Translations under genes and position numbers: made by a program
Assembly: GCA_937900875.1 (NCBI GenBank)
Contig: CALCGD010000085.1
Coordinates: 1-49,463 of the forward strand
Reading direction: 5' to 3'
DNA from: an uncultured Flavobacteriales bacterium
Lineage (GTDB): Bacteria > Bacteroidota > Bacteroidia > UBA10329
Length of the DNA stretch: 49,463 bases
The notes under the pieces: generated by a model
What the model was told of the DNA's origin: nothing
Databases searched by the model: none
What the model saw: the letters and a program-made list of their open reading frames with translations, nothing else
Part shown: one piece after another, positions 1-49,463 of the stretch
Position numbering within the stretch: the first letter of the stretch is position 1
Layout: each line of letters begins with the position of its first letter

Positions 1-108
1 TTGGGATACTCGAACACTACTTCTCTTTTTTCATCGTTTAGGACGGTATTGGTTAGTCAATTAAAGTAAACCATTATCAATGTTAAAAAATCGGCTTGGA
101 TTAATCAG

Positions 109-117
109 TTATCCACA
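109..117 (+). other. DnaA-box-like 9-mer
   Basis: The sequence TTATCCACA matches the consensus DnaA box exactly. It lies in the 120-base stretch at the left edge, just past the corA stop codon. Nothing else recognisable was seen in positions 1-120. One box alone does not make an origin, and a 9-mer can occur by chance. Confidence 0.3.
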
Positions 118-120
118 GAC

Positions 121-1191
121 CTAAAACCACCGCTTTTTCTTAAAGAAAATAAGCATGGCGATAAAAACTGTAATCATCAATCCCCAGGCTCCGAAATAGC
201 CATATTTAAAATGAAGTTCTGGCATATTATCGAAGTTCATTCCATAAATACCAGCTATGAATGTTAACGGAATAAACAATGACGCGATTACTGTAAGCAC
301 TTTCATAACTTGGTTCATTCGGTTGCTCATATTGGCAACATGCATGTCCATTAGGCCCGAAAGTACCTCGCGATTGGTCTCTAAATTTTCAGATATCTGA
401 AGAAGATGGTCATATACATCGCGAAAATACTTTTCATTCTCTGGGTCAACCAAATCGGTTACTCCTTTCTCCAGTCCAGAAACGGCTTCCCGAAGCGGCA
501 ATAACGCACGTTTTAGAGTGATGATTTCGCGCTTCATATGCTGAATAGTGCGCATGTGATCCTCATCGGTATCCGCAGAAATCGCATCTTCCAAATCCTC
601 CACTCGTTCTTCAATTTTTTCAATTATGATGAAATAATTATCCACCACACTATCAATTATCCGATAAACTAAATAGTCTGACCCTTTTTTGCGAATGAGT
701 CCCGAATCAGTTCTGATTCGCTCACGAATTGGGTCAAAAATATCGCCTTTTCTTTCTTGGAAGCATAATACGTAGGGCTTCCCAAAAACAATACTTATTT
801 GTTCGTGCTCTAATTCGTTGTCTTCATTATACCACATCATTCTCATGGTGAAGAAGACATAATCTTCAAATGGCTCTACCTTAGGTCGATGATCAGTGTT
901 CAGAATATCCTCTAACACAAGGTTATGAATGTTGTAAACCTTACCTATAGCTTCTATAGCATCCGTGTTATGAATTCCATGGATATTGACCCAAGACACT
1001 GTTGAAGTCTGTAAAGACTCTTGTAAATCTTCAACGCGGATTATTTCAATCTCAGCGGTTTCTAGCTCTGAGTAATCTATCAACTCAATCGTTACGGGCT
1101 CTTCTCGCTGGTTGCCAAGGAGGACAAGTGTGCCAGGTGGCAAACCGGCCTTGGAAGAAGATTTTTTATGGTTTCTGCGTTTTCTAGCCAT
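121..1191 (-). CDS. corA: CorA family magnesium/cobalt transporter
   Basis: A 356-residue inner-membrane divalent cation channel of the CorA family, expected to take up Mg2+ (possibly Co2+ or Ni2+). The signature GMN motif (YGMNFDNMPE) is at about residue 317, between two C-terminal membrane segments at roughly 297-316 and 333-350. A long charged cytoplasmic domain with a coiled-coil-like stretch rich in Glu, Lys and Arg precedes them, and a basic tail (KKKRWF) follows, as usual in the family. The length is typical. The start is the ATG at 1191, which lies inside the last codons of the upstream mscS-type gene; the 8-base overlap suggests translational coupling. The family call is firm; the transported ion is inferred. 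Confidence 0.95.
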   Translation of the reverse strand: MARKRRNHKKSSSKAGLPPGTLVLLGNQREEPVTIELIDYSELETAEIEIIRVEDLQESLQTSTVSWVNIHGIHNTDAIEAIGKVYNIHNLVLEDILNTDHRPKVEPFEDYVFFTMRMMWYNEDNELEHEQISIVFGKPYVLCFQERKGDIFDPIRERIRTDSGLIRKKGSDYLVYRIIDSVVDNYFIIIEKIEERVEDLEDAISADTDEDHMRTIQHMKREIITLKRALLPLREAVSGLEKGVTDLVDPENEKYFRDVYDHLLQISENLETNREVLSGLMDMHVANMSNRMNQVMKVLTVIASLFIPLTFIAGIYGMNFDNMPELHFKYGYFGAWGLMITVFIAMLIFFKKKRWF

Positions 1192-2041
1192 TCTTAGGAA
1201 GATCAGTCTTATAAACTACCGTGCGATATGGGAACGGAATTTCAATTCCTTCTTTATCAAATCTCTCCTTGACACTTTTGTTTAGGTCGCAAAATATTTC
1301 CCAAGATTCTTCTGGGGAATTGCTCCAAACATCGGCTCTTAAATTAACCGAAGAGTCTCCAAATCCAATTACTCTGCATTTAACAGCTGGGGTGCCACTA
1401 GCTTTTTCTTCAGGACTTCGACCATCTAAGAAAAACGGATGCTTTTCCGCCTCTTCTGTTATTATTTGAAAAGCCTTATCAATATTGCTATCGTAACTGA
1501 TTCCAAAGAAGACTTGGCGTTTCATGCGCTCGTCTCCGATGTGCGCGTTAATAATAGTCTGGTCGCTAATAACCGCATTCGGCACAATTATTCGCTGATT
1601 TTGAAAATCTCGAATGACTGTATGACGTAGGGTAATGTCTTCCACAACCCCCGCTTTATCGCCTTCCAACCGAATCATATCATCTACTCTGAATGGTTTA
1701 AAAATGACGATAAAAATGCCGCTAATAATGTTTGATAAAGCTGCTTGAGAAGCAAACGCTAGAACAGCCGTAGCAATACCGGCTGAGGCAAGAAGTGTTG
1801 TTCCTAAAGAGCGTAATTCGGGTACGGAGTAAATGATAAAAAACAGCGCCAGCGAAAAAATGATGAGCGAAGCAGCATTCTTTATGAAATTGTACTTAGT
1901 TGGATCAACCTTTAAATGAAGGGAGCTTTTGCTTATAAAACGATGTATGAATCTTCTGACCCACAGGGTTAATAGAAACGCCAAGGACAGAATTATCATA
2001 TAGATAATCGGTCTTGGTAAGGTGGTAATTACTAAAAGCAT
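1184..2041 (-). CDS. Small-conductance mechanosensitive channel (MscS family)
   Basis: A 285-residue MscS-type channel that would open under membrane tension to release solutes after osmotic downshock. Membrane segments lie at about residues 8-28, 52-75 and 83-115. The third is the Ala/Gly-rich pore helix (SAGIATAVLAFASQAALSN), followed by the beta-domain start with FKPFRVDDMIRLEG. The C-terminal domain is alpha/beta, as in the compact MscS subfamily. It is the first gene of a two-gene minus-strand unit and overlaps corA by 8 bases. Both products are ion channels, so a joint role in ionic or osmotic homeostasis is plausible but inferred. No unusual residues were noted. Confidence 0.92.
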   Translation of the reverse strand: MLLVITTLPRPIIYMIILSLAFLLTLWVRRFIHRFISKSSLHLKVDPTKYNFIKNAASLIIFSLALFFIIYSVPELRSLGTTLLASAGIATAVLAFASQAALSNIISGIFIVIFKPFRVDDMIRLEGDKAGVVEDITLRHTVIRDFQNQRIIVPNAVISDQTIINAHIGDERMKRQVFFGISYDSNIDKAFQIITEEAEKHPFFLDGRSPEEKASGTPAVKCRVIGFGDSSVNLRADVWSNSPEESWEIFCDLNKSVKERFDKEGIEIPFPYRTVVYKTDLPKNG

Positions 2042-2104
2042 GTTTTTAAACTATGCGATAAAACTACCCTGTGCAAAGACAAGTTTTACCAGAGAAAATA
2101 GAAA

Positions 2105-4018
2105 TCAATAAACAACCAATCGTTGATGAAATGACTCTTCTTGCAAACGAAGCTCTGCAATGTAAATTCCGGCATCTAGCGATGAAATATCGAGCTGTGA
2201 CCCACTAATAATTTGAGCAGTACGAACTAAATTTCCCTTGGCGGAATAAAGATTTATCAACGCTTGTTCATGTTTATTTGGAAATGTGATGGTTAATATT
2301 CCTTGAGCTGGGTTTGGTTGAATACTCCAATATTTCGCACCCGTCTCTTGAATTCCAACATGACATAGAAAATCATCAATCACAACCTCGCCAAAGTCGA
2401 AATTCAACCTAGCCTCAACCGTATCGGGTCCATCTAGATAAAATAATGGAGTGATGGAATCGGTCCAATTTCCGTAAATCACATCGTAACTAACTAGGCA
2501 GGAATAATTCCCAGTTTGAGATTCTAACGCACTTGAAAATTCCAAATTCGCATCTGTCTCGCCTGTTAATTCCGTACCATCTTTTATCCACTGATAAGTA
2601 ACGGGATGATTTGTATTCACCGAAAGTGAAAGGTTTTCTCCAGGACAAATCAGTGTGTCTCCTCCTAATTTTTCAATATCTGGATAGACGTACCTACCGA
2701 GAATGCACCGGTGATCACTGAATTCAGAAATATCCCACAAAATGGGGTCTAAACTTCGAATGGTGATAATCTCGTTGGTAATGGACAGCGGAACCAAATG
2801 TGTCCTATCTCCCCAAGCATGGTCAATGATTTTTCCAAAATCGTCATTAAAATTAGATTCAAAATAGCCAATATGCTGCGGAATAATTGGGTTCATCGTA
2901 TCTAAGAAAGCTTGATAATCGTTATCAGAATCGATAGGATCTGTATTGAAATCTCCACCAAATATGACTGCTTCATTTTCTGGTATTTCTAGGTCTGCTA
3001 TAAAGTCTCGTATCTCGGCCATTTGGGTTCTTCTAGCGTACGTATCGTCAGCGCCCGAACCAGCGTCCATGTGTGTTCCAAAGACGTGATACCGCTTTCC
3101 CATTTTATTGATCTTCGCATACTTTACTCCTTTGTTTGCCAAGCAATCTTGAGCAGCCTGTCCACATTCGGCAAAGTCAATTTCATCCTCAGCCTCAATT
3201 GGCCACCTACTGAAAATGATAACACCGCCATTTGTTGGAATTGGTATTAATCCTGGTGCATTGAGAATGGTTGTTCGATATGGAAAACCAGCGGCTGTCA
3301 TAGCGGGAGTCAGGTCATCCTCTCTTGGTCCATCATCAAAAGCTTCGGAAAAAGCTACAACGTCTTGATGTGCTGAGATTTGCGCAGGAAGTAAAGCGCC
3401 CCTATCTGAAGCCTGCGCCATACCTGAAATCCCGAATGTTATCATTTGAACATTGTAGTACATCACGTTCAGAACATTTGGGTCCTGATAATCCTCTTCT
3501 TCAATTTGATAAACTGGTAAATCATGAATTGCGAAACGAATGTTTCTGTCCATGTTCGAATCATCATTATCTGCTTTAAATTTCAGAACAACGTCCTTCC
3601 CTGCTAATGTTGTCTGCACTTCGTGAAACAGCCCATCATTAAAGAATGGAATTGAAAAACCAGCTCCATCTATTGTAAAATCCAGCGTGGTGCCACCTGC
3701 TATTCCAATAACTCTCAACTTAATTGTCAGGGTGTTTGTGGCACCATTCAAACCGATATCAAAAAAGGCCGTATCTCCTTCTGGTACAGCGCTGTTTGTT
3801 CTGTTCACGGTCAAAACCTCTTGCCCAGTAGATTCTATCCAACCTCGCACCACTGGGTCGGCAACGGCCCATTCTGAATTACTCATGTTAAAAGTGCCGA
3901 ACTGAGCTGCTTCTATTTCAAAGTCTTGCCACGTGCTGTTGCGCACATAAATGCTTGTCTGTGCAAAGCCAGCAATCGTAAGAAGTGAACAGAGGAAGTA
4001 AACTAGGATGGTTTTCAT
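2105..4018 (-). CDS. Secreted EEP-family nuclease/phosphatase with Ig-like domain and T9SS type A sorting domain
   Basis: A 637-residue exported protein. After a signal peptide (about residues 1-20, ending in GFAQT) there is a beta-sandwich-like region to about 175. Next comes an endonuclease/exonuclease/phosphatase fold at about 180-445, recognisable from MYYNVQM, VVAFSEAF, FGTHMDAG, GGDFNTDP, IDHAWGD and EFSDHRC, which carry the catalytic Asn, Glu, His, Asp-x-Asn, Asp-His and Ser-Asp-His elements. An Ig-like domain (YQWIKDG, GNYSCLVS) follows at about 450-510. The last 75 residues are a T9SS type A sorting domain (WSIQPNPAQG, ending QRLVVY). Substrate is unknown: DNase, sphingomyelinase-like or phosphatase activity are all possible. 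It would be displayed on, or released from, the outer membrane. Confidence 0.85.
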   Translation of the reverse strand: MKTILVYFLCSLLTIAGFAQTSIYVRNSTWQDFEIEAAQFGTFNMSNSEWAVADPVVRGWIESTGQEVLTVNRTNSAVPEGDTAFFDIGLNGATNTLTIKLRVIGIAGGTTLDFTIDGAGFSIPFFNDGLFHEVQTTLAGKDVVLKFKADNDDSNMDRNIRFAIHDLPVYQIEEEDYQDPNVLNVMYYNVQMITFGISGMAQASDRGALLPAQISAHQDVVAFSEAFDDGPREDDLTPAMTAAGFPYRTTILNAPGLIPIPTNGGVIIFSRWPIEAEDEIDFAECGQAAQDCLANKGVKYAKINKMGKRYHVFGTHMDAGSGADDTYARRTQMAEIRDFIADLEIPENEAVIFGGDFNTDPIDSDNDYQAFLDTMNPIIPQHIGYFESNFNDDFGKIIDHAWGDRTHLVPLSITNEIITIRSLDPILWDISEFSDHRCILGRYVYPDIEKLGGDTLICPGENLSLSVNTNHPVTYQWIKDGTELTGETDANLEFSSALESQTGNYSCLVSYDVIYGNWTDSITPLFYLDGPDTVEARLNFDFGEVVIDDFLCHVGIQETGAKYWSIQPNPAQGILTITFPNKHEQALINLYSAKGNLVRTAQIISGSQLDISSLDAGIYIAELRLQEESFHQRLVVY

Positions 4019-4253
4019 AATAGGGGGAATGATAGGTTAGCGAATGTACGATTGTTGAATGGTAAAATAATGGACCAGATTTGGCCAGTACCTTCCTGTA
4101 TTCTCCCATTTGTGAAGTGAAGAAATCGGATTTTTATTCAATCCTATTAGGAAGATCACTTGCTTTGTTTTGCGCCTTACAACAAACCTGACGAGTCCGA
4201 TTCGAAAACGTTAATCTATTTATACAAAACACAAAAAGCCGAAACTTCTCAAG

Positions 4254-5693
4254 CTACTGGATTACCAATCTTTGGGTAACCACCTTTTCTTCAAACTGCA
4301 TTTGCAACAAAACAATAGCCGGCTTTAGCCCCTTAAGATTGAGCGAACCACCTGGTTTGATATTGGCGTTAGAAATGAGTTGTTTACCTCTCAAATCTAG
4401 TACGCGTACGTCCATAGGTTCTTGGTTATCGAACTGAATCAGACCATTAGTAACTGGATTTGGATAAACCCCAATAGACACAAATTCATTCGAGTTATCA
4501 ATACTTGTGTTATCCTCGCCACAAAAATTAGCCATGACATCAAACCACAGCTTAGAAAATAGGATAGAAGGCTGAGCGCATTCGAAATGCCCTAATGCCG
4601 TATCTCGTTCTATCACTTGAATGTCAAGCGCCCCTGCATTTATCATGTATTCTGAAGCCACTACGGTATTCAAGTAAGTTACCTCTTCATCACTCCTACA
4701 ATAGTTAAACATTACAGGCGCTTCAGGAACCCAATTGTAAACATTATTGTCTTTTAATGCCAGAAATGCGGGATGCAATGTGTCCGAGAAAAAAGCATCC
4801 TGATATTCTTGCTGAAAAATGAGGCGTGGCACAGATGGCATGGCTGCGTTTAATTGCCCCATAGTGTAATTCCCATCTAACAATGGAGGAAGTGTTACAT
4901 CGTATGGCGGAATATAAATCTGCTGGATTGAATCGTACAAATTACCATAGACGTGCTGGTAAGATTGAATGAGATATGGAAGATATCCTGGTTGTGCGTA
5001 CGGATCGAAAGAAGCAACCATATCAAGTTGCTCACCAGACATATCGTACGGTCCGCTTCCTGGTGCAGAAGCCGTAACTGTAAACTCATTTGAAAGTTCT
5101 TCTTGAATCATCCTGTGAGTGGCCATAACTGAATGGCCGCCTTGAGAATACCCTACCAAAAATAATTGGTCATTAAGCGGAATTCCTTGTTCATCGCAAA
5201 TGATTCTGCAAGCCCTTAGAATGTCTATAGAAGCTGTAGCCTCAGATTGTGCATGCTGATACGGATGAATACCAGGGCTATTTCCTAACCCTAAATAATC
5301 TGGCAAACACATAGCGTAACCAGATGTAGCAGTGATTACTCCCAAACTCCATTCTCCGTTCAAGTAATAAAAAGTGTCGTCCTTTTTCACCTTGGTCCCG
5401 TGCAAATAGGCCATCATTGGTAATGCACAGCTATCCTGCGAAGGCAAACAAATTAGCCCAGATGCTGTGGTGGGAGACCCATCTACATCTGGAGTAGTGT
5501 AGACAACCCTATGCACATCCACCTCATAATCTGTAGGAAGTAAACCAAGCGGCAAACCGTTTTCCTGCAGCAGCACATCAATATCATCAAAGTCTAAATG
5601 AAGAATAATTGTGTCTTCAACCAACGTACCCTGAGCAAAAGCTGAAGTCACAAACAAGCTCAGAAACAGGAATGGAATAATAATTTTTGTCAT
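4254..5693 (-). CDS. Secreted lipase-like alpha/beta hydrolase with T9SS type A sorting domain
   Basis: A 479-residue exported hydrolase. The start chosen is the ATG at 5693, because MTKIIIPFLFLSLFVTSAFAQ from there is a clean signal peptide; a further in-frame ATG at 5720 would add nine residues that spoil it. The nucleophile elbow GYSQGG has Ser at about residue 183. An oxyanion-like segment (MAYLHGTKVKKDD) lies upstream and a late GHFEC gives a candidate catalytic His, as in the secretory lipase family. The C-terminus from about 400 is a T9SS type A domain (IGVYPNPVTNG, ending QRLVIQ). Ester or lipid hydrolysis is the likely activity, with substrate unknown. The 235 bases between it and the next gene downstream (4019-4253) hold no recognisable feature. 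Confidence 0.85.
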   Translation of the reverse strand: MTKIIIPFLFLSLFVTSAFAQGTLVEDTIILHLDFDDIDVLLQENGLPLGLLPTDYEVDVHRVVYTTPDVDGSPTTASGLICLPSQDSCALPMMAYLHGTKVKKDDTFYYLNGEWSLGVITATSGYAMCLPDYLGLGNSPGIHPYQHAQSEATASIDILRACRIICDEQGIPLNDQLFLVGYSQGGHSVMATHRMIQEELSNEFTVTASAPGSGPYDMSGEQLDMVASFDPYAQPGYLPYLIQSYQHVYGNLYDSIQQIYIPPYDVTLPPLLDGNYTMGQLNAAMPSVPRLIFQQEYQDAFFSDTLHPAFLALKDNNVYNWVPEAPVMFNYCRSDEEVTYLNTVVASEYMINAGALDIQVIERDTALGHFECAQPSILFSKLWFDVMANFCGEDNTSIDNSNEFVSIGVYPNPVTNGLIQFDNQEPMDVRVLDLRGKQLISNANIKPGGSLNLKGLKPAIVLLQMQFEEKVVTQRLVIQ

Positions 5694-5765
5694 GCAACCA
5701 AGGTATATAAAACAATGCATGCATCGAATAATTCATCATCTGTTTCAATCTTTGTCTCTAACTCA

Positions 5766-5773
5766 TACCTTTG
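5766..5773 (+). promoter_or_regulatory. Possible -7 promoter element (TACCTTTG)
   Basis: TACCTTTG matches the Bacteroidota -7 consensus TAnnTTTG and lies 21 bases before the chosen ATG at 5795. No good TTG -33 element was found at the usual 17-23 base spacing, so this is tentative. Confidence 0.35.
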
Positions 5774-5794
5774 AATTTCAGAATCAATCCGAAC

Positions 5795-6868
5795 ATGAAA
5801 AAAACATCTACTCTATTCCTAGCCGCTATTTTTTGCCTTGCAATAAATGAGCACTCAAATGCTCAAATAAGTTTATTGTCCACAGATCTTACAGAAATTG
5901 GTGATGTAATTGTTCGGTACAACGATACAATTCCCGCTTATGGACCAGGTGGCGCTGGCGCCAATCAAACATGGGATTTTTCTAACGCTGTTAATGATTC
6001 TACAGCCACTACCACGGTGGTTTCGGTCAATTCCACGGCATTCGCTAGCACTTTCCCTTCTTCAAATTATGCGATGACTGGCGCTGCAGATTCTTACTTG
6101 TTTTTTGAGCATGACGTAAATACCATGACTACTACGGGCGCAGCTGGCGATTTGTTGGCCACAGGAGAACAAATTGAATCTCCTTTCTCAGATGCCCTTA
6201 CTCTTCACGAATTTCCAAGGACATATGGAAGCTTTTTTGATGATACCTATGCTTTTATTACAGAGGCCAGTGGAGCCGGACTTCCATTGCCAATTCCAGT
6301 AAACAGGGTTAAACTAACCCACACAGGTCATGTTTATGACACAACCGATGCCTACGGCACGCTAATAACGCCAACCGGAACATACGATGCGCTAAGGGTC
6401 AAAACTGTAGATTTTACAACGGATATTCTAGAGTACAAACTATTTGCATTCTCACCGTGGGCCACTTTTTCCAATACTTCTGACACTTCTGTTTCCTACT
6501 CTTGGCATGCAAAAGAAGAAATGCTTGCAATAGCAGAATACGCGTACGATAGTATTGGAAACCCTGCTCGATTTACTTACTCTTCTGTTCCTCCTGTAAG
6601 TACTGTTGGAACAAACGAAATAGCATCCTCCAAAAACGATATAGTTCTTTTTCCACAACCAGCTGACGACATTCTCTGCATAAATAACCTTAGAATTGAC
6701 GAGACTTACTCTGCCGAAGTTTTCAGCATCAATGGTAAACTCATCTTTTCAGAACGTTTAGACGATTCGTGTCTAGAGGTACATAATCTTACTCGAGGCA
6801 TGTACATTCTAAGACTAACCGATGCAAAAGGTCGGATAGAAAACATGGTGAAATTTGTTGTTGAATAA
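5795..6868 (+). CDS. T9SS type A sorting domain protein of unknown function
   Basis: A 357-residue exported protein of unknown activity. The ATG at 5795 starts a good signal peptide (MKKTSTLFLAAIFCLAI, cut near SNAQ). A TTG eight codons upstream sits inside the probable -7 box and is rejected. The mature N-terminal 260 residues are rich in Thr, Ser and Asp and look all-beta, with a GGAGANQTWDFS segment near the start that is common in secreted Bacteroidota beta-sandwich proteins. The last 75 residues form a type A T9SS domain with a slightly altered first motif (IVLFPQPADD rather than YPNP), ending MVKFVVE. It is transcribed alone, convergent with the DUF3089 gene. Confidence 0.8.
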   Translation: MKKTSTLFLAAIFCLAINEHSNAQISLLSTDLTEIGDVIVRYNDTIPAYGPGGAGANQTWDFSNAVNDSTATTTVVSVNSTAFASTFPSSNYAMTGAADSYLFFEHDVNTMTTTGAAGDLLATGEQIESPFSDALTLHEFPRTYGSFFDDTYAFITEASGAGLPLPIPVNRVKLTHTGHVYDTTDAYGTLITPTGTYDALRVKTVDFTTDILEYKLFAFSPWATFSNTSDTSVSYSWHAKEEMLAIAEYAYDSIGNPARFTYSSVPPVSTVGTNEIASSKNDIVLFPQPADDILCINNLRIDETYSAEVFSINGKLIFSERLDDSCLEVHNLTRGMYILRLTDAKGRIENMVKFVVE

Positions 6869-6913
6869 CTCTGAGCTTGGAGCTAGATTAAAACATCCTG
6901 TTCAAGAACTGTT

Positions 6914-7912
6914 TTACTTACCCAAGTACTTTTTTACCCGCAGCTCTACGTTTTCTCTAATGTCCATGTAGAAAAGACCGTAGTCGGCTACGTGTAAATT
7001 TTTCATAAGTCTAAACCATGGGGCTTTTGTTTCAACCCACAAAACATTGCCACCAATATCAGCTATTCGGACCGCCATTTTTCTCTTTCTAATCTTCTTA
7101 GGGTCAAACACAATGGTGCCATTGTACTCAGTACGTATTACTTGATTTGTATCCAAACTCCATGAAAGTGGATTAATACTTTCTGTTGTTTTGTGCCATG
7201 TTCCTTCGGGAACAAACCCCTCTTTGTAGCTCATCCATGAAATCAAACAACCTGTTTCTTCTGGTGCTGAACACATTTTTAGGTTGGCATACATTTCTTC
7301 ATTAATCGTAAAACCAATTACATATGCTGCCACCAATTGAGTTTTTAAGCCGGTGGTGTCAATCATCTCCTGTAATAATCTTCTCGTGTGGTGAGTACCT
7401 TGGCTGTGTCCAGCAATAATAAAAGGTCTGCCGTTGTTGTAGTGCTCTAAGTAATATTCAAACGCTCTTTTTACGTCTTGATAAGCAAAATCAAGCGCCC
7501 GTTCTCCATCCTCAGACGGTTTGTAGAATACGCTTACTACCGCTTGCCGGTATCTTGGCGCATATACCCTACAAGCAGCGTTAAATACACTTGCTTGTAA
7601 TCTAATTGGATATTTATCTACTTTTTTGTTAATCTTTTTCATGTCCAAGCCAGCATTCCAAAGAGGACCCTTTTGGTAAATGGTTGGATGCACGTAGAAA
7701 ACGTCAACTTCTTTCAGACTGTCGCTAATCCAAGATTCATTTTTGGGAATTCCATCTGCCACGTCCTCTCTAAAAGGTAAAGCTGACCAACTCGATCCTT
7801 CCGAATAATTTGGTTCTAGTGCATGCGTTTCTGAATCAAACGAGGTGGTTTGAGAAAAAGCTACATGAGCAATAAGAACTAGAATTGAAACAAGGAACGA
7901 ATGAACTGACAC
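6914..7912 (-). CDS. DUF3089 family alpha/beta-hydrolase-like protein
   Basis: A 332-residue DUF3089 protein. Family hallmarks are VDVFYVHPTIYQ near residue 70 and the elbow AGHSQG with Ser at about residue 170, which fits an alpha/beta-hydrolase nucleophile. The N-terminus (VHSFLVSILVLIAHVAFSQ) is a signal peptide, so the protein is periplasmic or outer-membrane associated. The start is a GTG at 7912 that shares one base with the TAG stop of the upstream hydrolase gene (TAGTG), which strongly suggests coupled translation. The family's reaction is not established; a serine esterase or lipase is the natural guess. The lack of a T9SS domain separates it from its secreted neighbours. Confidence 0.85.
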   Translation of the reverse strand: MSVHSFLVSILVLIAHVAFSQTTSFDSETHALEPNYSEGSSWSALPFREDVADGIPKNESWISDSLKEVDVFYVHPTIYQKGPLWNAGLDMKKINKKVDKYPIRLQASVFNAACRVYAPRYRQAVVSVFYKPSEDGERALDFAYQDVKRAFEYYLEHYNNGRPFIIAGHSQGTHHTRRLLQEMIDTTGLKTQLVAAYVIGFTINEEMYANLKMCSAPEETGCLISWMSYKEGFVPEGTWHKTTESINPLSWSLDTNQVIRTEYNGTIVFDPKKIRKRKMAVRIADIGGNVLWVETKAPWFRLMKNLHVADYGLFYMDIRENVELRVKKYLGK

Positions 7913-9750
7913 TAGGCGCTCATTTTGGAAGACCCATTTCCTTCCGCCTCAGCACGCTCTACCTTCGATATAAACTCGTCAATAACCACCATTGTTAACA
8001 ACGGATTTACCATGTGGTATAGATGCTCTCTGAAGAGGTCTCTTTCGTCTAAGTCGGTGATATCGATTACTTGAGCATGGCTGTCATCATAAACTCTTGC
8101 GACATATTTAGCTACAGAATCACGTTCACTCTTCAGAATAAGAACTGGTATGTCGTGCGCCTCCATATTTGGAAGACCTTTTTGCTTATCAAAAGCTTTG
8201 GATTCAATTAGGGCGGAATGAACTTGTATTGCAAAAATCTTGGCTGGCAACCTATTTAACGCACGCTCAATCGGAATCCTGTTTAGGTGTGGCAAGGACC
8301 CTAAGCTGCTCATTAGTTGTAATATTCTACCCTTAGTTGCCTTCCAAACTCTATCTCTTATTGAGCCATCTTTGCTAATAAGCCACTCAGAAAGTCCAAT
8401 TCCTCGGTTTCGTACTCCTACTTTAGAGTCCCACGGAATTACCCTTCTAGCTGCGTAGAACAACGCCTTTTCTGCAGCCCCTTGTTTAGATGGCAACATA
8501 ACGTTATCGAGAAAACCGATGGCTGCGTGCTTGGCTTCTTCGCCAAAGAATGGGTTGGCCCCTATCCTTCCTCTCAAATACTTTTGAATTGCTGGCAACT
8601 CATTTAGTGACGCTTCAATCATCTGGAAATAAATATTTCCCATTGAATGATCAAAAATGTAAACTGGGTGTCCAGCTTTACCAAAATGGTCAACTACAGC
8701 ATTAATATTCTGCACAATGTGCTTTGAGTATTCTCTTATAGGCAAATCGGTTGGCACCGAACCGTAATGCATAGCTGCCGCTAAATACTTTTTTGTCGGT
8801 ATCGCTGTTAGCAAACCATCGTAAGAATTGAGGCCCAAAAAACCGTGAATAAGCAGAACTACAGGCAATTTTGTGACTACTGATGGATTATAAGGCTTGG
8901 CTAAATCAATCTTAATATAGCTTGTTCCGTAAGGTGTTTCTCGCCCAACTTTTATTTGAGGCCAAGTAAGGGCCTTGTCGTCAATGAAAACAGCAAGGCG
9001 CTTCTCAACGTCATCCATAAACCGCAAGAAACTTGGGCTTTCGTCATGCTTTCCCCAGCGATAATAAAGCCAAGCAAGTGCTCTTCTTTTCTCAGCCTTA
9101 GTGGCTAAGAAAGCTATTCGCTTTGTTTTCTTTATGAAAAACGGTGTTAGGGTTAATTCTTTCTCGCCTCTATCGTGAACCACACAACCAATTTCTTCAA
9201 CCTCAAATGCCTCTGAATAGCGGGTAATCCCAGCAACTCTTCCAGCCGTATCGGTGGCAATAAACATATAGTCCAATCCTTCCTTACCATTGGTCTTTAG
9301 ATAGTTGCGGAGTTTGACATTCATTGCTCGGCTGTACTCCTCCATGTCGTCTCGATTGAGACTTCGACCTAAAATTTGGTCTTTCTCAATTTTACCAGAG
9401 GCCAAAAGTGTTTTTAGAAAAGCAATTGCGTCAGTTACCTCTTTAAGTCCTCGCTGTCTTCTAAGTTTAGAATTAACAAACGTGAATCTTATCAGCTCTG
9501 GCTTACTTAGTTTATCGAAGTTGTCTAGAATGTATTTGTACGCACCAGATGGTGATGTTCCGTGCGAAAGAGCTGCTAAAAATTTCTCGCCTCTTCGGGT
9601 GGTCTCGTTAGCATGAGTAATGAAGTCTAGGCCAACTGCTTCATCAAATGCTGCTTTATCCTGAAAATATTGTGCTTTTGGCGCCACATATGTTCCCATG
9701 AATTCTGGAACAACGCCTAGTTTTTTATCTCCCCTCCTTACTTTCTTCAT
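7912..9750 (-). CDS. Large cytoplasmic alpha/beta hydrolase with unusual DHSMG elbow
   Basis: A 612-residue protein without signal peptide or clear membrane segment. Residues 1-270 are a charged, mainly helical domain I do not recognise. From about 285 an alpha/beta hydrolase fold begins with VVLLIHGFLG (oxyanion-hole HG). The nucleophile elbow is IFDHSMGN with Ser369, so Asp replaces the first Gly of the usual GxSxG. A later LKSERDSVA and REHLYHMVNP supply plausible catalytic Asp and His. The product may act on an ester of lipid or acyl-carrier origin, but this is a guess. It is the upstream partner of the exported DUF3089 gene, sharing one base. Confidence 0.75.
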   Translation of the reverse strand: MKKVRRGDKKLGVVPEFMGTYVAPKAQYFQDKAAFDEAVGLDFITHANETTRRGEKFLAALSHGTSPSGAYKYILDNFDKLSKPELIRFTFVNSKLRRQRGLKEVTDAIAFLKTLLASGKIEKDQILGRSLNRDDMEEYSRAMNVKLRNYLKTNGKEGLDYMFIATDTAGRVAGITRYSEAFEVEEIGCVVHDRGEKELTLTPFFIKKTKRIAFLATKAEKRRALAWLYYRWGKHDESPSFLRFMDDVEKRLAVFIDDKALTWPQIKVGRETPYGTSYIKIDLAKPYNPSVVTKLPVVLLIHGFLGLNSYDGLLTAIPTKKYLAAAMHYGSVPTDLPIREYSKHIVQNINAVVDHFGKAGHPVYIFDHSMGNIYFQMIEASLNELPAIQKYLRGRIGANPFFGEEAKHAAIGFLDNVMLPSKQGAAEKALFYAARRVIPWDSKVGVRNRGIGLSEWLISKDGSIRDRVWKATKGRILQLMSSLGSLPHLNRIPIERALNRLPAKIFAIQVHSALIESKAFDKQKGLPNMEAHDIPVLILKSERDSVAKYVARVYDDSHAQVIDITDLDERDLFREHLYHMVNPLLTMVVIDEFISKVERAEAEGNGSSKMSA

Positions 9751-9858
9751 TGTTTCTCTCTGCGATTCAAACTACCAACTATTGGCTGGCGCAAAGTGGG
9801 AAATTGTAGTTCAAATTCTGAATGATATAAATCAGAAGTTGAATTGGTTTTCAACATA

Positions 9859-10335
9859 CTACGGTTGTGGGTTAGCTAGAATTTTCTCAGCCGTTTCAAT
9901 CCAAGCTTCTGCGCCCCCTTTTACATATCCTGTAGAACCAATTTTACCAAAATTAATTTCTGATCCATTTTTGGTTGGGTTTACAAACCAAATTGTAGGA
10001 TATCCTCTAACCCCAAACATGCGCTGCATATTCATGTTTTGTTGTTTTATCTCTTCTGTTTGAGCAGACCTTCTAGGAAAATCGAGCTCCATGAGAATAA
10101 CATTCTCCTTTGCCCATTTGGCAAATTCCGGCTTGAAGAACGCCTCAGCTTGTAATCTTTTGCACCATCCGCACCAGTCGCTTCCTGTAAAGAACATAAG
10201 CAACGGTTTCTTTTCAGCTATTGATTTATCAACGGCTTCGATCAAATTTGTGTTCCAATCAAGTGCACTTTCGTTTTCCTGAGCGAACAATGTTGTGCTC
10301 ATAAAAACAGTCATTATTACAATAAGATTCTTCAT
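9859..10335 (-). CDS. Exported thioredoxin-fold protein (thioredoxin_7/DUF255-like)
   Basis: A 158-residue protein with a signal peptide (MKNLIVIMTVFMSTTLFAQ) followed by a thioredoxin fold. The redox motif is WCGWC (Cys55 and Cys58) after FFTGSDW, and the cis-Pro segment is GVRGYPTIWFVNP. The WCGWC active site with GSDW before it is typical of the thioredoxin_7 group found in Bacteroidota periplasm. It would reduce or form disulfides in envelope proteins. It is a single minus-strand gene, with 108 bases of featureless sequence separating it from the hydrolase gene at 9750. The client proteins are unknown; the cysteine-rich secreted proteins nearby are possible substrates, which is inference. 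Confidence 0.88.
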   Translation of the reverse strand: MKNLIVIMTVFMSTTLFAQENESALDWNTNLIEAVDKSIAEKKPLLMFFTGSDWCGWCKRLQAEAFFKPEFAKWAKENVILMELDFPRRSAQTEEIKQQNMNMQRMFGVRGYPTIWFVNPTKNGSEINFGKIGSTGYVKGGAEAWIETAEKILANPQP

Positions 10336-10395
10336 GTTACGAAACTATGATATTAAGATTAAACGAAACAGTGCTTTGAGTGTTTCGCAAGAAAT

Positions 10396-11205
10396 TTAGC
10401 AATCTGAATTACATAAAACGGACCAAACTGCCTGATGATCTGAAAGGTTTAGCTCATATGTACTGTAATGTCCGCTAGAAAGCATTAATCCGCTACTATA
10501 AATATGATCAACCCATGAATAAACCGAGTTTGGAAATTCTTGATTTGATATTATTTGATCACAATCACTTTTACTAAGGTTCATATCTCCAGCCAGCACA
10601 TTCAATTCAGAATTACTTAGCTGTTTTGAATTCACGTAATTGATAAATCGCTCAATTCCCGCCTTTTCTGAAGCAGAATTACTCTCATGCCAGTTGTAAG
10701 TATTGTGGTAATGAAATAGGTTTAGATAGTGATGATCTAATCCAATATAAACGCGTACATACAATGCTTTTCGCTCCCATTTATCTCCGCCAGGGTCGGT
10801 TTGAATTAGCCGGTTTTCATAAGCAGCGATGGGAAATTTAGAAAGAATGGCATTTCCGCCTTCCTTGTGAGTTCCGAATTTGGTTGATAGCTGTGGAACG
10901 AAGTATCGATATTCGAAATCAGAAAAAATTGATTTAATCGCAGGCCAACAATCTGGCTCTACTTCTTGCATACAAACGATAGACTCTCCTTGCAGCAAAT
11001 CGTGAAAGGATTGTAGGTTTGATCTAAAGTCGCCTTCTCCGTTTGGACCTTTACCTCCATGAATGTTGTACGAAACAATTCTAAAATCAGAAACGTTTAC
11101 CGGATCTTCATTCGATTCTTGCGGGAATTCGATAATTGGTTCTTGACACCCAACCATAGAAATTCCAATAAAAAGTGAAATTAAAAGTCGAAACTGAAGC
11201 CGCAT
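10396..11205 (-). CDS. EEP-family lipoprotein (nuclease/phosphatase)
   Basis: A 269-residue lipoprotein. The N-terminus MRLQFRLLISLFIGISMVGCQ has a lipobox with the modified Cys at residue 20. The rest is a compact endonuclease/exonuclease/phosphatase domain: IVSYNIHGG, VCMQEVEPD, LFHYHN, LAGDMNLS, WVDHIYSS and LSDHQAVW give all the expected catalytic positions. It is anchored to a membrane and probably hydrolyses phosphodiester or phosphomonoester bonds outside the cytoplasm. It starts 14 bases after the stop of the upstream gene at 11220, so the two are probably one transcript. It is the second EEP protein in the window and lacks the T9SS domain of the first. Confidence 0.85.
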   Translation of the reverse strand: MRLQFRLLISLFIGISMVGCQEPIIEFPQESNEDPVNVSDFRIVSYNIHGGKGPNGEGDFRSNLQSFHDLLQGESIVCMQEVEPDCWPAIKSIFSDFEYRYFVPQLSTKFGTHKEGGNAILSKFPIAAYENRLIQTDPGGDKWERKALYVRVYIGLDHHYLNLFHYHNTYNWHESNSASEKAGIERFINYVNSKQLSNSELNVLAGDMNLSKSDCDQIISNQEFPNSVYSWVDHIYSSGLMLSSGHYSTYELNLSDHQAVWSVLCNSDC

Positions 11206-11219
11206 TTAAAAACGATTTT

Positions 11220-11807
11220 CTACCAACCTAAAATACTTGCGTTGCCATATTTGCCACCTACCCAGTGCCGAGATGGATCTTTAGGTGGTTTGGCCGTTGA
11301 ATCTCTTTCTTCAGCCAATATTGCTTGTTGCAACAGCGGCAATTCTTCCAAATAAGCGACTTGCTTTTTCACTACTGGAGTTCCAGCTAGGTTCCGATCA
11401 CCAATTAGGTTTTCCGAAATTGAGGCTATGAAAAGTGTTGCCTTTCCAGAATTCAGCGGCTTGACAAGTAATTCTAGGCTGTCTTTAGCAAACCCAGTAG
11501 CATTTGCAGAGTACCCAGCATCTAGTAGCATAGACTTAAACTTGTCAATCTTATCTGGGGTAACTGCCCAATAAAATTTAGTGCAAGTATCAGCTTCATA
11601 AAGTACCGTTTGATGAATTCCAGATTCAATATTGTGAACTACCCGTTCTTTTTTATAATCTATTATCCGATACGGGCTGAGATAAACCTGAACAACATCT
11701 CTTCTCTGCCCAACTAGCTTATCGGCCAATTGCGCGTTAGAAAACAACGGACCTACTGCTAGAAGGAGAAATATGAACGTTTGTCGAATAGGAAACAACT
11801 TTATCAT
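11220..11807 (-). CDS. Hypothetical exported protein
   Basis: A 195-residue protein I do not recognise. It has a signal peptide (hydrophobic FIFLLLAVGPLFSNAQ). The mature part mixes basic and acidic residues with short beta-like stretches, and has no cysteine pair or known motif beyond one CTKFYW. The C-terminus (PPKDPSRHWVGGKYG) is rich in Pro and Gly. It is the first gene of a probable two-gene unit with the EEP lipoprotein, and is divergent from the giant PKD gene. A TAnnTTTG-type box lies 21 bases upstream. Confidence 0.7.
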   Translation of the reverse strand: MIKLFPIRQTFIFLLLAVGPLFSNAQLADKLVGQRRDVVQVYLSPYRIIDYKKERVVHNIESGIHQTVLYEADTCTKFYWAVTPDKIDKFKSMLLDAGYSANATGFAKDSLELLVKPLNSGKATLFIASISENLIGDRNLAGTPVVKKQVAYLEELPLLQQAILAEERDSTAKPPKDPSRHWVGGKYGNASILGW

Positions 11808-11827
11808 TTACGCATGGTCTATCCTTA

Positions 11828-11835
11828 CAAAAGTA
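11828..11835 (-). promoter_or_regulatory. Possible -7 promoter element (TACTTTTG, minus strand)
   Basis: Read on the minus strand the bases are TACTTTTG, an exact TAnnTTTG match, ending 20 bases before the ATG at 11807. No convincing -33 TTG was seen at the right spacing. It lies in the divergent intergenic region shared with the PKD gene. Confidence 0.35.
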
Positions 11836-11929
11836 GTAGAAACTGAAGCTTAGGTATGACTCGAATTAATTTAAGATTTAAGGAACTTTCGCGATGATTT
11901 TTCGTAGCCACGTGCAGTATATGATAAGA

Positions 11930-14900
11930 ATGAGAGAGAACCTACAAAGTTTGGGTAAGACAATACTGTGCATTTCGCTCCTACTTTGTAGTGTAGTTGG
12001 GTACGGACAGGTAACAGCCGATTTTACCGCGCCAACAACATCTGGTTGTAGTCCGCTAATTGTGAATTTCCAAAATTTATCGACTGGCTCTGGTCTCACA
12101 TACCAATGGAGCCTTGGAAATGGCAACACTTCGGTTTCTGAAAATCCATCTGCCAGCTATATTAACCCTGGCACATATACGGTAACACTAACTACAACTG
12201 GATCTGGAGGCACGGAAACAGAAATCAAAACAGGGTTTATTACCGTTTTTACCCCTCCAACCCCTGATATATCTCCTTCGCAAAATATTGGGTGCTATCC
12301 TTTTACGGTAAGCTTCTCCGATTTGTCGGCTGGTGGTGATTCTCCAATTGCATCTTGGTCCTGGGATTTTGGAGATGGTGGAACCTCAACAGATCAAAAC
12401 CCGTCACATTTATACACAACCCCAGGTGTTTTTGATGTTACGCTTCTATTGGTAGATGCAAATGGTTGCGCTGCTAACATGTCGTTTGCCGATATCATTG
12501 AGTCAAATGATAACGCACCTACTGCCGAGTTTACTGGTAACCCAACAATAACATGCCTCCCTCCTTCAGATGTAGCTTTTGCCAATACTTCTTTTGGAGG
12601 AACTGGCTCGCTTTCATATATCTGGGATTTTGGCGATGGTAACACATCCAATGGAACTAATCCGAACAATACCTACAGCGCGCCAGGAACTTTTGATGTT
12701 AGCCTTACGGTAATTGACGACCTCGGTTGTAGCAATACCCTGCTTGCACCAGATTATATTGAAATCGTTGATAATATTTCAATTGATTTCGTTGCAAATA
12801 ACACTTCGCCTTGCTTGGGCAACCAAGTTTCGTTTGTTGACATTTCATCCCCTACCCCAACAAGTTGGGAATGGGATTTTGGCGATGGAAATACTTCTAC
12901 CAATCAGTTCCCTACTCATTTATATAGTACACCGGGAACGTATGAGGTATCGTTAAACGCCATCTACAGCTCGTCATGTCAAGGAACTGAAGTGAAAGCA
13001 GGTTATATAACAGTCGGAGAAATTCCTTTCGTTGATTTCACTGCTGATGTTACAGCTGGCTGCGAAACGCCATTTCCGGTTCAGTTTACAAACGGCTCGC
13101 TCGGTAGCGGACCACTTGATTATATATGGAGTTTTGGTGACGGAAATATTTCCACAGATGAAAACCCACTAAATGTTTACGCAAATAATGGTGTATTTAA
13201 CGTAAGCCTAACGGCCACTAACTCTGCTGGCTGTAGCAATACAGTAACAGAGTCAGGCTATATAAATGTGTCGGTTACCCAAGCAGATTTTCTTCCAGAC
13301 GTTTTTGGGTTTTGTCAGCCGTTGGATGTGAATTTTACCGATGCTAGTATTTCAGGGTCTACGATTGTCAATTACGAATGGGACTTTGGTGATGGCGGAA
13401 CTTCAACCCTTCAAAACCCAACATACGTTTATGCCGATACTGGAATATTTGACATAAGCCTTGTAATTACCAATGACTTGGGATGTACAGACACGCTTAT
13501 TAGGAGCAACTACATTTTCGTTTACACTCCCCCTAATGCCAATTTCTTAGACAATGACACGGTAATTTGTCCTGGCGAAATTGACTTTACAGATTTATCA
13601 ACCAACACTACAGACTGGTTTTGGAACTTTGGGGATGGCGAGTCTTCAACTGAGCAGTTTCCTACTCACGAATACCAAGACACAGGGCACTTTAACGTCA
13701 CGCTAATTGCCTTAAACAACGGTTGTTCAGATACGCTTGAGGTATTAAATATGATTTATGTGTCGCCACCAATTGCGTCATTAAATTATTCGTTCGATTG
13801 TGATCAACCTAACACGTTTACATTCAATAATCAATCTTATGGCTATACAGATTGGAGCTGGCAATTACCCGACAACACTACGAGTACAGACGATCCGCTT
13901 ACGCTCACATTTCCAGACCCTGGTTTTTACATTATCCATATCAATACTTCAAACGACACTTCTGGATGTGTAGATTCTGCTAGAGACACTGTTCATGTAA
14001 CTGAACTCCAGGCGGGTTTTAGTGCAGCAAACACACAAGGATGCGGTCCTCTGGATGTTGTATTTACAGACGAAAGTGTAGATGCCATTTCTTGGGAGTA
14101 TTACTTAGGCGATGGGAATGCCTACTCACAGCAGCAAAATCCTACTTATTCTTATTCAGAGATTGGCACCTACTCTGTTTCTCAGGTTGTTACTGACATT
14201 AATGGCTGTACCGACACTATTTCCCAACCAAATCTGGTAACCGTAACTGGTTCGGTTATCAATTTTGGGATAGACACAACTTTTGGTTGCGAGACGCTTT
14301 CAGTTCAATTTGCAGATTTAACAGACCCACCTGGTACGGTAACCGATTGGTTGTGGGATTTTGGCGATGGAAACACATCTACAGATTCGAATCCGCTTCA
14401 CGTTTACCAAGATGCTGGATTATTCGATGTATCGCTTACTATCACTGATATTGGAGGCTGCACCAGCATCCTCGAGCAACCAGATTTGGTTAATTACATT
14501 CCTTATCCTAGCCCTGCGTTTTCTGTAAATACTACCATTGGTTGCATAGGCGATGTATTTACGTTTAACAACAACTCAACCGGCAACGCGGTAAATTATC
14601 TTTGGAATTTTGGAGACGGAGGTACATCTACTGACGTAAGCCCAACTCACAATTACAGTTTTGAAGGAACGTTCAGTGTCACTCTCACAGCTTTTAATGC
14701 AAATGGTTGCGATAGCTCAATAACTGAGATTGCTCTTCTTGACATTCAGCATCCTGATGCAGATTTCTCGGCTTTTCCCACCTTCGCTTTTTGCCCGCCT
14801 CTACTTGTTGGATTCACAGATTTAAGTTCGACCGATGCTATTTCTTGGTTTTGGAGCTTTGGAGATGGCAGCTCTTCCAATCTTCAAAACCCATCACATA

Positions 14901-17263
14901 TTTACACCGAGTCTGGTCTATTCTCGGTTTTCTTGGTTGTAACCAATAGCAACGGATGTACTGACACCATTTTTGAACCAGACCTTATTGAATTATCTGG
15001 TCCTTCAGGTGAATTTGACTTTTTCCCAGATACAATCGGATGCCCTCCCTACGATATCACCTTTACCTCTGAAGCTGAAAATGTGAATGTTTACACTTGG
15101 GATTTTGGTGATGGTTACCTTGGATCGGGCGAGATTACCACGCACACATATTCTCAAATTGGAACCTACATTCCTACTCTGATATTAGAGGACAACAATG
15201 GTTGCACTTTCACATACCAATCGCAAGACACCTTGCAAATTCAACCGCTTGCTGTAGATGCAGGACTTTCCGCTACAATTTGTGAGTTTGACACAGTTCA
15301 ATTGAACGCAACTGGCGGAGACGCTTATTCTTGGTTCCCTCTCACTGGTTTAGATAATGCAAATGCGGCTTCACCGTTGGCCAATCCATCTGTCACCACC
15401 GAATATGTTGTGACTGTAAATTTGGGATTATGTCAAAACACAGATACAGTCACAGTCTTCGTCAACCCTACCCCAGTCGTGAACTTTATAGGCACGGATG
15501 TTTGTTTGGGAGGTATAACCCAATTCAGCGATTTCTCTAGCATTTCGGCTCCTGATAGTATAACGGCATGGAACTGGGATTTAGTCCAACAATTAAGCAC
15601 TGACACTAATCCATCTCTGGTTTATAGCGCACCGGGCACATACGATGTATCTCTTTCTTTAGAAAGTTCTACTGGTTGTACTGGTTTTGGAACTGGAAGC
15701 GTAACTGTAAACCCTGCGCCTACGGCAGCTTTTACCGCTAATGACACTTGCCTTTTTGAAACAACTTTTCTATCAGACCTTTCTACGGTCGACAATGGAA
15801 CGATAACAACTTGGAACTGGCAACTAGGAAACGGTTCCACATCAACCCAGCAGAATCCATTTCTAACTTATTTCGAAGATTCAGTTTATCAAGTAACGTT
15901 GATTGTAACAGCAACTGGAGGATGTACCGATACTGTAACCCAGCCAGTAGAAATTTACCCACTACCTATTGCAATCGTAAACGCTGATAATGTTTGCTTA
16001 GGTGAAGCCGTTTCTTTTGGAGACTCAAGCACAATTAGTTCAGGATCCATCGACCAATGGAATTGGAGTTTTGGAGATGGCGGAACGTCTACTCAGCAAC
16101 ATCCAACACATGCTTACGGTACTGCTACAACACAAGTATTTGCTTTAACAGTTACTTCAGATCATGGATGTGTTGATGCAGTTTCAGGTGCAGTAACCAC
16201 CCACCCACTGCCAGTTAGCGAGTTCGATATGTCTAGCTCTAGCACTTGCTTTGTCCCAGAATCTGTCAGTTTGACAAATCAATCATCTGGAGCTAACCAA
16301 TTTCTATGGGATTTCGGTAATGGATCCACTGCAGCTTCGTTTAACAGCGTTGCAGTTTTTGATACGGTAGGTCAATTCTCCATTCAATTATTGGTGACCA
16401 ACCAATTTGGATGTGCTGATAGCTCAACTCAAATATTTGAGGTTTTTCCAACGGTTATTGCCGATTTCTCTACATCTTTTCCAAATGGTTGCCAACCTTG
16501 GCCAGTAGATTTTACAAACCTCTCTGAAAACGGAACTAGCTTTCATTGGAATTTTGGAGATGCTCCTGGCTCTGCCACTATTAACCCTACCCACATTTAT
16601 GATGACCCTGGAACCTATACTGTTGAGCTTATAGCAGAAGGCGCTGGTGGTTGCGCAGATACCGTGCTTTACAGCAACCTAATTACTGTTTGGCAAAATC
16701 CAACAGCAATTTTCGAATATGCCAATGTGCCTGATCCTATTGCCAACGGAACTGTGGCTTTCTTCAACACCTCTACTCCACACGTAGCTAGTTGGTGGGA
16801 ATTTGGAGATGGTGCAAACTCATCAAGCGAAAACACAACTCATCAGTATGATTTCTTCGGAAACAAACTTGTAACGTTAGCAATTGTAGATGTCAATGGT
16901 TGTGTCGACACATTGGAAATGTATGTGCCAGTTGAATTCTTTGGAGGACTTTATGTACCCAACGCAATTATTCCAACCGATCCAAATTCAGATGTACGTA
17001 TTTTCCAACCACGCGGCACAGGGCTAGGAAACTACCGTTGCTTGGTTTACGATAAATGGGGAAACCGATTATGGGAATCAAACAAACTAGTAGATGGTTC
17101 TCCTTCTGAATATTGGGACGGAACCTACCAAGGGGAACTTGTACCACAGGGCGCTTACGTTTGGAAAATTGATGCAATTTTCGCCAACGGTGAACTCTGG
17201 GAAGGAATGGAAAACAACAATGGCGAATTCCACGAATCTGGAACCGTTACTGTAATCCGTTGA
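11930..17263 (+). CDS. Giant PKD-repeat surface protein with T9SS type B (gliding motility-associated) C-terminal domain
   Basis: About 1,777 residues. The ATG at 11930 gives the best signal peptide (MRENLQSLGKTILCISLLLC, cut near GYGQ); in-frame ATGs at 11894 and 11921 are alternatives. The body is about 19 PKD repeats of 75-85 residues, most carrying WDFGDG or a close variant, NPxHxY, then a G-x-F/Y-x-V strand. One Ig-like domain (TICEFDTVQLNATGG) interrupts the series after the thirteenth repeat. Most repeats hold one Cys near the start and one near the end (GCxxT). The final 105 residues are a CHU_C/type B sorting domain: YDKWGNRLW, YWDGTYQG, VPQGAYVWKI. Such proteins are exported by T9SS and act as adhesins, often tied to gliding or particle attachment. 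Ligand is unknown. Confidence 0.9.
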   Translation: MRENLQSLGKTILCISLLLCSVVGYGQVTADFTAPTTSGCSPLIVNFQNLSTGSGLTYQWSLGNGNTSVSENPSASYINPGTYTVTLTTTGSGGTETEIKTGFITVFTPPTPDISPSQNIGCYPFTVSFSDLSAGGDSPIASWSWDFGDGGTSTDQNPSHLYTTPGVFDVTLLLVDANGCAANMSFADIIESNDNAPTAEFTGNPTITCLPPSDVAFANTSFGGTGSLSYIWDFGDGNTSNGTNPNNTYSAPGTFDVSLTVIDDLGCSNTLLAPDYIEIVDNISIDFVANNTSPCLGNQVSFVDISSPTPTSWEWDFGDGNTSTNQFPTHLYSTPGTYEVSLNAIYSSSCQGTEVKAGYITVGEIPFVDFTADVTAGCETPFPVQFTNGSLGSGPLDYIWSFGDGNISTDENPLNVYANNGVFNVSLTATNSAGCSNTVTESGYINVSVTQADFLPDVFGFCQPLDVNFTDASISGSTIVNYEWDFGDGGTSTLQNPTYVYADTGIFDISLVITNDLGCTDTLIRSNYIFVYTPPNANFLDNDTVICPGEIDFTDLSTNTTDWFWNFGDGESSTEQFPTHEYQDTGHFNVTLIALNNGCSDTLEVLNMIYVSPPIASLNYSFDCDQPNTFTFNNQSYGYTDWSWQLPDNTTSTDDPLTLTFPDPGFYIIHINTSNDTSGCVDSARDTVHVTELQAGFSAANTQGCGPLDVVFTDESVDAISWEYYLGDGNAYSQQQNPTYSYSEIGTYSVSQVVTDINGCTDTISQPNLVTVTGSVINFGIDTTFGCETLSVQFADLTDPPGTVTDWLWDFGDGNTSTDSNPLHVYQDAGLFDVSLTITDIGGCTSILEQPDLVNYIPYPSPAFSVNTTIGCIGDVFTFNNNSTGNAVNYLWNFGDGGTSTDVSPTHNYSFEGTFSVTLTAFNANGCDSSITEIALLDIQHPDADFSAFPTFAFCPPLLVGFTDLSSTDAISWFWSFGDGSSSNLQNPSHIYTESGLFSVFLVVTNSNGCTDTIFEPDLIELSGPSGEFDFFPDTIGCPPYDITFTSEAENVNVYTWDFGDGYLGSGEITTHTYSQIGTYIPTLILEDNNGCTFTYQSQDTLQIQPLAVDAGLSATICEFDTVQLNATGGDAYSWFPLTGLDNANAASPLANPSVTTEYVVTVNLGLCQNTDTVTVFVNPTPVVNFIGTDVCLGGITQFSDFSSISAPDSITAWNWDLVQQLSTDTNPSLVYSAPGTYDVSLSLESSTGCTGFGTGSVTVNPAPTAAFTANDTCLFETTFLSDLSTVDNGTITTWNWQLGNGSTSTQQNPFLTYFEDSVYQVTLIVTATGGCTDTVTQPVEIYPLPIAIVNADNVCLGEAVSFGDSSTISSGSIDQWNWSFGDGGTSTQQHPTHAYGTATTQVFALTVTSDHGCVDAVSGAVTTHPLPVSEFDMSSSSTCFVPESVSLTNQSSGANQFLWDFGNGSTAASFNSVAVFDTVGQFSIQLLVTNQFGCADSSTQIFEVFPTVIADFSTSFPNGCQPWPVDFTNLSENGTSFHWNFGDAPGSATINPTHIYDDPGTYTVELIAEGAGGCADTVLYSNLITVWQNPTAIFEYANVPDPIANGTVAFFNTSTPHVASWWEFGDGANSSSENTTHQYDFFGNKLVTLAIVDVNGCVDTLEMYVPVEFFGGLYVPNAIIPTDPNSDVRIFQPRGTGLGNYRCLVYDKWGNRLWESNKLVDGSPSEYWDGTYQGELVPQGAYVWKIDAIFANGELWEGMENNNGEFHESGTVTVIR

Positions 17264-17296
17264 TATATTTTGTCGAGTTGTTCGTATAATTGAACA

Positions 17297-17851
17297 ATGA
17301 ACAGATTCCTATTCTCCACCCTATCCCTTTTGCTCGTTTCCTTTTTGCTCGCTTCGGCACAATCAGAAAAACCGGCTACCAAGAAGCAACTTGATGTAAA
17401 ATGGCTTACTCATTCTGATGAAAATTTCAGTATTGAATATCCTTCCAATTGGGAATTGAACACATCTGGGGTTTCTGGCACCAAGTTTTTCATACTCAGT
17501 GTGCTTACCTCTCCTGACGATATTTTCAGAGAAAACATCAACATGTTGGTGCAAGACTTATCTGAACACAATGTTGATTTAGCGGAGTTTGTAAAGATTT
17601 CTGAAGGACAGGTTTCTGAGTTTCTTGAAGACACTAAAATTCATGTTTCTGATACTAAAGATGGGAAACACTACACGTATCACCGCATCATTTACTCTGG
17701 AGTGCAGGAGGGAAATAGAATTAAGATAGAGCAGATTTACATCATTATTGACCAACATGCTTACATCCTAACCTTCACTTGTACTGCAAGCGAATTTGCG
17801 CAGTTTAAACAAACTGGAGAGCGAATTCTAGAAAGCTTTCGTCTTAGATAA
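17297..17851 (+). CDS. Exported PsbP/DcrB-like protein
   Basis: A 184-residue protein with a signal peptide (FLFSTLSLLLVSFLLASAQ). The mature domain resembles the PsbP-like fold: FSIEYPSNWEL near residue 40, a central region with VQDLSEHN and LAEFVKISEGQ, and a closing part with YIIIDQHAYILTFTC and GERILESFRL. Bacteroidota have many single-domain members of unknown role in the periplasm. It starts 33 bases after the PKD gene stop and could be co-transcribed with it, although a short inverted repeat (TTGTTC/GAACAA, 17278-17297) lies at the junction. The fold call is from pattern only; no enzymatic residues are apparent. Confidence 0.7.
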   Translation: MNRFLFSTLSLLLVSFLLASAQSEKPATKKQLDVKWLTHSDENFSIEYPSNWELNTSGVSGTKFFILSVLTSPDDIFRENINMLVQDLSEHNVDLAEFVKISEGQVSEFLEDTKIHVSDTKDGKHYTYHRIIYSGVQEGNRIKIEQIYIIIDQHAYILTFTCTASEFAQFKQTGERILESFRLR

Positions 17852-17941
17852 TTACAAACGTTTCAAATTCAAAACGTGTTTCTAACAGATGTTTCTGTTG
17901 GTTTTGTCTCGCTAGTTATATTCGCGGAAAATAATTGCTAA

Positions 17942-18832
17942 ATGAAGAAGATTACGGTTATCGGTGCAGGAACAATGGGTAATGGAATTGCTCACGTATT
18001 TGCACAAAATGGATTTGAAGTGTCCTTGGTGGATGTTAGCAAACCAGCGTTGGATGCAGCTATGAATACCATTGCAAAAAACCTTGACCGACAAGTTGCA
18101 AAAGGCCTTTTGACAGATGATCAAAAGCTAAAGACCCTTCGTAGTCTTAATAGTTATACCGATTTGGAAAAGGGTGCAGCAGATGCCGACTTGGTTGTGG
18201 AAGCAGCAACGGAAAATAAGGAGTTAAAACTCAGCATCTTTTCAAAACTTGAGCTTATTTGCCCAGATAAAACCATTTTCGCAAGCAACACTTCTTCTAT
18301 TTCAATAACACAAATTGCAGCAGCTACAAAGCGCCCCAAAAAGGTAATTGGAATGCACTTTATGAATCCTGTACCTATTATGAAACTGGTCGAAATAATT
18401 AGAGGCTATTCTACCTCTGATGAAACCACTTCCACTATAGTAGAGATGAGTAAAAAGCTGGGCAAGGTTCCTGTTGAGGTGAATGATTACCCAGGATTTG
18501 TGGCAAATCGGATTCTCATGCCCATGATTAACGAAGCGATTGAAACGCTATACCATGGAGTTGCTGGCGTAGAGGAAATTGACACGATTATGAAACTTGG
18601 AATGGCACATCCAATGGGTCCATTGCATTTGGCAGATTTTATTGGACTAGACACTTGCCTAAGTATTCTTCGCGTGCTGCATGATGGTTTAGGAAATCCA
18701 AAATACGCGCCTTGTCCATTGTTGGTAAACATGGTAGAAAGCGGAAATCTGGGAGCTAAAACAGGTAGTGGTTTTTACACCTATGTAGCAGGCTCTAAAG
18801 AGAAATCGGTTTCTGCTTATTTCACAAAATAG
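17942..18832 (+). CDS. hbd: 3-hydroxybutyryl-CoA (3-hydroxyacyl-CoA) dehydrogenase
   Basis: A 296-residue cytoplasmic NAD(P)-dependent enzyme that interconverts 3-hydroxyacyl-CoA and acetoacyl-CoA. The N-terminal Rossmann motif is GAGTMGNGIAHVFAQNG at about residue 7. The catalytic region has ASNTSSISIT and IGMHFMNPVPIMKLVEI (catalytic His, substrate Asn), then NDYPGFVANRILMPMINEA. The C-terminal dimerisation domain has MKLGMAHPMGPLHLADFIGLD and ends with GAKTGSGFY. Length and domain order are those of the stand-alone enzyme rather than the FadB fusion. Roles in butyrate, polyhydroxybutyrate or fatty-acid metabolism are all possible; no thiolase or crotonase gene lies beside it, so the pathway is open. 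Confidence 0.92.
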   Translation: MKKITVIGAGTMGNGIAHVFAQNGFEVSLVDVSKPALDAAMNTIAKNLDRQVAKGLLTDDQKLKTLRSLNSYTDLEKGAADADLVVEAATENKELKLSIFSKLELICPDKTIFASNTSSISITQIAAATKRPKKVIGMHFMNPVPIMKLVEIIRGYSTSDETTSTIVEMSKKLGKVPVEVNDYPGFVANRILMPMINEAIETLYHGVAGVEEIDTIMKLGMAHPMGPLHLADFIGLDTCLSILRVLHDGLGNPKYAPCPLLVNMVESGNLGAKTGSGFYTYVAGSKEKSVSAYFTK

Positions 18833-18895
18833 TTGCCATTTCAGAACTAAGTAGTTTAATCCTACTTTGAGGCTTGAATCAGGTATTTGAGCCTT

Positions 18896-20095
18896 ATGAA
18901 CTTGGACACAATACTCCTTCTTTCAATTCCTGTAATTGCCGCATTGGTAGGTTGGTTAACCAATAAACTTGCGGTTTACATGACTTTTTATCCTATCCAG
19001 TACATAGGATTTAAGCCATTTGGCTGGCAAGGCATAATACCTTCGAAATCGCACAAAATGGCTTCGAAAGCAGTAAGTCTGATAACCTCCAAACTCATCT
19101 CTTTAGAAGAAGAATTTGCCAAGTTAGATGCTGCAGAAATATCGGTTGAATTGCAACCAAGGCTTCAAATTCTTAGCAGAACAATAGTCACCTCCATCAT
19201 GGAAAATGAATTGCCTTTAGTTTGGAAACTTCTTCCACACAGCCAGAAGGAGGAAATTTATAGAGATACAACAGATCAACTCCCCAAAGCGATTGAAAAG
19301 TTAATGTTGGATGTAAAAAACAATATTCATGAACTATTAGACATCAACAAAATGATGGTTGAGGGTCTCACAAAAAACCCTCAAATGCTGATTGATATTT
19401 TTCAAACTTGTGGCGAAAAGGAATTCAAATTCATTGAGAAATCTGGTTTTGTGTTTGGCTTTTTGTTCGGATTGATTCAGATGTTTATTTGGAACCAGTT
19501 TCATTATTGGTGGCTATTACCTGTTGGCGGATTGGTAGTTGGTTACCTCACCAATTTCCTTGCTCTGAAACTCATTTTCAGACCAATAGAACCAGTCAAA
19601 ATCGGCCCAGTCACGGTTCAAGGTTTGTTTATGAAACGCCAGAATGAAGTGTCTGAAGCATATTCAAAAATTCTAGCGGATGAACTTCTTTCAGCAGAAA
19701 AAATCTTCGATTTCATTATTGAAACCAAGGGGCTCGACTTACTTAGTGAACTTAGCAGAAAGCACATAGATGAATTGGTTGATAATTCGACCGGATCAAC
19801 CAAGAAAACCTTCATTAAGCTAGCTGGTGGCAGTCAGAAATACGATCGAATTAAAACGCTTGCGGCAAAAATGTTTGCTGAAGTTTTGCCTTCTTCCATT
19901 AAAGGCATGTTTGAATATGCAGACCGTACTTTACAAATAGGTCATACGTTAGAAAACCGCTTAAAATCATTGTCTAAAAGAGACTTTGAAGATGTCCTTC
20001 ACCCTATTTTCGAGGAGGACGAACACATTTTAATTATTGTTGGTGCCGTTTTGGGTCTAGTAGCAGGGTTCATACAATTGGCCTTCCTCACTTAG
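18896..20095 (+). CDS. DUF445 family membrane protein
   Basis: A 399-residue DUF445 protein. The ATG at 18896 is preferred over a TTG three codons upstream. The N-terminal membrane segment (ILLLSIPVIAALVGWLTNKLAVYMTFYP) and a central pair (FGFLFGLIQMFIWNQF and LLPVGGLVVGYLTNFLALKLIFRP) both carry the family's GWLTN/GYLTN motif followed by a hydrophobic helix and a Pro. A last membrane segment is at the C-terminus (IIVGAVLGLVAGFIQLAF). The intervening regions are helical and charged. The family sits in the inner membrane and its biochemical role is not known. It is 63 bases from the dehydrogenase gene and may share its transcript. Confidence 0.85.
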   Translation: MNLDTILLLSIPVIAALVGWLTNKLAVYMTFYPIQYIGFKPFGWQGIIPSKSHKMASKAVSLITSKLISLEEEFAKLDAAEISVELQPRLQILSRTIVTSIMENELPLVWKLLPHSQKEEIYRDTTDQLPKAIEKLMLDVKNNIHELLDINKMMVEGLTKNPQMLIDIFQTCGEKEFKFIEKSGFVFGFLFGLIQMFIWNQFHYWWLLPVGGLVVGYLTNFLALKLIFRPIEPVKIGPVTVQGLFMKRQNEVSEAYSKILADELLSAEKIFDFIIETKGLDLLSELSRKHIDELVDNSTGSTKKTFIKLAGGSQKYDRIKTLAAKMFAEVLPSSIKGMFEYADRTLQIGHTLENRLKSLSKRDFEDVLHPIFEEDEHILIIVGAVLGLVAGFIQLAFLT

Positions 20096-20189
20096 TGCAT
20101 TGTGAAGTTTGAAAACTGTGAAACTGTCGGTGAAGTTACCCGCCAAATTCCAAGTACGGGGTTATCTTTATGCCACATTCAATCACATT

Positions 20190-23100
20190 ATGAGAAAAAT
20201 TCTACTTGCGCTTTGCGTATTTCTATTAGCGGATACGATTACCGCTCAAGACACAACTTTTATCCAAACACTCACCTTTAGCGACATCACCAAAAGACGA
20301 GATTGGTATCAATTTCCTGATGGTTCTGAAGATTACAGGAAAATCTTGATGTATTACACGTTGAAATGCGACAATGCAACAACCCAAGATGGCTATGCCT
20401 GTGGCGAATGGGATTACCTGACTTATTCTTTCGTTTATGACCATACTGGAATGCTTGATAGCAATCAGCAAAACCACCCTCACTATTTGTACGGAAATCA
20501 AAATCTAGATTCACTACAGTACACATCTACCCCCCAATACAACACAACAGAGGCCTACGAATACTTTACCGTTGTGGATGCGGTGAGTAACGAAGCCGGA
20601 TACACAGTTGGTGGCGTTATGGGCTCTGCAACATATCCGCTTGGAGGGTTTGAAAGAGCACGTTCTCAGTTTGTTTGGACCGCAGCTGAGTTATTGACCG
20701 CAGGAATGACCGCAGGAGACATTGAGCGTTTAGCAATTCAGATTACCGATTATCAAACCGATCTTGGAAGACTGATTGTTTCCATGAAGAATACATCAAC
20801 TACAGAACCTGTGGGTTTTGAAGCTGGAGCAACAACGGTTTATGATAACGTTACTGCTTTTACAAATGGAGCCAACGTTTATAACTTGGATCTTCTGAAT
20901 GCATTTACATGGGATGGCTCTTCCAATATTTTGGTTGACTTCAGCTACGAATCGGCTCCATCAAACAACCAAAATCAAGTTAGTTTTTTCACCACAGAAG
21001 ATACTTCTGGGGTTTACGCAAGTGGTGTAGATAACGCCATAGTTTTTGAGAACGCTAAGTACATGGAAATTCCACTTGGTGGAACTGATTTTGGGAATGA
21101 AGTAACAGTAGCATTTTGGGCATATGGAAACCCAGACATTCAACCAGCAAACTCCTATTCTTTTGAAGCCGTTAACACTTCTAATCAGCGGGTTTTAAAC
21201 GTGCATTTACCTTGGAGCAACGGTAATGTTTATTGGGACGCAGGTGAAGGAAGCGGATATGATAGGATTAACAAAGCTGCCTCTGAATCTGAATACGAAG
21301 GCAATTGGGTTCATTGGGCTTTCACCAAAAATGCGGTTACAGGATCAATGAAAATTTATAAAAATGGAGCGCTTTGGCATTCAGGAACTGGGTTAACACT
21401 AGCTGTTGGTGAAATTGACCGATTTATTGTTGGAAAAGGCTTCGCTTCTTCAGATTCTCACAACGGGAAAATGGATGAATTTCAGGTTTGGAACGTAGAA
21501 CTTGACGAAGCAACAATTGCCGGTTGGATGAATAAGCGAATCAACAATTCCCATCCAAATTATGCGGATTTGCTTGCTTACTACGATTTTGACCAAGCGG
21601 ACTATCAACTTACAGATCAGTCTGCAAACACAAATACGCCTGTTTTGATTGGTGCACCACAAATTGTGGCTAAATCAAATGAGGCATACATGCTAGATGC
21701 CACATTAACATCCGATAGGCCGTTGCTAACTTTTGTGCAAGGTGATTTCACAACTCATTTGGATTCTGCCATCGTTACGGTTTCAGAATTAGCCACACCC
21801 ATCACCATTTCAGAATTTGAAGTACAGGGAAACAGTATTCAACCAATTGGTAGCAGTTTGGGCTATGCTGGATACACTCTCACAACACATCCAAATGGGA
21901 CGTCTGATACAACCGTAATTGCGGTTGATCAAGTTTCTTACAACGATACATTATGGTATTACCAAGCTCCGTTTGAAGTAGTTGACCGCTACGAAATTGC
22001 CCGTTACATAACTCCTTATGGAATTGGGCTAACGCTGGGGCCTCAAGGCTTTACGTGGGTTTACGATGTGACAGATTACGCTCATTTGCTACGCGATTCT
22101 GTTGATATTACCAACGGAAATCAGCAAGAATTGATTGATGTGAAATTTGCCTTTGTAGAGGGAACTCCTATGGCCGATGTGGTTGAATTAACTCGTCCTT
22201 GGGGTCAATCTGGTTCTAAGTCTTACGGAAATCTCGATAACGACATTTCTTTAGAGCCAATTGATGTAGATGTTCACCCAAGTGCAGAACATTTCAAGGT
22301 AAAAACAAGACTTACTGGTCATGGGCACAATAGCAATACAGGCAGTTATCCGCATTGCTGCGAGTGGAAGGATAACACCCACTATTTAAGAGTAGATGGC
22401 AATCAGGCAGCCGCTTGGCACATTTGGCAAACGCACGAATGTGCTCAAAATGCCGTTTATCCGCAAGGAGGAACTTGGCCTGGAGCGCGTGAAGGTTGGT
22501 GCCCTGGTGATGTGGTAAAAGACAACGAATTCATGATTACTGACCGCGTTTCGGGCAACTCGGTTAACCTTGATTATGACATTACAGACGTTCCTTCAAA
22601 CAATCAAGGAATGGCGGGTGGCAATTACGTTGTAGCCATGCATCTCATGCAATATGGCGCAGCCAACCATGGTTTAGACGGAGAAGTTTATGAAATTCTT
22701 TCGCCAAATAATTGGGCATATCGTTCTAGAACTAACCCCTATTGCGATGATGCCAAAGTGGTGATTAGAAATGCAGGTTCTACCACGCTAACCAGTTTGG
22801 ATATTTCTTACAGTGTAGATGGCGGCCAACCGCTAACATATACTTGGACGGGCACGTTAGATTTCATGAAAACGGAAGAAGTTACCCTTCCAATTGATGA
22901 CCACACATTTTGGAATGGAACGAACTACGGAACGTTTGTGGTTACTGTGAGCAATCCAAATGGAGCACAAGATGAATACGCTGGAAACGATATAGCTACT
23001 TCAACTTATGATCAGCCAAATGTTTACGACAGCAATTTCATTGTTCGATACAAAACCAACAATTTCCCAACAGAAAACTACTGGCAAATTGTAGACATAA

Positions 23101-23618
23101 ATGGAAGTGTAGTTGCAGAACGAAATAATTCTGACGCAAACACCACATATATGGACACCATGGATTTATCGCCAGGGTGCTACACTTTCAACCTGTACGA
23201 TTCTCAGGATGACGGCCTCTCCTATTGGGCATGGCCTGATCAAGGAAATGGATTTTGCAGAATTAAAGAGAACGGAGGTGGCTACTTACAAACTTTTGAA
23301 GCAGAATTTGGAGGACAGATTACTCACGGATTCTCTGTAGGAATTTTAGCAGGTGTCAACACTCCTTCAGCCGATCGTATTGTGGAAGTTTATCCAAACC
23401 CGAATGAAGGACAGTTTACACTTGAATTAGCGGGCCTTAATGGCGACTACAGAATAATGGTAATCAATAATTTGGGCCAAACTATTTCCGATAAATCTAT
23501 TTCAATCACAGATTTTCACCTAGAGAGATTTGACGTTTCATCGTCTCAAGCTGGGCTCTATTTTGTAAGAATTGTTGGAGATAATTTAAATGAAACTCGA
23601 AGAGTTGTAGTCAGGTAG
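20190..23618 (+). CDS. Secreted PNGase F-like glycosidase with inserted LamG domain and T9SS type A sorting domain
   Basis: About 1,142 residues. The ATG at 20190 starts the signal peptide (MRKILLALCVFLLADTITAQ); an upstream in-frame start at 20109 adds 27 non-signal residues. The PNGase F N-domain begins at about residue 22, with MYYTLKC and CGEWDYLTY (Asp75, matching the catalytic Asp region). It is then interrupted by a beta-domain (AELLTAGMTAGDIERLAIQI) and a LamG/concanavalin-like domain at about 270-470. It resumes with YEIARYITPYG (Glu602) and VYDVTDYAHLL. The C-domain has TGHGHNS and CCEWKDNTHYLRVDG (Glu725). Then come a CARDB-like domain (about 850-950), a module with CYTFNLYDS (Cys997), and a type A domain (VEVYPNPNEG, ending RRVVVR). 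Removal of N-glycans from glycoproteins is the likely reaction. Confidence 0.85.
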   Translation: MRKILLALCVFLLADTITAQDTTFIQTLTFSDITKRRDWYQFPDGSEDYRKILMYYTLKCDNATTQDGYACGEWDYLTYSFVYDHTGMLDSNQQNHPHYLYGNQNLDSLQYTSTPQYNTTEAYEYFTVVDAVSNEAGYTVGGVMGSATYPLGGFERARSQFVWTAAELLTAGMTAGDIERLAIQITDYQTDLGRLIVSMKNTSTTEPVGFEAGATTVYDNVTAFTNGANVYNLDLLNAFTWDGSSNILVDFSYESAPSNNQNQVSFFTTEDTSGVYASGVDNAIVFENAKYMEIPLGGTDFGNEVTVAFWAYGNPDIQPANSYSFEAVNTSNQRVLNVHLPWSNGNVYWDAGEGSGYDRINKAASESEYEGNWVHWAFTKNAVTGSMKIYKNGALWHSGTGLTLAVGEIDRFIVGKGFASSDSHNGKMDEFQVWNVELDEATIAGWMNKRINNSHPNYADLLAYYDFDQADYQLTDQSANTNTPVLIGAPQIVAKSNEAYMLDATLTSDRPLLTFVQGDFTTHLDSAIVTVSELATPITISEFEVQGNSIQPIGSSLGYAGYTLTTHPNGTSDTTVIAVDQVSYNDTLWYYQAPFEVVDRYEIARYITPYGIGLTLGPQGFTWVYDVTDYAHLLRDSVDITNGNQQELIDVKFAFVEGTPMADVVELTRPWGQSGSKSYGNLDNDISLEPIDVDVHPSAEHFKVKTRLTGHGHNSNTGSYPHCCEWKDNTHYLRVDGNQAAAWHIWQTHECAQNAVYPQGGTWPGAREGWCPGDVVKDNEFMITDRVSGNSVNLDYDITDVPSNNQGMAGGNYVVAMHLMQYGAANHGLDGEVYEILSPNNWAYRSRTNPYCDDAKVVIRNAGSTTLTSLDISYSVDGGQPLTYTWTGTLDFMKTEEVTLPIDDHTFWNGTNYGTFVVTVSNPNGAQDEYAGNDIATSTYDQPNVYDSNFIVRYKTNNFPTENYWQIVDINGSVVAERNNSDANTTYMDTMDLSPGCYTFNLYDSQDDGLSYWAWPDQGNGFCRIKENGGGYLQTFEAEFGGQITHGFSVGILAGVNTPSADRIVEVYPNPNEGQFTLELAGLNGDYRIMVINNLGQTISDKSISITDFHLERFDVSSSQAGLYFVRIVGDNLNETRRVVVR

Positions 23619-23654
23619 CGATTTCAACATTTCTTTTAAATCCGAGGTAAAAAG

Positions 23655-23690
23655 ATGCCTGAAAGACAGTTACGTTTTTCAGGCATTTTT
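23655..23690 (+). terminator. Rho-independent terminator after the PNGase F-like gene
   Basis: Perfect 10-base arms (23655-23664 and 23677-23686, ATGCCTGAAA paired with TTTCAGGCAT) with a 12-base loop are followed by a run of T. It lies 36 bases after the stop codon and before the protease gene, so the two secreted-enzyme genes are probably separate transcripts. Confidence 0.8.
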
Positions 23691-23719
23691 ATATTGCAAC
23701 ACCAAATCAAAAAAACCCG

Positions 23720-26446
23720 ATGAAAAGAATTTCACTTCTACTCTTATTTTCAATTGTAGCCCCACTTTTTCTAATTGCTCAGCAAGCACCTTTGAGCTTC
23801 ACAAAGCCAGGTGTTTCTAGAGAGGTACCCATTGTTAATATGCCCGCTTTGGATGTAGCAACACTTATGGCCGAAGACGAGATTAACATGATAGGCAAAC
23901 TCGCACCGTACAAGTTTGGCGAGAACATCAATGTGAATCTAAACCTAGACAACAGCGGAAGTTGGGAATCGCTTAAAAACGGTCGATTGTGGAGATTGGC
24001 CATTCACTCTGAAGCGTCATTATCGCTCAACTTCATTTTCGATGATTTCTACATTCCTGAAGGCGCAACACTGCACCTATATGGCGAAGACAATACGCAA
24101 GTATTAGGACCATACACAAGCGAAAACAATAACGAAGAAAGGACTTTTGGTACGTTTCCAATTCCGAATGACGTTGTGTACTTAGAATATTATGAGCCAT
24201 TCACGGTGCTTGGTCTCGGTGCTCTTTCAATTGCATCTGTTACTCATGCTTACCGCGACCTTTTTGCTTATTACGATAGTTCAAGAGGTGGACTGGGAGG
24301 CAGCGGAGCTTGTAACAACAACATCAACTGTCCGGTTGGAGATGATTGGCAAGATCAAAAGCGTTCTGTAGCCATTATTATAGTTGGTGGTTCTGGATCA
24401 TGCACTGGCGCCATGGTAAACAACACTGCCGAAGACGGAACGCCTTACTTTCTTACAGCAAATCACTGTTTAGGTGGAAGCACAAATAACTGGAGTTTTA
24501 AGTTCGATTACGAGAGTACAGGGTGTACAAATGCTGGGGCTCCAAATCTAAACAGCGGTTTCATCACAAGCGGAGCCACAACCAGAGCAAGCAATGCAGG
24601 TTCTGATTTTGCTTTGCTTGAATTAAACTCTACCCCGCCAGCCTCACATACTGTATATTACTCTGGATGGGATAATAGTGGTACTAACCCAACAAATCAG
24701 ATTGCCATACATCATCCTTCCGGAGACATCAAAAAGATTTCTTTTGATAATAATCCTGCAACAACGGCAAACTGGGGTGGCGCTGCTACCTGGCATATTG
24801 GAAATTGGGAAGATGGAACAACAGAGCCAGGTTCTTCAGGATCACCACTTTTCGACCAAAACCACAGAGTAATTGGTCAACTGTTTGGCGGAACCGCAAG
24901 CTGCAGCAACAACATTGACGATTACTATGGTCGCTTTAATGTTAGCTGGGATGGATCTAGTTCAAGCAATCGTCTTAGAGATTGGTTGGACCCGCAGAAT
25001 ACTGGAAGCACAACAATGGATGGTTGGGATCCAAATCAACCAACAGTGGCGGTTGACGCTGGTGCACAATCTCTTGCTGGTGTTGAAAATAACGCCACGG
25101 TTTGCGATACAGAAGTAACCCCAGTCTTAACAATTAAGAATTCAGGGCAAGACAACCTTACAGCATGCACCGTAAACTGGGAAATTGATAACGTTGCTCA
25201 AACACCTTACTCTTGGACTGGAAACTTGGCAACAAATGCTACGGATCAAATTTCTTTTCCAACCCAGACTTTCACACCAGGAGTTCATACAATTGAATTT
25301 ATGATTGCAAGCGCAAACAGCGGTGCAGACCTCAACCCGAATAACGATGAACTTTCTGTTAGTTTCACGATTGTTGATGGCGCTGAAATGACTGTTAACA
25401 TTCTTACAGATAACTACGGAGACGAAACATCTTGGGAAATAACGGATGACCAAAACAATGTTGTAGCCACTGGACAAGGTTATGATGATGCTACGCAATA
25501 CACCATTCCAAATTGTTTGGCAGATGGCTGCTACACCTTTACAATTTATGACTCTGCAGGCGATGGCATTTGCTGCGGTCAGTGGGGTGATGGAGATTAT
25601 CAGGTTCTATCAGCAACAGGAGATGTGATGGGCGAAGGTGGAGTGTTCGAGGATGACGAGTCTGTAGAATTCTGTCTTCCATTCATAGTTCTTCCTCCTG
25701 TTTCTGCTTTTGCTTTAGGAAACACAGATTTATGTGCAGGCGAAAGCGTTAATTACGCCAACAACAGCACACCAACAAGTGGTGTTACTTATGCTTGGGC
25801 CTTCGAAGGAGGTTCTCCTGCAACTAGCAGCTTAGCTGAGCCTTCTATTACTTACAACTCGCCTGGCACTTACGATGTAACTTTGACCGTAACAAACTCT
25901 GCCGGCACAAACACGAGTTCTCAGTCTAATTACGTAACAGTAGAGCCTTCACCTTCAGCTTCTACTAGCAGCATGGGAGAAAACCTTTGGACAGGTGGTT
26001 CAAATGGATCGGCAACAGTGGTAGCCAGTGGCGGTACTTCTCCTTACACGTATTCTTGGTCTAACGGTGGTGGCACTGGTGCTACAGCCACTGGTCTTGA
26101 ATCTGGCAACTACACAGTTACCGTTACCGATGCCAATGGTTGTGAAGCAACATCTACCGTAAACGTTGGCAACAATGTTGGCATCAACGATTTGGAATTA
26201 GCTGAGGCAGTATCTGTTTATCCTAATCCAACAGAAGGAGTTCTGTTCATCGAACTTCCAACCGAGTTTGACATTATTGATGTTACTGTAACAGACATTT
26301 TAGGAAGAGAAATTAAGAAGCTAAACGTTTCTGGTTCTACTAGAGTTTCTGTTGACTTTGGTGCATTTGCAGAAGGCGTTTATTACCTGAATTTCTTCAC
26401 TGCAGAAAGTAAAGCCACTAAGAAAGTGGTTCACATTAATAAGTAA
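23720..26446 (+). CDS. Secreted trypsin-like serine protease (lysyl endopeptidase-like) with PKD, SprB-like and T9SS type A domains
   Basis: A 908-residue exported protease. Signal peptide: MKRISLLLLFSIVAPLFLIAQ. Residues 22-200 look like a propeptide/N-domain. The chymotrypsin-fold protease is at about 205-435, with the triad His249 (FLTANHCLGG), Asp296 (GSDFALLEL) and Ser373 (GSSGSP). Several cysteines around it (SGSCTGA, NHCLGG, TASCSNN) resemble the lysyl endopeptidase group. Next come a CARDB-like domain (about 445-550), a module with CYTFTIYDSAGDGICC (Cys604), a PKD domain (about 655-735), a SprB-like repeat (SPYTYSWSNGG, YTVTVTDANGC) and a type A sorting domain (VSVYPNPTEG, ending VVHINK). 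It probably cleaves after Lys or a similar residue outside the cell; specificity is inferred. Terminators bracket it, so it is monocistronic. Confidence 0.9.
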   Translation: MKRISLLLLFSIVAPLFLIAQQAPLSFTKPGVSREVPIVNMPALDVATLMAEDEINMIGKLAPYKFGENINVNLNLDNSGSWESLKNGRLWRLAIHSEASLSLNFIFDDFYIPEGATLHLYGEDNTQVLGPYTSENNNEERTFGTFPIPNDVVYLEYYEPFTVLGLGALSIASVTHAYRDLFAYYDSSRGGLGGSGACNNNINCPVGDDWQDQKRSVAIIIVGGSGSCTGAMVNNTAEDGTPYFLTANHCLGGSTNNWSFKFDYESTGCTNAGAPNLNSGFITSGATTRASNAGSDFALLELNSTPPASHTVYYSGWDNSGTNPTNQIAIHHPSGDIKKISFDNNPATTANWGGAATWHIGNWEDGTTEPGSSGSPLFDQNHRVIGQLFGGTASCSNNIDDYYGRFNVSWDGSSSSNRLRDWLDPQNTGSTTMDGWDPNQPTVAVDAGAQSLAGVENNATVCDTEVTPVLTIKNSGQDNLTACTVNWEIDNVAQTPYSWTGNLATNATDQISFPTQTFTPGVHTIEFMIASANSGADLNPNNDELSVSFTIVDGAEMTVNILTDNYGDETSWEITDDQNNVVATGQGYDDATQYTIPNCLADGCYTFTIYDSAGDGICCGQWGDGDYQVLSATGDVMGEGGVFEDDESVEFCLPFIVLPPVSAFALGNTDLCAGESVNYANNSTPTSGVTYAWAFEGGSPATSSLAEPSITYNSPGTYDVTLTVTNSAGTNTSSQSNYVTVEPSPSASTSSMGENLWTGGSNGSATVVASGGTSPYTYSWSNGGGTGATATGLESGNYTVTVTDANGCEATSTVNVGNNVGINDLELAEAVSVYPNPTEGVLFIELPTEFDIIDVTVTDILGREIKKLNVSGSTRVSVDFGAFAEGVYYLNFFTAESKATKKVVHINK

Positions 26447-26458
26447 TCAATACCATCT

Positions 26459-26497
26459 AAATGCGGTCTTCTTGCCATGGTGAGAGGACCGCATTTT
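26459..26497 (+). terminator. Rho-independent terminator after the protease gene
   Basis: Arms 26459-26468 and 26487-26496 (AAATGCGGTC paired with GACCGCATTT) are perfect, and the inner bases also pair with a few G-T pairs, leaving a loop of about two bases. A short T-rich stretch follows. An open frame beginning at 26477 starts inside this hairpin, which argues for the later lipoprotein start at 26543. Confidence 0.8.
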
Positions 26498-26542
26498 AAT
26501 TTGGCATTGTTCTCGGTATTACCTCAAATAAATCACAACATT

Positions 26543-27010
26543 ATGAGAGCCCTACTTCTACTCTTCTTAGCCGCTACCATTGTTTCTTGTAAATCGACTC
26601 AGGAGTCTTCGGAAACTGTAAAGGTGAAACCTGAGCCACAAAAAGTTCGCTCAATGAACAAATCAATCATTGTTGATGCCAACCGAAAACCGGCTTTAGA
26701 ACCTGACTTTACCGTTCTAAAATGGACTACAAAGCGGGACACATTAGAGGTAATTGTGCGTTACACTGGAGGTTGCAAACCGCACGATTTTAACGCATAC
26801 TTTTCTGGGGCATGGCTAAAGACGCTACCCGCTCAGGCGTTAATCGAAATAGAGCACGTTAATTTAGAAAAAGACCCGTGTAGAAGTTTGGTAAAAGACA
26901 CACTCAAATTTGACATGTCTTCTCTTCAATACCCTGGAGCCAAAGAAGTGGTTGTAAAATGGAACGCTGATCCTGAAAAAATTGGAACGTATCGGTACGG
27001 TAAAAAGTAG
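26543..27010 (+). CDS. Small lipoprotein of unknown function
   Basis: A 155-residue lipoprotein. The start is the ATG at 26543: MRALLLLFLAATIVSCKSTQ has a textbook lipobox with Cys16. An earlier in-frame ATG at 26477 lies within the preceding terminator and would push the lipobox to residue 38. The mature part has a charged linker (KPEPQKVRSMN) and then a beta-rich domain with KWTTKRDTLEVIVRYTGGC and EKDPCRSLVKDTLKFDMS. The two cysteines could form a disulfide. I do not recognise the family. It converges on dapA, with five bases between the stops. Confidence 0.75.
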   Translation: MRALLLLFLAATIVSCKSTQESSETVKVKPEPQKVRSMNKSIIVDANRKPALEPDFTVLKWTTKRDTLEVIVRYTGGCKPHDFNAYFSGAWLKTLPAQALIEIEHVNLEKDPCRSLVKDTLKFDMSSLQYPGAKEVVVKWNADPEKIGTYRYGKK

Positions 27011-27015
27011 TCCGG

Positions 27016-27891
27016 TTACAGAGCCGTTACTCTAGCCGTAAGGTTAATTCTAAGTTGCTCCGAAACTTGCACCAATGGAAGCCTCACGTATTCTTCGCAT
27101 ACACCAAGTGCTTTTAGGGCGCATTTAACTCCTGCTGGGTTCCCTTCTGCAAACAATAAATTCACGATATCAAACAGTTGATATTGTAGCTTTCTAGCAG
27201 TTTCAAAATCTCCAGATAAGCTTGCATTTATCATACCTGAATAGTGCTTAGGTAATGCATTTGCAACCACAGAAATTACACCATCCCCTCCACTTGCAAT
27301 AAGCGGTAGACTAAAGTTATCATCTCCAGAAATGACCAAGAAATCTTCAGGTTTATCCTTGATGATTTTCATGCACTGATCTAAACTACCTGACGCCTCT
27401 TTTATGGCCACAATGTTTTCGAAATCAGAAGCTAAACGCAATGTTGTTTCAGCTTCCATGTTGGAGCTGGTTCTGCCCGGTACGTTGTACAGAATTACTG
27501 GCAATGGAGATGCGTTCGAAACCGCTTCAAAATGAGCGTAAATTCCATTTTGTGTTGGTTTATTATAAGCTGGCGAAACGGAGAGTATAGCGGTTAGTCC
27601 AGTTACATCTAATGCAGTAAGCTGAGCACAAACCTCTGCTGTATTATTACCACCTACACCTAACACAACGGGGACTCTACCGTCATTTGCTGCAACCACA
27701 CAATCCAGTACATCAGCTTTCTCTTGCTTGTTAAGAGTAACACTTTCGCCAGTGGTTCCCATCACAACTAGGTAGTTTACCCCACCATCGATTAAGTGAT
27801 GTGTTAGTTTTTCGAGTGCCTCAAAATCAACACTTCCATCAGATTCAAAAGGAGTTATCATGGCAACTCCAGTACCCTTCAACTCGTTCAT
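27016..27891 (-). CDS. dapA: 4-hydroxy-tetrahydrodipicolinate synthase (DapA)
   Basis: A 291-residue cytoplasmic class I aldolase that condenses pyruvate with aspartate semialdehyde, the first committed step of lysine and diaminopimelate synthesis. Landmarks are GTGVAMITPF at the N-terminus, VMGTTGESVTL (the GTTGE motif), VILYNVPGRT (catalytic Tyr) and IVAIKEASGS (Schiff-base Lys at about 161), then VISGDDNFSLPLIASGGDGVISV. Length is normal. Its start overlaps the upstream DUF6913 stop by four bases, so translation is probably coupled. Confidence 0.97.
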   Translation of the reverse strand: MNELKGTGVAMITPFESDGSVDFEALEKLTHHLIDGGVNYLVVMGTTGESVTLNKQEKADVLDCVVAANDGRVPVVLGVGGNNTAEVCAQLTALDVTGLTAILSVSPAYNKPTQNGIYAHFEAVSNASPLPVILYNVPGRTSSNMEAETTLRLASDFENIVAIKEASGSLDQCMKIIKDKPEDFLVISGDDNFSLPLIASGGDGVISVVANALPKHYSGMINASLSGDFETARKLQYQLFDIVNLLFAEGNPAGVKCALKALGVCEEYVRLPLVQVSEQLRINLTARVTAL

Positions 27892-28463
27892 TTTTTCTGG
27901 TTTAACATGCTCAAGTAGTGCTTAATCTGGGTGACCAAATATCCTAAATCGGCATTATCATCCACATTAATCATCAGGTCGTAAAAATCTTTGTACCCTT
28001 CTCCAAAACGCCCTACTTTAAACTGGGCTCTTGAAAGCCCTACGATAAACAGCACGGGAATAGATCTATTTAATCGCAAATCAATCAGTATGTCAAACGG
28101 TTCGCTCATAAAGCCAACCACCTTTCTGCCTTGGGGTTTAAAAAACCAATTGAAATCTTCCTTAGAGAAAAAATCAAAATCTTGACTTGATTGAAGAAAA
28201 GAGGCCACTTCGGTTTTAGGTACAAAACCAAGTGCTTTCACCTGTCTTAATCCTCCTCCGCGAAGCTCAGTAGAAAAATCTCTAATTACCTTGAATGTGA
28301 GTTCATCTTTTGCATTGAACAGTACGCCAATACTCCGAGCAGATTCTAATCCTAGTCCTTGAACCTCACGATTTCGAATGCGCATTTCCTTTTTAAGGAA
28401 ATACGATCCAACAGCCAATCTGACTTTGTTGACAATTGCGATATCCGGCAGCCATTGCTTCAC
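27888..28463 (-). CDS. DUF6913 family protein
   Basis: A 191-residue cytoplasmic protein of the DUF6913 type found in Bacteroidota, with no assigned reaction. It has no signal peptide. Basic helical N-terminus (NKVRLAVGSYFLKKEMRIRNREV), then alternating strands and helices with SIGVLFNAKDELTF, VKALGFVPK, DFNWFFKPQGRKVVGF and DILIDLRLNRSIPVLFIVGLSRAQFKVG. Its four-base overlap with dapA ties its expression to lysine/peptidoglycan precursor supply. Whether it acts in that pathway is unknown. Confidence 0.8.
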   Translation of the reverse strand: MKQWLPDIAIVNKVRLAVGSYFLKKEMRIRNREVQGLGLESARSIGVLFNAKDELTFKVIRDFSTELRGGGLRQVKALGFVPKTEVASFLQSSQDFDFFSKEDFNWFFKPQGRKVVGFMSEPFDILIDLRLNRSIPVLFIVGLSRAQFKVGRFGEGYKDFYDLMINVDDNADLGYLVTQIKHYLSMLNQKK

Positions 28464-28541
28464 ATTACAAATTACGCTGATTGTACTAATCGCGTATTTA
28501 TTGGATGCTAAGAGTTGTTAACAAGCTAGATTCAAGAAGTC

Positions 28542-29744
28542 CTACTGTTTCTTAGCCACACCTCGCACATCGTACTCGCGTTTAGTAACACGAATTTCGT
28601 TTTCGAGTCGTTGTTTTGTTCTAAAACCAAGCAGATGAAATATTTCAATGACCATCAAACGAGCAACACGCTTATTTACTATCAATGTGTGCTTATCCTG
28701 CTTGTCTCTAGTTACTCCAGGTAGGATTGTAAGCAGCTGTTCCACCTTAAGTTTTCTCAACACTGCAGAAAGTTTGAGCCAATATTTTGAGACTTCTCTA
28801 ACTAGGAAAAAACCATCATCGCCTTGCGATTGGTAAAGCGGCATAAAAATTCTACCAGTTTCTTGAGCCAACACTTCTCCATGGACATTATCTGCCAGCG
28901 GTTGTGCTTCTTTTACTGCTTGTAAATTTGAAAAGCCAGGGCGCATTTTAAACTCATCTCCTGCTAAAACGGCCTTCCTATGTCGTACTTCATAAACACG
29001 GTCCATGTTTACGTTAGACGCGGCCAAGGTGAGGTGGTGCTTGCCAAAATCTGACGCTTCATCCTTCGAAATGAGACCACCATGCACTAACGATAACCAC
29101 ACAAAAGCTTTATGATACTTCACGCTATCTGGATGATAATGTTCTCCAGCTTCAAAAGCCAAGGATGGATAGCCGATTTCCATAACCCAACTCAGTATAG
29201 GTCCAACTAGAAATTCCTCGATTCCAATGATTACAGGTAATGGGAATTTTGTAGCAAAGTTTCTATTAATCAGCGTATCGTTTAGAGTGATAAACGGAAC
29301 GGTTGGCGCTGAAGTAGTGTGTAAATCGATGCAATACACTTGATGCTCGTGCTTTCGAAAGATTTCCTTGCCGATGGCATAAAGCTCTAATTGCTCTTTT
29401 TCGTCAGCATTCGCTGTTTCAAAATTGATGTCTCCTTTTTCGATAGCTCGGATACGCTTCTTGGTCCAAATTCGGTTTAAATCCTCCGATTCGAACCGTA
29501 TGTTTTTCTCAAGTGCATTTAGATTTCCTGCCAGGGCATAAATGCTACCATTTATAACAGGCTGAGTTTCCTCAATTTCCTTCATCACTTCCATAAGGGC
29601 TAGAACGCCAGCTGCTTCATTGCCGTGTACTCCACCAAAGAAGACCAGAACTGGTCCTTCTTTTTTCCCATGAAACTCACCAATAATCCGTTCGGTTTCG
29701 AAATGTTTATCGAACGTTTTGCTGTAAAATCGTGTTTTGCTCAA
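28542..29744 (-). CDS. Succinylglutamate desuccinylase/aspartoacylase family zinc deacylase
   Basis: A 400-residue zinc-dependent amidohydrolase of the AstE/AspA family. The zinc ligands HxxE sit in FFGGVHGNEAAG (about residue 40), the third ligand in YCIDLHTTSAP, and a catalytic Glu probably in LAFEAGEHYHP. The C-terminal 150 residues form a beta-rich domain (VLAGDEFKMRPGF, EVLAQETGRIFMPLY), then a helical tail. Family members remove acyl groups from N-acyl amino acids. It is three bases downstream of the GCS2-CBS amidoligase gene, so the pair is very likely one operon: one enzyme makes an amide bond and the other cuts one. The actual substrate is not deducible here. Confidence 0.85.
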   Translation of the reverse strand: MSKTRFYSKTFDKHFETERIIGEFHGKKEGPVLVFFGGVHGNEAAGVLALMEVMKEIEETQPVINGSIYALAGNLNALEKNIRFESEDLNRIWTKKRIRAIEKGDINFETANADEKEQLELYAIGKEIFRKHEHQVYCIDLHTTSAPTVPFITLNDTLINRNFATKFPLPVIIGIEEFLVGPILSWVMEIGYPSLAFEAGEHYHPDSVKYHKAFVWLSLVHGGLISKDEASDFGKHHLTLAASNVNMDRVYEVRHRKAVLAGDEFKMRPGFSNLQAVKEAQPLADNVHGEVLAQETGRIFMPLYQSQGDDGFFLVREVSKYWLKLSAVLRKLKVEQLLTILPGVTRDKQDKHTLIVNKRVARLMVIEIFHLLGFRTKQRLENEIRVTKREYDVRGVAKKQ

Positions 29745-29747
29745 CTC

Positions 29748-31622
29748 CTACTCTTCTTCCAATTCAACCACATCAAACTTAGTAATAACGCCTACCAATT
29801 TGCCATGATATATGACAGGTAACGACCCAATTCCTTTCTCAATCATCAGCTTCTTTGCAGCCGCAATGCTCTCGTTTGGTTCTACAGTAACCACGTTGCG
29901 TTCCATTATTTCTGAGGCAAACCTGTTTCCGTACTCACCGAACTTCTCCTTTGCCAGTTTTAGGTTAGTTGTTGTAATAATCCCGATACATTCCCCCGCT
30001 TCGTTTTCCACCGGTAAATGATGAAACGACCGCCACTTCATTATTTTCTCAACCAACTCCACCAAATCATGCTCATGAACGGTTTGTGGGTCGGTGCTCA
30101 TAACCTGATAAACTTGCTCTAGTTTGAGTTCATTTCCAGTGAGTTGAGATAAATTTGCCTGCTCCCATTCCCCTACTGGTTTTCCACTACACTGATTTCG
30201 ATGCATTAGTGCCGTCATTCTTCTCAGTGCAACGTCTTTTAAATGCCCCTCTTTCAGTGACCTATAAGCTCCAGTCATCCACTGCGCACCATTTCTGCTA
30301 GTTAGTCTTTGACGAATAACCCCTAGGTAATTTCGGATAGAAGCATCGTCAATCCCCGCCTTACGAAGGCCGTTTTCTGCAATGGGAAGCAATTCATCAT
30401 GAATAAGTTCTTTGGTATCTACCACTTTGCCCATCCATTGCAGTTTGGTTTCCATGCCGCTTATTGCAGCACGTAAGAAATTGGCTTTCACTCTTCTAAA
30501 ATCCATTTTCTCCCACATTTTAGAATACTCTTCTGGCATTCCCTTCATCAACCCTACCCAAAAAGCAAAATTGGCCATCTCATCCAATATTGTTGGTCCA
30601 GATGGAATGTATCTATTCTCGATTCTCAAATGTGCAACGCCATTTGCAACGCCATAACATGGCCTGTTCCAACGGTAAACAGTACCGTTGTGCATTCTGA
30701 GTGCCTTTAGTTCTGGGATTTTTCCTTGTTTTAGTAATTCCAGAGAATCGTGCTCAACATCTGCCGCCACCAAGAATGTAAAGCGTGCAATATCTTCTTT
30801 AAAAATCTCCGAAATTGATTCTCTTACCCAGCGCGTTCCGAACGTGACACGCGGTTGCTGCTCTCTTATTAGTGTTGAGCCATTTCGGATATCCACACTT
30901 TGCTGAAATAGTGCTATGCGTGTTTCTGCCCATAATTCTTTTCCAAGCAATAATGGAGAATTAGCAGAAACTGCGAGAACGGGTCCAGATATGGCCTGCG
31001 CCCAATTATACTGCGCTACTGCATCATCTTGTTCTATTTGAAGATGTGCTTGAAAACTAGTGTTGCAAGCCTCAAAAACAATAGAATCGTGCTTGGCAAT
31101 GAGCTGATCAACTCCCTGAATATTCAGTTCGAATTCCCCTCCCTTATGCTCCTTCATCCTTCGGTTTAATTCCTCAAACCGAGGATTGACTGTCATATGT
31201 TCGAATTCAACATGACGCGGAGTAATGGTTGGCAATATTCCAGTGAGCACAATATGAAGTTGCCTTTTTTCGGCTTCAAACTGCACTCGTTCCATCAGTG
31301 TTCTGAGCTGGTTTTCTAATTTGTCAAATCCATCCTTGGTGAGTTCTTGGGGGTCGAGATTTAACTCCATGTTGTATTTAGCCAACTCTGTGGTAAAGTG
31401 TGGGTCATTTACAGCCTTCATCAATTCAGAACAAGCATCTGCAGGCTCCCAGTTCCTATTTGTAATACAAAACTCTTGTTCCGCACCGATGCGCTGTATT
31501 CCACTTTCAAACTTCCTTTCAGCAATCATCTGATCGAAAGCATCTATGTCGTGAAGAATATGGCGAAGGAAATTTGCGCGTTCGCGCAAATTGGAAATTG
31601 ATTTTACTGATTCGTCTCCCAT
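29748..31622 (-). CDS. GCS2-family carboxylate-amine ligase fused to a CBS domain pair
   Basis: A 624-residue cytoplasmic protein. The start at 31622 (MGDESVKSI) fits the family; a further in-frame start at 31670 adds 16 unlikely residues. Residues about 1-470 are a glutamate-cysteine ligase type 2 fold: IGAEQEFCIT (metal/substrate Glu), FEHMTVNPRFEELN, FEACNTSFQAHLQI, SANSPLLLGKELWAETR and HLRIENRYIPSGPT. Residues about 490-620 are two CBS motifs (MSTDPQTVHEHD, FHHLPVENEAGE, IMERNVVTVEPNE, IGSLPVIYHGKLVGVI) that usually bind adenine nucleotides. ATP-dependent ligation of an amino acid to a carboxylate, with CBS regulation, is likely; the product is unknown. It need not be glutathione synthesis, since no partner gshB lies here. 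Confidence 0.85.
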   Translation of the reverse strand: MGDESVKSISNLRERANFLRHILHDIDAFDQMIAERKFESGIQRIGAEQEFCITNRNWEPADACSELMKAVNDPHFTTELAKYNMELNLDPQELTKDGFDKLENQLRTLMERVQFEAEKRQLHIVLTGILPTITPRHVEFEHMTVNPRFEELNRRMKEHKGGEFELNIQGVDQLIAKHDSIVFEACNTSFQAHLQIEQDDAVAQYNWAQAISGPVLAVSANSPLLLGKELWAETRIALFQQSVDIRNGSTLIREQQPRVTFGTRWVRESISEIFKEDIARFTFLVAADVEHDSLELLKQGKIPELKALRMHNGTVYRWNRPCYGVANGVAHLRIENRYIPSGPTILDEMANFAFWVGLMKGMPEEYSKMWEKMDFRRVKANFLRAAISGMETKLQWMGKVVDTKELIHDELLPIAENGLRKAGIDDASIRNYLGVIRQRLTSRNGAQWMTGAYRSLKEGHLKDVALRRMTALMHRNQCSGKPVGEWEQANLSQLTGNELKLEQVYQVMSTDPQTVHEHDLVELVEKIMKWRSFHHLPVENEAGECIGIITTTNLKLAKEKFGEYGNRFASEIMERNVVTVEPNESIAAAKKLMIEKGIGSLPVIYHGKLVGVITKFDVVELEEE

Positions 31623-31708
31623 TTCTAATTCGTTGCAAAAAAGGTAGGAATCATTCCTAAACAACACCAAGACAATCCTTAACTTCGTGCAAAATTCTAT
31701 TCCCAGCT

Positions 31709-32860
31709 ATGAAAAACATTTACCTATCCGCAATATTTTCGCTTTTAGCATTTTCAACTTATGCTCAGATGACCACACAATCGTGGGATTTTGAAGGTGA
31801 AAGCCGACAATATTTACAATACGTTCCATCAATTTACAGCGCTAGCGAGTCGGTTCCTTTGGTCATTGCCTTGCATGGATTGGGGGATAACATGAACAAT
31901 TTTTCAGGTGTTGGTTTCCAATATGTAGCCGATACAGCCAACTTTATTCTGGTATACCCTGAAGCTTTGGAGTTCATCGCGCCAATAATTGGCAGCATGG
32001 GCAATGCTTGGAATTCTGGTGCAGGAACATTTGGCATATACCCTAGTGCAGATATTGATGATGTTGGTTTCATTAACGCCATTATGGATTCTGTAAGTGC
32101 ACATTACAATATCGACCAATCGAAAATCTACTTAACTGGGTTTAGCATGGGTGGATTTATGTCCAACAGACTTGCTTGTCAACTCACTGGGAGGGTTGCC
32201 GCGGTAGCCTCAGTTGCCGGAACCGTTGGAGATGGTTATACCTGTTCTCCTTCAGAGAGTATTCCAATGTGTCATTTCCATGGTACTACTGATACTAATG
32301 TTGGATACGGAACAGACGGTGGTGGTGACCAAGACAACACGTTTGGACTTAGCGCTGTACAGTGGATTGATTTCTGGAATACAAATGATGGTTGCGGAAA
32401 TGTAAGTCTTGATGGTCAGTTTCCAGATACAGAGTCAGATGCATACACGGTTGAGTATGTAGAATATGCAGGTTGCACTGATAATTCTCGTGTTGTGCAC
32501 TACAAAGTGAATGGCGCTGATCACGTTTGGCTAGGACCTAATAACGATGTATTCTACACCCTTGAAATCTGGAAATTCTTCTTGGGTCTTTCTCCAACCA
32601 ACCTAATTCCTGCAAGCGTTTCTGATATTGAATTAGCAACTATTGGCGTTTATCCGAATCCAACTTCCGACATGATTCGAATTGAAAATGTTTCTTCTAA
32701 AATTCTGAACGTGTCTGTTTTTAACACCGCAGGACAAATGGTCAAAGAATTCGCAGGAAGCAACCTGTCTGTTGATGTAAGCGAACTTACCCAAGGTGTT
32801 TATCAGATAATGGTAGCAACTGAAAAAGGATTATTCTCGAACACGTTTATTAAGAACTAA
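31709..32860 (+). CDS. Secreted PHB-depolymerase-like esterase with T9SS type A sorting domain
   Basis: A 383-residue exported esterase. Signal peptide MKNIYLSAIFSLLAFSTYAQ. The catalytic domain of the LpqC/PHB depolymerase family has PLVIALHGLGDN (oxyanion HG), the elbow LTGFSMGGFMSN with Ser146, PMCHFHGTTDTNVGY (catalytic Asp region) and NGADHVWLG (catalytic His). The C-terminus from about 305 is a type A sorting domain (IGVYPNPTSD, ending NTFIKN). It probably hydrolyses extracellular polyesters, feruloyl or acetyl esters; the substrate is not determined. It is divergent from the GCS2 gene and ends at a strong bidirectional terminator. Confidence 0.87.
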   Translation: MKNIYLSAIFSLLAFSTYAQMTTQSWDFEGESRQYLQYVPSIYSASESVPLVIALHGLGDNMNNFSGVGFQYVADTANFILVYPEALEFIAPIIGSMGNAWNSGAGTFGIYPSADIDDVGFINAIMDSVSAHYNIDQSKIYLTGFSMGGFMSNRLACQLTGRVAAVASVAGTVGDGYTCSPSESIPMCHFHGTTDTNVGYGTDGGGDQDNTFGLSAVQWIDFWNTNDGCGNVSLDGQFPDTESDAYTVEYVEYAGCTDNSRVVHYKVNGADHVWLGPNNDVFYTLEIWKFFLGLSPTNLIPASVSDIELATIGVYPNPTSDMIRIENVSSKILNVSVFNTAGQMVKEFAGSNLSVDVSELTQGVYQIMVATEKGLFSNTFIKN

Positions 32861-32879
32861 TCGAGCAAGGTTTTAACAT

Positions 32880-32915
32880 AAAAAGCCCGTTCCGAATTAT
32901 CGGAACGGGCTTTTT
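32880..32915. terminator. Bidirectional rho-independent terminator
   Basis: A perfect 15-base stem (32880-32894 with 32901-32915) and six-base loop AATTAT. Five A precede and five T follow the GC-rich core GCCCGTTCCG, so it can end transcription on both strands. It lies between the convergent esterase and PDZ genes. Confidence 0.92.
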
Positions 32916-32940
32916 CTTGCGCTACAACTAGAATTCCTGT

Positions 32941-34422
32941 TTATTGCTTAATAATCTTCCGTGTGAATTGCTTTTCATTTTGAGCTATTATCAAAAAATA
33001 AAAACCGTTAGGCTGACTGCTGATATCCAATTGATCTTTATAAAATCCAGTGAAATTGCTAAGGGTTTCCTCATGCACTTTTCTACCAACTTGATCGAAG
33101 ATTAAAATCCTAGTCTTTCGTTTCTCCGGCAATTCAAACTCTAGATTGAATAGCCCGTTATTTGGATTTGGAGAAAACTCTATTCTACTCGGTGCTAATT
33201 CTTCTTTGAAATTTACGTTAGCCGGACCAGTAAGCATTTGTTCCTCTTCTTTGGTGCAGTCTTTCATTTCAATGACAACATTCACCTCTTTAATTACATC
33301 AATCGACCAAGGTCCTTTCCCCACTCCAATATCACACTTTGGGGAATGGAATACTCGCGTATCATTTGATGTTTTTTCACGGTTCCCCAAGCTCCCCGAA
33401 GTATTGAAAATCTGATCCTCTCGTTTATACTCAACATCTAAATTATCACCTGCTTTTCTAGCAGAAATAACATCAGCCAATTCATCAAAATTATTTACGT
33501 TTTTACCGTCAAGCTTCAAAATTCTATCTCCGCTTTTAAGCCCCATAATTTCAGCCGAACTTTCGTCAATTACCTGACCTATGAGAACACCGTTATCCTG
33601 TCCAGAATAACATTCTCCGCTGGTAATACCAAGAAAGGCACCGTCTTCATTTGTTTTCTGATCAAACTCCGCATCAATACTCATTTCTTGGATGTATTGT
33701 CGCATTTCCTCCGGTTTCGCACCACCCTCAAAATGAAACCGTTGATTTCCGTTTGGTGCCATTCGCTGCACACTAAAATCATGGTCTTTAGCAGCTCCTA
33801 ACGAAATTAGCTGAGCGCTTTCAGCCCCGTTACGTAAGTATTTCACATTCACCTCCTGACCTATTTCGAAGGATTGAATAATCTGCTGGAGCTGCGTATT
33901 AGAAGTAATTGGAGTAGTGTTTACTGCAATTATTATATCATCGGCAAGTAAGCCCGCTTTTTCAGCGGCACTTTCTTTAACCACAGAAGTAATCAGAGCT
34001 CCTTTCTGTCCATTCTTCTCGTATGTAGCAGGATAAACACCAAGCAACGGGCGTTTCTCAAGTTTGTCTTGAGTCCAATTGTTATGCCCCTCACCAGTCA
34101 CTTCCACATCAATATCGTGCTCCATTTCACCCTTCACATGCTTCCGAACCTTAATTTCCAGCCTTTCTCCCGTACCCGTAATATCTAGGTCATCCATTAT
34201 GCCCAAATCCTTCAGAATATCATGAATGTTCGCACCATCCGCTGCATTAATTTCTTTACTGATTTTGGTTACTTCTCCATTTTCAATCACTTCAATGTCG
34301 ATAGTGATTTTCTGTTTTGTTGATTGACTATCCGCATCCTGAGCCACCGCCAAAGTGAACATCCCTGCAACCAACATGCTGGTAATGGTGCTCATCTGAA
34401 AAAATAAGTTCATGTTTTTCAT
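32941..34422 (-). CDS. Exported tandem-PDZ protein with T9SS type A sorting domain
   Basis: A 493-residue exported protein. The N-terminus has a signal peptide (ending TLAVAQ). A domain at about 35-110 is acidic and basic in alternation (DIEVIENGEVTKISKEI). Two PDZ domains follow: about 120-210 (LLGVYPATY, SAAEKAGLLADDIIIAVN) and about 260-350 (FLGITSGECY, SAEIMGLKSGDRILKLDG). The last 80 residues form a type A sorting domain (IEFSPNPNNG, ending TRKIIKQ). No protease triad or other enzyme motif is present, so PDZ would serve binding only. Downstream of it is the bidirectional terminator. Confidence 0.85.
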   Translation of the reverse strand: MKNMNLFFQMSTITSMLVAGMFTLAVAQDADSQSTKQKITIDIEVIENGEVTKISKEINAADGANIHDILKDLGIMDDLDITGTGERLEIKVRKHVKGEMEHDIDVEVTGEGHNNWTQDKLEKRPLLGVYPATYEKNGQKGALITSVVKESAAEKAGLLADDIIIAVNTTPITSNTQLQQIIQSFEIGQEVNVKYLRNGAESAQLISLGAAKDHDFSVQRMAPNGNQRFHFEGGAKPEEMRQYIQEMSIDAEFDQKTNEDGAFLGITSGECYSGQDNGVLIGQVIDESSAEIMGLKSGDRILKLDGKNVNNFDELADVISARKAGDNLDVEYKREDQIFNTSGSLGNREKTSNDTRVFHSPKCDIGVGKGPWSIDVIKEVNVVIEMKDCTKEEEQMLTGPANVNFKEELAPSRIEFSPNPNNGLFNLEFELPEKRKTRILIFDQVGRKVHEETLSNFTGFYKDQLDISSQPNGFYFLIIAQNEKQFTRKIIKQ

Positions 34423-34504
34423 AGTACAAGAATTTGAAGTTCACCCAAAGTTAGTCCGACAATGAATGCCGAAATGTTAGCGTCTGTTAACGAAAGTTAA
34501 GTGG

Positions 34505-35470
34505 TTACTGAACTATTAGCTTAGTTCTGACCTCCCCTTTGTTAGTAGAAAGTACAGCTATGTAACTGCCAGAATTTAAACGTGGTAAGCGTACTATTCT
34601 AGATAATGGAGTCAATTCTGACACCAGCTGACCTGATACTGAATAGATGAGAATATCTTTCACTAACGCGCTGCATACCAACTCATGCTTCTCCCTATCC
34701 TGAAATACATGAATGTTCGTTTCAGAGGATGAAGTTTCTGGAACATCATTCGGAGGTTCTGCACAAAACGAAAAGAAAGGAATTTCCATAACTGTTGTCA
34801 GTTGATTGAACCATTCAAAATATTCCAACATACTTGGTGCTGCGAATGAACTGCTAGAAGAAGCTGTCATTACTGGTCCTCCACCTGATGGATTTCCTAA
34901 TGCCGTTAATGAATAATTGTAAGTATCGGGCTCTAAACACAGGCCATGCTGCCAATATTGACCTTGAGTTTCCATCGTAAAAGTGCCTGAATCGACTACA
35001 GCTTGTTCAGAATCGGTAACAATCCAATGAAAATCGCCAAGAACCAATGCTCCGCCCCAATTCTGAAAGGTAATTATGAGAGAATCGCAGGGGGTATCTG
35101 CACATAAAGACTGATTTAACTGCCATGCACACTGCAGAGTGTCATAAAAACCAGTATGCAATTCTAATTCCCCTACAAAATCATCGGTTGGGTCTAATAC
35201 GCCTGGTCTCACAGCCAATGTATGTACAGACTCCTGTCCAATTCCGAAAAAATTCACTTCTTCTTTAGCCAAAGTGTCTCCATTAGAGTCGATTAAAACA
35301 AATCCCGGATAATCGAATAATTCCGAGCTATTATTCTCAACATGAACGATTATAGAAGTATCAGTGAACGGACTGTACTGAATAGAAACAAAGTTTAAAT
35401 CGCTGCAAGGATCTTGTGCAATTGCGAAAGATGCAATGAGCAAAACTGGAAACAGAAGAATGTTTTTCAT
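34505..35470 (-). CDS. Exported protein with degenerate T9SS type A-like C-terminus
   Basis: A 321-residue protein, unrecognised apart from its ends. Signal peptide MKNILLFPVLLIASFAIAQ. The mature part begins with DPCSDLNFVSIQYSPFTD and looks all-beta with several cysteines (LQCAWQLNQSLCADTPCDS). The C-terminal 75 residues keep the pattern of a type A sorting domain (ILIYSVSGQLVSEL, LNSGSYIAVLSTNKG, TKLIVQ) but its first motif is IHVFQDREKHEL instead of the usual YPNP. It follows the aminotransferase gene by 83 bases and precedes the PDZ gene by 82 bases on the same strand. Confidence 0.72.
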   Translation of the reverse strand: MKNILLFPVLLIASFAIAQDPCSDLNFVSIQYSPFTDTSIIVHVENNSSELFDYPGFVLIDSNGDTLAKEEVNFFGIGQESVHTLAVRPGVLDPTDDFVGELELHTGFYDTLQCAWQLNQSLCADTPCDSLIITFQNWGGALVLGDFHWIVTDSEQAVVDSGTFTMETQGQYWQHGLCLEPDTYNYSLTALGNPSGGGPVMTASSSSSFAAPSMLEYFEWFNQLTTVMEIPFFSFCAEPPNDVPETSSSETNIHVFQDREKHELVCSALVKDILIYSVSGQLVSELTPLSRIVRLPRLNSGSYIAVLSTNKGEVRTKLIVQ

Positions 35471-35499
35471 AGTTGGAAGTTAAGTCCTTCAAGAAAACG

Positions 35500-35515
35500 C
35501 CTTGCGGCAACAAGG
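35500..35515 (-). terminator. Weak possible terminator downstream of the aminotransferase gene
   Basis: On the minus strand CCTTG (35515-35511), a six-base loop and CAAGG (35504-35500) form a short stem, followed by CG and four T. The stem is only five bases, so this is tentative. Confidence 0.35.
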
Positions 35516-35553
35516 GATGCTTTTATCAAAAATAAACAGACTAATAATCGACT

Positions 35554-36756
35554 TTAGTGGTGCAATAATTTCTCCACACCTATCTTAATTCTGCGGGCCG
35601 CTTCTTTCAGGTTCGATTCTGAAGTAGCATAGGAAAGTCGAATATAACCAGGTGCTCCAAATGCTTCGCCCGGTACCATCGCCACATGACATTCATTCAT
35701 GAAATACATGCATAGGTCATTTGAGTTATTCACCTCCTGACCGTTAAATGAATGACCGAAAAGCGCGCTTACTTCTGGAAACAAGTAAAAAGCTCCACCA
35801 GGCATATTCGTCTTAAAACCTTCAATATTTGAGAACAATTCAGTTACTAAGGCTCTTCTCGTTTCAAACACTTTACGCATATCTTCCAACCAAGACTCAT
35901 CCGTATTCAGCGCTTCTATACTTGCGCGTTGGGCTATGGAATTTGCACCAGACGTTATTTGCCCCTGCATTTTATCACAGGCCTTGGTAATCCAAAGCGG
36001 TGCGCCTATGTAGCCAATTCTATAGCCAGTCATGGCATAAGCCTTCGACACACCGTTTACGGTTATAACCTGATTGTAAACTTCTGGAAATTGAGCCAAG
36101 CTTTCGTGCTTACCACTAAAGTTGATGTGCTCATAAATCTCGTCCGAAATAGCGAACACATTCGGATGACGAGCAATGACTTGCGCAAATCCTTTCAGCT
36201 CTTCCTTGTTGTAATACGTACCGGTAGGATTACTTGGCGAACTGAAAATAATCAGCTTCGTATCTTCATTTATTGCTTCTTCCAACTCTTCGGCAGACGA
36301 CTTAAAGTCGGTGTCAATTCCTGCTGTAATGAACTTGGCCTTTCCATCAGCAAGTTTTACCAACTCTAAATAGCTTACCCAGTACGGAGCAAGAATTATT
36401 ACCTCATCGTCTGGATTAACCAAACTTAAAATCACATTAGCTAGAGACTGCTTAGCTCCAGTGGAAACCAACACTTGTTCGGGTGTGTAATCGAGTCCGT
36501 TCTGGCGCTTGAATTTATCAGAAATGGCTTTTCTCAATTCTGGATAACCAGCTACGGGCGGGTAATGACTCCAGTTTTCGTCAATTGCCTTTTTAGCAGC
36601 TTCTTTTACATGTTCTGGAGCATTCAAATCGGGTTCGCCAAGGCTCAGAGAGATAACATCAATTCCTTCAGCCTGAAGTTCCCGACTCCTTCTTGCCATT
36701 GCAATTGTCTGAGATTCGCTCAGTTTCTTGATTCTGTCTGATAAATGCTTATCCAT
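35554..36756 (-). CDS. Pyridoxal-phosphate aminotransferase, aspartate aminotransferase type
   Basis: A 400-residue cytoplasmic class I/II aminotransferase. Landmarks are SLSLGEPDLNAPEHV, YPPVAGYPELRKAI, TGAKQSLAN, IFSSPSNPTGTYY, FAISDEIYEHI and the PLP Lys in VNGVSKAYAMTGYRIGY, with the substrate-binding Arg in YIRLSYATS. The pattern fits the aspartate aminotransferase I-gamma group, which passes amino groups between aspartate and 2-oxoglutarate. It lies alone, divergent from the DUF7935 gene. The intergenic 36757-36876 shows nothing definite. Confidence 0.92.
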   Translation of the reverse strand: MDKHLSDRIKKLSESQTIAMARRSRELQAEGIDVISLSLGEPDLNAPEHVKEAAKKAIDENWSHYPPVAGYPELRKAISDKFKRQNGLDYTPEQVLVSTGAKQSLANVILSLVNPDDEVIILAPYWVSYLELVKLADGKAKFITAGIDTDFKSSAEELEEAINEDTKLIIFSSPSNPTGTYYNKEELKGFAQVIARHPNVFAISDEIYEHINFSGKHESLAQFPEVYNQVITVNGVSKAYAMTGYRIGYIGAPLWITKACDKMQGQITSGANSIAQRASIEALNTDESWLEDMRKVFETRRALVTELFSNIEGFKTNMPGGAFYLFPEVSALFGHSFNGQEVNNSNDLCMYFMNECHVAMVPGEAFGAPGYIRLSYATSESNLKEAARRIKIGVEKLLHH

Positions 36757-36876
36757 AGAGTGTAATTTTTCGCAAATCTAATGATTGCATTAGTAGGTAA
36801 ATAGGCAGCACCGTCCAATATTGTGAGCCAATGATCCGTTGATGTTGAAAAGGTATTTTTATCCTAAATTTTTACC

Positions 36877-37422
36877 ATGAACGAAGTTGTTGCCACTCTC
36901 CTCGAAATTCTGAAATACACAGTTCCTTCTGGGATCGTTTTTGCCACCGCATATTTCTTGATGCAAAAATTCTTTGAGGAACAGCGCAGCCTTGAATTGA
37001 TAAAGGCGAAAACCGCACAACCCTCGAAATCAGGCAGTGCAACAATCACCTTGAGATTGCAGGCTTACGAGCGGCTAATTTTGCTTTTAGAACGAATAGA
37101 ACCCAGTCAAATGGTTCCAAGGATTCATAAGCCAGGAATAAGTGGAGTGATGATGGCAAGAGAACTTCAGAAGACTGTTAGAGACGAATATGAACACAAT
37201 CTTACTCAACAGATATATGTTTCGGCCCAAGCTTGGAACAAGGTTATTGAAAGCAGAAATGCTATTAATCAGGTAATTGATTTAGCAGCTAATAAGGTTG
37301 GAGAAAACGGTACAGGAGTACAATTTAGCACGGCAATGTTTGAAATCTTGGCCACGGCTGGAGTATCTCCTACCGCAGAAGGAATTGAAACACTCCGTAA
37401 CGAAGCGCGTCAGCTCTTATAA
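36877..37422 (+). CDS. DUF7935 family membrane-anchored protein
   Basis: A 181-residue protein with one N-terminal membrane segment (YTVPSGIVFATAYFLMQKF, about residues 13-32) and a cytoplasmic helical domain. The latter contains ITLRLQAYERLILLLERIEPSQMV, a stretch seen in conserved Bacteroidota proteins. Function is unknown. The 3' end overlaps the convergent meaB gene by 13 bases. Confidence 0.78.
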   Translation: MNEVVATLLEILKYTVPSGIVFATAYFLMQKFFEEQRSLELIKAKTAQPSKSGSATITLRLQAYERLILLLERIEPSQMVPRIHKPGISGVMMARELQKTVRDEYEHNLTQQIYVSAQAWNKVIESRNAINQVIDLAANKVGENGTGVQFSTAMFEILATAGVSPTAEGIETLRNEARQLL

Positions 37423-38399
37423 CCCCAACCTTTTAGCAGTTTTCGTGCAGCATTAAAGGGATTTTCATTCCCTTTTTTCACTTCCAATTCAATCTCTTTC
37501 AACTTGGCCGTGGTATTTGTATCAGTGTAAAATCTGTGCAGCAGTTCTTCTGTAAGTGCCTGTTTTAACCAATAACCGTTTTGTTCTGCACGATGCTTAG
37601 TCAAGTATCCACTTGTGTGTATTTGAGTGAAGAATGAATTTGTACTCTTTTCAACTTCATTTATTCCAGAACCTGAGATGGAGGAACAAGCAACAACAGG
37701 AACTGTCCATGCACTATTTTTAACAGGAAACATGTGTAAAGCCTGATGATAAGTTGCCTTAGCTAGATTGGTATATGTGGCATTTTCACCGTCATTCTTA
37801 TTGATGACAACTAAGTCGGCTTTTTCCATAATACCCCGTTTAATCCCCTGCAACTCGTCTCCAGCGGTGGCTAGCACAAGAAGGATAAACATATCTACCA
37901 TAGAATGAACGGACGTTTCGCTCTGTCCTACTCCAACCGTTTCAATCAAAATAATATCGTAACCAGCTGCCTCGCAGAGAGCAATGGATTCGCGGGTTTT
38001 TCGGGCAACTCCTCCTAATGCACCACCAGCCGGAGTTGGTCGGACGAAAGCATTTGGGTCAGAAGCCAGCTTTTCCATTCGGGTTTTATCTCCCAAAATA
38101 CTTCCATGAGTAATGTCACTTGTCGGATCAACGGCAAGCACAGCTACCTTATGTCCTTTGTCGGTTAATGCCGACCCAAAAGCATCGATAAACGTGCTCT
38201 TTCCAACTCCTGGCACACCCGTAATTCCGATTCGTCTACTTTCTATAGCATGAGGCAAACATGCGGTTACTAGGTGCGAACCAAGTTCAATATGGTCGTC
38301 TTTAGTGCTCTCAACTAGCGTAATTGCCTTAGCCAATGCAACTCGATCTCCAGAAATAATCCGCTGGCTCAACTCAACTACGTTCATCTCTTCCGACAT
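37410..38399 (-). CDS. meaB: Methylmalonyl-CoA mutase-associated GTPase MeaB
   Basis: A 329-residue G3E-type GTPase that protects and reloads B12-dependent methylmalonyl-CoA mutase. Motifs: Walker A GVPGVGKSTFID at about residue 63; LAVDPTSDITHGSILGDKTRM; the switch ETVGVGQSET; and the guanine-specificity motif VVINKNDGEN. The Walker A position, ETVGVGQSE and length fit MeaB/ArgK. The mutase genes are not in the window. Its stop lies inside the 3' end of the convergent DUF7935 gene. Confidence 0.93.
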   Translation of the reverse strand: MSEEMNVVELSQRIISGDRVALAKAITLVESTKDDHIELGSHLVTACLPHAIESRRIGITGVPGVGKSTFIDAFGSALTDKGHKVAVLAVDPTSDITHGSILGDKTRMEKLASDPNAFVRPTPAGGALGGVARKTRESIALCEAAGYDIILIETVGVGQSETSVHSMVDMFILLVLATAGDELQGIKRGIMEKADLVVINKNDGENATYTNLAKATYHQALHMFPVKNSAWTVPVVACSSISGSGINEVEKSTNSFFTQIHTSGYLTKHRAEQNGYWLKQALTEELLHRFYTDTNTTAKLKEIELEVKKGNENPFNAARKLLKGWGYKS

Positions 38400-38439
38400 G
38401 CAGCTAAGTTACCTGAATCGACTATTATTCAATAAATAT

Positions 38440-38471
38440 TTGGTGGCATTAAACTATTTATCGTAATATTG
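38440..38471 (+). promoter_or_regulatory. Probable arsR promoter
   Basis: A TTG at 38440-38442 (within TTTG) lies 21 bases before TAATATTG at 38464-38471, one mismatch from the Bacteroidota -7 consensus TAnnTTTG. The start codon is 8 bases later. The -7 box lies inside the palindromic operator at 38460-38475, so repressor binding would block it. Confidence 0.55.
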
Positions 38472-38475
38472 CGAT
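38460..38475. promoter_or_regulatory. Putative ArsR operator upstream of arsR
   Basis: ATCGTAATATTGCGAT is a 16-base palindrome with one mismatched pair. It overlaps the -7 box and ends just before the arsR start codon. A second copy with the same outer bases (pattern ATCGTAATANNNCGAT) lies upstream of arsI at 38824. Assignment to ArsR is by position and symmetry. Confidence 0.6.
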
Positions 38476-38478
38476 GTA

Positions 38479-38805
38479 ATGGGAACAACTAAGTCAGACA
38501 AGTTTACAAATGAGCAAAACCAATTGGCAGAAATGGCTAAAGTGCTCGGGCATCCAGCTAGAATTGCCATCCTGCAGTATCTATCAACGCAAGAAAGTTG
38601 CGTTTGTGGAAGCATAGTTAATGAAATTGGACTTGCTCAAGCAACTGTTTCGCAGCATCTGAAAGCGTTGAAAGAAGCAGGTTTTATTAAGGGAAATGTT
38701 GATGGGGTAAGCACATGCTATTGTTTAAATACAACCCACTTGGTAAAAGCCAATTCATTACTCTCTGGCCTTTTGAATAGCTGTTGCTCCCCTACTTGCT
38801 GTTAA
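38479..38805 (+). CDS. arsR: ArsR-family transcriptional repressor
   Basis: A 108-residue winged-helix repressor. The ATG at 38479 is nearest to the operator. The core has AKVLGHPARIAILQYL, the metalloid-binding-type motif SCVCGSIVNEI in helix 3 (Cys-Val-Cys, as in ELCVCDL of classic ArsR), and the recognition helix GLAQATVSQHLKALKEAGFI. The protein ends in a Cys-rich tail (NSCCSPTCC) that may give extra thiol ligands for As(III) or Sb(III), or act in metal exchange. It would sit on the palindrome overlapping its own promoter until As(III) binds. It is followed 45 bases later by arsI, whose upstream region holds a second copy of the operator motif. Confidence 0.92.
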   Translation: MGTTKSDKFTNEQNQLAEMAKVLGHPARIAILQYLSTQESCVCGSIVNEIGLAQATVSQHLKALKEAGFIKGNVDGVSTCYCLNTTHLVKANSLLSGLLNSCCSPTCC

Positions 38806-38823
38806 AAAAATTTGAATCACTTA

Positions 38824-38839
38824 ATCGTAATAACCCGAT
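38824..38839. promoter_or_regulatory. Second putative ArsR operator, upstream of arsI
   Basis: ATCGTAATAACCCGAT shares its first nine and last four bases with the operator at 38460 (ATCGTAATANNNCGAT). It lies 11 bases before the arsI start. It is less symmetrical than the first site and no clear -7 box overlaps it, so it may be a secondary site or roadblock. Confidence 0.5.
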
Positions 38840-38850
38840 AAATAAACACT

Positions 38851-39345
38851 ATGAAAAACACACAATTTCCAAGAATGCACGTAAGCTTATACGTGAAAGA
38901 CATTAATAAAACGGTTGATTTCTATAAAGAATTCTTCAAGCTAGAGCCTTCGAAAGTTAGATCTGGCTATGCCAAATTCACACTAGACAAGCCATCACTC
39001 ATTATCTCGTTTGTAGAAAACGAAAACCACGTAGCCGCCAATTTTGGGCATCTAGGCTTTCAAATTGAAACCGAAGTTGAAATGCTTGAGCGTTTATCCG
39101 CTGTAAAAGCCTCTGGATTAGGTACAATGGAGGAAATCGGAACCAGTTGTTGTTATGCTAAGCAAGACAAGTTTTGGGTGATGGATCCGGACGGATACCG
39201 CTGGGAGGTTTACTATTTCCATGAAGACGTTGAATGGAATGACCCACAATATTCAAGCACCTCAGAAGCGTGTTGCTCTCCCTCTATGATGGTGGAGCCT
39301 GCCAAAGAAGAGCCTTGCTGCAATCCTGCTAGCGGTTGTTGCTAG
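38851..39345 (+). CDS. arsI: ArsI-like C-As lyase (VOC/glyoxalase family)
   Basis: A 164-residue vicinal-oxygen-chelate protein. ArsI enzymes break the C-As bond of trivalent organoarsenicals such as methylarsenite, releasing As(III), with Fe(II) and oxygen. The metal ligands are probably His10 (MHVSLYV), His67 (GHLGF) and Glu119 (YRWEVYYF). A vicinal cysteine pair Cys100-Cys101 (GTSCCYA) matches the arsenical-binding pair of characterised ArsI, which supports this over a simple glyoxalase. The tail is Cys-rich (ACCSPSM, PCCNPASGCC) and echoes the tail of the neighbouring ArsR. It follows arsR by 45 bases with an operator-like site between them. A strong hairpin follows at 39367. Confidence 0.87.
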   Translation: MKNTQFPRMHVSLYVKDINKTVDFYKEFFKLEPSKVRSGYAKFTLDKPSLIISFVENENHVAANFGHLGFQIETEVEMLERLSAVKASGLGTMEEIGTSCCYAKQDKFWVMDPDGYRWEVYYFHEDVEWNDPQYSSTSEACCSPSMMVEPAKEEPCCNPASGCC

Positions 39346-39366
39346 AATAGCTAACCTCTTTTTTGG

Positions 39367-39405
39367 AAAAACTCTACTTTAACGCACTGTTAGAGTAGAG
39401 TTTTT
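39367..39405 (+). terminator. Strong terminator-like hairpin between arsI and the arsC fusion gene
   Basis: A 12-base perfect stem (AAAAACTCTACT 39367-39378 with AGTAGAGTTTTT 39394-39405), extended by further pairs to a three-base loop, ends in five T. Its position means arsR-arsI and the arsC fusion gene may not be one full transcript unless there is read-through or a second promoter. Confidence 0.8.
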
Positions 39406-39429
39406 CTATTTGAAACAAACCGATTAAGA

Positions 39430-40608
39430 ATGAAAGAAATTTTTCTGTCATACCTCACCTACAATCTTGCTATTGGCATCTTTCTAACGCTGTTTCACGT
39501 CATTAAGGAGAAAGGTGCGATTAAGCCGGTGAACTTGGTTTGGCTCCTGTTATTTCCTGCGGTAGGTTTGGGAAAATGGATTTATCAGCGGACAATAAAG
39601 AGGCAAGAAACTCCCGAATTCTCAGAACGCTGGTACATGTGGAAATACATGGTAAAAGTGAACTGGGGATACATGGGCTTAATTGGAATTGGCCCACTCA
39701 TTCTTCTAATGATGATGTCGTTTGGGCTTATGATTGGCGATTTCATGGCATCCGTTCCAGGAGCAGTTGATGACCAACAAATGCTTCAGATTATGGAAAT
39801 GGGGCTTATTCTAATCATGATCATGTATGTATTTGTGATGGTTTTCGTGCTTATAATTCCATTTTTGATACTCATCATTTTACCTAGGTCGCAGTACAAA
39901 AGCATAGAGAAGGCTCAGCTGTTGGAGATAAGAAGAGCACAAATTGCCCGACAGCAAAGTGTTGCACAGCCTGCAAAAGCCGTAAGAAAGCCAATTCCTT
40001 TATTTCCTGAAATCGAGTCCTTTTTGACCGAATGCGAAACCAATTTTGATGCAATTGACAAGCAGCGTAGAACTAAGCTTGAAGAAGTTGCTCAATACAT
40101 CGTACGAAAGCACGCTACAGGCGATGCCGTGAATCTGACTTTCATATGCACCCATAACTCCAGAAGAAGCCAATTTGGACAGGTATGGGCCGCAGTGGCT
40201 GCCGCAAAATTTGGTATCAGAAATATTCAGACATACTCTGGTGGAACAGAAGAAACCGCTTTTAACAAGCGAGCGGTTGAAGCTTGCAGACGTGTAGGGT
40301 TGAAAATTACAGGCACCGTAGGCACAAATCCGAGATACAGCATTCGGTTTTCGGATAGCGCTGGTGCATTAGACTGTTTCTCCAAAACATTTGACAATCC
40401 ATCAAATCCACAGCAGGGCTTTGCTTCTATAATGACTTGTTCTGATGCGGATGAAAATTGTCCTATTGTAAATGGTGCAGAATTTAGGGCGAGTTTAACC
40501 TACGATGACCCAAAAATTGCCGATCGTACGATTGAGGAAACAGCCAAGTATGATGAACGCTGCAAGCAAATAGCCACAGAAATGCTCTACTTGTTCAGCA
40601 AGGTTTGA
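39430..40608 (+). CDS. Membrane domain fused to ArsC-like (low-molecular-weight phosphatase fold) arsenate reductase domain
   Basis: A 392-residue protein. Residues about 1-155 contain four likely membrane segments (near 4-24, 33-50, 78-103 and 120-153; the last includes LILIMIMYVFVMVFVLIIPF) and no cysteine. A basic linker follows (about 160-185). From about 190 to 392 is a low-molecular-weight phosphatase/ArsC fold: FICTHNSRRSQFGQ (catalytic Cys240 and the Cx5R Arg246), IQTYSGG, then MTCSDADENCP (Cys337 and Cys344), which would form the relay for arsenate reduction. No internal Met lies near the domain junction, so the fusion is real in this frame. It would reduce arsenate to arsenite at the membrane; the membrane part's job is unknown. 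It starts 24 bases after the hairpin, and its stop is one base from the rluE-like gene. Confidence 0.82.
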   Translation: MKEIFLSYLTYNLAIGIFLTLFHVIKEKGAIKPVNLVWLLLFPAVGLGKWIYQRTIKRQETPEFSERWYMWKYMVKVNWGYMGLIGIGPLILLMMMSFGLMIGDFMASVPGAVDDQQMLQIMEMGLILIMIMYVFVMVFVLIIPFLILIILPRSQYKSIEKAQLLEIRRAQIARQQSVAQPAKAVRKPIPLFPEIESFLTECETNFDAIDKQRRTKLEEVAQYIVRKHATGDAVNLTFICTHNSRRSQFGQVWAAVAAAKFGIRNIQTYSGGTEETAFNKRAVEACRRVGLKITGTVGTNPRYSIRFSDSAGALDCFSKTFDNPSNPQQGFASIMTCSDADENCPIVNGAEFRASLTYDDPKIADRTIEETAKYDERCKQIATEMLYLFSKV

Positions 40609-40609
40609 G

Positions 40610-41185
40610 ATGAATCAACGGCATTTCATTCTGTACAAACCTGACGGATTTCTTTCTCAATTTGCGAATAACCAGACCAAGCGAAAGAACAAGAAACTAC
40701 TTGGCACCCTGCATGATTTCCCGGAAGGAACTATGGCCATTGGCCGATTAGACGAACCTTCCGAAGGCTTACTTCTTCTTACCACAGATGGTAAAATGAG
40801 TGAATACATCCGCAGCGAAAAAATAGAGAAGGAATACTTCGCTCAAATCGATGGAGTGATTGATTATCAATCAGTTGAGGCGCTGAGCAAAGGGATTGAG
40901 ATTAGCGCAGAAGGTGGACCTTATCTCACTAAACCGTGTAAGGTTGCATTGCTTGAATCAGCTCCCGGACTACCTCCTCGGCAAAGGAAAATAAGGGATG
41001 AAAGGCATGGGCCTACCAGTTGGATTTCAATCACCCTAACAGAAGGAAAGTTCCGACAAGTAAGAAAGATGACAGCGGCAGTTGGGTTTCCAACTTTACG
41101 CTTGGTGCGTGTTCGAATAGGCAACATTCACATTAGTGAAATGACACCAGCACAAGTACAAGAAGTGGAAAACTTTGACGTTTGA
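40610..41185 (+). CDS. rluE: RsuA/RluE-family rRNA pseudouridine synthase
   Basis: A 191-residue cytoplasmic enzyme that isomerises a uridine in rRNA. Landmarks: YKPDGFLSQF at the N-terminus, the catalytic motif AIGRLDEPSEGLLLLTTDG (Asp in RLD), KEYFAQIDGV, and LTEGKFRQVRKMTAAVGFPTLRLVRVRIG. It lacks the S4 domain of RsuA, so it looks like the RluE (23S rRNA U2457) type. It begins one base after the arsC fusion gene stop, so translation may be coupled, although a role in arsenic resistance is not suggested by the family. It converges on the DUF4476 gene. Confidence 0.87.
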   Translation: MNQRHFILYKPDGFLSQFANNQTKRKNKKLLGTLHDFPEGTMAIGRLDEPSEGLLLLTTDGKMSEYIRSEKIEKEYFAQIDGVIDYQSVEALSKGIEISAEGGPYLTKPCKVALLESAPGLPPRQRKIRDERHGPTSWISITLTEGKFRQVRKMTAAVGFPTLRLVRVRIGNIHISEMTPAQVQEVENFDV

Positions 41186-41187
41186 GT

Positions 41188-42084
41188 TTACTGAGTCAGA
41201 ATAGCCTTATTCAACTCATCTATGCTCGTTTCCTTGGCAAAAGCACCGTTCATTTTAAAGTAAGCGCCTTTGTCAATTACAAACGGGTAGGCGTAAATAG
41301 CCATCTCCAATTTGCTTTCTTCCAACTGGAACAAATCAACGACTCGTCTTGCTTGCTCTGTAGTGAAGCAATTGGTTGAAACTATCTGCTTTGCCGAAGT
41401 CATTTTACCTTCATCCGTACTTCTAACTGAGATACTTTTCAGAGCTAAATCGAAATCCTTTGTGCCTAAAATGGTACCTCCACAAGGTAAATCGTTGGTT
41501 GCGGCTGGTGCCGCAGTCTGACCAACAACCGTGGTAGTAGTGGTTACTTCTTCAACCACTGGTTCAGAATAACCCGTGTTAATGTTCACTCTGCCTCCAA
41601 TGCCTCCAAAACTCATGCTTACACCATCCGAGTTAGATTCAACTGTTCTGGTAGTGGTGGTTTGTCGCACTACTTCTTGCTGTCCTCCGCCATTTACAAC
41701 AACTACTGTAGGCTCTACCCTTTCCTCAATATATCGCGGATAGAGACTTTGCGACTTCCAACCAATCTTCATATTTCCTTTTCGGTTGTGTTCAACAACA
41801 AAAGTGGCATCCACTCTACTTCCGTGGGCATCGGTTAATTGCAGCAATTTTCGTTCTGCTGGCTCCAAAGATTCATCTTCAAAAACAGCCTTGCAAGAGT
41901 AGTACGGTTGCGTAAGATTAATGAGTCGTACCTCTGTTTGAGGCTCATCATTCATTTTTTGCCCATTCAAATAAATGGTGAACAAATAACCCTCTTTGCT
42001 ATAAAAGGTGGCGTGAGAAACCTGCTGTGCAAATGCTGAACAGATGGTTACAAAGAAGAATGATAGTACAAATGCGAATCTCAT
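41188..42084 (-). CDS. Exported DUF4476 domain protein
   Basis: A 298-residue protein with signal peptide (MRFAFVLSFFFVTICSAFAQ). An N-terminal beta-rich domain (HATFYSKEGYLFTIYLNGQKMND) covers about 20-130. A low-complexity Thr-rich linker comes next (VRQTTTTRTVES, EEVTTTTTVVG). The C-terminal domain at about 200-295 matches DUF4476 (AKQIVSTNCFTTEQARRVVDLF, KLEMAIYAYPFVID). The domain is common in Bacteroidota and of unknown role, often in periplasmic proteins. Its stop is 2 bases from the end of the convergent rluE-like gene. Confidence 0.82.
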   Translation of the reverse strand: MRFAFVLSFFFVTICSAFAQQVSHATFYSKEGYLFTIYLNGQKMNDEPQTEVRLINLTQPYYSCKAVFEDESLEPAERKLLQLTDAHGSRVDATFVVEHNRKGNMKIGWKSQSLYPRYIEERVEPTVVVVNGGGQQEVVRQTTTTRTVESNSDGVSMSFGGIGGRVNINTGYSEPVVEEVTTTTTVVGQTAAPAATNDLPCGGTILGTKDFDLALKSISVRSTDEGKMTSAKQIVSTNCFTTEQARRVVDLFQLEESKLEMAIYAYPFVIDKGAYFKMNGAFAKETSIDELNKAILTQ

Positions 42085-42165
42085 AGTTGTGTTTTTCGGG
42101 GTACGAACTTACTTCAAAATTACGGTTCATTAAATAGTTGGTATGAGTGGGTGTTCTCTAATATC

Positions 42166-42173
42166 TACCTTTG
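42166..42173 (+). promoter_or_regulatory. Possible -7 promoter element (TACCTTTG) of mtaB-lgt
   Basis: Exact TAnnTTTG match 9 bases before the ATG at 42183, which would give a nearly leaderless transcript. The nearest upstream TTG (42138-42140) is 25 bases away, slightly beyond the usual spacing. Confidence 0.4.
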
Positions 42174-42182
42174 CCGCCTCTT

Positions 42183-43496
42183 ATGCGAACCGTAGCATTT
42201 CATACCCTCGGCTGTAAGCTGAATTTCTCTGAGACAAGCACCATTGCTCGTCAGTTGATTGCGGCTGGCTATCAGCGTGTAGATTTTAAAGAATCGGCAG
42301 ATGTGTATATCATCAATACTTGTTCGGTTACAGACCAAGCAGACGCAACGTGTAGAAACATCGTTCGGCAGGCGTTGAAGGTGAATTCAAATGCGTTTGT
42401 AGCGGTAATTGGATGCTATGCACAGCTTAAGCCACAAGAAATTGCCAACATAGAAGGAGTCGATATTGTGCTTGGCGCGAATGAAAAGTTCAACATTGCT
42501 GGATATCTAGAAAACCTAGAAAAGACACCAGAAGCAGGCGTTCATAGTTGTGAGATTAAGGATGTGAAGGAATTCGTTCCTGGATTCTCCTCTAACGATA
42601 GAACCCGAACCTTCTTAAAACTACAAGACGGCTGCGACTACTTCTGCTCATTCTGCACTATTCCATTAGCACGTGGAAGAAGTAGAAGCGAAAACATTCA
42701 GAACAGCATAACCTCCACGCAAGAGGCTATTGATACAGGCGTTAAGGAAATTGTGCTTACAGGTGTGAATATTGGTGATTTTGGCTCAGGTACAGATGAG
42801 AACTTTCATCAACTCGTTCAACAACTAGACAAGCTTCCTGGAGACGTGGAGCGATTCCGAATTTCATCCATTGAGCCCAACTTACTCAGCGATGAGATTA
42901 TTCGATTCTGCGCTAGCTCAGACCGCTTTGTGCCGCATTTCCATGTGCCATTGCAATCTGGTTCTGATACCATGCTTAAGAAAATGCGAAGACGCTACGA
43001 TTCTGCTCTGTATCGTTCGCGTGTTGAGACCATCAAAGAAGTTATGCCGCACGCATGCATTGGGGTTGACGTAATTGTTGGTCATCCGGGAGAGACGGAG
43101 GAGGAATTCTTGAAAACATATCAGTTCCTAAACGAACTGCCAATTTCCTACTTGCACGTATTCACCTATTCCGAACGACCTAACACTACAGCTGTGAGGG
43201 AAAAGGATGCTGTGGTGCCTGTTCCGGTGCGTAGAAAACGCAATAAGATGCTCACCATACTGAGCGAGAAAAAGAAGCGAGCGTTTTACCAAGCATTTGA
43301 AGGAACGACCCGCTCTGTGCTTTTCGAACATGAAAACAAAGACGGTTTTATGCACGGGTATTCAGACAATTATCTGCGTGTTCGTATTCCGTTTACCGAA
43401 GCACTCTGTGGTGTTATAGCTGAAACAGCCATGACCAAATTAGGTGATGACGGTGTGTTTGAAGGAGAAGTTCTTATGGTTCAAACCGCTAACTGA
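42183..43496 (+). CDS. mtaB: tRNA t6A37 methylthiotransferase MtaB
   Basis: A 437-residue radical-SAM enzyme that adds a methylthio group to t6A37 in tRNA. The ATG at 42183 (MRTVAFHTLGCKLNFSE) is preferred over a TTG four codons upstream that sits in the probable -7 box. The N-terminal MTTase domain has the cluster cysteines in LGCKLN, NTCSVT and IGCYAQ. The radical-SAM motif is CDYFCSFCTIP (CxxxCxxC), then GRSRSE and GVNIGDFG. The C-terminal TRAM-like region is short. GCKLN is the mark of MtaB rather than MiaB. It shares one base with lgt (TGATG), indicating coupling. Confidence 0.93.
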   Translation: MRTVAFHTLGCKLNFSETSTIARQLIAAGYQRVDFKESADVYIINTCSVTDQADATCRNIVRQALKVNSNAFVAVIGCYAQLKPQEIANIEGVDIVLGANEKFNIAGYLENLEKTPEAGVHSCEIKDVKEFVPGFSSNDRTRTFLKLQDGCDYFCSFCTIPLARGRSRSENIQNSITSTQEAIDTGVKEIVLTGVNIGDFGSGTDENFHQLVQQLDKLPGDVERFRISSIEPNLLSDEIIRFCASSDRFVPHFHVPLQSGSDTMLKKMRRRYDSALYRSRVETIKEVMPHACIGVDVIVGHPGETEEEFLKTYQFLNELPISYLHVFTYSERPNTTAVREKDAVVPVPVRRKRNKMLTILSEKKKRAFYQAFEGTTRSVLFEHENKDGFMHGYSDNYLRVRIPFTEALCGVIAETAMTKLGDDGVFEGEVLMVQTAN

Positions 43497-44443
43497 TGTA
43501 TCCAACTTTCTACCATCTCGCATTAGACCTTTTCGGAATTGATTTTGCCCCGTTCAAATTCCTGCAGAGCTACGGAATGATGGTGGGCTTGGGATTCATT
43601 GCGGGAAGTATTTTGCTCACGCTCGAACTCAAACGGAAAGAAGCGATTGGTCAAATACCACCTACTAAGAAGGATAAGAAAGACATTAAGGGCGATGATG
43701 ATGACGGCTTGGTTCACCCACATGAACGTGTTGGAGACATTGCAATCATTGCAGGAATTGGCGCCATAGTAGGCGGTAAACTGTTTCATAACCTTGAGAA
43801 TTGGGATGAGGTAGTTGCCGACCCTATTGGAGCCCTCACAAGAATGAGCGGACTCTCCTTCTACGGAGGAATGATTTTGGGCATGGTTCTCTTTGTCTGG
43901 TACGCCAAAAAGCACAAAATCAGCATCCTGCATTTCTTTGATGCCACTATGCCAGCATTAGCCTTAGGCTACGGTTTTGGCCGCTTAGGCTGCCACGTTT
44001 CGGGCGATGGAGATTGGGGAATACCCAACGATAGCCCGATGCCTGAATGGATGAGTTTCTTGCCCGATTGGATTTGGGCATACGGTTACGAGGGTAACAT
44101 TTTGGGTGTGGATATGATTCAATTCTATGCCAGTAAAGGCTACACTAGTATAGAAGGCCTGGCCTGGCCTACTCCCATTTACGAGATAATCATGTCCATC
44201 ATGATATTTGCCGTGCTATGGGCATTTAGGAAACGTTGGACCGTTCCTGGGTTCATGATTTCTGGCTACTTCGTTCTTGGAGGAATTGAGCGTTTACTCA
44301 TTGAGCAAATTCGCATCAATAACGAATACGACATTATGGGTGGCATTACCCAAGCCGAGCTTATCTCGGTGAGCATGATAATTCTTGGTATTGTAGGCTT
44401 TTTCTACATGCCCAAGGTTGGCGAGCGTTGGGCGAAGTTCTAG
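43496..44443 (+). CDS. lgt: Prolipoprotein diacylglyceryl transferase
   Basis: A 315-residue inner-membrane enzyme that attaches diacylglycerol to the lipobox Cys of prolipoproteins, the first step in lipoprotein maturation. Landmarks: LQSYGMMVGLGFIAG, IIAGIGAIVGGKLFHNLEN, SGLSFYGGMILG, LGYGFGRLGCHVSGDGDWG (the GRxGC/H region) and ERLLIEQIRIN near the C-terminus. An acidic-basic cytoplasmic loop (KKDKKDIKGDDDDG) is inserted after the first helix and makes it longer than proteobacterial Lgt; such inserts are frequent in Bacteroidota. Several lipoproteins in this window would be its substrates. It converges with the patatin gene. Confidence 0.95.
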   Translation: MYPTFYHLALDLFGIDFAPFKFLQSYGMMVGLGFIAGSILLTLELKRKEAIGQIPPTKKDKKDIKGDDDDGLVHPHERVGDIAIIAGIGAIVGGKLFHNLENWDEVVADPIGALTRMSGLSFYGGMILGMVLFVWYAKKHKISILHFFDATMPALALGYGFGRLGCHVSGDGDWGIPNDSPMPEWMSFLPDWIWAYGYEGNILGVDMIQFYASKGYTSIEGLAWPTPIYEIIMSIMIFAVLWAFRKRWTVPGFMISGYFVLGGIERLLIEQIRINNEYDIMGGITQAELISVSMIILGIVGFFYMPKVGERWAKF

Positions 44444-44448
44444 CTAAA

Positions 44449-46065
44449 TCAGCCCTTCGGGCTAACCATCATCCACGGATAGTCGTTAAATCCTTTCCAA
44501 TCTTCTAGCAACTGCGCATACAGTTTCTTAATAGCAGGCGGATAAGTAGCTGAGTCAATCCCGTACCGTTGGATAATGTTTTCAACTAGCCTAAAGCAGG
44601 TAGTAAACTCGCCAGAAGCAACAAGGTCGTTTAGTTTTCCTTTTTCAATTTCTTTCTCGGTAAACCAAAGCGTTGTGGCTGTATTTACTGCCTTTTCGGC
44701 TACCACCAGTAAATCCTCTGAAGGCACCAAATGTGCATAATTCGAATTGTTGCTGCGTCCTATAACCTTTTCTCTGGTAAGACTGTCAATGAGGTTGGAA
44801 ACACGCGAATACTGAAAGCGGTTTGCCTTGTCCTTATACACACGGTTGTAGATAAGTCTTCTTATCTGCTTCATAGTTACATCGTTTACCATGGTAAGCA
44901 TAGAAGCTGCTCTAAGCTTGGTCATATCTACCACGCGGCCAACAGATATCTTCTTAAAGTAAGCCCAAGCCTTGTTTCCTAGTCGGGGAATTTGCCCAAG
45001 AATATCGTTTCTAAAGATGCCTTGCACCTTGTAAAAGATGAACAGCAACAAGGAGATAATGAGGAGTCCGAGCGCTTTGCTAGTAAGACCGATGTAATCT
45101 CCTGCTTGCCAGAGTTGGTAAAACGATGCAATGAATAACACCAACGTAGCTGCAACCAAACATGCTCCAATGATGAGCAATACGTTCACCATACCTAAGC
45201 CAAACTTCATTTTATCTAAACCCGTTTCTTCTGGAAACTCGAAAGGCTTCATGTAACTGGTGCTTACATCTGATATAATGAAGAGGTCGGGCAACACTGT
45301 TCCTTTTCGCTCTATGGCTGCAAGCACACTCTCAATACCTTGGTTGTCTACAATGCCTCCATCCATCAAGCCAATGCCAGTTTTAAAGCGTGGCTGATTG
45401 AGCAGTTTACTTAGTTCTGTTTCGTTGCTGTGAATAAAATCGTGCGGGAACTTTAAAGGTTCAAATCCGCCAGGAAAACAAGAGGATGATGCCACCAAAT
45501 CTGCCAAGCGCATTTCTTTTGCCGCAGGAAGCGGAATGCTAATACCACCATTGCCTATGCGCGCCAACGGACTTTGCGAAGCTTGAAACCTAAACGGCAA
45601 TCCGAACTCAAAATCGGTCGCATTAATAATCAGCTCCTTCAAATGAAGGTCTTTGGCTTCTAGTATTTCAGCAAACAAGGCCTTGTCGAAAAACACACGG
45701 TGGTAAATGTCTGACATGGCATTAATGAGGTTGTGGCTTCCAATTCTATCGGTCGACTGTCTTTCCGATAATGTCTTGAGGCCCTCCTCAATTAAATCCA
45801 CCTCCATCATGCACTTAAAAAGATGGTCGTAGCAATCCTGAAAAGACTTGCCCCTGCTCAAATACAGCGCATACAATCCTCCTGTAAACGAACCTCCCGA
45901 AACAGTTGAGATGATGGTGACCTTCTCCAGCAAATCAATCTTATCGAGGTAGGCCATGGCACCTAAATGAAAAGCAGATGCACGATACCCTCCGCCCGAA
46001 AGCGAAAGGGCAATGGTATTAAACTCTTGTGTGGTGTCTATTGCTGGTTTTTCTTCTTGTTCCAT
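44449..46065 (-). CDS. Patatin-like phospholipase with C-terminal membrane anchor
   Basis: A 538-residue patatin-type serine lipase. The oxyanion loop is LSLSGGGYRASAFHLGA (about residue 21). The nucleophile Ser56 is in STVSGGSFTG, where Thr replaces the first Gly of GxSxG, and the catalytic Asp is in LMDGGIVDNQG. After the catalytic half come two membrane segments at about 280-312 (VLLIIGACLVAATLVLFIAS) and 320-345 (LGLLIISLLLFIFY), then a cytoplasmic basic/helical domain to the end. No signal peptide. It likely deacylates phospholipids from the inner face of the membrane; the role of the C-terminal domain is unknown. Its last codons contain a small hairpin (AGCCC/GGGCT) near the convergent lgt end. 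Confidence 0.85.
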   Translation of the reverse strand: MEQEEKPAIDTTQEFNTIALSLSGGGYRASAFHLGAMAYLDKIDLLEKVTIISTVSGGSFTGGLYALYLSRGKSFQDCYDHLFKCMMEVDLIEEGLKTLSERQSTDRIGSHNLINAMSDIYHRVFFDKALFAEILEAKDLHLKELIINATDFEFGLPFRFQASQSPLARIGNGGISIPLPAAKEMRLADLVASSSCFPGGFEPLKFPHDFIHSNETELSKLLNQPRFKTGIGLMDGGIVDNQGIESVLAAIERKGTVLPDLFIISDVSTSYMKPFEFPEETGLDKMKFGLGMVNVLLIIGACLVAATLVLFIASFYQLWQAGDYIGLTSKALGLLIISLLLFIFYKVQGIFRNDILGQIPRLGNKAWAYFKKISVGRVVDMTKLRAASMLTMVNDVTMKQIRRLIYNRVYKDKANRFQYSRVSNLIDSLTREKVIGRSNNSNYAHLVPSEDLLVVAEKAVNTATTLWFTEKEIEKGKLNDLVASGEFTTCFRLVENIIQRYGIDSATYPPAIKKLYAQLLEDWKGFNDYPWMMVSPKG

Positions 46066-46227
46066 CGTTCCTAGTATGAAATGTGAACATACGGATTAGC
46101 CTGCACTTATAACTAACCGCAAACGGTCATTTTTGAAGACTGTGAGGCACGAACCCGTTTAGCCATTACAGGCGCCATCCACTCGATTATTCTCTACATT
46201 GCTCTTCAACCAGAAATCCATCCCATT

Positions 46228-46662
46228 ATGAGACAATACGCTTCCCTCTTCCTAGTAACAACCATCCTTTCTTTCATCTCTTTAGGTTGTAATACCGAGC
46301 CAGAAGAAGAGGACCCAACAGGTATTAATGGTAGTTGGATTGTTACCTCTTGGGTAGAAGATGGCGTGGCGCAACCAGAGGTTGTTCAATCTGAAGTAGT
46401 GCTCGTATTTACCAACACAACCATGACCATTTCTGGGACTACTTTTCCCTTTATCTACAGCGGCACGTACACCCTAGATGGCAACAACCAGCTTACTGCG
46501 GTTTTGGATGAGACAACGGGAGATTCGGAGATTAACCAATACGAGTTTTTGGTAGATGCCACTATTTCAGCAGCCAGTCTTACACTAGACGGAACCATGA
46601 TTGCTTATTCTCCTTTTTGGCCAGATGATAGCAAAGCAATTGTAATTGGCGCTACCCGATAA
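46228..46662 (+). CDS. Small lipoprotein, lipocalin-like
   Basis: A 144-residue lipoprotein. The N-terminus MRQYASLFLVTTILSFISLGC has a lipobox. The Cys is followed by an acidic stretch (NTEPEEEDP), which in some Bacteroidota marks surface-exposed lipoproteins, though the match is loose. The mature part, INGSWIVTSW onward, has alternating beta strands like the lipocalin-like family (TMTISGTTFPFIYSGTYTL). Function unknown. It is preceded by 162 bases without features and converges on the TonB-domain gene. Confidence 0.72.
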   Translation: MRQYASLFLVTTILSFISLGCNTEPEEEDPTGINGSWIVTSWVEDGVAQPEVVQSEVVLVFTNTTMTISGTTFPFIYSGTYTLDGNNQLTAVLDETTGDSEINQYEFLVDATISAASLTLDGTMIAYSPFWPDDSKAIVIGATR

Positions 46663-46677
46663 GGTAGACTTGCTTGC

Positions 46678-47349
46678 TCAGTTAAGCTGATACCGAATAG
46701 GAATGGTAAAGCAAACCTGAAAGGGTTGTCCGTTGAGCGTAGCTCCACTATCGTACTCCAATAGCTGTACTATGCGGGATGCTTCTTTGTCGAGGATTGG
46801 GTGTACACCGCGAATAACAAACACGTTTTCAACCTTGCCCGCCTGAGTAACCGTATAGTTGAGATACACCACTCCTTGTATGCCTTGTTCTTTAGCGGCT
46901 ACAGGATATTCCATCTTACCCAAGAGAAAAGGGAATATCGTTTCCTCGCCATTCGCAGGTTTTGCACTTACATAATTAATCGAAGGGTTGTCTTTGGTTG
47001 GGTCACCCAAACCTGCCGCTTTCATAGCCTCGGCACAGTCCTTATCCAACTCGCTATAGACTATTTCAAAATCGTAGTTGCGTACCGATGTTGTTTCACC
47101 ATCATCATATTGCCACACACCAACGGGCATATCGTCTTTGTGGGTGGTTTTGCTTACAACTCTGTTCGTTTTTAGGTAAACCACTTCGATGGTTATCGAA
47201 CCATCTTCATTTTCGGTGGTGTGCTCCACAAACTTGGCTTTATTCTCACTTACCCGTTTCGACAAATACTTATCGCTGAAATAGGTACTGGTGGTTTGGG
47301 CTGTTGCCGCTGTACTCACCAACAGGCACAAGAGCCAAGCAAATTTCAT
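46678..47349 (-). CDS. Exported TonB C-terminal-domain protein with YwqK/MORN-like region
   Basis: A 223-residue protein from the ATG at 47349 (MKFAWLLCLLVSTAATAQ, a signal peptide); an upstream in-frame ATG at 47388 adds 13 residues that overlap the neighbouring gene and break the signal. The middle part (YLKTNRVVSKTTHKDDMPVGVWQYDDG) resembles a short YwqK/MORN-type repeat. The last 90 residues are a TonB C-terminal fold: YPVAAKEQGIQGVVYLNYTV, VFVIRGVHPILDKEA, CFTIPIRYQLN. Unlike classic TonB it has no uncleaved N-terminal anchor or Pro-rich spacer, so it may be a free periplasmic domain. It follows the beta-barrel gene by 10 bases. Confidence 0.8.
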   Translation of the reverse strand: MKFAWLLCLLVSTAATAQTTSTYFSDKYLSKRVSENKAKFVEHTTENEDGSITIEVVYLKTNRVVSKTTHKDDMPVGVWQYDDGETTSVRNYDFEIVYSELDKDCAEAMKAAGLGDPTKDNPSINYVSAKPANGEETIFPFLLGKMEYPVAAKEQGIQGVVYLNYTVTQAGKVENVFVIRGVHPILDKEASRIVQLLEYDSGATLNGQPFQVCFTIPIRYQLN

Positions 47350-47359
47350 TGGTGTGCTG

Positions 47360-47944
47360 CTAAAGCTTGATAACCAATCCAAGGTCAATCAACGATTTAC
47401 CAAATCCGAATTGCCCAGATAAGGCCATTTTGTCTGTAAAGTACCAGCGTGCGCCAACGTGCGGACCACCAAATGCCAATGGTGTAACCTGGTCGTTTAG
47501 CAAGCTACTGTTGTAGAAAATAACGCCAACCCCAGTTCCTGCGCTTACGCCCACAAACACATCAATCTTGCTTTGGTAAAGGTCTTTGCCCGTTTTGTCT
47601 CCAATAAGTTGGTAAAAATGGAAGTTTGCTAAAAACCCGATAGGCACATTTAATGACCCTCCGTAGCCGCCAAGTGCGCCTACTCCACCACCAAAGCCAC
47701 TCATAAATCCTACACCAACATAATCATGTATTCCGAACTCACCTTCTACCGTTAACTGACCCGTTACTGGTGCGTAAAAAGAAGAGGTTGGTCCGAAAAC
47801 CGTTGCTCGTGTGCTACCCACATGGTAATAGTTGGCAGCAGCCAACCCAACAGATATCACCTTGGTGTCTTTGCTCCATGCTTGTGCATTAGCAATTTGT
47901 GTGCTCAATAAAAAAGGAAGTAGTAGCCCTAGTAAGTATTTCAT
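47360..47944 (-). CDS. Outer-membrane beta-barrel-like protein
   Basis: A 194-residue exported protein. Signal peptide MKYLLGLLLPFLLSTQIANAQ. The rest alternates hydrophobic and polar residues with many Gly and aromatic residues (GVGFMSGFGGGVGALGGYGG, HVGARWYFTDKMALSGQFGFG). It ends in KSLIDLGLVIKL, as beta-barrel proteins often do, although the last residue is Leu rather than Phe. Eight strands is plausible. It is the first gene of a two-gene unit with the TonB-domain gene and may be its outer-membrane partner (inference). Confidence 0.7.
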   Translation of the reverse strand: MKYLLGLLLPFLLSTQIANAQAWSKDTKVISVGLAAANYYHVGSTRATVFGPTSSFYAPVTGQLTVEGEFGIHDYVGVGFMSGFGGGVGALGGYGGSLNVPIGFLANFHFYQLIGDKTGKDLYQSKIDVFVGVSAGTGVGVIFYNSSLLNDQVTPLAFGGPHVGARWYFTDKMALSGQFGFGKSLIDLGLVIKL

Positions 47945-48032
47945 AACAATGATTTTTTCAGTTCAGGGCGTGAAATTATTAACGGAATACTTCTTTCCTC
48001 AATGACTTTTGACAATTTGACTAACCGTGGAA

Positions 48033-48041
48033 TGTGGATAA
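48033..48041 (-). other. DnaA-box-like 9-mer (minus strand)
   Basis: TGTGGATAA on the plus strand is the exact reverse complement of the DnaA box consensus. It lies in the 219-base intergenic stretch 47945-48163. A single box; tentative. Confidence 0.3.
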
Positions 48042-48063
48042 GTGGGGAGCTTTAGTAGGTTAA

Positions 48064-48084
48064 GCACGCGTTTCAAACGCGCGC
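48064..48084. repeat. GC-rich inverted repeat
   Basis: Two 10-base arms around a central C (GCxCGCGTTT and its complement, with one mismatch) form a palindrome that stands out in the AT-rich gap 47945-48163. No T run follows on either strand, so it is not a standard terminator. It marks the junction between the barrel gene and the ATPase gene. Confidence 0.55.
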
Positions 48085-48163
48085 AAGCGGGTGAAAAAAG
48101 TCACAGGGCACAAGTAGAAACATTCGTTTGCAATCCTAGACCGCAAAAATATTATTGGTTATT

Positions 48164-49463
48164 CTAATCCCTATAGGTATGCAATCCTTTGATTAAACCT
48201 GAATGCAGAACAGCCTCCATTTTGGAATCATAATTTGATTTTTCATTACGAATAATCGAATAAAATTCAATACGGGAAGAAGAGAAATTGATATTTTGAA
48301 TCATTCCAAGCTCATAAAGATACCTCAGCAATGCCTGAGGACTTTTATTAATGTTTCGATTTCCTCCTTTTAAAAAGGATTCTTGAAAATGTTTACTCGT
48401 AAATGGTTTCGTACCTAAAGTCCTTAGAAAAGTAAACAACGTATCCGTTGCCGGTAAAACGGGCGAGATTTCGTTTTTTAATTCATCTATAAGCCATAGT
48501 GAATATTCCTTCTCCGCTGCCTTGATTGTTTCATAATCCAATTTATTAAGCTCATTTGCTTGCTCTTGGACCTTAATACAAAACTGAACTATGTCTCTTG
48601 GCCTATGAAAAGTTCTGTGAATCATGTAAGAAAACGGATCAATCAGTTTCTTGTTTTCATAAAGCTTAATAAACTTAGAGTTGAATATGTAATAAAACGA
48701 GCCTTTTCCGGACAACTCTTCTACACTATTCTCAATACGGACGTTCATTAAACTTAACAAAGCTGGGTTTTGCCAATCCGCCTTATTGACAATTGACCAA
48801 TTCAAATGATAGGTGTGGAAATTGAACTTTGCTGAATCTGGATCATGACTGCTGAATTGATTAAAAATGTCAGACCTTAAGTATCCAATTACCTTTGCCT
48901 TTTTGTTAAAGCCCGCTATTACGGAATTCAAGGAATAAATTACCTTGAACAGACTAATGAGAGACTCAAAATATTTTCGATTATCTATATATAGAGTGTA
49001 GTTGTCATCCAATTGATCAAATTGGATGACGTATGCCTGCTGTGAAGATGCCAAATTAGAGAAGACCAACTGTTCTAGACGAACATTGATTTCCGCAATA
49101 TTATCAATCCCATCTCCAAGGTTTACACCAGTTTCATAACTGGTTTTAGGTCCAATTCCTTGGAACTGCAAGCCTAATTCGGTTTTATTTGTGTTTGTAG
49201 TAATTTGTGCATGAAGATCAGTTAGGTTTTTTCCAAATCTAAAGTTCACGAAATCAACGAGCTCTTTATATTCACTCGAGTTTTCATGGTTCGCTTCGTC
49301 TAAAACGATTTGTTTAGCAAATTCGCTGAGTATAATGTACTTCCATATACTTTGATACTGATTTGGTCTGCTAAAGTCATCATCTGACAGTCTTAGAAAT
49401 TTTTCGAATGGAAAGCTCCGAAAGGATAGATTACTAATAATCATACCTCTTTCCATTTGACGG
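48164..49463 (-). CDS. P-loop ATPase, Sll1717-like, 5' end beyond the window
   Basis: At least 430 residues are visible; the frame stays open to the right edge (two codons beyond the first in-window Met), so the start may lie outside. The visible part resembles Sll1717-type P-loop ATPases: a Walker B-like strand YVIQFDQLDD at about visible residue 145, followed by KVIGYLRSDIF and the late HRPRDIVQFC, a sensor/arginine-type motif. No Walker A motif is seen, which fits with it lying just upstream and truncated. The C-terminal 130 residues look like a winged-helix domain (LFTFLRTLGTKPFT, LLRYLYELGMIQNI). Such ATPases are typically accessory genes; partners would be to the right. Family call is moderate. 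Confidence 0.65.
   Translation of the reverse strand, partial: RQMERGMIISNLSFRSFPFEKFLRLSDDDFSRPNQYQSIWKYIILSEFAKQIVLDEANHENSSEYKELVDFVNFRFGKNLTDLHAQITTNTNKTELGLQFQGIGPKTSYETGVNLGDGIDNIAEINVRLEQLVFSNLASSQQAYVIQFDQLDDNYTLYIDNRKYFESLISLFKVIYSLNSVIAGFNKKAKVIGYLRSDIFNQFSSHDPDSAKFNFHTYHLNWSIVNKADWQNPALLSLMNVRIENSVEELSGKGSFYYIFNSKFIKLYENKKLIDPFSYMIHRTFHRPRDIVQFCIKVQEQANELNKLDYETIKAAEKEYSLWLIDELKNEISPVLPATDTLFTFLRTLGTKPFTSKHFQESFLKGGNRNINKSPQALLRYLYELGMIQNINFSSSRIEFYSIIRNEKSNYDSKMEAVLHSGLIKGLHTYRD

Follow-up and report, generated by a model that had tools for sequence, protein, structure and literature searches.

A GCS2-fold ligase with a CBS domain pair and an AstE-type zinc hydrolase as a conserved two-gene unit of Bacteroidota, possibly forming and cleaving one amide bond

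Two adjacent genes of an uncultured Flavobacteriales bacterium, located on the reverse strand of the window (the whole 49,463-nucleotide stretch of DNA that was analysed), raise the question of why a gene for an apparent amide-forming ligase should be followed directly by one for an apparent amide-cleaving hydrolase, and whether both proteins act on one metabolite. No paper on this pair, and no biochemistry of either protein, was found in the open-access literature searched. Roughly one in four of the Bacteroidota genomes sampled carries the ligase with CBS domains (GCS2-CBS), many with the hydrolase joined to it, and discovery of the metabolite would assign a role to two large protein groups that current family models name only generally.

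Gene layout and active sites

The features of the locus, with the evidence for each, are the following:

29748 to 31622, reverse strand: predicted GCS2-fold carboxylate-amine ligase with a C-terminal CBS pair, 624 aa, ATG start (ORF, Pfam, AlphaFold, Foldseek)
31473 to 31487, reverse strand: GhExE active-site motif of the ligase, G46-A-E48-Q-E50, the Mg/ATP site of GCS2 enzymes (invariant residues)
29763 to 30116, reverse strand: CBS domain pair of the ligase, about residues 503-620 (Pfam, PDB matches to AMP/ADP-bound AcuB)
29745 to 29747, reverse strand: gap of 3 bases from ligase stop to hydrolase start (sequence)
28542 to 29744, reverse strand: predicted AstE/aspartoacylase-type zinc hydrolase, 400 aa, TTG start (ORF, Pfam, hhalign, AlphaFold)
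29616 to 29627, reverse strand: zinc motif H40-G-N-E43 of the hydrolase, which with D88-L-N90-R91, D140-L-H142 and E198 makes up the expected active site
28575 to 28793, reverse strand: extra C-terminal module of the hydrolase, about residues 318-390 (alignment, AlphaFold model)

Both ORFs were found to be uninterrupted. The ATG at 31622, giving the N-terminus MGDESV, was taken as the correct start of the ligase because M1 and G2 are kept in at least 90% of 34 relatives. The ligase stop codon (TAG, 29750-29748) and the hydrolase TTG at 29744 agree with the 3-base spacing noted in an earlier sequence-only reading of this DNA, and the hydrolase shares the frame of the ligase. Across 102 pair loci the intergenic gap ranged from -274 to +25 and mainly from -50 to +25 (mode values -4, -14 and +3), with the hydrolase usually overlapping the ligase or starting at most 25 bases on, the large overlaps being dependent on the start codon chosen; as gaps vary between loci, the shared frame does not hold generally. 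Scans for promoters and terminators showed no convincing signal over shuffled sequences, and Bacteroidota promoters differ. A DUF6913 gene and dapA (27016-28463), overlapping by 4 bases, lie on the same strand 78 bases downstream of the hydrolase, an arrangement that was not repeated in the neighbourhood survey.

The Pfam GCS2 model (PF04107) matched 29 of the 34 ligase relatives, with a best E-value of 1.4e-11, and the window ligase at a borderline level (E=1.9e-4, about 21.3-22.4 bits against a cut-off of 21). A PF04107 search of the window's own genome at E<=0.001 missed this protein, so the standard model is weak for it. Every element of the motif set described for the GCS2 superfamily, namely GhExE, acidic residues in strands 2 and 3, [HQ]x[NH], Ex[RK] and two arginines (PMC2588565), was identified in the window ligase. 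Residues G46, E48 and E50, situated in a predicted strand (44-54), are invariant among the 34 relatives, as are E79, E86, Q191-A-H193, E335-N-R337 and R235/R258/R320; these motifs were assigned to the core strands (1; 2+3; 4; 6) from their order along the protein and from DSSP rather than from a superposition. Foldseek with the AlphaFold model (pLDDT 90.5) returned yeast GCL, YbdK and plant GCL at E-values of about 1e-13, GCL structures being the top matches. Motifs, profile and fold together place the protein among the GCS2-fold carboxylate-amine ligases. An hhalign comparison with the single E. coli YbdK sequence was negative, and no ligase was among the matches when the ligase domain was used for a profile search of PDB; given these results and the borderline GCS2 score, the substrate is therefore not readable from sequence. 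Among NCBIfam models, those for YbdK, glutamate-cysteine ligase and EgtA matched the ligase relatives weakly, while the window ligase fell far below the cut-offs (12 bits against 370.8 for EgtA).

The CBS part of the ligase was matched by Pfam in two stretches (E=3.4e-25), and the nearest solved structures by Foldseek were those of AcuB with AMP/ADP, a likeness by which the pair is a putative adenylate sensor.

The hydrolase was matched by Pfam AstE_AspA_cat (E=4.9e-15) and, with hhalign, by E. coli AstE at 98% probability, and its AlphaFold model (pLDDT 89.5) resembles AstE, EutE/DoeB, aspartoacylase (ASPA) and the cyanophycin dipeptide hydrolase CphZ. The active-site residues (HGNE, DLNR, DLH and the catalytic glutamate) are invariant or near-invariant in 26 relatives, with the zinc ligands H40, E43 and H142 and catalytic E198 being invariant and aligning with AstE. 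Succinylglutamate desuccinylase and aspartoacylase proper were not indicated by NCBIfam, their models scoring 40-43 bits against cut-offs of 170-306. The C-terminal module of ~75 residues has no Pfam match and is missing from short relatives (about 305-330 aa). Thus the two assignments of the sequence-only reading were borne out, that of a GCS2 ligase with CBS domains by Pfam GCS2 and CBS, the invariant motifs and Foldseek, and that of an aspartoacylase-like deacylase by Pfam AstE_AspA_cat, the intact zinc site and the fold matches.

Conservation and genomic contexts of the pair

In a sample of 395 Bacteroidota genomes, the ligase was found in 116 (23 of them accounted for by family f19, where the match ends before the CBS region), the hydrolase subfamily in 59 and both genes in 56. 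The sequence-only reading had proposed a two-gene unit and had named lack of conservation as the result that would count against it, an objection that proved false: by coordinates, the genes were adjacent and in ligase-hydrolase order in 51 of the 56 genomes, the five exceptions all belonging to family f6, and the hydrolase lay directly downstream of the ligase in 102 of 136 neighbourhoods (a few genomes being counted twice). Pairing is far above chance (odds ratio 86, p about 2e-31 over the 395 genomes, the p value being descriptive only owing to kinship). A collection scan gave 80 named loci from Flavobacteriaceae, Cyclobacteriaceae, Balneolaceae, a Calditrichales MAG and others, and the pair is spread among many marine and soil bacteria. 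Family names given to survey genomes, such as Balneolaceae for f25, are presumed from identical contigs or from similarity to these named loci. Grouping by common neighbours placed it in 31 distinct contexts, 23 of which are unique, that of the window included. Distances in the ligase and hydrolase gene trees were correlated at r=0.88 (<=0.35 in 1000 label shuffles), an agreement expected from shared descent alone.

Dependence within the pair was found to be one-sided. At the threshold used, the hydrolase was missing from 60 of the 116 ligase genomes, and these ligase-only lineages show that the ligase is able to function without this hydrolase. A GCS2 ligase was present in 56 of the 59 hydrolase genomes, and in the remaining three the hydrolase lies beside a GshB-like ATP-grasp ligase; all 59 hold one or the other, as neighbours of the hydrolase in 54, and none of the 59 had the hydrolase without either ligase type. 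This pattern may stem in part from search thresholds (the f19 hydrolases fall under the cut-off) or from lineage effects. At the sampled f19 loci, a ligase without CBS domains is followed by a divergent AstE-type hydrolase, and the pairing is therefore independent of the CBS region.

No constant third gene was identified in the 102 pair neighbourhoods, the putative operon neighbours belonging to many unrelated families. PriA, ScpB, RluB-like, ComM and similar genes, identified through sequence reading, were rejected as partners as they track lineage synteny only (Balneolaceae, Flavobacteriaceae). The sequence-only reading had also remarked on the absence of an ATP-grasp ligase beside the pair, and this stood: no RimK/GshB or other ATP-grasp gene adjoins it in the window. 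RimK was discarded as a partner, being near the ligase at only one of the 136 loci (L115, an Aureispira MAG), where the paired hydrolase is absent.

The hydrolase was found beside a different ligase in G053, G273 and G367, which have no GCS2-CBS; there it neighbours a MATCAP/QEGLA peptidase and a GshB-like ATP-grasp protein (L186:6379-10286, L187:2490-6358 and L188:9407-13269), on the opposite strand in G273. This agrees with the earlier expectation that deacylases of this family also occur beside ATP-grasp ligases. The hydrolase therefore adjoins two unrelated kinds of amide ligase, GCS2-CBS and GshB-like ATP-grasp. A 653-aa 'GCS' match in L186 was discarded, the protein consisting of CBS only.

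In several Balneolaceae, two tandem GCS2-CBS copies, both with intact active sites, precede a single hydrolase (L078:8113-11983); the copies may have two specificities.

Candidate roles of the pair

We give about even chances to the pair being a self-contained module that makes and breaks one amide bond. What the data show directly is the gene structure, the intact catalytic residues, the folds, a pairing kept across unrelated contexts and the fact that the hydrolase depends on a ligase but not the reverse. The GCS2-fold domain would use ATP to phosphorylate a carboxylate on a side chain, that at the gamma position of glutamate being the likeliest, and couple the activated carboxylate to an amine, so that a gamma-glutamyl-type amide results. 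This amide, or an immediate derivative of it, would be cut into free acid and amine by the zinc hydrolase. By sensing adenine nucleotide, the CBS pair of the ligase would allow the metabolite to be made at suitable energy charge and otherwise recovered. We infer three of these steps, namely the identity of the acid as glutamate, the use of the ligase product by the hydrolase and the control by adenylate. Formation and cleavage of one bond is favoured because ligase-only genomes are common and the hydrolase was not seen without a ligase, a one-sided dependence that fits a product-cleaving hydrolase better than a supplier of substrate. More tentatively, the pair may act as a nucleotide-gated two-enzyme switch in much of Bacteroidota and related phyla, making and recovering an undescribed gamma-glutamyl-type metabolite that might serve, as part of the same tentative proposal, as an energy reserve, an osmolyte or a thiol.

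Rather more doubtful is a sequential pathway in which the hydrolase deacylates a precursor to give the free amine used by the ligase, or removes a protecting gamma-glutamyl group after a step by a third enzyme, so that the pair would represent biosynthesis in one direction. AstE-family enzymes are classic N-acyl amino acid deacylases, AstE, EutE and ASPA are among the fold matches of the hydrolase, and it is well established that a protecting gamma-glutamyl group can be added and later removed, as with EgtA and EgtC of ergothioneine synthesis. However, no third enzyme is constant in the 102 pair neighbourhoods, and the frequency of ligase-only genomes, together with the presence of another ligase in hydrolase-only genomes, disfavours a hydrolase feeding the ligase. 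Modification of a macromolecule, with the ligase adding glutamate or another acid to a protein or peptide and the hydrolase removing it, recalls PafA/Dop and RimK/RimB; the Pup ligase PafA has its closest relatives in the GCS2 family (PMC2588565), and RimK/RimB is a known pair that adds and removes (PMC12239564). We consider this role improbable, since no small tag-like or ribosomal gene was seen to be constant beside the pair among the ORFs listed (those under 80-90 aa fall outside the list) and the fold matches of the hydrolase are mainly small-molecule deacylases.

Ergothioneine synthesis itself would cast the ligase as EgtA (gamma-glutamyl-cysteine ligase) and the hydrolase as a replacement for EgtC, removing gamma-glutamate after EgtB. 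On contig C26 of the window's own genome, EgtB (492 bits, cut-off 360) adjoins EgtD (290.4 bits, cut-off 290.9) at L184:8271-10355, an adjacency by which this genome probably makes ergothioneine. In G108, a presumed member of Balneolaceae, the order EgtB-EgtD-GCS2CBS-GCS2CBS-hydrolase was found on one strand, and G227 has EgtD at about 2.7 kb upstream of its pair, arrangements that suggest EgtA and EgtC roles. EgtD was also present in 66 of 93 GCS2-CBS genomes compared to 62 of 302 others, a figure inflated by relatedness. Against this, 27 of the 93 genomes had no EgtD at the threshold used, 12 of these having the hydrolase as well, and the EgtB proteins of the window's genome and G108 are closest to CthEgtB (339 and 486 bits, against 101 and 151 for MthEgtB). 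The CthEgtB type prefers cysteine to gamma-glutamyl-cysteine (PMC10903977), and by this likeness EgtA and EgtC would not be needed, leaving an ergothioneine role unlikely. Ordinary thiol metabolism, in which the ligase would be the glutamate-cysteine ligase of the glutathione pathway and the hydrolase would recycle its product, draws on the GCS2 family name and on the fold, GCL structures leading the Foldseek matches. It is the least probable role, because no dedicated GshB (glutathione synthetase) was found in the window's genome and BshC (407 bits) is present, which indicates bacillithiol; GSH-S_ATP was matched there only by RimK and, on another contig, by an 895-aa frame with an ATP-grasp match. 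A standard glutathione role, which the sequence-only reading had named as counting against it, is unlikely on this evidence.

As the proposed make-and-break pair is self-contained, knocking out the genes singly and together in a culturable member of Flavobacteriaceae or Cyclobacteriaceae should lead directly to its metabolite.

Comparison with known ligase-hydrolase systems

Both superfamilies are known; what differs is that a GCS2-CBS fusion and a hydrolase of its own stand alone as a unit of two genes. The ligase shares fold and catalytic motifs with GCS2/YbdK-type ligases (PF04107; YbdK 1R8G, plant GCL 2GWC, yeast GCL 3IG5), but differs from YbdK in its low identity (about 15%), borderline Pfam score, C-terminal CBS fusion and membership of its own large Bacteroidota clade. 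The hydrolase has the zinc site, catalytic glutamate and fold of the AstE, aspartoacylase, EutE (DoeB) and CphZ group (PF24827), from which it is set apart as its own subfamily by an invariant MPLYQ motif, a frequent extra C-terminal module and an amide ligase as its genomic partner.

Amidoligase clusters of MATCAP (QEGLA/DUF1704), GshB-like ATP-grasp and FGase or AstE likewise place an amide ligase beside an amidohydrolase, and ligase-hydrolase clusters of this kind were reportedly described by Iyer and colleagues in a 2009 amidoligase survey. The hydrolase family of the window is present in three such MATCAP/ATP-grasp clusters, whereas in the window pair GCS2-CBS replaces ATP-grasp, MATCAP is absent and there are two genes only. 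A FGase (N-formylglutamate amidohydrolase)-type protein accompanies MATCAP and ATP-grasp in several loci among L199-L208. A MATCAP search of the window's own genome was negative.

EgtA and EgtC similarly combine a GCS2-type ligase with an enzyme that removes gamma-glutamate; EgtC is not known to be of the AstE type, and the EgtB of the window's genome is closest to the cysteine-using type.

A second ligase-hydrolase pair was identified in the window's genome on contig C91 (L031:1210-3040), where a RimK gene (373 bits with the S6-glutamate ligase model) overlaps one for an EutE-like hydrolase; a similar RimK pair occurs in L115. As in the window, a ligase adjoins an AstE-family hydrolase, but RimK has the ATP-grasp fold, the hydrolase is of a different subfamily and the pair is unlinked to that of the window. 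On contig C16 of the same genome, an 886-aa ORF at a weak ATP-grasp match (L185:10405-13065) is possibly cyanophycin synthetase-like. In two lineages without the hydrolase, a gene for an MscS-type channel was found just 3' of GCS2-CBS on the same strand (L070:7971-9053 and L052:7361-8473), a possible osmotic link.
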